The position numbers and the translations under genes are program-made. The notes beneath the pieces are model-generated. The model made no database searches and was not told where the DNA came from. It saw only the letters and a list, made by a program, of their open reading frames with translations. A stretch of DNA of 64,000 nt from Thuidium tamariscinum (taxonomy: Eukaryota; Streptophyta; Bryopsida; Hypnales; Thuidiaceae): assembly GCA_947034885.2 (NCBI GenBank), contig OX344749.2, positions 23,947,501-24,011,500 of the forward strand. Direction: 5' to 3'. Position 1 is the stretch's first letter. Each line of letters begins with the position of its first letter. Shown here piece after piece: positions 1 to 64,000 of the stretch.

Positions 1-516
1 CGCCCAAGTGCATCTGTAGAAGAAGAATTTCGAATCCAAAGGCGCCATACCACGTCTACACCCCCACTTCCAGATTCACACACGCTACAATCTAAGACCA
101 GAGGTATGCCTCTATACTTTTACCTCCTTTATTGTATTTTTGTGTATAAAAATACCTATTTGGACACCTCTTCTTTACACGTATATTGTAATCCCACTCA
201 CGCCCGGGAGCCTACTACTACCGGGAGGGTCTTTACAATATACTCCAAACAAATCGCAATCCATATCAAACCCATAGCAATACATAGAAACTTCCCTTGC
301 AATACATACATTTTACAACATACTCGTTCAAACATAGACCAAACTCCTAAAACTTCAATCTTTCTCCAAAATATGGATCCTCTCTACTCTAAAAAGTCTC
401 AAAATATTATACTTTTTCTAAAACAAAAGCGCATATATACATGCCTTAACATTTTTCAAATCATACTAGTTTTGTACTTTGGGCCTAAAAATCAAATTCA
501 ATGTTACGCAGGTACA

Positions 517-1680
517 ATGTCAGACCCTCCACAAAGCAACAAAGTTCGGAGACATATGGCTTACCCAAATGAAATAGAGATGGAAGATGCGTCTGGTTCT
601 CAAAAGTGCACCACACCAAAAGCTGAAGAATCAACACAAAAGAAATCGAAAGGCACCGTCACAACTATGTCCCTACTCAGTGAACCAGTGTCTTACGAAT
701 TTTGGTATGGGTTTCCTACTATGGAAACCCTTGCCTATGAAGCCAGCATACCGCCGTTCATCAACAAAGCATCAGTACCAAAACTCATTACTCAGGGATA
801 CAATCCACAAGAAGCAGACCACCTCACAAAAGCTCGTATGTCATTTCCTTGCGTGCAACAAAAGCTGTGGCCTACATCAAGACCTGACAATATTGCAGGC
901 CAGCACTTCAACCTGACTCAAATTCCCTTTGATGTTGAGGTAAACATGCACACCCAACTTGCTCTCGATTACCACATTCTCTTACATTTCGAAAAGCCTT
1001 TGTTCCCATTGACCCAAAAACAAGCCATGGTAAAGATTTTGGGGCTTTTTCAAGAGATGAACATACAGTTAAGGGATAGCATTGCTGACCCCATAGCAAT
1101 CCTATGTCATGGAGCCAAAAACTCCAAAGTTTGGTCAGGCATGGCTAGAATCCATCTTCAAAAACCAGAAATTGATGGTAAAGCTCTACTCCGTGGTACT
1201 AGAGTATTTGCCATCCCTCTAGATGATGACATACTTACAATAGCCAAAGTCTCCAAATCATTTGATCCTATTACCTCTAGTACCCTACTCTCTATCAAGA
1301 TTAATAGTGAAACCATCCGGAACATGGAACCCCACCACCTCTTCAAACAGACACTCGAAGAGAGTTTCCATAGGGGCTTTGAATTTGAACTAACACAGGT
1401 TCAAAAACCTACCGCTGAACCTTATGGCTGGCTGACAACATCACCGGAGCAACTGGCAAAAATCAAGCAGCAATGAATTGCAGTATTGGGAGAACTTCTA
1501 CAACTAGTTAATCGAGACTTGAATCAATTGACTCGTGAGGAGGTGAATAAGAGAAACTGCCTAGTACTCATTGTCAAAGGCATCTGTCGTACGCGCAGTC
1601 TAGCAGAAAGCACCTTTATCACACCCAAACGTGATAATATGACACGGAATATCGTCCCAGGAGATTCCAGACGTTACTAA
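517..1680 (+). pseudogene. LINE ORF1, first part (RNA-binding-like)
   Basis: An open frame runs to a TGA at 1474, and the same frame then continues for another 67 codons to 1680, so the original protein probably read through this point. The frame is open upstream to 106. I prefer the ATG at 517 (MSDPPQSNKV) because the residues before it look like translated AT-rich leader. The N-terminus is Lys/Ser/Thr-rich. A later stretch (roughly residues 190-260, with ILCHGAKNSKVWSGMARIHL) has the alternating hydrophobic pattern of the RRM-like domains usual in LINE ORF1 proteins. The family role would be RNA binding in the retrotransposition RNP. The 3.6-kb insertion begins directly after the last codon. 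Assignment to this LINE rather than to another element is inferred from position, strand and composition. Confidence 0.55.
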
Positions 1681-1681
1681 T

Positions 1682-4600
1682 AGTTGCGTTTTCCAGTTTC
1701 TAGGTTTCACGGCTCAAAACACCCAAGTTACTACTCTTAATCCGGAATACCAACTTATCTTCCGGAACTCTTTTTCCGGATCCGTCGTCTCTTTCTGAAT
1801 CCGTCTCTCAACTATGACCGGATTCCTTCCTCGGATCCGGAGTTCACCTTCACCCGGATCCGTCTCAATCCGGAATCCGGTTCCGTCATTCAATAATCGG
1901 TTTTTGATACCCCTGTTTTACCCTCAGGGAGTCCTCTCTTGATCTTTAGAGGGGTAGGGACTTACCACTCGTAAACCTCACGCTCTCTCCTCTTAAACAA
2001 AACACACGAAAACACCAAAATACATCCGGTGTTGTATTAGGACCGGATTCGGATCCTCACAACTTCCCGGATAGCTCTAGACCAATCCGGTTAGCAGGTC
2101 ACTCAGGACTACTTCACTTGCCCTTACTACAACGACAGATTCGAAAACCCCTAGACTCGAAAGGACGTATTTTCCTAGTTCTTCGGATCGACTCAGTGGT
2201 TGGCAGACCTTCCGATGGACGGAACTTTCCTATGGCGGCTGCTTAACTTCGCACGGATTCGCCCTTGCGGTTCCGGAACCTCCTCCTCGTCACTCCTGGA
2301 CTCACACCGGATCACCGTTCCGGTGAATTAAAGGCTCCACGCTCAAACTCACGATTCAAGATCCTAACTCTCGGAAGTTGGTCACTCAGTTCGGATTTCA
2401 AGTGCCTAAGAATCTGGATTCCTCCTCACCCTTCCCTCTTGCCTCTCAACACTTCAACGAACACACCAAGAAAAGACTCAAACACAAGTCAGAGCTAGAA
2501 TGTCCATCCGCCGGCTCAAATTAAAGAAGGGAATGAAAATACAATGGAATATGCATTAGGAGGGAATGACAGGCCAACTAACTTGCCTGCCCCTTAAAAG
2601 CTCAAAACAAAATGAAAGTCAAAGCCTAAAAACAGAAACGGAATGCCAACAAGGCAAAAGAAAATCCGAAACAACCAATCGGAGTCCAACCGGATTATTC
2701 GGAAAGGTCCGGCCAGTTGTCCCTAAAGTTCTGGATCGGGGCCTACATCCGGGAAATCCGTCCAGGAAACTTCTGTCCCAAAATCTCAAAATCCTACCTA
2801 ACTACACAACTTTGTCCTACTTACGCGCCCGCTTCGATGTCGTGCCCACGGGCGGAACTGAACTCCTTCGCGTCACTGCCTTAGGAGGGGGAGCCTTCTT
2901 GGTGGCGGATCGGGTTTGCCTCTTCTGAATCGGAACCGGTGGAGTTCCGCTGTCTTCCGTCGAGGTCTCCTCCGAATCCGCCTCGGAGCTTTCCGAATGC
3001 TCTACTTCCTGAAATCCGCCCTGCTCCCTAACTTCATTACGAATGGTGAGGGGCTGATTATCTTCCCTGTCCGAGTCATCCAAGATGACTGTCTTGCTGC
3101 GCGGATCCTTGCCCGGAATCCTATCTGGCTCGTTCATGTGGGCGAACTTCTCCGGATTCTCCCTGGCCGGATTCGCTAGGGCCTTCATCCGGATCTCCAG
3201 GTCGAGCCGTGGCGATGCCCTCTTCTCTTGCGGTTCCGTAGGTGTGTTGGACGGTCCGGCCGCATTCGGATCCGATCCGAGCTCGCCGAGGTTCTTCACG
3301 ACCGGCGAGTTTCCGAGTAGCTTCCGATCCGTCCTTGCGCACTAGGGCTGAAGTCCGTAAAAACCTGCTGGTTGAGCAAGCTCGACAGTCCTTCCCCCAA
3401 CTCCGGATTGAGAGCCCCAATTAAGGCCCTCATCTCCTTCAGTACCCCTTCCATCTTGGCCTAGTAATCCACCAAGATGGTGATAACTTTTGATCCGGTG
3501 ATGTGCCCTTCCGTCATCAGCCGGGCGGAAAACAGTTTCGCCCTCATCACTGTGTCCGCCGGCTGGGCCACCAACTCCTATAGGTTCCGAACCAAGGAGG
3601 TGGCCTCGACGATCTTCCCGTTGGCGACACTGAGATCACTCTCCAGATACGTCACCGTGCTCTGGAGCCCATTCCGCTCCTCTTCCGCCTTCCGTCGTCC
3701 CTCCTCAGCTACCCGGGCCAGATCTTCCGCCTGCCGAGTCCGATCCGTCTGGTTCCGGGCTTCGTCCTCCCACTTTCGGATCTCCTCGTCCTTTTTCCGC
3801 AACACCTCTTGAGTCGGAAGACGGTCGAGGATTTCCGGAATATCTTCGATCTTTACCGCGCCCAGCTTGGTGACGACCTGCTCGAGTATCGCCTCACACT
3901 GGTTGCTGTCCACGTGTGCCATTATGGCGTGATGGATGATGGTGTCGAAGTGGTTCCGCTTCTTCTTCCCCAGGGTGGATCCAGGTGGATCCGGGTCTGG
4001 ATGTCCCCTCTTATCCGGCGTCATGGACTTCTTCCGTTCCGGCTGGCCGGCTTCTACTCTTCCGGGTCCTCGTCCATCCGTTCGTCCTCTGGGTCCTCCG
4101 GCTCCTTCTCCAACTCATCCGTCAAGCCGTACTTGAAGATCTGCTCTCCCGTCTCATAGCGGAGGAGTTCCGGGCTACTCAGTACATCATTGTGGTGGTA
4201 CAGGTGGAAGAGATAGGCGCTGATGGTGTTGGTCTTCTCCCGTCCCACATGCTCGGCTAGCCGATTAACTACCCACTGGAGGACTAGGCTCCAGTTGACT
4301 ATCCGCTTCTCAAAACACCCGAAGATGGTGTTTGCTACCGTCACCGTGACACGGGTAGGCTTTTCCGGATAGAGGATGGGAATCAAGAATTCCAACATCC
4401 GTCTATGCCGGTCGTTCGTGCAATCCGGAACTGAGTATCTGTCCTTAGGGTGGGGCGGATTCCGGAATTTGTTAACACCAAACTTGTCCGTCCGGGAAGC
4501 CATACCTAATCCGGTTTTCTCAAACCCGTATACTTCCGCCTAGACTTCCGGCGACCAGGCACCCGGTCTACCCCTCACCGTGAGTTGGTACTGATTCGGA

Positions 4601-5295
4601 ACTCTCGAGAGGATTTCCTGCACCATCTCATCACTCTTCACACTCCACGGGCGCCGGATCAATCCATGACACCCTAGGAAGACTAAATCATCCTCTAACT
4701 CCTTCCGATGCTGCGGATCGGAAGGGATTACTGGCGAAATCGCCTTGGCAGTCACTACCGTCCGTTTCGGATTGGAGGAACTCGCCATCTCTCCGCCCGA
4801 GTCGGAACTTGTCGGTGCGGTCGGCACCGACCCGGAACTAAACCCGGAACCGATCTCTACTGCTCACCACTCTTTCTCTCTCTATACGCGCTCCAGAACT
4901 TGCACACAACTCGTACCTCGATTTGCCAAATCGAAAAGGAAAAATGAAGTAGAGTGGAGGGGTTTATATACCAGTCGGTACCCTGCGTTCTCAGTTCCCC
5001 TCGGAACGGCGCGACGTTCCCCGGCCGTTACGCTAGTTTCCGTAGGTCGGCGGCATAGATCCATAGGTGCCGACCATTCGGAACTGGCTCGGATCCGTCC
5101 CTAAGCAGACCGGATCCGTCTTTAACAATATCAGATCCGTCCTTAGCAAGTTCCGTCTTCCGGAAAGTTCCGTTCCGGGTACTGAGAAATCCAGATCCGG
5201 AAACTTACACCCATAGTCCGGAAATCCTCCTTGGTTAATCCGGTTCAGACGGATCCCAAGGGAAAAAGACTTTAATTGTCTTTTTCTTCCCATAT
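1682..5295 (-). mobile_element. GC-rich inserted element with minus-strand coding region, unclassified
   Basis: A sharp change in composition interrupts the LINE. The block is dense in GGATCCG, TTCCGG and CCGGAT motifs in both flanks, like subterminal repeats. A 5-bp CTAAT at 1677-1681 and 5296-5300 may be a target-site duplication. On the minus strand a coding-like region extends from about 4.83 kb to 2.82 kb. It shows a Ser/Pro-rich N-terminal part, a helical globular part resembling plant transposon gag-like proteins, a long charged coiled coil and an acidic/basic tail. It is broken, with roughly four breaks. I see no long terminal repeats, no integrase and no transposase, so it is non-autonomous; whether it is LTR kin or a DNA element is open. 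It is younger than the LINE. Confidence 0.6.
4961..4976 (-). promoter_or_regulatory. TATA box of the inserted element
   Basis: Read on the minus strand the sequence is CTGGTATATAAACCCC, a near-ideal TATA box. It lies about 140 bp upstream of the first minus-strand Met codon of the inserted element. A pyrimidine-rich leader follows at the right distance for a transcription start near 4930. Confidence 0.6.
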
Positions 5296-5353
5296 CTAAT
5301 CCTAAAATTTTGAAAAATTGAGCTACTCTATATACTATTTTCCTATTTTCACT

Positions 5354-5992
5354 TACATGATATTTTCGGACTGCGACAGCATCAACCTCACCAAATCAAT
5401 TGCTGAAGTAACCCAGGGATTTCAAGATCACTTTGGAGTCAAAAATGTCAAATCCATCTTCTTCCCTCGGTATAAAGGAGATGCTCATAGCGGTGTAGCC
5501 AATATTGAATGTCTCAACGCCGCAGTCTATAAGCAACATGTGAAGAAATCAACACACCTTCAGTACAAATGGGTGGAATTCCAGCCCCATCCTAACTCTC
5601 TAGATGGGATTGCCAAACCCAATGATGAAACCCTTCAGAAATGGGGTTTCTTGGACATCAACACTGCTCTAGCTAGTATAGTTGAAGCAATGCAGAACAC
5701 AGCATCATCCTCTGCCCCAAAACAATCATTACAGAGAGAAGAACTATTAGCGTTGATAGGAGAGGCGGTTTCCAAAGAAAATTTGAAGCTGCGGATGGAA
5801 TTTAAATCCGACATGAGTCAAATGAAAGAAGAACTGACAATAGAGGCACAAAGTTATGCAGACAAGGTAGATCAGGAGCTCAGAGGTAACCTGACAAACC
5901 TAGAATCCATCCTAGCTCAAAGCATGCAAATGATTAAAGGCTTGACTCGTTCAGCCATTAAAGCCCCCGAACCCTCCTCACCACCAAACTAG
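5354..5992 (+). pseudogene. LINE ORF1, second part
   Basis: An open frame of about 210 codons starts at the ATG at 5354 (MIFSDCDSINL); upstream codons of the same frame lie in a TATA-like AT-rich leader. The first 80 residues (VKNVKSIFFPRYKG, then SGVANIECLNAAVYKQHV) look RRM-like. The second half is predicted helical and charged (EELLALIGEAVSKENLKLRMEFKSDMSQMKEEL), fitting a coiled-coil multimerisation region. It ends in a Pro-rich tail with a stop at 5990-5992, 137 bp before the first ATG of ORF2. It may be the C-terminal half of the protein begun at 517, split by the insertion, or a separate ORF; the sequence does not decide. Confidence 0.5.
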
Positions 5993-6339
5993 TTCAGTCT
6001 TACAATGCCATCACCCAAAAACAGAGTGCCATAGTCATATACCTTAGTATTACATCATCCATTATTTGTATTTCACTATTGTACACTGCCACCTAGTGGC
6101 AATATTATATATATATTTTGCTTCTCTTCATGTCCTCATCAAATTTCCATTTCTCTTTTGACATTCAATCTCATACACAACAATTAAACACTTATAAATC
6201 ACACTTATATGCACACAAACACATTATATGTGTTAGCAACCACATTCAAATATCTAGTCAAATTTACCAACAAATTCAAGTAAAATTGAAAACCACCTCT
6301 CTTATCTCAAAACACCAAAAATTTCCTTTGTACACTACA

Positions 6340-6378
6340 ATTCTTTTATGTGGTGATATAGAAACTAACCTAGGACCC
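6340..6378 (+). other. 2A-like ribosome-skipping motif near the ORF2 N-terminus
   Basis: The ORF2 peptide reads ILLCGDIETNLGP followed by Met-Pro, about 83 residues from the first ATG. Active 2A sequences have D-V/I-E-x-N-P-G-P. Here every position fits except Leu in place of the first Pro, and a hydrophobic stretch precedes the motif as in known 2A peptides. In other LINEs such motifs sit at the same place, upstream of the endonuclease. This copy would be predicted not to skip efficiently. Confidence 0.6.
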
Positions 6379-7017
6379 ATGCCTGATATATTTACCACCC
6401 ACCCACCTCCACATAAAAATAGATATAAAATGTATTTTATAACATGCACAATAAAACTACAACCCGAATACCAATACTTAGCAAAACAATTCCCACCTAT
6501 AATAAACATCACACACCCTCACCACAACGACACTACCATAAATTACCCTTACATAGCACAATACATTCATCAAAACCAACATCACCCACCACCTAGACTT
6601 TTATTTGCACTTATTACCACAATTAGCCCACAATTAGAGACATGTAACCATCTATTAAGACAAACATCTATCCCAGACTGGACCACACTATTACTAGAAA
6701 AAATGGCCCTATTACAAAATCCACCAGAAAGGCATCTCACAACACCACACCTATACACTCAATTTAAAAATCTACACCAAGATATCATTGTACCTTCCAA
6801 TTCCATTCACAAAGAAATATATAATTTTATCATACAAACACCCGCACCACCAACCTTACAAATTATACTTAACAAATTTCCATATCTACCTGAGAAACTA
6901 CTTCTAGAAGCATTAAAATGTAAAGACACCTTGATAGAATACTCCCACCCCACTCCTCTACCTAATTTACCAAACACAGATACTACAAACACACAAACTA
7001 CTAACTTCAATACATAC

Positions 7018-7790
7018 ATGACTACATGGAACGCAGCATCGATCAACACAGCCTTACCAAGCCTCCAACAACTAACATCACACACACCAACTACTCCTGC
7101 AATAATAACAATACAAGAAACCAAAATAACTGCAACAAAATCCACAAAATATATCGAAAACTTATTTCCACAATATAAATTAATATTTAATAATATACAT
7201 GCATTAACTAGATGCATGCAACAAAGACGACCATATACACCAGGACGTGGTGGACTCTTTACACTAATAAATAAAAATTATGCATACCCAGGAAACATTA
7301 CCAAAATTCCAACCCCAGCTGAATTTTCACCATATTTACAAATTATAAAAATCAACAATCACCCTTTACAACCATGGCTACTACTCCACATGTACATGCC
7401 ATTACACTCAAATGATTTACAACTGATACCCAAAATTCAACAATGTATAAGTCAACAAATCTCCCTACACTCACAACACACTTATATTCTATGTGGAGAC
7501 TTCAACAGAGACATTGCCCTTATTGGTAGACAAAATGAATTTAACATAACTTTGCCACAAACAGAAGACATAGAATGGCGTACATTTACAGCCAGCCAAC
7601 AACTTACATATATATCTACTAACAGTCTTTTTTCTAGACAAGGTGGTCAAAACTATACTCAAACTAGTCTAATAGATGGTTACTATATAAATACACCTAA
7701 TTCTACTTTATACACAGCAACCACAAATCATAACCACAACCTTAATTCAGACCACTCACTAGTAACATTATATATACCACCAAATACATT
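7018..7790 (+). other. AP endonuclease domain of LINE ORF2
   Basis: In the first ORF2 segment the APE-type motifs occur in the right order: WNAASIN (N at the first metal site), IQETKI (catalytic E), GRGGL, the long beta-strand region, CGDFNRD (GDFN), a D-containing LIDGYY strand and terminal SDHSLV (catalytic D/H). The domain nicks target DNA to prime reverse transcription. All key residues are present, so this part of the copy is well preserved. Confidence 0.85.
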
Positions 7791-8872
7791 ACTAGCAAGA
7801 CCTACAACACCAATAATAAATAAACCACCACGAATACTAAACCCTATTCCCCAAGAAAATATAGAAAGATTTCAAACAAATTTTTTTGAAGAACACGCAA
7901 CTCAAATGAATGAACTAACCACCATTCTTATAAATGAAAATATAACAAACCACCAATGGCATGAAGCATGCAATACCTTAGACCACCTCATACAAAGTAT
8001 ATCCAATAAAATACTTGAAAACTGTAGTGTACCACCATTACCCCATCTAACAAACCGTACAGCCCAACAAGGTGGATTTTTACCAAAAAAAATACAAAAA
8101 AAATGGAAGGCTCACCTCTCTACTTACCATCTGATTAGGAAGGCAAGCTACATATCCAAACACCCAACAAATTGGACAATCCATCCAATTATAAAAGAAA
8201 TACGTAACCACAACAATGCCCACATTCCACCACCTGAAATAAATGGTACAAACCAACAAGAATGGATTAACACCATAGCAAAACTAGCCAAAACTGCAAA
8301 TATACAAGCTCGTAAAATAACTACACAATATACTAAAAAATGCATCAAAAAAGCAATCTCAAAATATAGACAACTATATGAAAAAAGTCCCAAAAAAAAA
8401 AAAAAAAATTCAGAAACCAAAATACCCCCTCACTAGATTGCATTTTGGATAGACAAAACAATTTATTAACCAACCCGGTAGACATTGCCAATGAAATACA
8501 CACTCAACAATCAATTAATAATAGCCCTACAGTCCCAACATGCTACTATCTACCAGAACACCCACCACATTGTACATGCGTAGTGAGACAATACCCCTGG
8601 CATGACTTAGATGGTTTTGTCATAGACAAACGTGGAACCCCGGATACCCCTCTACATACTTACTTCACCAAAGAAACGTATGACATATGTTTAAAACACT
8701 TAGCCAATAATAAAACCCCTGGGCCAGATTTAATTCCAAATATAATCCTTAAAAATATGCCTCAATGTTTTCAAAACTTCCTTTTTCTATTCTTCAAACA
8801 TTGTTATAAACACAAACAAATCCCATCATCTTGGAAAACTAGGCTGACTATATTACTTTACAAAAAAAAAAG

Positions 8873-9560
8873 ATTCTTCTCAATTATCAAATCATAGACC
8901 AATTGCACTTGCCAACACCATCTACAAATTTTTCACTAGTACTTTCACTTTAACCCTTTCAAACTATGGCGAAAAATACCAAATCCTTCATGACAGCCAA
9001 GAAGGATTTAGACCAGAACGTAGCACATCACGACAATTACAACTTCTTATAGCAGCTTTAGAAGATGCATGATTCACTAATCAAGACATCTACATATTAT
9101 ATATAGACTTCAAAAACGCCTTCGGTTCCATAGACCACGCAAGGCTTTTGGCTATAATGTCAGACCTTGGATATCCAAAAGACGCAATAGCATTAATAGG
9201 AAATATTTACTCTAACTCCACTACAATTTTTATAGGAGAACATTTTGGTAAAACTAAACCAATACAAATACAAAGAAGAACCATTCAAGGTGACACACTT
9301 AGTCCATACCCCTTCCTTATTTTTCTAGAACCGCTACTTAGATGGCTCCAAAAAGGTAATAATGGCTACAACTTTGGTACATCCCAGATAACTATAAGTT
9401 CTTCAGTATATACAGATGACTTAGCAGCTACATCAAATAATCCCCAATCACTCCAATCTCAACTAAACAAACTAGATAAATATTGTGAATGGGCAGGAAT
9501 GGATCTAGGAGTACCAAAATGTGCAATCACTGGATGCCCAAATAAATCAAAAACAAAACC
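8873..9560 (+). other. Reverse transcriptase core of LINE ORF2
   Basis: RT blocks are readable in one frame apart from an in-frame TGA near 9070: NHRPIALANTIYKFF, EGFRPERSTSRQ, ILYIDFKNAFGSIDH (catalytic D), RRTIQGDTLSPYPFLIF, VYTDDLAA (catalytic DD) and WAGMDLGVPKCAITG (thumb border). The active-site box is YTDD where most LINEs have F/YADD; Thr at this position is tolerated, though less common. Thumb and connection sequence continue to about 10440 in shifted frames. Confidence 0.85.
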
Positions 9561-11214
9561 GGACATCTTTAAAACCCAAATACTTACCATGAACATTAAC
9601 TATAGAAACCAACAAATACCAGTTTTACACCAACACGAATCCTACCCATACTTAGTAATACAACTAGTACCCTCTCTAAAATGGAAACTACAAACTCATA
9701 TCACCACTAAAAAGGTAACAGATCAATGTGCTCAACTTACTAAGTGCCCAGCTACAATAAATCAAAAAATCAATATAGTTGACACTGTAATTAGAGCAGG
9801 TATAGCCTATAGTTTCTATGCAGTGCCATACTCTCTACCAACAATTAAAAAAACTTGATAAAAAGATAATTGGAATTCAGAAAACTATATGTGGATTACC
9901 AAAATGCATTGCCAACGTAATAGCACAACTTCCACACGAATTTTTTGGACTTGAAGCCTTTTCTCTTAAAAATGCATACCTATGTTGCATTAGTGAACAA
10001 CTTAGAAATGCTCTAAACGATTCAGGAAGACTAAGAATAATATATAGAGGACTTATCCACCATATCTTGGCCAAGTTTGGAGGGGCAGAAAACATTCCAA
10101 GAATCAAACAATAAGATTGTGTCAGGTCACCTGCAACACGGACCCTCTTTCTTCTAAAGCATGAAGCAAACATCCACCTCATGAGTGTAATAGAAAACTT
10201 TCAACTACATCCAACCAAACTTGAAAAAGAATGGATGACACAAACCACTCTTATTCTACCACATTTACATTCCAAACTTTCCTTTAAAATGCTACATAAA
10301 CTTCTTCTACATAACATATATAAAATTAAACACATTACACTTCCAAATGGTACAAATTTAATGTCACCTGAAGACTTCAAAATATACTACAAAACTCCAA
10401 CCAAAATTGAAAAAGATGCTTTAAATATAGCTGAATAACTTTTCTGTTATACACAATGTACACCTGAATGTTTACAACCCTGTCCAAGACACCCACTACC
10501 AAGAACTCTAAGAGCACAATATATTTTAGATAACCGAGATTTAACTCCCAGGACTTCATATAACCCTCCACATCCACCACCAGTACAAATACCACAACAA
10601 CAAAATCCACCTCTACATATTCAAAACAACCCACTTAGCTTCCCCATATACATTATAATAGACCATCAAACCAAAGAAATCAAAGACAAATACAAAATTC
10701 CTAAAAAATTTAATGTATATCTATGCCAATGGACACTTGAAGATAATACCACTTATAATAAATGGCTACCACAAAGAAATCTTTTCCCGTTTAATCAACC
10801 AACGGTAATTGCACACAACATCAACCTACTAACATAATATTATACAAAACAACAACACAAATACTACAAAAACCTCATCATGATCAACTTTAACCATGAA
10901 CAATCTAGAGATACTAGATTTATCTCACCTCCAACAATAATTCCACTTATGCAAATCTCAACTAATGAATGCAATCCAGAGAAAGACATAATAACAAACA
11001 CACCTACCATAATAACACAAAATGAACTAACACATATATACCTTGACACCAGTAACTACCTCATCACTATTCCAACCACTAGATTACAATGGCTATGGAA
11101 ACAATACCAAACTGTTATTCATAATACACATGGCTTGACACCACCTACACAATCATTTGAAACCGAGATCACATGGCTATATCAACGTTACAAATATAAG
11201 AAATCTAATAAAAA

Positions 11215-11720
11215 CACGCTAAGAACATCGCAACACTCCCTTCCACAAGATATCTTAGACTCCTTAACAAAAACATTTGACATTTCTCATTCATATTTCT
11301 CATCACCAATCACCTGCTCCATACTAATCACACAATTTTACTCTTTCTTTGAAAGAGACAAAGTATTTGGATCACTTGGCAAAGCATTTCAATACAAATG
11401 GAAAGGCAGAGGTTTTGCACATCCACAAAATGAAGAAACAGCCCAACAAGCACTACATTGGGCAAGACTAGCAGCCAAACACGATCTAAATACCATAACT
11501 ATACTAGTCATACCGGACATAAATTGGTACCATAACTTCTCTCCATATATCGGACCATTTGAAGATACACACGTTATTGCACATTTTGCTGCGGACACTA
11601 TTACATATGAAGAACCAACAATTCCAATTGAACTAAAGAAACGAAAACACATTGAGCCCCTTGCAATACATATTCTATGCATACATCACCAAAACCACAA
11701 TATTGGCCCACCCAACCAAC
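11215..11720 (+). other. Methyltransferase-like segment between RT and RNase H
   Basis: The ORF2 frame here contains a segment not found in ordinary LINEs: FDISHSYFSSPITC, FGSLGKAFQYKWKGRGFAHP, QQALHWARLAA and ITILVIPDINWY. The pattern (start strand, F/YFSSP, W-x-G-x-G-F-A-x-P, helix, then I-L-V-I-P-D-x-x-W-Y) recalls motif IV and the following strand of Dam/PCIF1-type adenine methyltransferases, where NPPF/Y binds the target base. Here AHPQ stands in that place, so the catalytic Asn is missing. This is inference from motif shape; an HMM search is needed. Confidence 0.4.
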
Positions 11721-11934
11721 TAGACTCCCTCACAATGATTCTCCAAAAGATGCAAATACCACAGTATCACATACAAATTGCTGCACCAACACCCAATAAT
11801 GTAATAGTGAAAAAGAATTCAAATTGGAATAAACTCACTTACAAAATCAATTATAATTTAATAAATTTATATATGCCCCCTTTACCAACGTATACATCTA
11901 TCCCTCAATTAAAATTTCCACCGCAATATAGCTA

Positions 11935-12360
11935 CTACACAGATGGATCTTTTATACCACCGCAACAACATGCAAATGGACATTGGATACGCGAAAAAGC
12001 AGGATACGGCATATACAACTCTCTTAAAGAAGAAATTCAAATTTCTAAACGGCTTCTTGGTTTACAAACCATTTTTAGAGCTGAGCTCATGGCCATACAC
12101 AAAACCCTACGCATAATCACTACCCAATACCCACATGAACCTGCCTACATATTCATTGATTGCCTAAATTGTCTATATGTCCTTAATACACAACTAAAAC
12201 ATCCCACTCTACATTGCAACCATGCAGACAAAATTATATTGGAATCTATAGAAGAGATGCTTCAAAGCCATACACAATCTACAACAATTTCCAAAATTAA
12301 AGGCCACACTAATATTGTAGGCAATGAACAAGCAGACAAACTTGCAAAAAATGGCACAAC
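11935..12360 (+). other. RNase H domain of LINE ORF2
   Basis: Catalytic residues are readable in order: YYTDGSF (first D), FRAELMAIHKTL (E), YIFIDCLNCLYVL (D) and KGHTNIVGNEQADKLAK (H and final D). The fold order and spacing fit type I RNase H as found in several plant and algal LINE lineages, where it removes template RNA. The domain lies immediately before the C-family MITE insertion. Confidence 0.85.
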
Positions 12361-12463
12361 AAAAGAATATAAATTTGCCTCAAAAAATTATGAATTTGCA
12401 CATACTACTCCATTCTATTACCAAAAAGATGAATGGCCAGGTCAGGCCCATCGACCTGGCAAA

Positions 12464-12750
12464 GGCATTAGAGGAGATTCAAGGGCAACAGGAGCCTGCG
12501 AAAGCCCTGTTCCCCGAATTGTTCCCGATCAGTAATTAATTCAAAAAATAAATTCAAAAAATAAAAATAAAAAAGTTCGTCTTGAAATGCAAAAAAAAGT
12601 CCAAAAAAAAAATTCAAAAAAAAAATTGGTGACGTGGCACACTCTCGACCACGTCAGCACAGGCCAGTTCCGGATTCCTGCAGCACATTCCAGCGTTCAC
12701 AGCTTCGGGAACTCACAGTCTCCCATTGCCCCCGAATCTCCTCTAATGTC
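12464..12750. mobile_element. Family C MITE, copy 1 (inside LINE ORF2)
   Basis: The left end GGCATTAGAGGAGATTC is inverted at the right end (GAATCTCCTCTAATGTC), extending to about 30 bp with a few mismatches. The ends are GC-rich and the middle is an A-rich run. It shares an internal GACGTGG...CCACGTC block with the copy at 42908-43178. It splits ORF2 just after the RNase H domain. The exact junctions with the LINE are uncertain by up to 30 bp. Confidence 0.75.
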
Positions 12751-12959
12751 TAGTTAGATGTTTAGGAACATACATCATCAAACATGACCACGATAAAAAT
12801 CTTGAAGTATTGGCACAACGATTTCCTAACATTAGTAAATGGACCCTTAATCCCGATATACATAAGGACCTCTCTAATGAATTTTGGTCAAACCCTGAAA
12901 TAACCGACTCACAAAAAACAAGCCTATTAAAATTCCGCACCGGCCAATACATGGGAAAT

Positions 12960-13080
12960 GCTAGAAAACAATTTTTTTGGGATTGAGAGATTTCCATCCA
13001 TCACATGCTCCATTTGTAACTCTCATGACGTAGACACATGGCTCCATGTACTCTTAAAATGCAAACAACATCATATTCAT
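12960..13080 (+). other. C-terminal CCHC zinc knuckle of LINE ORF2
   Basis: The peptide reads GIERFPSITCSICNSHDVD, then TWLHVLLKCKQHH, giving the C-x2-C-x(n)-H-x4-C arrangement usual at the C-terminus of LINE ORF2 proteins. It is reached after a one-base shift at the T-run near 12975. Confidence 0.7.
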
Positions 13081-13291
13081 GTCCTTCATGTCAAAAGACA
13101 TAACAAAGCAGTATGGGAATTGCGAAAACTAATCCTATCTACCAAAAATAGTAGATATTATACTCTCATGAATGCAGGAACATGCAACAACAATCCACAA
13201 GAAAACACAATCTCCTCATGGGTGTTACCGTGCTCTTGTCAAAGACAAAGATGCCATTGTAACGCTAGATTTAAACTGGATATCCTCAAGA

Positions 13292-13866
13292 TTAACCCCT
13301 AAGCGCCCCGACGTCCATTTTCTGGACGATGTACAGATTTGAAATCAGTTTTCTTTTCCATTACTGCTTGGATGAAAGTCATCTAATTTGTGGTGATTCT
13401 TTATCAAGTTGTTCTCCTATCTAATGGTTGGATTTGGTGTTATTAGAGTTCATATTTTTCTAAAATTACAGATGTGGAAGTTTATCAAGTCAAAAATTGC
13501 ATTGATTTTAGTTCAAAATTGGGTTTGCAAAAATGAGGTCATAGATTAAAAGAACACAAAAATTTCAAAAAATCACCAAATGAAGAAAACCTCATTTCAA
13601 ATCCACTCCAATAAGTTTCACTGCAAAAATGACAATATTTTGCTTGTAATTGAATTTAGAAGATATTTTGAATTTTTCTTTTCAAAATTTATAAAAATAT
13701 ATTGGTGATAGCATTGGTAAATCTAACCATATAGATGGAATCTAAAAATCAAAATCTACAACTTTTATTTGTATGTCAAGTCCAAAATATCCTTCTAAAT
13801 AGGACTTTATAAGGATTTTCCCTAAGTAGTCAATTCTGGAGATGGATCCAGGCGTTCTAGGGTTAA
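13292..13866. mobile_element. Family B TTAA-flanked MITE, copy B1 (inside LINE ORF2)
   Basis: The LINE frame ILKI stops at TTAA and resumes after a second TTAA. Between them lies an element starting CCCCTAAGCGCC and ending GGCGTTCTAGGG, imperfect inverted repeats with CCC/GGG tips. TTAA target sites with CCC-starting ends are the signature of the piggyBac superfamily. There is no coding capacity. The interior differs from copies B2, B4 and B5, so it is a related subfamily. Confidence 0.75.
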
Positions 13867-14239
13867 AGGACTCCCCTACCAAAGCAACCCACCAAATATC
13901 CCAAATAATAATCTCACAATACAATTCATTGAATTTACATACTCTACTGATAGGTTTGCGCAAACAACCATTGATAATAAAATTCAAAAATACCAACCAT
14001 TAATAAATAGCGTCGTGGCCCAAGGATGGAAAATAGATCCACTTATTGTCATTACAGGAGGAGCTAGAGGAACAACACACATTCCTTCAATGAAAATCCT
14101 TGAAGCCAAACTTAAATTAACAGAAACTACTCTAACACACACTTTTAAAGCTATCAATACCATAGGCACACAGTACGTTGGATCAATCATTCTACATAAA
14201 AGAAGAATTGAAAACAACCAACCACTTCCAATAGAATAA

Positions 14240-14490
14240 GAAACCCAACAATGCACATTACATTGCATATTCAGTACTACTAGTAAATAACTAACTAAAT
14301 TGAAATCAAATCAATCTAATTAAATCTAGCAAGATTAAATTAAATCTTGGACTCTTTAAACTAGTTACTTGTTACTTTAGTGTCTATTTTCAAAAGGAAA
14401 AAGTAGTCTTGCATCAATCCTGTGGACATTGGCTCATTGTCATGACGAACAGACACTTTATTCACGCCGGACTGCTTTTACAAGTGAACC
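14240..14490. other. LINE 3' tail and PABN upstream region
   Basis: AT-rich sequence with no ORF. The first part is presumably LINE 3' UTR. A CCAAT-like CATTGGCTCATTG occurs near 14428, plausibly part of the PABN promoter. Confidence 0.4.
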
Positions 14491-14494
14491 GGAG

Positions 14495-14507
14495 TTTATA
14501 TATATAT
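14495..14507 (+). promoter_or_regulatory. TATA box of PABN
   Basis: TTTATATATATAT lies about 390 bp upstream of the PABN start codon. A purine-rich stretch and then a GC-rich leader follow, so a start near 14530 is likely. It is within about 250 bp of the last LINE codon. Confidence 0.55.
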
Positions 14508-14888
14508 CGGTCAGTTTAAAGGAAAACGAAAGTAGAACGAAGCGGACGAGAAAGTCATCCGTCCCTCTTTAGTTTCGTTCCGTTCTCGTCCACGAGCGCC
14601 ACCTGAATGAGAGCGGGACGTTGCCGAACAAGTGTTCCGCCATAGCCATCACTGTCGCAAGCTTCTCTATCTGCTCCTCCACCATCGTCTTCGTTGCCGT
14701 CTCCAAGATTTCGCACTTTCCAAATATCGACGCGCTCAAGTTCAACTTCGGCCACCGCCTCCTTCGTTTTCGTTTCGTTTCGTTTTCGCTCGTCTCCTCG
14801 ATGCATTGAATTCCTGTTAGGGTTTTGGTGCCCTCGTCCATCCTCCTCCAGGGTTTTGGCGGAGCGGCGTTGTGACTTGGGGTTCGCT

Positions 14889-17191
14889 ATGGAGGAAGAG
14901 CACGAGGTGTACGGGGGTGATATTCCCGACGAAGTGGAGGGGGACCTGGAAGTGGATTCCGACGGGGAGCCTGATGACCCCTTGCTCAAGGGCGACGACG
15001 TGGCCACAGACGAAGTGGCCTATAAGGTGCGCATTCCGGACATTTTTCGGAAATTTTATCGTTCGTCGGAATGTCCGGCTTCTTGCAAATTTTTCAGTGG
15101 ATGACAAGTTTTCACCGCGTCTTTATGCATTTCATCTGAATAGTAGCCGGGCACTAAATTCGGATTGTGTTTATGGATTCTGAATTACGGGACCATTGCT
15201 GCCCATAGGCCTCCACCCCCTGAAGTGTCCACCCTTGGTCGATTCTCCTCGTAGAATCTGCGCTGGGCGTAGCACTCTACACTAAATTGCAACAATTGCG
15301 CGCATGGCAGTCCGGTTTCCGGTGCCTTGGTTGTTTCTTAGTGTGAAAGTATAATTTGCATACCTTGTTTTCGTCGTTTGAATGTGTGCCTCTTAGGATT
15401 CGTCTCGAACGTTAATTAGGTGACCCGATTTCGTAGTTGGAGTTTGACAGTCTAAGTGCTTGTGGTGAGTTTGGAATTGTTTTCGGTGAGGTAAAATCCA
15501 GGGGATTTTTGATGAGCACTGGAAATCATTTGTTAGCACTCGGCGAGGATCCTAACCTAATTATTCCATGCTCCCAATTCCGAGGTGTTCAGGAGCTGGA
15601 GGACATGAAGAAGCGATTGAAGGAGATGGAGGAAGAGGCCGCTGCGCTTCGTGACATGCAAGCTAAGGTCGAAAAGGAGATGGGTGGCAGTCAAGGTTCG
15701 TGTTTGCTCTCTCCCCTGCTGGTTGGGTTGGAGAGTACGACTAGAGTGCGTTCGTGTTCGTCCGATGTTTCGACGCCTTGATGTTTTCCGTTTTGTCTTT
15801 CTTTTGTTCTTTGAATTGTCCTCGTGAGTGTGCTATGTTTTTGGACTTCATTTTCAGTTCTGTGAATGTTTGTCTGGAGCATCAGTGCAGCTGTTTTCAC
15901 TCGTCGCGTGCAATTCTAGGATCTGGTGTGTCGGTTGGTAATGTGTTGGTGGACCGCTTTTGCAGACCCAGCTCTCGCCAATGGAGCCCACGCCAACCGA
16001 GAGGAAGCTGATGCTCGTTCCGTTTTTGTTGGCAATGTAATTTTTCGTTTTCTTTGTTCCCTTTCGTGTCCGTTTTTTGTTCCTGACTGCTTATGCTCTT
16101 GGATTCTGTATTTTGTGTCGCATCTTTTTGTTGCGTTTGTGGGATCAGAGTGCAGCCATTTGACTGCTTTGTTTCTTTTGTATTATTTCAGGTGGATTAC
16201 TCGTGCACTCCAGAAGAAGTGCAACAGCACTTTCAGTCTTGTGGCACAGTGAACCGCGTGACGATTTTGACGGACAAGTTCGGTCAGCCGAAGGGGTACC
16301 GGCTCTTTGTCCTTCTTTTTTGAATCGGGCAGCGTGCAGTGAGGTCGTGGAGTGTATTTGTTTGTCCGGGGTTTAGGAGGGATGATTGGTTTCTAGCTCG
16401 GTTTTGTGATTCGGCAGTCGAGTTCATTTGTTTGGTTGTCGATTCGTTTTTTCTTTTCTGAACTCGGTGTTTATTTTGCGAGCAGGTTTGCATATGTGGA
16501 GTTTCTGGAGGTGGAGGCAGTTCAAAATGCCATTCTTTTGAGCGAATCTGAGTTGCATAATCGCCCCCTGAAGGTTGTCATCCTTCTCTCGTGTGGAGAA
16601 TCCTCCCCGTGCACATGTTGTTTTGATTTTTTCGTGAGGAGCTGTTCGAACGTTGTCCTTCTGAAGCGAGTCGTTGTTCCCTTTTTCCTGTTGAATTTCT
16701 TCCATCCGTCGATCTGATGTGGAGTGTTTGTGCCGCTGTCAGGTTACGGCGAAGCGAACCAATGTTCCCGGAATGAAGGGCTATCGGGGTCGACCGTACT
16801 CCCCGTTTTATGGGTACCGCTCGCGGAGGCCCTTTTCAGCTCCCTATGGGTATGCTCCCTATGGTTTTGGGTGGGTATCCTCCGTGGATTCCATTCTGAC
16901 TTGTGGAGTGCATATTTCATACCGAGTTCAAAGTTTGTTTGTTTGGTGTTTTGATTTTTGTCGAGTGATTGTTTTTTCTCGGTGAGAGTGAGGTGCTGGC
17001 GAAGTCGCGTATGTCATCGTACGTCCTCGGAGTGTCCATGTTTTCCGGAGAGGGCTTGTTTTTTCAGTCGATATGGTGACTGAGTCCTTTGTTACGCCGT
17101 GACTTGCATTTTTGTGTCCTGATATGTTTTTGTATCTTGCAGGAAGGTCCCTCGGTTCAGGAGGCCGATGCGCTACCGCCCTTACTATTAG
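14889..17191 (+). CDS. PABN: Nuclear poly(A)-binding protein (PABPN1/PABN type), 7 exons
   Basis: Exons: 14889-15026, 15593-15695, 15966-16036, 16192-16295, 16486-16573, 16743-16870, 17143-17191. All introns are GT-AG, the phases agree, and the total is 681 nt (226 aa). Order: acidic N-terminus (1-46), coiled coil [21 protein letters not shown] (47-77), one RRM (about 99-175) with RNP2 SVFVGNV and RNP1 KGFAYVEF, and an Arg/Tyr/Pro-rich tail ending [10 protein letters not shown]. This is the full PABPN1 architecture and about the usual plant length. The family binds growing poly(A) tails in the nucleus, stimulates poly(A) polymerase and sets tail length. The start codon is the first ATG before the acidic stretch, with a TATA box 390 bp upstream. 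No neighbour is functionally linked; the LINE lies directly upstream and MITE B2 540 bp downstream. Confidence 0.93.
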
Positions 17192-17730
17192 GCCATTAGT
17201 GTTCTTTATTTTTGGCTGTACAGTGGCCCATCCACCTGAGGTGTAGGAGAGGGCTTGTTGGAGGCGCATCGTCCGTTCTGTGGAAGCCCGGGACACCTGA
17301 TTCGAACAGGTCGGGTCGTCATTCCGAATGTTGGTGCGCTCCAGGCGTTGCGCCATTCCGTCGTGTACACTGTTGTGGAAGATGTTGAGGAGCTGGGAAG
17401 GTTAGGATTTGCGGCCATTCAGGACAGGTCTAGTGAAAATCGGGGTACCAGAGCTTCAGCTTGCTGTTGGTTGAGGGGTTTGCCTGTTACCCTTGAGTGA
17501 GGTCATGGGGTGAGCTCAGTGTCTTTCCAGGTTCCTGAATCTGCGTTTCCTTAATTTTCCGAGCATGTAAGAGTTGTTTGGTCGAGATATAACCGCATTT
17601 TTTCTGGTGTAACTTATTGGTTAACTATATGGATCAATGCCCAAATGGCTTTGATGGGGGTGTTCTGTGGACTATTCGTGTTCGTTATTCTAGAATTTAT
17701 TTGCACTGGAATTTGCAGGCGCATCCGTCG
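17192..17730 (+). other. PABN 3' UTR / downstream region
   Basis: GC content stays moderately high to about 17.7 kb and no coding frame is convincing. Short open frames here overlap the tRNA-like sequence. Presumed 3' UTR and terminator region; no clear AATAAA signal was seen. Confidence 0.4.
17288..17365 (-). ncRNA. tRNA-like sequence with Pol III A and B boxes (pseudo-tRNA or SINE head)
   Basis: On the minus strand a D-arm-like GCGC...GCGC hairpin (17336-17353), containing an A-box match TGGCGCAACGCCTGG, is followed by a perfect T-arm ACCTG-TTCGAAT-CAGGT (17295-17311) with B box GTTCGAATC. The spacing suits a tRNA, but I find no matching acceptor stem and no proper anticodon stem. A decayed tRNA or the head of a tRNA-derived SINE is more likely than a working tRNA. 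It lies in the probable 3' UTR of PABN, antisense. Confidence 0.45.
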
Positions 17731-18467
17731 TTAACCCGTAAGCGCCGGCGGCGGCATTCCGTGGGTTTCGGCTCACTTCGCCGGCCCAGCAGAAGGCCTT
17801 GACAGTAGTTTTTCCACCCATTTTTTTTTCAATGACCTTTCATGTTGAGTTACGAAGAGTGTCCAACTGAATTCTTATCCTAATTGACAATTTTTTAGAT
17901 GTAGTTGAGTAGTAATTAAGAAAAACGGATGGCAAAATTTGCCATTTTAGTGTATTTTGAGAAATTGAGTAAATCTGAAATTATTTCTCCTTGAAAATGA
18001 CATGTTTTGAATTTGAGCGGAACTAATGAAATGGAGGTCCTCTATTCTAGTATCTTCTCCAATTGGAATTTTGGAAAAATTCGTAATATTGAATATTTTA
18101 TTGTAGTTTGAACTTTGGCTATATTTTTAATGTCCTTTTCATTCTAATTATAGATGTACATGGCTAATCAATTGACACCATGATGTTTTTCACTGTAATG
18201 TTCAAATATGGTGAATTTTTTTGATTTTTGGCCCTGTTTTCTGTTTGATATGATTTTTTCTTTAGTTTTTCTTCAAAAAAGTTCAAAAATAACAGTTTTC
18301 TTCAAAAAAAATCTGAAATTTTTGTGGAGTGTAGAAGACATGTAGTTTCGTCTCTGAAATTTTAAAAGAGAAAATTCATGCATGTCTAATTACAAAATGG
18401 CAACAAATTGAGTGATGAAAAATGAGGCTTGAAACTAGTGGTTATAGGCTTGGCGTTCCCGGGTTAA
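17731..18467. mobile_element. Family B TTAA-flanked MITE, copy B2
   Basis: TTAACCCGTAAGCGCC at the left and GGCGTTCCCGGGTTAA at the right are inverted, with TTAA on both sides. The AT-rich interior is clearly homologous to B4 and B5 (shared blocks such as TAGAAGACATGTAGTT, TTTAATGTCC and AAATTGAGTAAATCTG). 737 bp, non-coding. It is the reference copy for the long form of the family. Confidence 0.8.
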
Positions 18468-19767
18468 TGAATAATGTTAAGATCGTTGAAGCTACATGTT
18501 TTTTCAATGGAGTTTTTGAGTTTTTGACTTTCAACCTTGAAAGTACAATTGTAAGGTGTAGGAACATTAATTATTGCAATCCTTTTATTTATGGTAGAGT
18601 GATTATTGGATGATTTAAATGAAGGGACATCACCTATTCCAATAATGTTAAGCTTTTTAGTATATTTCAGATTGAGCATTGGTCGGGGTAATAATTTATT
18701 CTAGTTAGGGAATAGAAGGGACGAAGATTTCTTTTTTTTTGCTAATTTTTTGTCAATATTAAAATTTAAGAAAGTGTAGAAGTTCAACTTTTATTTAATG
18801 TATAGGTCAATCTATTTCTAAGAAGTTCATAATTGAAATATGTTATTGAAAGGTGTCAATGTCTTATTTGTCACACAACGATGAATGAAGTTGCTAAGTC
18901 ACATCATATTTCTTCCAATTACAAAAATAGGTAACTCTAAATTGTATGAATGGGGCAATTGTTGAGTATAGGTGATGTAATTTATAAGATGTATTAAAAC
19001 CTACATATATATTGTGGAATTCCATAGTTATGATGAATATGTGTCCCTTGGGCATTTTGAGGCTTGAATCACTTTTTTAAAACAATTCCCTTCAAATATA
19101 TGCATCTCATTTTGTTTCTAGTTCAAATTCAATTTGCTAAAAATGCATGTAAATTATCTCTAAACATTCTTTCCACCCCTCAATACAAATGCATTGTCTC
19201 TCAAATTTTTGATTTTATGTCATGTTAAACATTTTGCATTGTTAGTTAATAGAATCAATTATACAAGTTTCAATTCAATTTTATTGCTTAAATATTTACA
19301 TAAATTTAAAAAACATCAAAAAGAAAAATATTAAAATTCTTTCCAAAGCCAATCATTTTCAACTCTAATTCTTAAATTCAATGATTTCATGGCCAAAATT
19401 TCTACTACAATTGAATTAAGGTCTACAACCTTATATCGATAGTAGAAAGTGAGAAATTGCAAATCTATTACTATAATTTACAATTAAGATTGGCAAAAAT
19501 ATATTTTCTAAATATATTTTCTAGGATTTGGGAGATATTCAAGTTTTTTCAAATTTTTTTTGAATGGAAAAAAGTTTCTTTTTAATTTTAGGCCTATGCT
19601 AAATCACATTTGTCAACTTCAATTAATTATTTAGTTGGGAATGATTTTTAATGCAATTATTTCTTAATTCTATCCATCTATTCTTCTTTCTTTTTAGTGA
19701 ACAAAGATTCTCATCAATGAATTTGAAAAAATATGGTACACAAAATAGTAAAACAAATTTTTTGTAT
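18468..19767. other. AT-rich intergenic DNA, nothing recognised
   Basis: Very AT-rich, with no coding frame above about 70 codons and no repeat end that I can place. Probably old decayed repeats. Confidence 0.4.
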
Positions 19768-20246
19768 CAATTAGGTTGCCTAACAATAAGAAAGTTACTC
19801 TACAAACCATCAAAGCCAACAAATATTTCTATAAATAATTCCATTTGTATACATGGAGGTTCATGAGTCCCAATTACAACATCTAATTCAAAAGTAGTGC
19901 ATTCTAGTACAATGATTGAAAATGTTTCAATAGTGTCAAATGTCAAGAAACTAGTGTAGGGCAATCTAATTTCACTATTTTGTATAGACTAAGTAGTGAA
20001 ATTAGATTGCCTTTACAATTAGGTTGCCTTACCTCAAAAATATTATTGTACAAGCCATCAAAGTCATTAGATATTTCTATAAATACTTCCATTTTATCCA
20101 CGTGGAAGTTTATAAATTACAATTACAGCAATAATTGGTTCTAAAATAGTGCATTCTTATGTAGTAACAATAAATATTTATATTGTGTGGAATGTTGAGA
20201 AATTAGTTAGGGGCAAACTAATTTCATTATTTAAGGTAGAAGCACC
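19768..20246. repeat. 248-bp tandem duplication
   Basis: Two diverged copies start at CAATTAGGTTGCC (19768 and 20016). They share TACAAxCCATCAAAG, ATATTTCTATAAATA, TAGTGCATTCT and AATTTCA-TATTT in the same order. A strong hairpin (19960-20011; 18-bp stem GGCAATCTAATTTCACTA) lies at the junction of the two units. Confidence 0.75.
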
Positions 20247-20627
20247 AATTGTCAACAACACTGGACAACCAACTTCTAGGAGTGTAGTAATTCCAACTAT
20301 ATGATGGAATAATATCCTATCAAAGCTTCAAAATTGATTTTTTGAATGATCCTTTCAAGGTTGGGACTATTAAGGTAATGACAGTATGACACATGTCTTT
20401 AGGTAGGGAGTGAAAGACGTGAGTTGAAAGTACATATCAAATGATCAAAATTGGAAGACTTTAGACTTAGGATATGGGAGAATTTCACTTTTTGACTCCC
20501 TTAGTTTATAGTTATTTCAATTTAGGGGATAAAATTCTATAAATTTTGTTATCCCTATATTTTCCATCTTCCTACATGAAAAAAATTTCCCCCAACTCAT
20601 ATTCCTCACACTATGCTACATCATTGC

Positions 20628-20876
20628 TTAACCCTTAGCGTTACAAACCAAACAACTTTGAAGATGGGACCATTTCTAAAAAATGCAATATAATTTGAAT
20701 TTGAATTGATTATTGCAATCTTCACTATACAGATCTATAGCCAACAACCTCATCAATCTAAACTTATTTCTTTGGGGGGAATTCACCATACGGATGCAAA
20801 CATTATAAGGTTTGATGAACCCAGTCTCCAAGAATCAAAGGTCTGAAAAACATCCCTTGTGATGTTCAAGGGTTAA
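20628..20876. mobile_element. Short TTAA-flanked element, copy B3
   Basis: TTAACCCTTAGCGTTAC at the left faces GATGTTCAAGGGTTAA at the right. Both ends have TTAA plus CCC/GGG tips like family B, but the element is only 249 bp and the interior is unrelated to B2. Assignment rests on the ends alone. Confidence 0.5.
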
Positions 20877-21775
20877 ATGGTCGACTACTGGCTTCTACCT
20901 TACTGTAGAATGTAAGGGCAAAACACCCATTCTTGCACCTGTTCATTGGAATGGACCATAGATTCACCCAATTATATCAGTAGACTTTCCGTAATATGTT
21001 CGCAACATGTGTAATTATAATTAGCTGACATAGTTGAAGGACACATAGGAGAATTTGGTTGGCTGAGTGGTGATTTTCGCAGGATTCAGTTTTGGGCACC
21101 TACCGAACGGTTTCATAGATCTAGGGAGCCAACACTTTGAAAATTTGTAGAAATTACATACTGTATCGGAAATTTTTTTTTTTTTTTTTGAATATTCATG
21201 ATTTTCACTCGCTAATACTAGAAAAATATCATTTTTAGAAAACACTGCCTCCAACTATGCTGAATTCCTTATTTGCACGGTTTTGGGTGTTTCCACTGTA
21301 GATGAATCCTTCTTTCCTTTGTCGGTTGCATTGCATCGGGATCCGGTTCTAATAAGATATATCAAGGAAAGACTGCGTTCACACGAATGACACGGTTACG
21401 AAATGGGCGGGAATACCTGCAGAAGGGAACCGAGCTTCTGGCAGTCTCCCGTAATAATCCTGGTCGGTCCGCTCGATCCTGCCATTCTTGCGTCACTGCG
21501 TGCAGTCACTGGCTCTCATTCTCTGCAGGGTTCGGAGCTTTTCGCAAATTTTCCAGCAAGGCAGCACGCGATGAGCCGATGACTTGTCTGTTGCCGCATC
21601 GCCACCACCGACCGTGATTCCTATTCCCAAGTACGTGCCACCGTCTTCCAAACATTGCTTTTGCTGTTGCGCACTTATTAAGTTAGAGACGCGCCGATCA
21701 AGATCGCGATCCTCCGCGCCGGCCATGGGAGGTTCTCTCGAATGTAATTTCGTCCGGCGTTTTCCACTTAATCAG

Positions 21776-22026
21776 CGTTTTCTAGTCGAAGTCGGCTTTG
21801 CATTGTTAGTCATCAAAATTGCATCTATTTTGGTGGAGTTTTCTGTTGGATATATAAATCAGAATCAGAATGATTCTTTCATTCTTATTTTTGTATTCTC
21901 GTTTCTAGTCGACGTTGGCTTTGCATTGTTGTGAACTCGCCAGCGTTGCATCTAATTTGGTGGAGTTTTCGGTTGGAAACCTCAGATTTAGATGGATTCT
22001 TTCTTTCTGTTTTTTTGTATTTATGT
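21776..22026. repeat. Tandem duplication (about 125 bp) in the RING-CH gene leader
   Basis: Two successive units share TTCTAGTCGA, GGCTTTGCATTGTT, TTGCATCTA, TTTGGTGGAGTTTTC, GTTGGA and TTCTTTC-TTCT in order. The first unit contains TATATAAAT (about 21851), a possible TATA element that the second unit has lost. It lies directly upstream of the first coding exon of the RING-CH gene. Confidence 0.75.
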
Positions 22027-22086
22027 TCATGCTTGCGGTGGTGACTGTGGGTTGTAGAATGCCGGGGTTGCCTGGAAGTCGTTTAG

Positions 22087-25000
22087 ATGGAGACGCCATG
22101 TGAGATCATGGAGGAAGGGGAGGGAAACAACAGACAGCCAATGGAGGTTGATGGAGCACGAGTTTATTCATCTTCGAATTCTGCCGAGGTACCTTTGTCT
22201 GTAGCTTCGTTCGAACCTGTTTTAGTTCTTACTCGTGATTGTTTAGAATTTAAAGGAAGGGAGGAATGAGCGAGGTTTCCAGAGAATGGAATAATCTGTT
22301 TTATTCCATTCTCTGATATCTAGTTCAGTTATAATTTGAACACCTTTTAATGTCTTTTCAATCTTTGTATGTGTACCTTATAGAGTCTTCAAAAATAGAA
22401 TGAAAGAGAAACGCGACGAAAAAATGCAATGGAAAGATAGAATGAAAGGGAAGAATCTGATTTCTGAGAACCTTGGGAAGTGGCAAGGTAGGTGAAGGAC
22501 GAATCTGTGAGTACTATGCTCTTGTTTTGAAATTGAACTCGACCTTTTTTTCATTCCCGGCTCAATATGGGATTCAGATACAAACATAGAGTACTGTCCG
22601 AGTATAATGTTGTGGAGGTAGTGAAGCTATTGGAAGTGCGAGGGGTGTAGGTTTACTATCAAGTGGTTGGCACTTTGTGGAAAAATGTTTCTGAAGCATT
22701 TGTTACTAGGAAGAGAGATAACGCAACCTGCAATTGTTCCCAGGTGATTTCTGTTTATTCTAGTGCTTCACACAGGTTGATACTATGGTGTCCTAATGGC
22801 GTGTAAAATGTGAAATAACGTGGAAGCTACTATTACAGCTAAGTATCGAATTGTGACAATGTATTAATCGACTCGTGATCTGGTAGGTTGGACTGAATTT
22901 AGACTTGCGGTCTAATCTACCTGCTTTGCAAATTCCATGTCAACCTGACGTCGTTACTAAGCCTTCCGCCAGCTCGAGCCTACTTCCTCCTCTCCCTGCC
23001 ACAAAGTCTGGGAAATTTCCTGGTTCTCACGGGCAGCTTCCTCGCTCGGGTTTGCGATCGAGAGCGTCTATTGAAAAGAATTTGAACGTTTATTTCACTG
23101 GAACGCAAAGAGGATCGTCTGAGTCTTTGCAACCTACTTTACCTGGACTTCCACTCCTACCTTTATGGAATAAGAGGACATCCTCTTTACCTGTGCGGAC
23201 AAACGCACTTACATCTGGTATCGATCCAGACTTCAACAAAGGACATAGTCATGACTTGGGACATAACCTAAATAGCGAGGTTAGCTCTTATCCTCGACTT
23301 GATGTTTGTCAACCTGTGGTTACTAGGCACGTTGATCCTTGAAGAGACATTGTTTGTGAAGCGTGTAGTTCCCAAGTTGTTCCTCATAACCTGAGCGTTT
23401 TGAATACGTGGAATATATCTGTCACTGCTTTTGAACCTGACAAGCAGATCTTAACCATGCTCTTTGATGTTCCAGCCAGGAATTGGGAAAGTGAGCATCG
23501 TTCGGTCATTCTCCACACCTGTGTTCGTGAATAAGATTGAGAGTTTTCGCAGGAATAGCTCGGAACGCAAGGGTTATGTACTGCTGAAATTTGTAAACCC
23601 CCGGATTCGCAGATTGCCACCTTCGCGAGATAATGAATCCGTCAATCATGAAATATCAACACTACTGGATGCTGAAAAAGGTGAGTATATTCATGCTTGC
23701 AAATTTCACGCGCTGCGGATGTCTTTTCCTCTTTTTAGAGTGTAGCTCGTCATCCTTGACCCGATGCTGAAGTTCGTGATTGACTTATTGTAGATGAAAG
23801 CCAAAGAGCACATTCTGAAGATTTCAAAGTTCGCATCATTCAACAGGTTGCTTTTGATTAATATGCGATTGGCTAGTGACTGCTTTTCTATAAGGTCTTG
23901 GCAATCTCTTCAGTGACCTAAACATGAAAGTTATGAAGATAATTCTATGGGATCGCTATCTTTTTTCACGACTACCATCTTAAGCTCTCGCACCTTCTTC
24001 GTTAGCAAGATGTCATTTCGGTTGTTTTCTTCGAGTTGGGAATTGTATTTTAATCGAGCACAATTTGCAGGCAAAGGAGACACCAAGGAAGATGTAGAAG
24101 AAGCAATCCCTGAGGACGAAGCAGTATGCAGAATCTGTATGGATTCTCTTACGGAGGACTATGGGGAGACTTTGAAGATGGAATGCCTCTGTCTTGGCGA
24201 GATGGCTCTGGCGCACAAGGAATGTGCATTCAAGTGGTTTGGTATCAAAGGAGATCGAGTGTGTGACGTGTGTGGCTCGGTGGTTAGCAACATTCCTGTC
24301 ACAGTGGTTCCTTTTGTTGTGAAGGAGACCTCTAGCCATTCACTGTCTATGGAGGCACAAACGACTCCTAGGTATGAGTTGAACCTCTTAGTGGTACACC
24401 TTTTCATGATTACTCAACCTTGATTCTAGTATCCACACCTCTCTTCAGTTACTAGTATGTCCAAATGAATCATTGTCTGGCAGTTGCTTCATGAAAAGGT
24501 ACGAGTATCGAGCGACATGATTATTAGTATATTTTCTCATTGTTTTGTGCGGAGAGAATTCTGGTCTAGTGATGGCAATTTCCTACCTAATTTTTGAGAT
24601 TGAATGCGTTGCATTTTTTATAGAAGGAGTACTGGACTGCAACAATTTTGTTGTAATTTTTGCAGAGCTCCTGTATGGCAGGATGTCCTATTTATGGGAA
24701 CAATTAACACTATGGCGCATTTCTGCTTCATGGAGCAATTGCTGGTAATCCCCATGCCCACTTACTCCATGTTACCTTCTGTTGTACTAAACAGGAACGT
24801 TTCTTGAATGCGTGCAGCTATTCATCTTCCATGACTTTAACCCTGAAATGCCCGAGAGGACCTTTTGTGTGCTTCGGATGATTTCAAGGAGGCCTCTTGG
24901 ATAGAACAAATATTTTTTCATCCACTTTTTTTTAGGAGGAGTTGCTTGATTTTATTTTCAGTGAATGGTATAGGATTTTCCCTCTTCGTGATATTTTTGG

Positions 25001-26815
25001 ACTTTCCAATATATGAAAATGGCAAATCTATTATTTAATGAATTATGTATTTTGGCAAATTTTGCTCTCTTTTATCTTAATTTTAGTCATAAAAATTATC
25101 ATTTTTTATGGCAAACCCAACAAATGAAATGAAGCTTAGTTTAGTTTTTAATTAAGTTTGAAATTTTGAAAAAAATTTGAAATTCAATATTTATTGCAAT
25201 TTGAACTTTTGGCTTGTAACCATGGAGTGTTGATTCTAATGTTAGAATGACATAAAAAATTAATTTGCACCACAATGTTTTACACTATAGTAATACATAT
25301 TGAAAAAATTTGAATTTTTTTTGCATATTTTGTATTTGATATGAATTTTGAACTCTTTATTCAAGAATTCACAATACTTTCAAATTTCCACCAAAAAATT
25401 TGGAATTTTGAAGACTTATAGAAGACATGTGGTTACATCTCTGAAAAATAAATTTGAATAATTTCATTCACCTTTGGTTAGTAAATGGGAGCATAGAGAT
25501 AGAGAGAGGCACTTTGGAGTTTGAAAACTTGGTCATAGGCTCGTCGTTTCATCTTATCTTGACCATGTACTTCATGCTTAAAGATAATAAACCAAGATAT
25601 CCTCTGAAGACAGTGCGTGCTAGTGGAGATTATAATAATGTGCAATAATACCCTGAAATATTGCGTGACCTCTCAGAGTTCGGAGTTGTAAGCTTTTCGT
25701 TGGCTTCCTCTTGGTTTCGCTTGCAGGTCTACAAACTGGGTACCAAGGCACTTCCTATTTCAATTTCTTTCTCGTTCATCATAGGTTTTCTTGCTGCTGG
25801 GACAACTGTAGCCCTCGGTGAGGTTTCTTAAATTTTTTTTCCGGAGATTATTGTCCTATTTGATTAGGGGTATTGCTATGTATATATTCTATACGTGGAG
25901 GGCAAGCAGTCATTTCTATTGTTGCTCATCTTTCAGTGCTATTCTTAGTTTTCAAAGCTTGGGTTGCTTTTTAGGAGGCTGTGGTTTAAATTGAAAGAAT
26001 AACCTGGCAGGGTATTCACAAGAGAAGCAGTAGATACCATTTCTGCTACTTGGATTTTACTGACTCAAAAGATCATACTGGAGAAGCTGATTCTGTTTCG
26101 GTTGTGAGCGTCTGCGCATCAACATGAGAGAATTGCTAAGGATGAGGAGTGGTGGTTTGCAGTTAGAAGGCGCTACATCTGGTTATACGCCTTCGTGCAG
26201 TTTGCCCTTCTGTGTTTCTTCGGATATATTTTCTTTGTTAAGGTGGGTCATATATAAATATTCAATAGGTCTTTCCTTCCATCGTATGAGATGTCATCAC
26301 AACCCTACTCTGATAATGTGAATGGTTCTATCCTGGGACTGCTTATTGTTTGTTTGTTGGGTTCATCTCTGCATCATTTTTGCCAAGGATTTGATATCAT
26401 TGCTGGAAAGTGATGTAGCGTAAACACAGTGAAGCGTTCATATGAAGTGTGTTCGACTTTTGGTATCTAATTTTAGTTGGTTTCGCTGGAAAAGCTAGAA
26501 TATTTGTTCTGAGGACGTTCCGCTTATTTAACTCTCGATCTTCATTTTTGTATGCAGACTGAGTTGGAAGCTATGCCAGCAATACTACTTGCAGCATTTG
26601 TGAGCTTTGGGATTGCCATGACCTCAAATGCTCTTATTTTGGAATTTATCCATTGGCGGGCTGGAAGTGTTCAATCAACCAACAGCACAACGGATGTAGA
26701 AGCCTCTTCAAGACGAGAAACAAATGATGATATTGAAAGTGAACCTTCAAACGGCAGGAGTCCCAACTCACGTAGGACGGCTGCATCAGACGATCAGTTC
26801 CTTCACGAGTCCTAA
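22087..26815 (+). CDS. Plant RING-CH (RINGv/MARCH-type) membrane E3 ubiquitin ligase, 8 coding exons
   Basis: Exons: 22087-22188, 22887-23279, 23476-23680, 24071-24371, 24666-24744, 25727-25817, 26109-26242, 26558-26815; 1563 nt, 520 aa, phases consistent. The N-terminal 230 residues are Ser/Pro-rich and disordered, with the conserved KVSIVRSFSTP patch. The RING-CH finger is at about 253-301: CRIC, C-L-C, H-K-E-C, C-D-V-C, the C4HC3 order. Four membrane segments follow (about 338-360, 368-390, 412-435, 440-463), with WQDVLFMGTINTMAHFCFMEQLL and a hydrophilic acidic tail. This is the plant family of multi-pass RING-CH proteins; members transfer ubiquitin to membrane proteins in endomembranes. 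The end of exon 2 (23279) and the start of exon 7 (26109) are the least certain junctions. A MITE fills most of the intron before the second membrane segment. Confidence 0.88.
23794..23846 (+). other. Possible 53-nt alternative exon in the RING-CH gene
   Basis: The stretch has a TAG acceptor and CAG|GT donor, and it reads open in the frame left by the upstream exon (DESQRAHSEDFKVRIIQQ). Including it would put the RING-CH exon out of frame, while skipping it keeps the frame. It could be a regulated frame-breaking exon or chance. Confidence 0.3.
24837..25555. mobile_element. Family B MITE, copy B4 (intron of the RING-CH gene)
   Basis: It starts at TTAACCCTGAAATGCC, and the interior matches B2 over most of its length (ATAGAAGACATGTGGTT, TTTGAACTTTTGGCT, TTGCACCACAATGTTT). 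The right end (GGCTCGTCGTTTC) has lost its TTAA. It lies wholly inside the intron 24745-25726, same orientation as B2. Confidence 0.7.
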
Positions 26816-28174
26816 CCGTGCGGCCAACCCTATCATTATACGTTAAGTTATTCCGCTTTGAAGTCTGAATCATTTTCATTCGTACAGATCGTGTCTTCAC
26901 CGGGTCAATCGCACCTTCGATAAGGCCTAATTGATTTCAACACAACCATTCCAATCGTTTGGTTCTCTAGGTTGATATTGATGTGTTGGACTGGGGCGGG
27001 ACATTGTCCATCTCCTTATTTCAAGATGGACTGCTCGTCTGCTCTGATGAAGTCCTGCCCAGATTAGTTCACAGCAGTCGCGTTTTTTGGTGCGCGTTGC
27101 CTTGCCTAATGATTCTCAACTCTGTATTTTAAGTGGTAAGTTGGCCAACGTGCCTCTCGATGTAGACACTGTTACTCTAGATTGGTTCAACGTCATGAAC
27201 TTACTCCTGTCGTGGTGGGATGTCCACCATGATTTGTATTCATAATTAGCATTGCGGGGTGATTCCTGTATCGGCAACCCAAACCTCAGTAAGTAGAAAT
27301 TGTTTTTTGAGCGAATAGTCACTAATGAGGTTTCTTTCTTTAAAATCATAAAGTTGATGTTCATCTATTAGGATCAACTTTCAAATTTTGTAGTAGGCAC
27401 CTGAATAAGCCCCTGAGGCAAGTAATATAAAGAGTAAGACAGAAACATTTCAATTGTGCTCCTTGTAATACAAAATCTATTACAAAATGTAGCATTGGAT
27501 GTTCTCTAAACTTATTAGTATACCTTAAGATCACTAATTGTGCTATCATTTTTATATTGAGAATCTATATGTACAAAAAGAATATTGTTTTGGAAACTAG
27601 ACCCCTATGGCCATTGATTAGGTAAGGAACTTTAGATCTATGTATAGTTAGAAAGGAGTCTATGGATTCATCTAGTGTATGATGGGTTTTAATTTCATGT
27701 AATTTTGAATTCTAATTCTATTTGAAATGTTTTTGTTTTTATTTTATTTATAAAGTACTAGTATAATTGTAATATGAATAATCATTCAATCAAAGAATAA
27801 ATATTGATTTAGCCTTAACTTGGTGTTACTTATTGAATTCAAATTTAAGACCAATTTAAATCAAAATAAATATAAAGCATACAATGTAGGCATGAGAGGA
27901 TTGTAAAAAAGCTTTTTGACCCCTAAATGCTTGAGGCACCAAAACCTCTTGTTTGCAAACTTTGGAGTCAAATAAACCTAATCAAGTTTCTAGTTTTTGT
28001 AATTTATACTTTTGAAACTCCTTTTCAAAATCTAGTGTTAGCATCAAAAAATAGATTTTGAAAATGATTGATTATGATTTTTCTATTCAAAATTTTAAGC
28101 AAGGATGTCTATTAGTGCAATCTTGACTTTCCATAGTGTTAAGGGTTCTTAGAAATGAGCCTCAAATATACTAG
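26816..28174. other. RING-CH gene 3' UTR, then intergenic DNA
   Basis: GC-richer sequence to about 27.1 kb is probable 3' UTR. Beyond this the sequence is AT-rich with no coding frame and no element that I can delimit. Confidence 0.4.
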
Positions 28175-28178
28175 AGCT

Positions 28179-28912
28179 GGGTCATTGCAAGAAACACTTG
28201 TCCTATTTGTTGCGTTTTGCAACAATATTCATGATTTTTTCAGTAGTACTATAAAATTAGAAAACTAATTTTAAAAAAATTTAAAGAATAGGAATAATGT
28301 ATATACCTCTAAAATGAAGGTTTTCACCGAAGGAAATTGATAGAAAAATTCTTTAAGTAGGAGAACTTGAAAAGTGCCCAATCTCAAGAAAATAGGTATT
28401 TTGATTCAAAAATTAGGAAAAAATAGTAAAAATAAGTATTTTCAAAGAATAAAAAGAGACCATTTGCAACAACTTTATGGAGATGGTCATCCACAAGAAA
28501 ATCCACCAAAATAATATTTTATATATTTCAAAATACAAGCAGAAGGGAGTTCACTTTGTAGACCTCTACACCTCACAAAATTAATTTTTTTTTAAAACCT
28601 TCCCTGGAGAGCTAGAAATCTACTAGAAGACCATTTCATCCAAATTTCATTTCAAAATCATTAAAAGAAAGGTATAGCTCAGGTACTAAAAACCCCTAAA
28701 CTGCCAAGTGTGACATCCAATCGGGGTCTATTTTGGGATAGTAAAATATTTTTGAAAATTATGAAAAAATCAAGGAAGGTGTATAATAGTTATGAGTACC
28801 TTTCCTATAAATCTTGAGTCATTTGGAGATAAAACACAAAAGTTATGGCCAAAAAACTGATCAGCATGCAACGTGTGACACAAAATAGTACAAGTGTTTC
28901 TTGCAATGACCC
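28179..28912 (-). mobile_element. Family A MITE, copy A1
   Basis: Perfect inverted ends GGGTCATTGCAAGAAACACT of at least 23 bp, flanked by a 4-bp target duplication AGCT (28175-28178, 28913-28916). 734 bp, AT-rich, no transposase. The interior matches copy A2 in the opposite orientation (for example the block AAGTAGGAGAACTTGAAAAG). It is the best-preserved copy, so the youngest here. Confidence 0.9.
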
Positions 28913-29549
28913 AGCTTGGAGGAAAAACCACATTAAGAATTCATTTAAAAAAATTGTAGAGGAGATTTTGAAAAGCTATAAATTGATTGGAATTAGGCAT
29001 GTTATGTCCTTTAACCTCATATATTTTTTGATGACCATCTATTTAGATTTGATATGTGAAAAAAAGATTGAAAGACTTCAAGTTACTTTTGTAGTTTTAA
29101 CACCTTCATGATCAAACATTATAATCTTTCAATTTATAAGTGATATTGTTGTGTTTTCTTTTAGTAAGTGATTTCTAACATGTTTAAGTTGAATTTGTAT
29201 AGTTACATTTCAAAAAAAAATGATTCAACATTTCAAAATGTTGGCTTCTTATTCAATTTAGAGCAAATTCATAGAAGCTCAAAAAAGGCCTTGGGCATGA
29301 AAACATTAATATGTGCATAGTAGTGAAAGTGTATTGTCAAATGCTTATGATATTAATCCTTGACCCTATAAGGACCAAGGATAGTCAAAATTTTCAAAAT
29401 TGTGAAGGTAGGTGTGTACAAAAAAACTTGTGCTATTGTTTGTTCTATTGGTTTGAAATAAGTGTTTTTTCCAATATATTTTGTGTATATACATTCAATG
29501 TATGTGAAATGAAGGTGTATGTGATAGTTGTAGACAATTAGTAATTTTT

Positions 29550-30156
29550 TGCATTTTTTGAGATTAATTTGCTATTTTCAAAAGAGACCCTAATTGAATG
29601 TCCACTTTTGTCAAGGGAGTAATCCTATTTTATATTTGAAAAAGCAAAATCGGGGTTGATAACTAGAGATGTAATTTTAAACTAAGATTATATGTAGTGA
29701 TGAGAAGGTTTTATGCAAATTTTGACATTTGTAGCATGCCCATGGGCTCAAAGTGTACTTCCTTAGCGTGAAGACTAGGCTGAGGAAAATAAACTTTCAA
29801 AAATATTTGATGCAATTCAAGCACATTAGAGTACAGAAAATGGCCATTTCTTATTTCATTTTTATGATTTTTCCAAAATTGAAAACTAATTTCTTGATTT
29901 TGTAGAAATCTGCTGCAATTAGTAGCACTGCATAATATTGTAGAAAAATCATTTTTTAATGATTTTTTAATAAATAATTTTATTGATTTTTTAATATTTA
30001 TTTAAAATTATTTTAAAATAAATTTTGAATTCATTTTCATGAATTGCATTGCATTACCCTTATGTAGCCTTTGCTAATCATAGCATCAACAATCCCATAA
30101 TCAAAAACAACATTTTTGAGACAAAAACATAATAAAAGTGTCTCTTACAATGATCC
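29550..30156. mobile_element. Family A MITE, decayed copy A6
   Basis: The right end GTGTCTCTTACAATGATCC is a mutated family A terminus. Upstream sequence (CTAATTGAATGTCCACTTTTG then AGGGAGTAATCCTA) matches the interior of copy A3. The left end is not recognisable. Confidence 0.5.
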
Positions 30157-33132
30157 AAAGATGCATTGTGAAATGTAATTTAGAAGAATAATTTAATGAT
30201 GCCTTCTAAACAACATTTGTAAAATGTGGTCTATGGATCATATCTATATAGTCAACTAGTATACAAACCATTGGGTTTTTTTTAACTTGAAGACAAAAAT
30301 TAAAAATTCTTCTTGAGTTTGATTGTAAATTGAATATTTGTGATTTTCACAAGATTTTTTTCCCTTACTTTCATAATATTAGGTTCAAATCATAGTGATT
30401 TTTTAAGTTTTTAATTTTAATTTTTTAATCAAGTCAGTTTTGAAGGGTCAGTTTTTGAAAAGTAAAGACTTCAAAAACACCAGTTGTGATGATGCAACTA
30501 GCCATTGTCAAGTTGTCATGCCCATGCAAAAAAATCACAAAAATGCCACATCATTGATCTAGCCCCCTAGCCCCCTAGCCCCCCCCCCCCCCCCCCCAAT
30601 TGAAACCCATTCAATTAATTAAAAACTAATAATTTTACTTATGTGAGCCCCCTACCATTGATCTCATAAAAAAACCTTAAACCCTTCTTGTCGTTGTTGA
30701 TGTACCGTTGATGTAGAGAATAATGGGCACCATTGATGAAGGCAATGATTAATCTTGGTTGTTGAGGGAAAATGAGGGTTTAAGCTTAGAGCTCGTCATG
30801 ATTTGAAGTGCTTCTCTTTCCTATGCTTCGACAAACAAAAGAATAGGATGCAGCTATTTTTTTAAGTTTTGATTACTTTCATGCTTCCATTTGGTGCATA
30901 ATTGACAATAAAATTGAGGCGGTTGAAGAGGAGTGTGATTCATGAATCATTGTTGGAATTGGAAGAATGGGAAGAAGCAATGTACTAGAGCTTTTGTGAC
31001 TGTTGATGCATAACCATTTGTCTCTTTTTTATATTCTAATTGTATCTTTAGAGGATTATCATCAAGTGTTTGGCATCAATTTTTAGTAATTTTCTTATTT
31101 TTGTTTCTTAGATGTTGTAACGTGCAAAGAAGGAGAAGATATTGAAGATATTAGGGTTTAGGGTTGTTACTTGTTTTTATTTAGTTTCTTTGCATATTTG
31201 GAGGATCCTTGTATGTTTGTATTCTTGAACATTATGTTTGAACTTTGGAGAATGACAATTTTGAGCTTTTCTTTCCACACATGTAAGTTATCCCTTTAAG
31301 AATTTTTGAATGTAAAAATTCTATGCAACCTACAAAAAAATTATTTGTGTACCTTTTATAGAATTTTTGTAAAATCTTTACAACCAATGGAGAAATGACA
31401 AGTGTACCTCTTTTGTTATTCACAATATTTCCCACAAAAAGCAACAACCACTCACTAACCACTCACTAACCACTCAAAAGTATATACATACCTAAACACA
31501 AACTTAGAAGGCTTTTCTGCCAAGTGCATTGAATAAAGTGAGAAATGACCTGAAATCTATTTTCTTTAAAATCAATCAAGAATCCCAAAAATTAAGCCAT
31601 ATTGTATTATAAGTCATATTGTATGTAGCGAGTAACTGCCTCTTTTGAGCCCATTGCCTATTGCGTGTGACTATCAAACATTGGGCTAAAAAATTTTAAT
31701 ATTTTAATATTTGATTTCATTGTAAAAAATTTAATATCAAAATTTAATTTAATATAATTTAATTTTACATACACCCCCATCCCTTCTTATAATTTTGAGA
31801 GGGTGGGATTCCATACAATCAATATAGAATAATGAATGAGAATATCATCTGTATTCCATAGCCACATTTGATATATATAGGTCGTATCTATATCCATATT
31901 CTATATTCAAATATCCGTATGTAGTATTCAAACATTTGTATCCATATTTGGTATTGTATTTTGAATTTGTGTTTGGATGTCTTAGATTAAATCTCACAAA
32001 GATCGGCAGCTTGTGATTTTTTGAAAAATGGATGGCATTTTGGAGGAAAAGGATTTTTCTTTTCTTAAATCAACGGCTTGTGATTTTTCCAAGAGAGGGG
32101 GGTGGAATTAATGCAAACCAAGGGGTGACAGCCTCTTTTGAGTACATTGTTATGTTTTGACCCCATCTTCCTTCATATAGATGTTGTGATATAATAGATA
32201 TTGTCTTTTGAGTGCATAGTGGCATAAGTTTTTAGATGATGAATTTGCTTAAGATGATTTTTTGTTTTATTACCCCCCAATCCTCCCCAAAAAAGTGAAT
32301 TAGTTAATTCATTTTATTGATTGTTAAGTCCTCCCACGAATATTTGTATTTTTCAAGAGTAGTTTGTCTACCAATCGATATAGGATATATAAATAGATGC
32401 ATTTTGTATCCATATTAAGTATATATATATATATATATTCATCTATATATCTCTATTCATATACTATATTTGTATTTGTCTTCTATACATGTATATATAT
32501 CCTACAATATTTGCAAAGAAGGGGGATGCATTAATTGTAACTTAAAGGGGGATGCATCTTTTTAGGAGATAGAGATGTCCTCTTACTTATGTACATTTGA
32601 TGAAGTTTTCACCATTAGAAAGAAGTTTAGAATTGAATATCTCAATACCTACATTTTACAATAAAAGTAGGACTTTTTCCATCCTAAATATCAAACAAGA
32701 AGGTCTGATTTGGTACTCAAGTGCCAAAATTGAGTTTTCATGTCAGATTCTCAAGGGTCTATGTCAACTCACACCAATTACAATTACAAGATGATGTGTG
32801 GCACCTTTTTACAAAAATGACTTAGTTTATGCCAACTTTGACCTTTATGTAGCAAATGATCTCAACTTGTACTTCCATCTATTCTATTGTAAGAATGCAC
32901 TTCTACATTAAAGAAACTCAATATCTTTTGGTAGAGCAAAATTGACCAAGAAAAAGTTTATGACCTAAGAATTTCCTAAAGTTTCTTGCAAATTCAAGAA
33001 TCTTTTCAAATTAGAATTTGATGGACAAATACTGAGAATTTGATAAATGCAATGGGCAAAAGAATGTGAAAATGGAAAGAAAAAACATTCTATCTAGAAG
33101 TTATAGTAAAAGAAAACCAATGATCATGAAGT
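30157..33132. other. AT-rich intergenic DNA with simple repeats
   Basis: No gene is supported. It contains a pure C-run of 19 at 30579-30597, preceded by CCCCCTAG repeats, and a (TA)n tract near 32420. A CCTCTTTTGAG block recurs near 31640 and 32130, possibly ends of an old repeat. Confidence 0.5.
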
Positions 33133-33331
33133 ATATTAAATCCTCCATTCAAAGTGGACCCAATAAGGTGGATTTACCTCAAGGTGGATTTTTTTTTACA
33201 TAATCTTTTTTGCAAATTCTCAATTCATATATCCTAGACATAATCCAAATAAGGGGCGCTTTTTTACTTTAACCCGGAGAATCCAAAATCTACCTTGTTG
33301 GGCCTACTTCAAATAGGAGATTTAGTGTCCT
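33133..33331. mobile_element. Family D MITE, copy D1
   Basis: Inverted ends of about 40 bp: ATTAAATCCTCCATTC then GTGGACCCAATAAGGT on the left, with their complement on the right (ACCTTGTTGGGCCTAC ... GATTTAGTGTCC). About 200 bp, non-coding. Confidence 0.65.
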
Positions 33332-33453
33332 ATAATGATCATTGTTTTGAAAACAATTTTTCTTTTGGCTCAAGTAAGCTTATAGGACCTTTTCTTCCAA
33401 GATTGACATGTTTTGACGATAACTTTCTATTTTTTGGACACAAGTAAGTGTAA

Positions 33454-33700
33454 GATGTTAAATCTATTCCACGAAGTAAGACCAACAAAGTAAAATTCGT
33501 GTTATCTAGGGGTAAAAGTAAAAAAGATCCCTATTTTTTTTTCTATATTTTGGGTATATTCTTCACCTCTCCAATCAAATTTGGGGTCTCTGATTGCAAA
33601 TAGGAATTCGGAATTAGCAAAATTTGAAAAATAAAAATTAGTGTTTCCCCTAAGGTAAATCCATCCTAAGAGTTTTACTTCATGGGATGGGTTTAATGTA
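33454..33700. mobile_element. Family D MITE, copy D3 (inverted)
   Basis: Left GATGTTAAATCTATTCCACG and right CATGGGATGGGTTTAATGTA are inverted. The interior has GGGGTCTCTGATTGCAAAT, which in D2 appears as its complement, so D3 lies in the opposite orientation. Confidence 0.6.
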
Positions 33701-33701
33701 G

Positions 33702-33927
33702 GACATTAAATCCTACCAACATAAGTGGGGCCAGTAGGTAGATTTATCTTGAAGAAAAACACAAGAATTTTTTATTTTTTGCAAATATATATATTTTTTC
33801 AAATTATAAATTCATATTTGCAATTAGAGACCCTAAATTAGCTACGCAATTAGGGAACTTTTTTTCACTTTTGCCCCCCGAAAACCCCCAATTTACCCTG
33901 TTGGGCCCACTGGTAGGATTTAACGTC
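33702..33927. mobile_element. Family D MITE, copy D2 (abuts D3)
   Basis: Left GACATTAAATCCTACCA and right TGGTAGGATTTAACGTC are almost perfectly inverted for 17 bp, with further matching to about 40 bp (GGGCC blocks). It begins two bases after D3 ends. Confidence 0.7.
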
Positions 33928-36780
33928 TTGTGGATTTCATAGCATCCCAGGTGAGCTTAGACGAGCCTTTCCTGCAAAGCTGACACGTATTGAGAATAGC
34001 TTTTCAGTTGATTTGCCCAAACAGTCAATCTGATACGGTCTTGACTGAATCGGTGAATGGTTTTGGGTTGCTACTTGCTAGGGTAGATTGCTAGAATCAC
34101 CCATAACCAATCATCATTTAAGGTATTCTATACATGATTTTGTGCAGTGTAAGGCAAAGCGAATATTTTCAGAGGTGCTATTATAGAAATGATGGGGATT
34201 GCAAAAAATTTGGTAATTTTATCACATGAATTGAAATTATTATGAATTTTGAAAGGCAAAAACTGCATTGGACTTGTAGCCAATTTCTAGACTCTTCTAA
34301 TTCCAATCACTCAAAAAACTACTTTCCCATTCACTACTTTCTATTTTCTTGTACACTGAGGTACTTTGGGACATGTGTCATGAACTTTTAGTCCCAACTT
34401 TGAAAAAGAGAAAAAATACACATTTGTATCCTTGGTTAGAAATACATCAATCTACATATTGGCCATGGGGTGCTTGTTGGGAATAGGTGGTTCTACCTTA
34501 GAGGGCTTTCTAAGGTTTCAGATAACTTAGTTTGTTGAACAAGTCCAAGTTGTTGGATGGGTTTGGTTTCTAGCTAACAAGTTATGATGGCTTTGGGTTG
34601 CTCAACTGACATTTTTAGATTAACATTAAGTTGGTATTTTAGGTATAGGAGGAGGCTCAAGAATCACTCATCTAAGGAGAAAAATGCAATAGATGATGGA
34701 ATAGTCCACACAAACCTTTCCAATTTGGGGTGATATACAAAGAAATGAAAATCAATTGAAAGCCTTTTTAAAAAAAAATTCCATGTCATATTGAACAAAC
34801 TACAATTTTGAAAAGGGGCAAGTACATTTTTGCATATAGGTTTCATCAATAATGTATTGGATTGTGCCCAAAAATATATGGAATAAGTCTAGAAATTGAT
34901 GAACACAAGACTTTGCATTTTCACAGGAGTTTTAGAAAGTGCACAAAGAATTTCAAAAACACAACATATTTTGTAATTGATTGTGCTTGCAATTGTAATC
35001 ATTTTCTTAGTTGTGTGGCAAGCAAAGAAAGATTCTTATACTTTTGCTTCTTACCGTCATATTAATTTCCTTATATCCAATTGAAATACTCATTAATGAA
35101 TTATAAATTGCATAGATTGCAATTCTATATAGACTACTAATTGTTGTAAAACTACTACTTAAGATCCACATTTTGTAACTACTTTAGAACTTGGCTATTT
35201 TTCTGTAGTGCTTTTGTTTTGTTTTATGTATGTGCACTCATAATTTAGTGTCTCAATAATGGTGTCACAACGTTGAATTCAAAGAGGAGTATACAATTCA
35301 AAGTAAATCTCACACACAAAATGAAGAATATACCTATTGGTCTATGAATCAAATCATTTTTAACAAATACCTTGGTAATAGATTTTGTCTTTTTAGGATA
35401 AAGTATAGTACAACATTGCTTTAAAGCAATAGAATTTTTTTAATGAATGTTTTGTGACTTTTTGAAGGTAATTCAAAGATGTACTTATGTAATACTTTTT
35501 TTTAAGTTCCAATTTTGAAGATAATTCAAATATGTACCTTTGTGATTGTTATTTTTTTTTAAATTTTGATTTTGAAATTCATAAAACATTAATTAAATCT
35601 CCATAATAAATGTTATTTAATTCCTAAAAGACAAAGGTACATTTTGGACAAAATTATAAAACAAATTTGAGAACAACTAACACTTTTGGAGGCATTGAAG
35701 AAAAAAAGTGAATTTCTCCAACATTCAACCATTCAAGTTTGTACTAGACTACTATGGAAAAATGTGGAAAAATTTTAGAACCCTTTTTTGCAGAAATTGA
35801 AAGATTATAAATTTTGAAAATAGATTTTTTTGACCTTGCCTAAAAGGCACATCAAACTAAAACTCCACTTGAAGCAAGATTTTTACACTATACATGCTTG
35901 TTTTTTTAGACATGTTGTCCAAAGTTGCCTAAAAAATTTCAAAGTAGCATAATTGTTGATTAGGGCACCTTTTTAGAAAAAAAAAATATTCCCAGTGAAA
36001 GAATACATGTTCACACCTTTTGTCAAGATTTGAAGAACATCCATTAAGAAATGACTTTATCCACATCTACCTAACTACACAAATTTAGTCTAGAAGTACT
36101 TGTAGAGAATAGCTCCACTCATGAATTTGTTGAATTGTAAAGCTCTACTTATGAATATGTGGAAATGAAATGCTTGGGAAGGAGGGTGGCCACAAGCCAT
36201 TGGCTTAAGGTAAACCAACCCATGACAAGCCAATTCCCTAATACATACATCTATCAAACAACCCATTACATTTTTCCATCAATCCATGCCAAGTTTTTTC
36301 TAATTATTGTAAACAAGACTTCATTAGGTAGGTTAATGGCTGAAATCAATGTTTTGAGTGATGGTGATGGAGATATTACAAATTGTTTTAGGAACCTGCA
36401 CCTTCCTAGAGTAATTCATTACATGAACTAACTTATTTTATTCCTTTATATCATTACCATGTTAGAAAATATTTCAACCATGTTACGAAATTTTGTAACT
36501 ACATTAGGTGGTTTGATGACCACCATTGATATAGTTTTTGATGACTTTGGAGTAGTCTAAAAACTGTTTTGAGTTATTTGTTCGGTTCACTTTTAAAATT
36601 TGTAACAAATTCATACTTTGTCAAAAAAAATAAAAAAATATAGTTGCTTTTCCCATTTCTCATTTTTCGCATTTCTCATGTTTGCCTTTACATGAAAAAA
36701 AAATTAAAATATTTCAAATATGTCAACAAGGCAAACCGGTCAATCTGCCTGTCATAGGCTGGTTTACCTTACTCATTAGT
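33928..36780. other. AT-rich intergenic DNA, nothing recognised
   Basis: No coding frame above 90 codons and no delimited element. GC content rises abruptly at about 36.78 kb, where the upstream region of the hydrolase gene begins. Confidence 0.4.
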
Positions 36781-37410
36781 AACTTACGAGCCTTCCATTC
36801 CTGATTCCGCACGGTCCGCAAATCGGAGCCGCCGGCCATGACGAGTTGACGACTCCTCGAACTTGTGAGTTTCGATCGACATTTGCGGAGTCGTTCGCCG
36901 TTGAAATAGTAAATTCCATGAAGTGCCCATCACCATTAATAAAAAAATGTTCGACAGAAACCTGGCGCCATGGTATAGATCGCCATAGCGAAGCTCCAAG
37001 ATGCCGAAGAATCACTCCAACTCTCCAAGATTCCCAGTGGAATGTTGCTAAGCTAAGCGGAATCAAAAGCAAACGTATCTGGATGACTGGATCCCGAATC
37101 TCCTTTTGATTGGCTGACTCGAATCTAGTTGGCGTTTTGGAATAAACAATTATCAGTCTCTCGTCAGCAGACGTGCACGAGGATTTCATGTCTAAAGTTA
37201 GCCAGCTGCATTGACAGCATCATTGTTGTGAAGCTTGTTAAGCTTACAGTACTTGTTTTGTAACATCAGGCAGAACTGGCATACGACCATCTGCACCTGA
37301 GGATCGCCATGCTTGGGCTTGTCGCGAAGGGCGTCCGTTCGAGACCAGTGCACAAGTGAGAATATCGTGGGGTGGGGTGAGGGCCTGGGGGTGAGGTTTT
37401 GTTGAGGAAA
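36780..37410 (+). promoter_or_regulatory. Upstream region of the hydrolase gene
   Basis: GC-richer than the flanking 3 kb, without a convincing ORF on the coding strand; antisense open frames are composition artefacts. No clear TATA box. It probably holds promoter and leader. Confidence 0.35.
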
Positions 37411-40400
37411 ATGGCCACCTGCAAGTCTTGGCTTTCAAGTTCTTTCCGGTGCAGTACTTTGGAATTGAGTAGGTCGCGAACTAGATTTTTGGGTGCCACG
37501 ACTCCATCGCGAGTTTCGTTGTCCAAGAGGGTGACGACTATGGCGGGCATGGCGGCAGCGACGACGCCCTTGAAGCTGGAGAAGGTGATCCTCACCAAGC
37601 GCCAAATCGACGAGGTAAAATAGGATTTTTCGGGTGCCCACCATTCTTTGCACTGAGCTTCAAACCCTAATAATTCTGCGAATGTATTGAGTAATTCCAC
37701 GCTTGTTTGAATCCCCTATTGATGGCAGGCGAAGCGGGCCATGGATGCGTTTGTGCAACCCATTTTGAATCATCCGGAGAAGCGGGAATTCGCCTTGCCA
37801 TACTATTTGCTGCACGGGGAAGGCGACGCTGTGTATGGGACGGTGCTAATGTTCCACGGATTCTCCGCCACCACTCGGCAGATGAGCCTTCTGGCGCAGT
37901 ATCTCTACGAGAATGGCTTCAATGTTTATCAACCTGGACTCTGCGGCCATTACTTTATCAATCCCGACAAGAACTGGCCTAAGGTAATGCAAAGTCTCCG
38001 TTCACCATACTGCAAGGGAGAGGTGAACTTTGAACCTTTGCCTACAACAATTTCAAACCTCGTGTCTTCGAGTTTTTCACACATTTCGTCTGTGTTAAGC
38101 TAAGAATCGATTGCGAAAAACCAAATGTCAATAGTTTTAGCGTTTACACACTTAACACAAATCGAAGTTCATCTGTATATGTCTATGGAGCTTCTAGTAT
38201 CGTGTATGATTAATAAAGCCTTATCTTACCCCTGCATTTCGACCCTCTTGTTCCTGTTTCTGCTCGCTTGCTTTGGACTTGAACTTGACATGGAACTGCC
38301 ATTTGGGGATACAGCATGACTTGAAACGTGATATCAAGGAGGGGCTGGCGAAAAAGCTTCTGAGTGACCCGGAGTTGGTTGCATATATTCGAAATTTCAT
38401 ATCCATCAGCACGTTGACACCGGATGAGGTAGGATTGGATTGGATTGGATTTTGCCTGCACTGTGGGCGTGTAATTTGATCTCAGAGAACAGGGGTTCTT
38501 GGTAAACTAATGTGTTTCAAGAATTTTTTTGAGAGTAGGGGGCACTACACCTTGGAATTCCTGCTCTATGATTTGCAGGTTTGTTACCAAGTTGGTCACT
38601 GTGTGATCCTTCTTTTCGCAAAGTACTAAACGCCTTGTGGAGTTTTGGAATCTGATCCTTATGTCACCTTCTTCTCTGGAACAGCTCTAACATCCCTTAA
38701 TATCATTTTAAGAGGTTCTTCAGTATGATTTGGAGGAGAGATCTCATGTGGTTACAGTTATCACATATAGTAAAGTTTACTGGAAACTTAGTTCGAAAGA
38801 TTTCTTGTACTGGTAATTGTTTAGTTGTGGATGTAGAGCCGGACCGACACTTGTCTGCAAATAATCCAAGCGCGGTGCTGACATCCCTTTGATTTTCAGG
38901 CAAGTGGAGCAGTGGGACGTTTGAAGCCATTAAGTGAACTGGATTTGTTTGAAGCAATCTGCGATGAGGAGTTTTCTGATGCTAAATTTTACAAGTACCT
39001 TTTCTCCCCTAGATCCTCAATTGTTTGTCCAGGTGCCAGCCTTTTAAAATCTTGCACAATTATGTCAACCCCTGATGGCAGCCTTTCTGTATTTTCATTT
39101 TCCAGTTTTCGCCAGTTTGCCTTCAAAAGTTCAGTTGCAGCTTCCACTTGTACCTAATTTTGCACCATACTTCTGTTCTTTTGGGTACCTTGGATAAAAT
39201 TTCTGGCGATTTCCAACCAATTTTCAACAAGTTTACAATAGCTTGTAGCTAAACCAAATAATTTGATGAAATCTAGCAATATTTAGCCCAAAGAAGAATG
39301 ACCGAGTGAAGGGTTTAGGATCTGTCTGAAACTAATTGTTCCCGTGCAAGAACTCGAGAGTCTGATAGTAGACGTTCAGCAAATAAACTTGCTCCAGAGT
39401 ACATTCATTAGGAGTGTTATGTGCTGTGTGATCTATCTCAGTTTCTTTCTCAAGATTTTGCTCTCTGCGATTGAGCCCAAATTGTTGTGTGTAAAATACT
39501 TGCTCCTTCATTGACTTCCCAAGTGCAGGAACAAAATGACCTTCATATTTAGTACTAGAAAAACATGCTCTCACGTTTGAATCAACGATTATCTTGCTGT
39601 GTAGATACTACGAATCGGAGCACCTGAAGTATCTTCATGAGGCGGAACTGCGGTTGAAAGAGGTGGAGGCACTTCCAGGTCCTCTCTTCACTGTGGGTTT
39701 GTCAATGGGCGGTGCTACGGCTCTCTCTATAGCAGCTCTACACTCGGACAAAGTTGCAAAGACTGCTGTATTTTCGCCCCTCCTCAAGGTACTCATCTAA
39801 ACCACCAACTGGATTAAAACTAAGTCTGCATTTTTGCAACAATTGAATGGAATCCTGCCAATTCTTGAACGCAATTGAATTCTTGAATCTAATTCTGCCA
39901 AGTCGTATCGGATGCATCCATATTAGAATGTTGATCTAGAACAATCTAAGATACTTTATTGTTGGAGTGCCTTAAAATAAGCCATATCTTGAATGATCTT
40001 AGATTGACCTTCTCTAGTGACATACTCTCCTAGTTTTGATGGAATCGGGTCATAATTGGGCTTATAGAAACCCACCTTATTCATGATCCAAAGGTTACAA
40101 TGAGTGAGTCCATTGTGTATTGTTCATTGTAACATAGGTAATCTCGGTAACTCATTTTGACTTCTCAAAGTCATTTTTGGGACCTCAAATGAACAAGCTC
40201 TTCATATACATTAACCATTGGTTGGAACAACTCTCTCTCTCAATACAAATCATCAATCTAGGGATCTCTTGGTTTTCCCTAAAAGAAGATATTTTGGGCG
40301 ATCAGTAGATTTCCGTTCTACAACAACATGCTCTCCTACATTTTGATGATTGGATCATGGTTGACTTGGGTCATGGTTGCGCTACAAAAAAATGAGGGTA

Positions 40401-43400
40401 TAATTGACTTGCCCACAATGATTGTAGAATTCATTTCTTGTCCACAATGATTGCAAAAATAATTGTTTTTGCATTCATTGTGGACCCTTGTTTTTTTAGT
40501 GTTGGCTTTGGTTTTTACAACCACCACCCACCACCATTGTTTATGATCCGAAGGTTTGAAGGTGCCGATGAGTGGGTCCAATTGTGTGCAGATCGTCAAC
40601 CAAGGCAATTGTCGGTTTTCCAAGCTCACAGGACCCCTGGGAGCGCAAGAGAGAGGCTGGTACCCGGACTTTCCATTCCCGTTGAGCTGCATGGTAGCTG
40701 TGGATGTGTTTGGTCATTTTGTGCGGCAGGAGAAGCATTTGGATGCCTTGGCGAAGATTCCCTCCCTCGTTGTGCAGACGGAAATCGACGACTCCGCGGA
40801 CCATGTTGTTGGCTTGAGCGTCGTCAAAGAAATCGAACGCCGCACTGGTTCTCTTCCTCCTCTTGCTCTTGCTCTTTGCCTCTTCCTCTCTCTCTCCCAG
40901 ATTTTCATTTTGAGTATTGGGAGCTTGTTTCACAAAAGTATTCCCCCCGTTTACTAATACATGACCAATACGTGACCAATTACAACATTAAAAGTGTGTA
41001 AGAAAAAGACATACATATGGAGAAAGATAACTAAAGTGGGTAAGGGAGGAGGTCCATAAACCGACCATCTAAGGGCTGGAACAGAGTTTTGGGCAGGTCA
41101 AACATCTTGAAATATTTTTCAGTGAATTTTTCTTGAAAGACAGCTTGAATAGGCGTCGAACCCAAGTCGTTTCATATTTTTTGGAGCTCTGTACAATTAG
41201 TTATGAATTTCTGAAGTCAATATGGCATAGGGCTCCAAAACCGCCCACCTCCTCAAATGTTCACACTGGTTGTACATTACTGTAAAGATCAAAAAGCATC
41301 ATGTACAAGAAATATACATTTCAGAAGGTGAGCAGTTTTAGAGCCTCCTCCCTTACACTCAAAAGCGCCACAAATTGGGAACTAGGCATGATATCAATTT
41401 GTGGCGCTTTTGGGTGTGCCCACTTTAGTTATTGTGCCTAGTTACTATTATTAGACTATTGGCAAGCGAAAGCATGTTTCAATGCACCAAAGAGCACAAC
41501 ATTTGGATACAAATTGCAAAGTTATTAAAGGTCAATGTTTGTTTCTAAAAGTGCCATCTATAGTCTGTGTACATAACTAATTTTGGAAGTGTATATAGAT
41601 TGTAGATGGCACTTTAAGGTTAGCTATGATTTTGGGTGTACCTATCTTAGTGTGTACTAGGCAATTGTCCTACTTGACTCTATAGTGATGATACATTATT
41701 CAATCTACTAAGCAAGGTTAAATAATACACATTAGAGACTTGATTTGGGATACACGATGTTCTTAGATAAGGCACCTATTTTAGGATGGAAAGAATATCT
41801 TTTGTTCTTTTGGTGATGTATTGTACATTTTTAAACTTCTTTAATATGCTCTTCTTAGTCTAATAGGACAAATCTAAAATATCTTATTCTCAAGCTTGTT
41901 TATTATGACTTTTGAAAAGACATTCTAGAATATCATGTGCAATTGTTATATTGTCATTGCCTGTACTTCATGACTCACTTGTTACACTTTTTAATTATGT
42001 AGTACTAATTGGGGGTTAGGTGGTAAGATTAAGCATAGTTAGTATAATGTTAGTGATATGTTGTCACTATCATAATGATATTCGATATTTATTTCTATCT
42101 TAGCAAGTCAACTAAATAACAACCAAATTTTGTTGTTTACCTTGAAAAAAATAGTCACTTATAATGTAACAATTGTTCATTTTGGTTCATTTTTTTCCTT
42201 CTCTTGGTTTATTTCTTCCAATGTAGTGTTGATTTTGAGACATGCAATGGAAGTTAAGATGAAGATGTCAATTATGGAATGTATTCATATTAAAACTCAA
42301 CTTTTACATTATTCTCACAATATTATAGATGAATGGTTACTTCTTTTGTAATCAATTGAAGCACTCATATCTTCCTTCCTTTGTTTAACATTCTTGTACT
42401 TGGAAAATGTAGGTGATGATGGCCCCCCACATTTTTCTACATTGTATTCTACAGCTGAGTTTGTTCCTCATCCCATGGTGCACCCACTAGAGGTAAAGTC
42501 ATAAGTTGAGAATACTCACAAACTTAGGCACCGACAATGCACATGATTATATGGAGTTTTGTGACATTGTGATTGTCAATAGTCATGTATAGAAAAAGTG
42601 ATACAAAAAGGTTCTTGAATTTATAGAATTTGTTTCATATCTTCATTTAACACTCCTCTAAATACATGTGTATGCAACTTTTATCACATAACATAATATA
42701 TATTAGTGAGAATATTAATTGTACCTAACTAGTAGGTTCATTGCATAATAGTGAATAATAATTGATTAGGTGTTCAATTTATTGACTAGGTATCATCACA
42801 TTAATATTTTTCAAAGAAATTAGTTCACTTGTTTATATATTTCCTAAAAAAATTTGTTTCCCCTTGTAAGAGAACTTTATTTTCAAAATAGTCATTAGAA
42901 GAAGTTTGAGGGCATTAGGAGACTGCAGGTTCCCGGACTGCGGGAACGCAGTTTCTACCCTGTGAACCCGAATCCTACGTGGTCGAGACACTGCCACGTA
43001 ATATTTTATTTTATTTTTCAAATTTTATTTTTGGACTTATTTTCATATTTCAGGACCCAAAAAAAAAAAAAAATTTTTTTTTTTTTTTTTTTTTTCCCAT
43101 AAAAATCGGCCTGACGAGGATCTGCGGCATTGGGAGCCGTTTCGGGAACAAACCCGAAACGGTCTCCTAATGCCCTCAGATTTCATCTAATGATCCCAAT
43201 AGTTTCAATACTAATTCTAGAGAATTTAAAAAAAAGTTTTTTTAGTTTTTATTTGACTAGGTGTTCAATTTTGAACTTTGAATGAGGTGCATATAATTTA
43301 GTGAGAAATTGGTGGTATTGTATTAGAGAAGGTGACATTAAAGAAGTATAGGTGTTATTTTTTGTGTATCTATTTTCAAACTCTTCTACTTGCCATTTTT

Positions 43401-43623
43401 CAAAGACCATCCAAGACTAAATTGATTTGCATTTGTATTGATTTGTGTGCACTTGCAGGTTAGTTTGGGGCATATAAATCAGTTCTGGCAAAGCTTGTAC
43501 CAAGAAACCTTTAGGTTTCTTACAGAAGGGACTGTGGATTTAGACCATTTGCACGTGAAAGACCAAGACCCCTCCCTCCCTCAAGTCAAACCTTTGGAGA
43601 TTCCAGCTATTAGTGTAACTTAG
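37411..43623 (+). CDS. Alpha/beta-hydrolase (serine hydrolase) with likely organelle targeting peptide, 8 exons
   Basis: Exons: 37411-37614, 37729-37983, 38315-38428, 38900-38994, 39605-39788, 40592-40847, 42413-42492, 43459-43623; 1353 nt, 450 aa, phases consistent. The ATG at 37411 adds a Ser/Arg/Thr-rich, acid-poor leader (MATCKSWLSSSFRCSTLELSR) typical of plastid or mitochondrial import; the ATG at 37540 would give a cytosolic form. Fold motifs: oxyanion loop HGFSAT (111-116), nucleophile elbow GLSMGG with Ser256, acid loop TEIDDSAD (Asp350 or 351), and His389 or His393 in FVPHPMVHP. The catalytic triad is complete. The family includes lipases, esterases and aminopeptidases of the Hydrolase_4/S33 group; the substrate is unknown. 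Introns carry MITEs and hairpins, and a 3-kb element sits inside the stop codon. Confidence 0.85.
40021..40590 (+). repeat. Diverged tandem duplication in hydrolase intron 5, reaching the 3' splice site
   Basis: Unit 1 (40021-40125) and unit 2 (40326-40590) share CAT(A/G)CTCTCCTA..TTTTGATG and T(T/C)ATGATCC(A/G)AAGGTT...GATGAGTG(A/G)GTCCA in order. Unit 2 has extra sequence containing an 18-bp hairpin (40439-40484, CCACAATGATTGCAAAAA) and ends at the functional TGCAG acceptor. Confidence 0.6.
41026..41434. mobile_element. Foldback MITE in hydrolase intron 6
   Basis: ATAACTAAAGTGGG at the left is inverted at the right (CCCACTTTAGTTAT). Inside, GTAAGGGAGGAGG near 41040 pairs with CCTCCTCCCTTAC near 41344, and a 23-bp near-perfect hairpin (41355-41417, ACTCAAAAGCGCCACAAATTG) lies next to the right end. 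Confidence 0.6.
41547..41616. repeat. Hairpin in hydrolase intron 6
   Basis: AAAAGTGCCATCTA pairs with TAGATGGCACTTTAA across a 40-bp loop. Downstream sequence (TTTTGGGTGTACCTATCTTAGTG) resembles the right end of the foldback element at 41026-41434, so this may be a diverged fragment of the same family. Confidence 0.4.
42908..43178. mobile_element. Family C MITE, copy 2 (hydrolase intron 7)
   Basis: TGAGGGCATTAGGAGAC at the left and GTCTCCTAATGCCCTCA at the right are a perfect 17-bp inverted repeat. Ends are GC-rich; the middle holds an A15/T22 hairpin (43059-43095). The internal CTACGTGGTCGAGAC...GCCACGTA block matches copy 1 inside the LINE, in inverse order. 271 bp. It lies in the last intron. 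Confidence 0.8.
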
Positions 43624-43873
43624 GGTACCTTCCCACTTGCTATTAGTTATCAATCCGGTGCAATTACAGGAGTACAATTAGCTACCAAGCCTTTGTTAGG
43701 GCAGGCTGGGACGTGAAGCAGTTACGTTCCGGAAGACAAATCAACTAAGCTAATTAAATATTGTAATGAGCTATCAAATAAATTGACAGAGTATGAGCCA
43801 ACCACAAGAAGCGACTCCGTCTTGTGTCATATAGCCCCACACTCAATTCTTTTTCCAGAGGTGTTCAAATTTT

Positions 43874-44603
43874 TTAACCTTGGAACGCTGGGCCTATGAC
43901 CACTGGTTTTAGCGTTCACTATCTGTCACTCAGTTTGTTGCCATTTCGTAATCAGATGTATATGAAAAAGTTTAATTTTATTTTTCAGAGGTGAAACTAC
44001 ATGTCCTCTGTACTTCACCAAAATTTCAGAATTTTTTGAGGAAAATTGTATTTTATGGAATTTTTTGAAGAAAAAATGAAGAAAAAATCATATCAAATAG
44101 AAAATAATCTCAAAGAACCTAAAAATTTCACCATGTGTGAACATTATAGTGACAAAGATCATGGTGTAAATTAATTTTCCATGTACATCTATAATTAGAA
44201 TGTAATGGACAGTAAAAATACAACCAAAGTTTAAACTACAATAAAATATTCAATTTTACGAATTTTTCCAAAATTCAAATTGGAGAAGAAATTAGAGGTC
44301 AAGATCTTCATTTAATTAGTGGGCCTCAAATTCAAAAAATGTCGTTTTCAAGGAGAAATTTCAGATTTACTCAATTTCTCAAAATACACTAAAATGACAA
44401 ATTTTGCCATTTGTTTTCTCTAATTACTTCTCAACTACATGAAAACAAACATTAGTTTGACTAAAACCTCAATTGGATACTCTTCATAACTCAACATGAA
44501 AAGTCATTTAAAAAAAGTGGATGAAAAAACTATTGTTTACCTCTTCTTATGACCATGGATTGTCAAATGCTACAAAATGACGTTGGCGGCAATCCAGAGT
44601 TAA
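43874..44603 (-). mobile_element. Family B MITE, copy B5 (nested in the Harbinger-like element)
   Basis: TTAACCTTGGAACGC at the left and GGCGGCAATCCAGAGTTAA at the right, TTAA on both sides, 730 bp. The interior is the reverse complement of B2 over nearly its whole length (for example TAAATCTGAAATTTCTCCTTG), so it is inverted relative to B2 and B4. Confidence 0.8.
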
Positions 44604-44668
44604 TAAAGGGTATGAAATTGGATATTGTAGATTGATGCCCAAGAAGTTCTCATGCTTCAAAGCCAATA

Positions 44669-45417
44669 GGGTCATTGTAAGAAACACTGGTACTATTTCA
44701 CGTCACAATGAGAACCACTTTTTTGTTGTCTACTATAACTTTTGGAGATGAAGTCCAATGAATATGAAATTTTTATTGAACATACCTAACTTGAAGGTTA
44801 TTAGATCCCTTATTTTTCAAAATTAAAAAAATAAATTTATATTTAAAAATCATTTTTGTTGAGCATTACAGTTTGTAGTTTACAAAAATCACTATGTTAT
44901 GAGTGCCCAAATTTAATAAACAAAATAATTTTTTTAAATTCTTATAAACAAAACTTTCATGGTCTATACATATAGGTGTAAAACACATAAATTTTGAATG
45001 AAATCTAAAAATATGTTATTTTATGTCCTCCACATGAGGGCAAATTTTTTTCCGTTGTGCACAATTTTTGAACATTGAAGATGGTTTTAAGATTATTCGT
45101 TTGTTGAAATCTCATCAAAATCAAGTCTTTAAAAATGGCCAATTTTTAGTTTAAAAAAAAATTTATTTTCCTATTTTTTACAAATTAAAATGTAAAAGTA
45201 CCAATTTTCATGAGATTTTGCACTTTTCTAGTTCTCCTACTTAGAGATTTTTCCTATGATTTTCCTTTCAAGGGTACCTTCTTCTTAAAGTTATATACAT
45301 TAAACATAATTTTTACTATTTAAAAAATTTATTTTTATAATTTTAAAGCCCTCCCAAGGGAAAATAAGAGTATTGTGAAAACGCTACGTTTTTGGACGGT
45401 GTTTCTTGCAATGACCC
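44669..45417 (+). mobile_element. Family A MITE, copy A2 (nested in the Harbinger-like element)
   Basis: GGGTCATTGTAAGAAACACT at the left and its complement AGTGTTTCTTGCAATGACCC-like end at the right, flanked by a 4-bp duplication AATA (44665-44668, 45418-45421). 749 bp, no coding capacity. It is the plus-orientation reference copy and starts only 65 bp after B5. Confidence 0.88.
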
Positions 45418-45839
45418 AATAGGGTTTTTAAAATTTAAAATTTTAATTTTAGTTTTCTTACACAAATGAACTTATAGCAGTGTTTTCAATTTTTTTCATT
45501 AGGATAGGCAAAAGAAAATTTTCATTTGAGTCATGAAGCTAGTTTCATCCATGTGCATGAATGAAAAATCAATTCGACATAAGGATAAACCTTAGTTTAT
45601 TCATCATTCAAAAATTATGCCATTAGGAGAAATTTGAGGCCTATGGATTGTGTGGAAGATTGCAAATTCTTGGATTATATAGCAATACTATGAGAACGCT
45701 AAGAATGCTACCACAAAAGCAATCCAATGTGGTTGTCCAACGGCCACATCAAACAACATTAACTAATCAAGTTGTAGATTGATTAAAATTTGATGTAGAT
45801 TGATTAAAATTGTAACATCCTTAAAACTTTTTATCCTTT

Positions 45840-46400
45840 AAATGTAAAATTTAAAATTTAATACTTGTGATTCTTAAAGATATTAATTATTTGTCACATT
45901 TTGCAGTTTAGGATTTTTTAGTATAGGAGAGTATCTAAAATTTAAGACCTAAAGCTGAAATTTTTGTAGTCTATTCCCACACTAGGTAGGCATATTTCTA
46001 CCAAAGGAAATTTTTAAAATCATTATTTTCTTCCTTCTACATGTGAGTTAACAGGCCTCCCTTGTGCATTTACTTTTGAACATTTAAGATAGTTTTGAGA
46101 TTGTTCCTTACTATAGGTGAAATATGTTCATTATAAAGTTCTCCCAAATTTTCAATTTTTGGTTGTTTTAAAACTCTTTTTCCTATTTTTGACAAATTAA
46201 TTTGTCAAAGTATCTATTTTCATGAACTTTTGCACTTTTCTACTACTTCTCCTACTGAAAGAGTTTTTCTATACTTTCCTTCCTAGGGTACCTTCTTCTT
46301 CAAGGTATATACATTGAACATATATTTTTTAATTTTCTAAAAATTATTTTCTAATTATACAATGTTCTCAAGTGAAAATATCTTTCTGCCTGTCCTCTTT
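45840..46400 (+). mobile_element. Family A MITE, truncated copy A5
   Basis: Interior blocks of A2 recur in order (ACCAAAGGAAATTT, TTTTGCACTTTTCTA, AGGGTACCTTCTTCTTCAAG, TATATACATTGAACATA). Both inverted ends are missing. It lies just inside the right TIR of the Harbinger-like element. Confidence 0.6.
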
Positions 46401-46839
46401 CTACCTGTCCTCTTGAGAAAAATTGATAATACTGGTTGGAAGTTTCATTTGTGAAAATAAATAAATAAATAAAATCACTGGTTGTAAAGCATGCAGAACT
46501 GTGTACTAAGTTTAGACATGCAACTATTCAATTGGTTGATGTTTATCTTAGTTGATTCGTCTTCCCGAACGTAACTGCTTCACGTCCCAGCCTGCCCTGA
46601 CAAAGGCTCGGTAGCTAATTGTGTTCCTGTAATTGCACCGGATTGATAACTAACAGCAAGTGGGAAGGTACCCTTAGCTTGTACTTTCAATTCTACTAAG
46701 GTTCAATTTTGTACTATAAAATCACCTCAATTTTATCCCGTGAAGGACTAATTTTGCATTTTTTGCCTCAAAAAACATTGAAAATTGCCATGTTTGCTAC
46801 TTCCATCTAACATTAAAATTTTTTTTTCTTATAATCTAA

Positions 46840-47600
46840 CTATAGGATCTTGTAATTCAGCTATCTTAAATCATGCAGTATAAATTTCATGAAGTTTGAT
46901 TGGACTGAATCAGGAAGATATTAGCATTCCAAGTTGGGGAAAAAAAATTTGAACTTTGGCTTGCAATTTCACATAACTTTGATTGCCATTTGTCGAATTT
47001 TTTTGCACTATGGACCATGAGTTTAGATTTTTTATGTTGAACATTTGAATTGTGAGTTGGGGCATAAAACTTTAAAACAAGAACACTTGATTTTCATTCA
47101 TTAAAAAATTGTGAAGTAGAAGTAGGTCTTAGATTGAACAAAATACTAAATTGTTAATAGCTTTGAGATGAAATTGAAAAACCATAATCCCAATGGTGAG
47201 ATTGTTCTTGCAAAAAAACTTAACCCTATCAAAAAATAATTTGAAAAATTTGAAAGAGAACATTCAAAAATGAATCCTATAAATTGTTTTTTCAAGAAAT
47301 TACTTAAATTGCCCAAAATACAAGATTGTCTATAATTTTTCTCATTATTAGTTTGAAGAAATTGAATCAAAGCTTTAGATGTAGACGAAGATATAATCTT
47401 TGAGAAAGTTAAAAATAAAATTAAAAAATTATTATTACTATTATCTGTTCTACTTGGTGAACTACTTTTTGGACTTAGAATGGTATAACTTTTGCTCTTC
47501 GGCACCAATTGAAATTAAAATTTATATTTTTACAAAGCTAATATAGTTTCCTATTTTCAAAAAAAGTTTCAAAAAATCATGGCAAAAATTTAGGTTACAC
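46840..47600 (+). repeat. Dispersed repeat family E, copy E1
   Basis: Aligned by eye with 51430-52640: shared AAAAAATTGT then GAAGTAGGT, ACAAGATTGTCTA, GAATCAAAGCTTT, GGCACCAATTGAAA-type blocks in the same order and spacing. AT-rich and non-coding on either strand; the 120-codon minus-strand frame is not conserved in E2. No ends were found. Confidence 0.6.
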
Positions 47601-48229
47601 AGGCTTGCTCAAAATCTCAAGTATCCCTTGAGGGGACTTTCTTCCTTTAGGGAAACAATTTCATTCTTGTTCATTTCTTTTTCTATCAATGACAATGAAA
47701 TGCAAAACAATTGGATGCGTAGTAGAAGTGGGTGACTATTAATCAGGGTTGGACATTTGTCTTGAGACATCATGTTTTCCTTGAAGGACCATAAAGCCCT
47801 TTGCAACTATATAGTATATTATGAATTTAGTCATATTTGATCAAAAAAACATCGACTAAATAATTTTAAATAAAAAATAATTTAATGGTCATGATAGTAT
47901 ATAAATAACAATGTATTACAATTTTTAAATTACACGACAATTAAAGAGTTATGAGACTAAATACAAGTTGTATAGAGGAACCCCAATAGCCTTTCAAGGG
48001 TTAAACAACTATTGAGGACGTCTACTATAGTAGATAATTGTCTACTAATAGTAGACAATATCGATTGATAAACATTTTATATAATTGACATAGTTGAAAA
48101 GTCCTCCCACAAGACAACCTTGTTGCTCAAGTACTTTAAAATTCTGCTTTGGTGATACTAAGCTAATTTAATCAGTGATAATTAAAGAATTTGTACATTA
48201 TCACATGCGATTGACTGAATAGATTAAAT
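47600..48229. other. AT-rich intergenic DNA
   Basis: No gene. A short palindrome TGTCTACTAATAGTAGACA lies near 48030, and a lone GGGTTAA end (CTTTCAAGGGTTAA near 47990) resembles a family B right end without a partner. Confidence 0.4.
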
Positions 48230-48442
48230 ACTACAAGAAACTTGTATTTTAGGTGGTAGCTCAAATTATTTTAAAAGGAATTTAGGTGATGTCCAATGCA
48301 ACAACTCCATGTTTTTATGTCAAAATTGATGTTACATTAGACATTTTTGTTGGCATAAAAACATGGAGTTGTTGCATTAGACATCACCTAAAGTCTATTT
48401 AAAAGATTTGAATTGTCATCTAAAACCCAAGTTTCTTATAGT
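48230..48442. mobile_element. CACTA-type foldback MITE
   Basis: The 213-bp stretch is almost one long hairpin. The left arm starts ACTACAAGAAACTTG and the right arm ends CAAGTTTCTTATAGTG, with shared TTAGGTGATGTC(C/T)AATGCA and CAACTCCATGTTTTTATG in both arms. CACTA(C/T)AAGAAA ends are typical of plant EnSpm/CACTA elements. Confidence 0.75.
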
Positions 48443-48873
48443 GAAAATTTACATGCCTTAGGAAAATGTCTAAATGGAATTGATTTTGGATGAATCAAGG
48501 ATATTTGTTTGAAAGTTCTAGGCCAAGTAGTATTTAACAATGGATTTTAATAATACAAAAATATTTGTGACCTTGACCTATGATGGTTTTGAAAATTTTG
48601 AAGGAATTTCCCTGTTTGAAAGTTTTAAAAAACTTCAATTTTTTTAGAAAAATATATTTCTACTTACATCTTTTAATATTGAGATCATGTGACTTTCTAT
48701 GATACGTATATTTGTAATTCTTAGCATATTCCCCAATGTATTTCAATTGCTCATTCATCTTATAGCAATGTAATATAACCATTCTAAATCCAGTCTACTA
48801 ATGAAAAATAGTGTTTTATACTTAGCATAATTTGAAAAAATTCATTTCAAAAGATATATCATTCCAAGCAACA

Positions 48874-48915
48874 CACTACAAGAGAAAGGGGTGTTTTAAG
48901 TGGGATTTTTAGTCA
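48874..48915 (+). mobile_element. Left end of a longer CACTA-like element
   Basis: CACTACAAGAGAAAGGGGTG followed by TTTTAAGT matches the end at 63532 (CACTACAAGAAAAAAGGGTA then TTTTAAGT). The right partner is not recognised, so the extent is unknown. Confidence 0.5.
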
Positions 48916-49194
48916 AAAAATGCATATTGAAAGGTCAAGTAGTTTAAGTAAGATTTGCTTAAAATCATGTGTTTAGGACTTGCATTATTATACCTTACTC
49001 AAATGCCAATTTCATGAATTTGACATGTCTTTTCAGCATTCTTAAAAGACAACTCTAACTAGAAACAAAATCTTCTATAGGAAATATTCTACTTTGTAGA
49101 AATTTATACATTTTAGAGAGCCAAATCAACAAGAACTTTTATTTTTTACAAGAAGTCCAAATGTACATATGATGAAGTCTAAATCTATGAAAAT

Positions 49195-49478
49195 TCCAAA
49201 TCTATGGAAAAGAAATCTAAAATCTAAGGAAAAAATCTGAAATCTAATAACAAATCAAAATCTAATAACAAATCAAAATCTATAAAGAAAACTAAAATCT
49301 AAGGAAAAAAAATCTAAAATCAAAGAACAAATCTAAATCTATAAAGAAAACTAAAATCTAAGGAAAAAAAATCTAAAATCAAAGAACAAATCTAAATCTA
49401 TAAAGAAAACTAAAATCTAAGGAAAAAAAATCTAAAATCAAAGAACAAATCTAAAGCTATAAAGAAAACTAAAATCTT
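49195..49478 (+). repeat. 59-bp tandem repeat (about 4 units)
   Basis: The unit (CTATAAAGAAAACTAAAATC, then AAGGAAAAAAAATCTAAAATC, then AAAGAACAAATCTAAAT) recurs at an exact 59-bp spacing (49279, 49338, 49397). The last three units are nearly identical; the first is shorter and diverged. Units touch without spacers, so this is a minisatellite. Confidence 0.85.
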
Positions 49479-51135
49479 CCCGCAACAAGCCATCCCGCAA
49501 CAAGCCATTCCAATTGTCTGTCATGGCAGAAACATTTTCAAAATCCAAGTACTCTTGTTTTATCACTCCTGCACTCAAACCAGACACAACTTGCCTATAT
49601 CAAAAATCAAGAGGCCTCATATTCACTATAAAATCATCATTTGCTCTCAAGCGATTGTAAAATTCTGGACAAGTCTTCAACAGATCTTAATGTGTTATGA
49701 GTAAACCTGCAAGATAATACAGAAAACTCTTTCCTCTGTCCAAAATTCAAATAAGGTAGGATGTTTTAAATCTGCTCTTATGTTGCAAGCAACATCTGCG
49801 GCAATCTAATACAAAGATTGCTTTGGATTGTTCATAGTACACAAGTTTCACAATTGAAACAAGGGAAGCCCTGAGAACACTACGACTTCAAATCATATGT
49901 GATTGAACAAAAAAACACAATTTCTTTCATCCTGTGAAGTGTTCTCTGTAGCAATATGCCTTTCCAAAACTATTTGGGCCAGGAATCACGCCATAATTCA
50001 AAAGTTAGGCACTGTACCTTGAATATGGAGAAGTTCTTCAATTCTTAAGAACCAACCGTCTCATAGATTCAAGCACTCCAAACAATTCAAAATTGCAAAA
50101 GCATTTTGCAACCAATTGTTATGTGATGCTTTCAAAATATATTGCAAAAAATTGACATTTGCTTCATTATTAAAGTATTAGTTTCATTGTTCAAGCGGTA
50201 GAGTTTCCGTTTCTTTCGAGGCTCAATTGGTGATTGAAAAACAAACAAAAAGAGGAAAAAAGGCAAAACCGAGGGGCTAGGGTTTTAAAGAAGTTCTTAA
50301 TGCCAAACAATTTTATAAATTGAAGGAGGTGCGAGAAACACTCAAAGGACAAAGCTTATGATGATTTAGTTAGTGCATGCCCGACAATGAGGTCCTCAAA
50401 AATACACAACAATAGTTGAGAATTGTTCACCTTCAAATTTTCAACTTACACCTAAGCTCAACATCTTCCCACAATAAGCCATCCCAATCAAATGTGCTTC
50501 ATCTTTGACCTGGAGCACACCCTAGCAAAGAGCACCACATGTGTTGTCAAGCAAAACAAACAAAACAACCTATTTAAAGGAGGGAAAACACTAGGTTCTA
50601 CGCATTCAAGGTGCATCATTGTTAAGTCCTACAAAAAGCCTCTCCATTCACTCCTTTATTGCAATTGTTGTCTTCAATCTAAACCTTGCGACATCAATTG
50701 AATTCACAATTTTGTTGCTCTTTGCTTGCATTACACCAATTCACTAATTGTTACCTTATTGTACACACCACTTGCTTCTATCCAAATCTTGCCATTGTGT
50801 TACTTTGGTAGCACATGCAGCCCACCCTGAATGAACAAATGAGAGAACAAGGAGGCCAAGGAGGAACCCTACGCCTTCGAAACGCTCCATACAAACCACA
50901 CGTTGCAAAAAACCTCAATGGAGCAAGGCGGCGCGTCCACAAGGAGAAGAACGGAGTTATGCGGCACACCCTAGAAGAGAAGAGTGGAGCAATGCGGCAA
51001 GCCCTTGATGACAAGAACAAATGCTTTTTTCTATTTTTAAACAAACACACCGCTTGCTCACTGGAAGAAAATAGTCTGAATGAACATGCATACCGCTCAG
51101 TGACCAAAAAGCCTATTTCCAGAACAATTATATGA
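49479..51135. other. Less AT-rich block, possible decayed gene or unknown element
   Basis: AAGCCATCCCG/CAATAAGCCATCCC occurs at about 49490 and 50477. A GC-rich patch at 50810-51110 holds imperfect 33- to 36-bp direct repeats (GCGG-CA-CCCT-GA-GA-AAG). A frame on the plus strand (50815-51135) translates these as K/E/R-rich repeats, but there is no start context, homology or splice structure that I can defend. Confidence 0.3.
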
Positions 51136-51429
51136 CTCTTAAGAATTTATAACTGAATGTACACGACTCCACTTTCCAAGTTGACTTTCCAGAACTTTCA
51201 ATGTCTTTTCAATATTTTCTTGCTATTATCCCCTACTAAAAACACCCACATCTCTTGAAGTGAGTGAATATATAACTACCTACAAAATAAAATTCCTTAT
51301 AACTTTTGTTTCAATAACTTCTAAAGGACAAAGGCCTTTTTTTTAAGAAAAAACACTTTAAAATGTCAATTCTATACCAAAGAGTAAAAAAAATTTGAAA
51401 ACTATTTTATTTGCTCATCTAAGAATAGA

Positions 51430-52700
51430 ATCTTATACCTAACTAATACAAGAGAGTGTTGAAAAAATTCCAAAATTTTTGACCACTCAAAGTACAAGAT
51501 ATCTATGTTTAAAGTGAAAAAAAGTGAAAAAAAACAAATTTTTCAATACATTGTGGGACTAAATTATATGAATTTGAACCTTCTTAACTTTAATTTTTTG
51601 CACCATAGAGTTTTGAGCATTAAATATTTAAGGTGAAAAATTGAGTTGAGGGTCTACAAAAAAAAATACATAATTTTTTTTGTTTATTCTTTAAAAAATT
51701 GTTATATTGAAGTAGGTATGAGATAGAAGAAAAATCTAAATTATCAATATCTCTAAAAAGAATTAATAAGGCCTTATTTGTTATATTGAGTGTAGTTTCA
51801 TTTTTATCTTAGTGTCGAAGATAAATGGTCATAACTTTTTAATTTTGAGTTTATTTGATAATTTGAGATTTTAAATTATATGTAAAAACCTTTAATTGCC
51901 CAAAGGTTGCAATCTCATCTTATTGTTGATTCGATGATAAATGATTGAAATTGTTTTAGGGTGAAGTCTCAAAATGTGTAAATTGTCTCATTTTAATGAA
52001 TAAAGCCTTTAATATGCACTAATCCCAATTATCACATCCTCTAAAAAGAAAAAGAAACCATATAGAACTTTTTTTTGAACACTTGTAAAAATTGCATTGA
52101 GAAATAAACTCTACAAGTTATTTTATCAAAGAGATGATCAAATTGCTCAAAAAACAAGATTGTCTACAACTTTCTCATAACAAATCAAAATGGAATGAAT
52201 CAAAGCTTTCTATGTATACAAAAGTATAATCTATGAGAATGAATTTTTAATTTAAAATCAAATCAAATCAAATTTTTTTTAGGGGTGGGGTGGAATAAAA
52301 CCCCTTCTCTTGCTTTGAACTTATTTGGGCATAACTTCTATTCTTGGGCACGAATTGAAAAAATACTTATATTTTGGTGAAGAAGATCAATTTTTCTATA
52401 CCAAAAAAGAAATTCAAAAAATTAGGACAAAATTTGAGCCTATCAGTACTTGCTTTAAAATATATATGTAAATTTTGGACGGCCAAGGCTACTTGTCGAA
52501 CATTGAAAGCTACATATCATACAATAATTTTTTAACCATGGAGTCAAAATTTATGAAAATTATTAGGTTGTAAAGCTACTCCCTAGGAAAATGTTGTGTG
52601 AAAATTTCAAAGGAAAAAAATAAAAATTCCATCAATAGTAAGCTGCTCTAATTTGCTATGTTGCCAAAAAATTGTTGTTTGGTCCTAAGGGTTGCTATTA
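51430..52700 (+). repeat. Dispersed repeat family E, copy E2 (longest)
   Basis: It contains in order the blocks of E1 and, at its 3' part, those of E3 (CTACATATCATACAAT, TTTATGAAAATTATTAGG, AATTTGCTATGTTGCCAAAAAA, TTTGGTCCT). It therefore links E1 and E3 as partial copies of one repeat of at least 1.2 kb. Family A copy A3 follows directly. No coding capacity. Confidence 0.65.
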
Positions 52701-52734
52701 TGTGAGCCTAGTAGTATATGCCTATGAACCTAGA

Positions 52735-53518
52735 GGGTGATTGCCCGGGTGATTGCAAGAAACACTCGTCCTTTTTTTTGTCCCCTTGACCTTTAGGATG
52801 TAGTTTTTTGTTCATAACTTTTGCATCTTTTGTTCATTTGACTTGAAACTTGAAATGAATGTGCCTAAAAAAGTTTCACATTTTGAGTAATTTTTTCAAT
52901 TTTTTCAAAATTATTTTACTATTTTTAAATTGCCCCCAATTGGGTGTCTACTTTGGCCATTTTAGGGGGTTTTAGTCCTATTTTTGACCCAAAAATGCAA
53001 ATTTTGAGCTGAAAATTGGCATGAGAAGACCTCACCTAAAGTTACACCAAACGACAAAGAGATTTTTTGAAAATACTATATTGTTCAACCTCCACATGTT
53101 GTCAAAGTGGCTGACTTTGCGCATGTGTGGAGAATAAAATTTTTTTTTTTCCAAAGATGAAATTTGTTGGAAAAGAAATACCTTTATTTGGAAAAAAAAT
53201 GGATTTTTCATTTGAATTTTTTGAATTTTTTTTACTATTTTTACCAAATTAGTGAAAAAAGAGTTATTTTCATTGTATTTTCCATTGTCTATAATTTTCT
53301 TTGTATTTTCATTGTATTTTCATTGTATTTTCATTGTATTTAGAGAAAAAATTTCTTCGGTCTGAATTTCAAGAGACATAATATTATTATTGCTCTTCAA
53401 ATTATCAATATTTTTTTAAATTTAAAAATAATTTATTCCAAAAGTCACAAGACTCATAGGACTTACTGATTTTGAGCCATTTTGAGCCAAAATCGGTAAG
53501 TGTTTCTTGTAATGACCC
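52735..53518 (+). mobile_element. Family A MITE, copy A3
   Basis: Left GGGTGATTGCAAGAAACACT (52747), preceded by a 12-bp copy of its own tip (GGGTGATTGCCC, 52735-52746); right AGTGTTTCTTGTAATGACCC. With the duplicated tip included, the flanks TAGA and TAAA give a near-perfect 4-bp target duplication. The interior includes an 11-bp tandem repeat (ATTTTCATTGT, about 53299-53340). Confidence 0.8.
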
Positions 53519-53664
53519 TAAAAGACTATAGATCTATAATATGATTGCCTATATTAAAGAAACCTTTCTATAACTCATTCTATATTTGTCATGCATCTAT
53601 ATTATAGATACATACATTACAAGTGTTTATGTTTTAAGCACTTTTAATGGTTGTAATGTATCTA

Positions 53665-53666
<2 letters not shown>

Positions 53667-53708
<42 letters not shown>
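53667..53708. repeat. (TA)21 microsatellite
   Basis: Uninterrupted TA dinucleotides. No association with a gene. Confidence 0.95.
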
Positions 53709-53711
<3 letters not shown>

Positions 53712-55250
53712 AAGGCTCACATGCTTCAATTTTCATACTTACATACTAGCATGGTTGGTTTGGTCTTTTAAAGGTTAAATTTGTGCAAATTTGAAATTGA
53801 ACTTAAAATGGCAAAAAGTAAAAATAAAACTGGCTACCTTTACCAAATGAATCGAGGTGTGATATTTTTTTTAATCTAAATCTTTTATTTTATTCCTTAA
53901 CCTTTGAAAGATAACCCTTAGTGACTATAGAATCATTTTTTTTGATATTGTGGGAATTGATGGTTTAAAAAATAATTCAAAAGCACTCATTGGAAGTCAA
54001 AATATTGTAGAAGATCTCCCTTTTTCATTCAAAATTTTGAAGGTGAATAGTTGCACTTTTGTCTTGTATGTACAAAGATTCTCTATCATTCGTTGGATAC
54101 CAAACATCCTTGTTGATGTTTAAAGGTTAAGAATCCCAAAGTCTTTGTTTTGAATGAACACAAATGACAGTTATCTATATAATTATCATTTATTCATCTA
54201 TGCGAAGCTTAAATCACCAACTAGCACCTTCCCTTCATGACCAACGCAAAATAACAATACAATCCACCTTCAATATTTGTTAATTCTTGTGAACAATAAA
54301 ACTTATAACACTTTATGTGGTGTTAATACTGTAACACTTACAAGGGGTACATATATAGCATAAATTTTTTGTAATAATTACATGAATAACATTTAATATG
54401 TGACTTTGGAATTAATAGTAGTAACACTTATACATATTAAAGATGAAAATGCATAAAAGATGGATGCCATTATTCATCTAAATATAATGGTAGAATGAAT
54501 TTAAATTAGTTAGGTTCTCATGCATGTTTTATGATATTGAAGGATTTCTTTCTTTTGCACTTAAATAAATTTAGAGCCCTTCTCCAATGTAGACCTAAAC
54601 TTTCAACATCTTTAAATCATCAAATCGCAAATTTGTCACAACATGATAAAATTGTTGAATCTTCAAATATTACAATACTAGATTATAAGAGGTTGAAGTA
54701 AGGAAGTTTGAAGTTCAAATACCAAAGAGGTTGATGGAGTTTATGATCATTATTGTAGACAAGTTTGCATAATATAGAATGTCCAATGCATTATATGAGA
54801 TGGATGATGTTCAAAGATATTGTAAGCTATTTACATTACTATTAATACCAATAACAACATGATCTATATAGTACATGGTGGACTGAATCCAATTTCATCC
54901 AAACTATAAATTTTTGAAGTGTCATTTTCATCCAAACTAACACTTATCAAGGTGAATTCATTTGAAGACAAAAATATAATTTTTGTAAATTCTCTTGATA
55001 CTCCGTAATTAACAATAAACACTTACTAGGGTATTTATTGAAGTTTTTTTAAGTGGGAGTGTGATTTTTCTTAACATGTATGCGATTTTCAATGGAAATA
55101 ACAGATATCAAGGGTGGATTGTATTCTAACTCAACACGTCAATCCGTAGTAAACTTTCATTCAAAAATTTGGCAAAAAGACGGAGTCTCCGAGGTCCGTC
55201 TCCGAGGTCCCGACGAGGCTCAAAGTTCAAACAGGGGCATCTGTCGGTAA
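53709..55250. other. AT-rich intergenic DNA upstream of the 55.4-kb gene
   Basis: No coding frame or delimited element. GC content rises from about 55.14 kb, where GTCTCCGAGGTCC occurs twice in a row, suggesting the start of the promoter/leader of the next gene. Confidence 0.4.
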
Positions 55251-55453
55251 AGTATTGTGAAGCTTTTTAGAATGTGTACGCGGATTCTCATTCAAGGGTC
55301 CGTCCTCGTACTGTTTCGCACGGTCTTCACAGATCGTCGTACTGTAAGACCAAAGCACTCGTTTGAGTTTTTTCCAACTCTGCAATCCATTACCGTCTCT
55401 GGCGATGTTGCAAGACTTGCAACAAGCTCTCCTGCTTCGGAATCCAGCGAGTT

Positions 55454-56488
55454 ATGGAGCTTGGTAGAATGAGTTCCCCAGGAAACGGACCTCCCATCAC
55501 AAGTCCTCCTCCTTCGTTTTCTTCGCCGGAGGATCTCTCAGAGAGGGCCAAGGATTTGGGGTTCAAACAAGACGATACGCGCTTGGATATCTCAGACAAG
55601 CCACTTAGGGTCGAGGACGAGGAGGAGGACAATTCGAAGGGTAGTGGGGAGCGCATGCCCCTTCTCGAGAGGGACGACGTGGAGAATCAGACTACTGGTG
55701 GAGAATGGCGTGGTCCAAGGCCCGAGGAGAGTCTGGCGGAGATCGAGATCAACAGCTTGCTGTGGATGAAGAGACCTGGGAACGAGGCGTTCCGGGAAGC
55801 CTACGAGACATGGCAAGCGAAGGACTTGCTGTTCGCGAGCCGCGTGGACAAGAAGCGGAAGCAGAGCAACTCCCTCATGAACGAGATTTACCAGTTGATC
55901 GGATTCTACAGTGTGTTTCAAGGGGTGTTGCTCACGGCCGTCGCGCAGTCCAGCCTCCTGCACTGTCATAACTGGTGGACGGCGTTCTTCTTGAGCTTGC
56001 TGGCGTCGCTGGTCACCGTCGGGGGGGTGATCCAGAAGTTTCTATCGGTGTGGTCGTTGGAAAAGACCATCAGCAATGAAGAAACCAGTCGCAAGGTACC
56101 CTGATGCTCCCGCTTGTGTGCCGATTTCGTTTTTGATCCATTTCCACAGTTTCTTCGCTTTTTAGGGTTTCGTTTTGCGTTCTTAGTAATCCCACGGATT
56201 GGGCGGTGCTATTGATTTGGCTCTGACTGGATTGGTGTGGGTTGTTGCTGTTCTTGGTTATTATAGGACTGTATCAGACGAGTTCAAAGCTTGTTACAGA
56301 AACGGGAGAATTTTAGTTTGCGAACCTTGCGCGATAACACCAGGCCAGTGCCGAAGCGGACGTGGCTCAAGGTGTCTGCCGTGCTTGTCGTTTTAGTTTT
56401 GGCTCTGTTTTCGGCTTTGTTCTTGGCATCCATTCGTCGAATACTTTGCGACCCCGGAGAGCCGCCGTGTGCACCTGCTCCGGCATAG
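55454..56488 (+). CDS. Unrecognised protein with three membrane segments, 2 exons
   Basis: Exons 55454-56095 and 56267-56488 (GT-AG, phase 0), 864 nt, 287 aa. Residues 1-110 are acidic, Ser/Pro-rich and probably disordered (GNGPPITSPPPSFSSPED; RVEDEEEDNSKGSGERMPLLERDD). A compact conserved-looking block follows (INSLLWMKRPGNEAFREAYETWQAKDLLFASRVDKKRKQS), then membrane segments at about 145-165 and 174-197, a basic loop, and a third at about 248-270, ending in a short Cys/Pro tail. The N-terminal MPLLERD resembles a dileucine sorting signal (E-x-x-x-L-L type context), which would suit an endomembrane protein, but this is inference. The high GC and clean splice sites argue that it is real. I do not recognise the family. 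A second ATG at 55469 is possible. Confidence 0.75.
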
Positions 56489-58200
56489 CAAAGGAAACAA
56501 ACGCATTGGGAACGGAAGCAAATTTCTGGAGGAAAACCGTAACTGTGGTACGCTTGCTCCTGATCCTTGCACTGATTGGTGGACTTGGGATTCGTCATCC
56601 TCTTGCAATTAATTGCTGCCCCTTCCTTGAACTCACCTAGCCTGGAAGTCTGAATTGTATTGTGATTTGTGATTTGTCAAGCTCTCTTTTTCATCTTGGT
56701 TTACATCTCGGATTCATCTGGATTGCCAGGAAAGATGACCTCACCTAAAATGCGTCACTTTGATTATAGTTTTCGTTATTAGACTGCCAAACTTTATAGA
56801 TTCTTTGTTAGCAATTGCAAGGTTCCAACTTACCCTGTTTGCCTAAATTGGATACTACGTTCAAAAGTTGCAAGTTATAAGGGTTCAAAATTATATTGGT
56901 AGGGATTCATTCACTCAAAGCAGGGATATTTTAACCTTGAGAGGGATAACATAACCTTATTATGTCACTTTTGTTGGCACACTGAGAAACATGGTTGGAA
57001 AGAAAGAGGGTGATTGAGAGTCATAGCCCCATCCAATCCTAACACTCCTTGATAGGAATATAGATCTCCAAGAGTTGATGCTCTTGATTTAGTTTGGAGG
57101 AGAGGGTTATTTACAATAACTAATTTAGCCTAACGACCCTTATCTGATTACCTAATATATCATTCCAAGTATGGTGAAGGATTCAACTTCAAGGGAGGCA
57201 TAGTAGGATTAGTTTGACCCTTGATCTTTGATGGAATTAGCCAGTTTGCTCCTCTCGAGGTTATTAGCTATTACCTCTTGGTGAATGTAGCTGCAAACTA
57301 ACCTAAAACTCACACTAGTTTTGATGTGAAGACTACAAATCAATGGGTGCTTATGGAGCAAGGTCTTAGGGTGTCACATTTAGGTACGTGTTAAGCAATC
57401 AGGTACCTCTATCTGACCAGGCCAAGACTTGTTCTTTGCAGTGTGTGAAGAGAGCTCTCCTGAGCAGAGATCAGTGACTTGAAATCAACGGCAATCCTTG
57501 CAGGACTTGCCATACAACACCTTGCGCTGTCCGTTCTGTACCGAATGCGTAGAAGCTTCTGGTAAACTCTGATCGCTTCAGGCGAGTCAGGATTGGGTTG
57601 ACACGGCTTCTCATGCCTTGTCCTTCATAAGAATTCAATAGCACAGGCATCTTATGTACTACTCCGTATTAGTTAGCTTACTGAGCTCGTGTGGCGATTC
57701 TAGGCTCTGCAAGGAGGGCGCTGCGTTAGCGGAGAGAAGACCTTAGTTATATTGCTAGCTTCTCGATTTCTCTGGGGTGTCTTAGAATTTGTGCTTGCTA
57801 GACGTCCTGCATGCCGGCAATTCCTTTGGTGAAGACTGGCACTCAGTTCATTGAAGAACAGTTGGGACGAGAGAAATTAGGGTTAGTTTTGGGACTTAAA
57901 GAGAGGAGCCCATTCCTGTGCTGTATTATTTGGATATTTGTATGAATAATTCCAGAATTTTTAAGGTTTTGCTGATGGGGTGAGTAGAACTGATGTGACT
58001 CTGTAGTTGTTGTATATTGTCGTGTTCATTGATTTCTATGTATGTATTTGTAAGTAACATTTGTTGGAACCTCAGTCACATTACCCTTGGTAAGAAATGG
58101 CTTCCTTAAACCCTACACCCTACAGGATGGAAGGATGCGGCCTATGCCAATATAGTCAAACGTGAAAGGCGTCTATGATTGTGAAGTCACATTTGAAGGA
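56489..58200. other. 3' region of the 55.4-kb gene and a moderately GC-rich non-coding stretch
   Basis: 56.49-56.75 kb is probable 3' UTR. 57.3-58.1 kb is richer in GC than its surroundings but has stops in all frames. It could be further UTR, an unannotated non-coding transcript or a decayed element. Confidence 0.35.
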
Positions 58201-60040
58201 AATTGTGTTCTAAAAATCTAAATTTTTTTAGATAGAAGTATATCACATTGAAGAATATAGCAGTATAAATTCTCTTTGATTTCCATATTATTAGTCAATT
58301 ATTTGATCCTCAACTTTGAATTTAACTTTAATGTTTATTTTAAGGAGATTTTCAAACTTTCCATATAGAATTAGAACTTGTACATCACAAGCTTCCTTTT
58401 GTTAGTTTTGACCAAAAGTAACAAAAATTGTTTTGATTTTCAATGGCAAGTTTTAAGGAATAAATTGCTCAATGTATTAAGATGCACTAAATTATGCACT
58501 ACTTTCTTATAACACCCCCATATAAAATAAAAAACATCTTAAATGTCTTAACTCTTAACTTGATGACATCGTTACAATACCAATAAATTTGTACACAAAA
58601 AATTGAACAAAAATCATTCATTTTTCAATATGGGCAAAGCTTGGTTGCCCTTCCTAATTTCATTATTTTTATTATTTATACACAATGTCCTTTCTAAATT
58701 TGTTGTAAGATAAATCATTAAATAAGTGGTATGTATTGTAATGTATTTTAGCACTTTTATCTTTTGTTCTTGAAATTGCATTTTGACATTCAATTCTTTT
58801 TTTTGCTTTTAGACTAAAGTAAAGACATCAAACTTCCCATATCAAATTTCTTACTTTGCTCAGAAGCTTAAAAAATTCTTTAAAATCACTATTGAAACTT
58901 ATATATATGAGACATCCTATTTCATGTATAGAAAAAATAAATAAACGATTCAAATAGAGAAGCAAATAGAAAACTCTAAGTGAAGATTGGACTACATGTA
59001 ATTAATTGCATGCTCAATTATTTCAACTTTTTTAGCTTCAATGTCTTTATCACCTTTGTGATTCTTTGACTTTGTGACTTAGTATTCATCATTTTGAATT
59101 GGAGAAAGAAAGAAGCTATGTTTAGAATAGAAAGAAAATTTACCACAAGATTTTTAAAGTGAAGGGTAGAATTTTGTTTACTATCAATTGTGATTATGTG
59201 ATAGTATTGCCATGAGAGAAAATTTCAGCAAAGTGAGGATGCATGAAAATGTGCAATTACAACAAAAATCAACTCAAATTGGCAATCAAAGAATTTGTAA
59301 GGTGAGTAGTCAACTCATTGTGCCTTATTAGATTTCTGATTAAATAAATATAAAAAAAGATTAAAAATTTTAAGTGTATATATAATATGTATAATAGATA
59401 TAGATTTAGATATAGATATAGATATAGATTTTTTTTTTTTTAAATTTAAAATTTCCTTATAATTGCACATTCACTGAAACTGAAATAGTTCTCGACAGGG
59501 TCTAGATTTTCTATAATGCTTTGAATCTTTGATTCATGAAGCAAAGTAGAAAATAACAATCTAATTAAATTTTACAGATGATAACTACATTAAAGCTATT
59601 GAATCTTTCGCTAGGATGAAAAGTGAACTAACAAACTATTGAAATTTGAATCACTACAACTGAAATTTGAAAATAAATAAATAATATATTGACAATAAAT
59701 ACAAAACATAATATATTTAATTAACAAGGCAAGTTGACTAAATGCTTGAATTTTTTTTAAATCAATTAAAAGTGTACAACATGTAGGAAAAAAAAAGTAA
59801 GTAAAAGAAGTTTGGCTATTGCTAAAGAAACACAATTAGGGGACTTTCAACTGATTGCATTAACTTTGATTATTGTAGCATAATTTAAAGCTTTACATTT
59901 TGATATAAATCTAATAAACCTATTTCAAATTTTCATTTCTAAAGAAATGATTAAAATTACTAAATAGTTAAGAATTTAGTTAAAGAATTGAAAATGCCAA
60001 TCTAATGGTTGTATTGTTGTAATAAACGATGTACATTCTA
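58200..60040. other. AT-rich intergenic DNA with an ATAGAT-type microsatellite
   Basis: No gene is supported. TAGATATAGATATAGATATAG repeats at about 59397-59430. Nothing else recognised. Confidence 0.45.
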
Positions 60041-60480
60041 TGATATTTTTTTTTCAATTTAAAAAAATTTGAGTTAAATAAAAGATTTCAAAATCTATTC
60101 ATAAGTTTATTCTAGAATAGAGAATCTATAATCACTGACAAACTAAAACTCCTTATAAATTTCATCTCATTTATCAAAATGGAATGATTCAAAGCTTTCC
60201 ACATCAATAGAAAGAGAAAAAATAATTTCATGCTTTTTTTTATAAAAGCGATTTTTTTAATCTACCTATATTGCCTAGCTAAGAAAAAAAAACTACATAT
60301 CTTGCAATGATTTTTTAATCATTTAGTTAAAATTTATGAAAATTGTTGGAATTTAAAGAAAGAAACTTGTCTATGTGTTGTTTAAATTTTTAAAGAGAAA
60401 AAAAATTCCATTTGTAGTCAACTACCCAAAATTGCTATGTTGCTAAAAAAATGAAATTTGGTCCTTGCAGGGTAAGCTAT
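60040..60480 (+). repeat. Dispersed repeat family E, copy E3 (3' part)
   Basis: It matches the 3' third of E2: CTACATATCTTGCAATGATT, GTTAAAATTTATGAAAATTG, AATTGCTATGTTGCTAAAAAAAT and TTTGGTCCTTGCAGGG. Further upstream GGAATGATTCAAAGCTTTCCA also matches. Confidence 0.6.
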
Positions 60481-63400
60481 TTTCAATCATGTGATTCTAT
60501 AATTATTTTAATATAATAAATAGGATCTTTTACCAAAAAATATTGTAACAATTTTAAGTGGATAAGATGGTTCCTTCAAACACACTTTATATTACTTTTG
60601 AGGATCTAGTGACTCCTTTAGACTATTTGACTAACGCAATTTAATTATTCATAATAAATTTGCTTATTGTTGGAAAAACATAATTTCAATTACTAGCTAT
60701 TGCTTTTAGGTTTGTCTATACATTAGAGGAATACAAAAAAATTCATCAATCCTTCAAGGTAGACAACTATGCCCTCAATAGGCCATTTCACCTTTGCAAT
60801 TCCAAGTTACAAAGGGAAGTCTATAGTATCTTAGCACCATTTGAGGTCTAATATTTTATTTTCTCCAATTTGTCACTTAATATGAATAAAATAATTTTCT
60901 ATTTTTTAAAGATGAAATGATGTCTCTTTTTAATTAAATCACATGAAACATTGAAAATTTCTTGAAGATTTGAAAATAAAATGCCAAGTGCCAAGAAAAT
61001 TTTTAGCTACTAAATATAAATCCTAATTAGATTAATATTAGTAGCAATACTGATCAAAGTGGTCTATATAAATGAATTCTGTACAATCTTGGTGCCCCAA
61101 ATCTTGTATTCTTTTCTTAATGGTATATAGGGAATTAATGAATCCCATATTGTATATAGCTCCATATTTAGCTCGTACAAATCATGTGAATTATATACTA
61201 AAATAAAGCAAGACCTATGGTAATTCAACAACTAGCATATTTCATTTTGATGTCACTTTCATGTAACATGTAAACCTCATCATGCATATTATTTCCTTAA
61301 AAAGATGGCTCCCCTTGCTAGAAATCCCCCTCGCCTTTCAAAAATTGAGAGCCATTTAATTTTGTTTAAAAAAATCCACCTCCCCTCCAATGTCGTTGAT
61401 CTTAAAACATCTTGGGATATGGATACAAGTATAGGATAAAAAATAATATAGATTTAAATATGGATACAGACTTTGGCATATATCCCATATCAAATGCCAA
61501 ACTCCATCCCACCTAAAAATTACAAATAGGGTCGGATGCACCCTTTTTTTTCCAACACCATGGAGCTAGATTGCACCATTTCAAAATAAAAGTCCTTTTT
61601 TCGCTAGATGAAAGTAATCTTTTTTTGCCAAAAAAATTCTAGTTCTCTTTAAAATGCAATGAAGTTGAAAAATTTGGACGAAAAAGTATATGAATATGAT
61701 GGAAAAGTATTTTTAAGTCCAAAAGACAAATGAATATAGAAATACAATGCTTCACCAAATTTGAAGTGATTGCCATCTTGGCACTTTCTCAAAAAGTAAA
61801 AAAGAAGGCTAGTCGGATGGAGGTAGGGGGTTTAATCAAATTTAAAAAAAACATTTAATCATGTTTTAAGGTGGATAGGAACCTCTCCTTACTATCCACC
61901 CAAAAGACAAGTTATACTACTCCAATACAACACCATATGTATAATTTACATAACCGTATTTTAGCTTCATAGATATGGAAAAAGTACAATAGTATTCCAA
62001 ATTAGGATCAATTTTTTTTTATTATTGTATCAAAGTCAAAATATATGCATACTATTTTCACCATTGTACACTTTAATTTATACCCCTTCTATATCAAATG
62101 CACTAAAAAACACCATGTTAAGTCTAGAATTGAGCTTTTCAAAGCCAAAGGTTAAATCAATCATAGATTTAAATGCATGCACAATTTTTGAACTTCAACA
62201 TAAACCTCATATGAGCACAATAAGACTACATTATTTTGTGCAATTATTATTGATTTTTTAAATGTAAATGTATAATGAATTCTATATTATTTGAAACAAA
62301 GTGAGATCATATGAGTTCATATGTGATTCAAATTCTTAATCAATACAATCAACAATCTCTTCCATCTACAAATTTTTATGAAGGTATAAATATGATGTAA
62401 ATATAGAATTTCAATGCAACCCTTGGTAATTGCACTAGAAAATGCAGTAGAATCTAAAATCATATAAGGTAGCAACACCTCACATATACATTTTTGTAGT
62501 CCCACTTTGGCACCAAAAAAATTTGATCAGGTTATTATTTATTAGTGAACTTGAAAGAAAGGTATCCTAAGTGGTTTCATAATTTTCTAACACTCTAGTT
62601 GTAATTTCCTAACTTTCAAACATAGTATGGCCTATCTTTAACACCAAACTCACCTTAAATGGTTCCTTGAAGAACAAAATGTCTCAACTTTCATTAGTCG
62701 CTCCCTAGGTCGCTCCTAAAAAACTCTTCACCTCTCATTGGTTGCTTTTGCAATGTTTTAATTATTTTGAGTCTTGGAATTGTTCATTTAAGACTATTTT
62801 AGGTGTCAAAGAACAAAAAATGACTCTTATATGTCACATTGCCTTAAATGAAGTTCCACAACAAAAGTACATTCAAATGGATATTGGTGGATATACAAGC
62901 TAATACGTAATTATATATTTGATGATAATCTAACTATTTGAGCAATGACATGTTTGCTAGTAAGTTTGTCAATTTTGAAGATCTCATTTTGCCTTGTAGA
63001 ATGTTTATTAATATCTAAACATTATAAAATTTATTTAGTATCTACATTAAAAAAATTCTTATGACTATAAAATGATTTTTTTTTGTTCCTCTTTTGATTG
63101 TTATTCAAAATCGTATCTAAATTTATTCAAACAATGTTCTTCTTTAGTTTTAGTTTTTGGTTTAACCTTTGCATTTACAAAATTTGACAAATGACCAAAG
63201 GTTTGTTGTTTCCTAGCTTGCTAATGATACATGTAGCATTCTAGTACAAGATCAAATCACATTTCAAACATTTGTAGTCTCAAAGAGGCAATTTTTCAAA
63301 TGCATGTCTATAGATTTATTTGAAGGGGTTCAAGATGCATATTCTAAACAATATCTAGAATATTTGTGCTTTGAGAAAAATGGATGGTTATTTGGAGATT

Positions 63401-63531
63401 CTATTGACCCTACATTTTATTGTAAATTTTGTTGTCATACTATAGTCTAAAAACATATCGTCAATGACTCTAGACTTTGTGTACAATGACTATAAGGACT
63501 CATTATTGAAAAAATTTCAATGATTTTCATT
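60481..63531. other. AT-rich intergenic DNA, nothing recognised
   Basis: All open frames are short and compositionally biased; no repeat ends could be paired. Confidence 0.4.
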
Positions 63532-63573
63532 CACTACAAGAAAAAAGGGTATTTTAAGTATAGTCCTAGTAGT
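63532..63573 (+). mobile_element. CACTA-like left end, interrupted by a family A element
   Basis: CACTACAAGAAAAAAGGGTA then TTTTAAGT matches the end at 48874. After about 40 bp it is cut by a family A terminus (GGTGATTGCACAAAACACC). Confidence 0.5.
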
Positions 63574-64000
63574 AGGTGATTGCACAAAACACCTGGCAAT
63601 TTAGTTGCGTTTTGATTTTGGAGCGCTATAACTTTTGATGTATGAATCCAATGCCAAAACCAAAAGATTCATTTCTAAAGATTTTGACAAAAACTATATT
63701 CCTTATATTTCAAAAATTTTAAGAAATCATTTTATATTTAAAAATTAATTTTGTTAATTTGTCACACTTTGACATAGTGGGGTTTTTAGTACTATTGAGC
63801 GGTTAAAATTAAATTTTTTTAGCTGAAATTTCTATGGTATATTTTCTTAATAGTTAGACATGTTCCTACCAAAGGAAATCTAAAAATACATTATTTTATA
63901 CCCTCCACATACGTGCAAACAGGCCTTTTTTGTGCATGCAATTTCAAACATTAGAAATGATTTTGACCTCATTTATTTAGTCAAATAGCATCACCAAAAA
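63574..64000 (+). mobile_element. Family A MITE, copy A4 (partial, leaves the window)
   Basis: The end GGTGATTGCACAAAACACC is a mutated family A terminus. The interior matches A5 and A2 (CTACCAAAGGAAATCTAAAA, then ACATTATTTTATACCCTCCACATACGTGCAAACAGGCC). The right end lies beyond 64000. Confidence 0.7.

Follow-up and report, generated by a model that had tools for sequence, protein, structure and literature searches.

A large LINE retrotransposon of the moss Thuidium tamariscinum carries a PCIF1-type methyltransferase domain between its reverse transcriptase (RT) and its RNase H, and judged from sequence comparison this domain is real, under selection and catalytically altered. In animals, PCIF1 methylates mRNAs at their start. 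The best explanation, to which we assign a probability of about 0.6, is that a domain of the PCIF1 family was captured anciently, is probably inactive as a methyltransferase and has been reused as a nucleic-acid-binding module.

Layout of the element and the PCIF1-like domain

The window, that is, the whole stretch of 64,000 nucleotides analysed here, begins inside an ORF2-bearing LINE on the plus strand, the 3' end of which lies at about 14507. The element occupies four pieces of the window (1-1584, 5379-12465, 12745-13295 and 13860-14507) with three insertions between them. This copy is broken by stops as well as by the three insertions, and the separate frames of its ORF2 are 6097-8436, 8382-8897, 9073-9858, 10115-10438, 10439-10837 and 10838-12535. 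The features are as follows (window coordinates; strand in brackets, with a dot where none is assigned).

1..1584 (+): LINE, 5' part (ORF1 side), with the start of the element upstream of the window; open frame 1-1476; no Pfam match
1585..5378 (.): insertion into the window copy; 1584 and 5379 adjoin, with a short overlap, in the 8 loci listed of 20
5379..5989 (+): remainder of ORF1, joined to the 5' part in the loci listed; no Pfam match above the cut-off
6352..6378 (+): 2A-like motif near the start of ORF2, GDIETNLGP in the window copy and GDIETNPGP in 14 of 20 other loci
7024..7764 (+): APE-type endonuclease domain; Exo_endo_phos_2 (E 7.1e-5) and Exo_endo_phos (E 5.7e-4) match without reaching the curated cut-off
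8382..9858 (+): reverse transcriptase region, with interrupted frames in the window copy; RVT_1 E 1.8e-17 at 9082-9534
10115..11137 (+): connector from RT to the PCIF1-like segment, for which no homology was detected
11138..11671 (+): PCIF1-like domain derived from a methyltransferase; its Pfam core is 11138-11515
11297..11308 (+): FSSP, corresponding to F-A-S-P of PCIF1; invariant in 25/25 distinct sequences
11366..11380 (+): FGSLG, corresponding to FGSRG of PCIF1; invariant in 25/25 distinct sequences
11414..11431 (+): FAHPQN where PCIF1 has its catalytic loop (ANPPF); invariant in 25/25 distinct sequences
11927..12355 (+): RNase H domain; PF00075 E 2.3e-13, aa 364-506 of frame 10838-12535
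12466..12744 (.): MITE-like insertion with terminal inverted repeats; 39-nt arms 12463-12501 and 12713-12751, 82% complementary
13006..13104 (+): CCHC zinc-finger motif, then RHN; 19 of the 20 other loci have the pattern
13261..14239 (+): restriction-like-endonuclease-like C terminus (KPD...E...K), by motif only; pattern in 17 of 20 other loci
14240..14507 (+): 3' UTR, with a short T/A repeat at its end

Window positions 1-1600 have 42 matches in the genome, and 26 of them, the window's own included, span approximately 1-1584. The 3.8-kb insertion at 1585-5378 lies in the ORF1 region and has 52.5% GC versus 35.2% in the neighbouring element; the 5-base overlap at its ends, seen by comparison with locus L024, may be a target-site duplication. 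The MITE-like insertion lies just 3' of the RNase H domain of the window copy, and its inverted repeats read CATTAGAGGAGATTC...GAATCTCCTCTAATG. In the same copy an insertion at about 13296-13859 interrupts the KPD...E...K region, and KLD replaces KPD. Close downstream of the 3' end of the LINE start frames at 14890-15781, which we take to resemble a plant nuclear poly(A)-binding protein.

A single open frame at 10838-12535 (+), 565 aa long, holds the strings YFSSPITC, FGSLGKAFQYKWKGRGFAHP, ALHWARLAA and ILVIPDINWY in the order that the preliminary description of this DNA had given. That description had also proposed that a methyltransferase segment was captured between RT and RNase H, and had suggested a profile search. 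The search was positive for PCIF1 in the window and in the copies of alignment A1: Pfam family PF12237 matches aa 101-226 of the frame (11138-11515) with E 3.3e-14 and 53.3 bits, against a curated cut-off of 31.1. The order RVT_1 (9082-9534), PF12237 (11138-11515), RNase_H (11927-12355) bears out the proposed arrangement. Within A1, whose members were picked as full-length and stop-free, PF12237 is matched in 16 of 16 (E up to 1). Two details need correction. The segment had been called Dam/PCIF1-like, of which the PCIF1 part stands and the Dam part does not, since Dam is absent among the families listed; and the interval 11215-11720 originally assigned to it covers the core but misses the start of the match at 11138. 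The Pfam name of the family, PCIF1_WW, is a misnomer, as PF12237 is a CAPAM(PCIF1)-like methyltransferase family and not a WW domain (PMC7641849).

Other comparisons agree on the relationship. A phmmer search of the PDB with a 351-aa segment gave PCIF1 structures 6irx_A (E 5.4e-4) and 6irv_A (E 0.0068), and a profile of the longer, 599-column connector matched the same entries more weakly (0.014 and 0.1). When the segment was aligned locally to the PCIF1 stretch, the score was 96, a value reached by 0 of 2000 shuffles (mean 29, maximum 57); the scores of four control pieces from elsewhere in the element were 23-29. Two other families of adenine methyltransferases were considered and rejected as relatives: no Dam (D12 class) family was listed at E up to 10 in the profile searches of the window and L024, and neither Dam nor MT-A70 (PF05063) occurs among the families listed for the window, L024 and the A1 members.

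No Pfam family was matched by 10115-10435 or 10439-10834 in the profile search, and no WW or helical domain was found before the methyltransferase domain, PF12237 being the only family along the entire L024 connector. The helical stretch scored −3.4 bits in the PDB alignment, and a diverged helical domain could escape such scoring. Structure prediction by AlphaFold gave no usable model either for the connector (pLDDT 31.3, 16 closely similar sequences) or for the C-terminal part of ORF2 (pLDDT 34.6, 12 closely similar sequences); the low values are probably due to the copies being too alike.

Copies, selection and the catalytic loop

We searched the genome (363 Mb, six frames) with the PF12237 profile and found 46 places, 45 of them above the cut-off. 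All 46 lie inside matches to the segment of this LINE, as judged by comparing the two lists by eye, which rules out a host gene fragment trapped in the LINE. No separate host PCIF1 was seen, though this search might overlook a gene divided into very small pieces. The corresponding search for MT-A70 (PF05063) gave five exon-sized matches at three places, all away from the LINE segment; a genome search of this kind is thus able to find split genes. The SAM_LFY profile (PF01698) matched the genome at six places, with a best E of 1.6e-27; LEAFY is a streptophyte gene.

In the genome, 63 stretches match the 284-aa segment, and some of these are pieces of one copy. Forty copies of it are complete or nearly so, 39 covering residue 1 to at least 281 and one covering 27-284, and the copies other than the window's own are 86-93% identical to it. 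Twenty copies were examined as loci of 9952 bases. Long open ORF2 frames occur in several copies (1928 aa in L024, 2385 aa in C10:21648290). L024 has one stop, in the endonuclease region, and contains in one frame this region together with the 2A-like motif GDIETNPGP, the domains RT (RVT_1, E 5.3e-28), PCIF1-like (E 2.3e-14) and RNase H (E 5.1e-16), CCHC with RHN, and KPD...E...K. The C-terminal part has more matching stretches than the PCIF1-like segment (130 versus 63), and many of them are strongly decayed (C6:26333040, C3:13826906 and others), so that the lineage looks old in this genome. Some old lineages might be devoid of the PCIF1-like domain.

The PCIF1-like segment is under purifying selection and is constrained like the other domains of the element. 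By the Nei-Gojobori method (ratio of mean dN to mean dS among pairs with dS > 0.02, all pairs averaged, decayed copies included; 20 or 21 copies, 181-204 pairs, mean dS 0.16-0.19), its dN/dS is 0.180 over 292 codons (L024 5751-6626, wider than the Pfam match). The corresponding values are 0.188 for the endonuclease, 0.201 for the N-terminal part, 0.115 for RT, 0.162 for RNase H and 0.123 for the C-terminal part. The connector upstream of the PCIF1-like segment, which has no known homology, is nearly as constrained, at 0.227. The value of 0.180 rules out a decaying passenger.

Alignment with PCIF1 places F-A-H-P-Q-N of the element against F-E-A-N-P-P-F, which confirms the earlier observation that AHPQ stands where NPPF would be expected. 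FAHPQN (that is, NPPF replaced by HPQN), FSSP and FGSLG are identical in all 25 distinct full-length sequences that were read out of the 40 copies, four of these sequences having a stop elsewhere in the segment. A wider count found FAHPQN in all 48 rows, with some copies entered more than once. FSSP and FGSLG are presumably the cofactor-side motifs, and their retention in 25/25 sequences makes a loss of methyl transfer less than certain.

Six decayed relatives have at the place of FAHPQN the sequences I*HQNI (L049), IVYAPT (L050), FVYHID (L051), LAHSHN (L052), a gap followed by HLCV (L053) and VAHLHN (L054); NPPF occurs in none of the six. They are pseudogenes, several of them weakly aligned at the loop, and therefore give only a hint that the loop changed in ancient times.

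For PCIF1 itself, changes of N553 and F556 abolish the enzyme activity (PMC10544176), and another report describes a reduced activity after a change in the NPPF loop (PMC6318281). Drosophila PCIF1, with F changed to H, is termed catalytically dead (PMC9916840, PMC9479742). In honey bees, m6Am is absent with a mild loop change from NPPF to NPPY (PMC9479742), which indicates that the activity is not settled by the loop sequence alone. Because the motif is altered in every copy examined and the domain is nevertheless under selection, its use is probably other than methylation.

Affinities of the element

The best PDB matches of the RT are R2 proteins (E 1.6e-30), followed by LINE-1 (E 6.9e-20). 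The endonuclease matches are below the Pfam cut-offs in the window, L022 and L024; in L022, Exo_endo_phos_2, placed before the RT, has E 1.4e-5 and 25.3 bits against a cut-off of 27.4. The C terminus (window 13006-14239; L024 7179-8096) contains CCHC, RHN and KPD...E...K in an R2-like manner, with a CxC...CxC cluster before KPD. It gave no Pfam or R2 match, and a restriction-like endonuclease (RLE) is suggested there by motifs only; ORF2 may carry a second, R2-like endonuclease besides the APE.

2A motifs are ribosome-skipping signals. Among the other loci the 2A-like motif reads NPGP in 14/20 and NLGP in 2/20, the pattern not being found in 4/20. Short T/A repeats end all 19 loci listed of the 20, L009 being without a match there, and the tail is a simple repeat other than poly(A).

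The joint presence of APE and RLE is a mark of Dualen (PMC4640811), and the tails of RandI are (ATT)n and (CTATTT)n (PMC3747384). The element resembles the Dualen/RandI group, of which it is a candidate member, its RLE being at the level of motifs and its APE match below the cut-off. It has in common with these LINEs an apparent N-terminal APE and apparent C-terminal RLE-like region, an RNase H and a simple-repeat 3' tail (PMC4640811). It differs in the methyltransferase, a word with 0 occurrences in PMC4640811.

In viral contigs no relatives were confirmed by searches with the RT, the PCIF1-like segment or the alignments of the connector and the C terminus, and none were confirmed in prokaryote genomes, phages and plasmids; plant LINEs are not expected in such collections. 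Fourteen control genomes had no PF12237 match, but as MT-A70 and PF01698 found nothing in them either, they carry no weight here.

Proposed role of the domain and its alternatives

We propose that a large LINE captured a PCIF1-family methyltransferase domain long ago and set it between its reverse transcriptase and its RNase H. With the change of the catalytic loop from NPPF to HPQN, methyl transfer would very probably have been lost, a conclusion drawn from the published NPPF mutants, which are inactive or weakened. The domain would have been kept because it holds nucleic acid. The most likely ligand would be RNA of the element itself, or the RNA:DNA hybrid as it emerges from the polymerase, and the bound nucleic acid could be passed to RNase H during target-primed reverse transcription. 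We infer the age of the capture, the RNA binding and the hand-over; the structural or RNA-binding role suggested for the segment in the preliminary description is plausible on the evidence of the sequences. RNA is the substrate of PCIF1, whose helical domain forms a presumed RNA groove (PMC9916840).

Four other readings have to be weighed against this one. That the segment is an ordinary LINE connection sequence, matched to a methyltransferase by chance or by composition, could be suspected from the AT-rich element with its biased protein composition (35% GC over 5379-12465) and from the poor structural model; it is strongly disfavoured, and we reject it as hardly tenable in view of the E value of the Pfam match, the shuffles and the genome-wide search, in which PF12237 matched this element only. 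An unlikely reading makes the segment a structural spacer, whose fold stabilises the long ORF2 protein and has no ligand of its own. The loss of the catalytic loop agrees with this, as does the constraint on the upstream connector, which is only slightly weaker (0.227 against 0.180), whereas the long invariant stretches, with the former loop among them, speak for more than a spacer. We regard as quite improbable that the domain, with its unusual HPQN loop, still works as an N6-adenine methyltransferase, acting on the RNA of the element or on new cDNA. The invariance of FSSP and FGSLG, a selection resembling that on the other enzymatic domains, and the cytosine methyltransferases borne by other retrotransposons (PMC5890265) would fit such an activity, but N has become H and F has become N at positions where mutation inactivates or weakens PCIF1 (PMC10544176, PMC6318281), and NPPF is found in 0/6 of the older relatives.

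The fourth reading, rather unlikely as well, is that of a cap-binding module gripping the capped 5' end of the LINE RNA and thereby aiding cis preference or full-length copying. In PCIF1, the site that recognises the m7G cap lies between the helical and methyltransferase domains (PMC9916840), of which the helical half is undetectable in the element; since this half forms part of the cap site of PCIF1, we treat cap binding as a possibility only. It is similarly doubtful, though conceivable, that a LINE lineage took a PCIF1-family cap methyltransferase, disabled its chemistry and made it a recogniser of its own capped RNA. If true, this would be a new route of template choice for a retrotransposon, possibly one with two different endonucleases.

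The domain can be set beside several known systems. With PCIF1/CAPAM, the cap-adjacent m6Am methyltransferase, the element shares the homology of the methyltransferase core, in which F-x-S-P, FGS-x-G, the site of the NPPF loop and the hydrophobic stretch that follows this loop are included; the element differs in having HPQN for NPPF, in the WW and helical domains, which were not found, and in being a LINE polyprotein in a genome where no host gene was seen. The catalytically dead PCIF1 of Drosophila also has an altered NPPF loop and is thought to keep a methylation-independent role (PMC9479742, PMC9916840), but it stands alone as a protein of the host and has a single change (F to H), whereas the transposon-borne domain has three of the four loop residues changed. 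CAPAM-like domains in eTudor-DCD proteins are likewise PF12237-type fusions outside classical PCIF1, and the passage of PMC7641849 that treats them does not describe them as transposons.

Retrotransposons with captured methyltransferases are represented by SymbioLINE-Dnmt, SymbioDIRS-Dnmt3 and KnitGypsy-Dnmt3, one of which is a LINE and one of which occurs in a charophyte; like the present domain, theirs are under purifying selection (PMC5890265). Unlike it, they are C5-cytosine enzymes, the LINE case has the enzyme in ORF1, and in Klebsormidium the key residues are reported to be conserved (PMC5890265), whereas the present domain has lost its catalytic loop. The DIRS elements with a Dam-type N6-adenine methyltransferase (cited in PMC5890265 and PMC6338049) share with our LINE an adenine-type domain in a retrotransposon polyprotein; the family there is Dam, to which the LINE segment has no match.

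As to PCIF1, one source describes it as restricted to eukaryotes, where it can be traced to the last common ancestor (PMC8868631), another review as conserved only in vertebrates (PMC9916840), and a third source (PMC8324889) mentions it as a host enzyme only. Among the matches listed in our search of literature titles and abstract beginnings, there was no report of a PCIF1 domain in a retrotransposon.

Taken together, cytosine methyltransferases carried by LINE, DIRS and Gypsy elements, the charophyte Klebsormidium included (PMC5890265), and Dam in DIRS elements were already known, and the PCIF1-type domain of this LINE appears to be a further independent capture, in which the domain was kept and the catalytic motif lost. 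As no free-standing PCIF1 was seen in the T. tamariscinum genome, annotation by family alone would label pieces of a transposon as PCIF1 genes. If the domain binds RNA or caps, it would help in studying the way in which LINE proteins pick out the transcript that encodes them.
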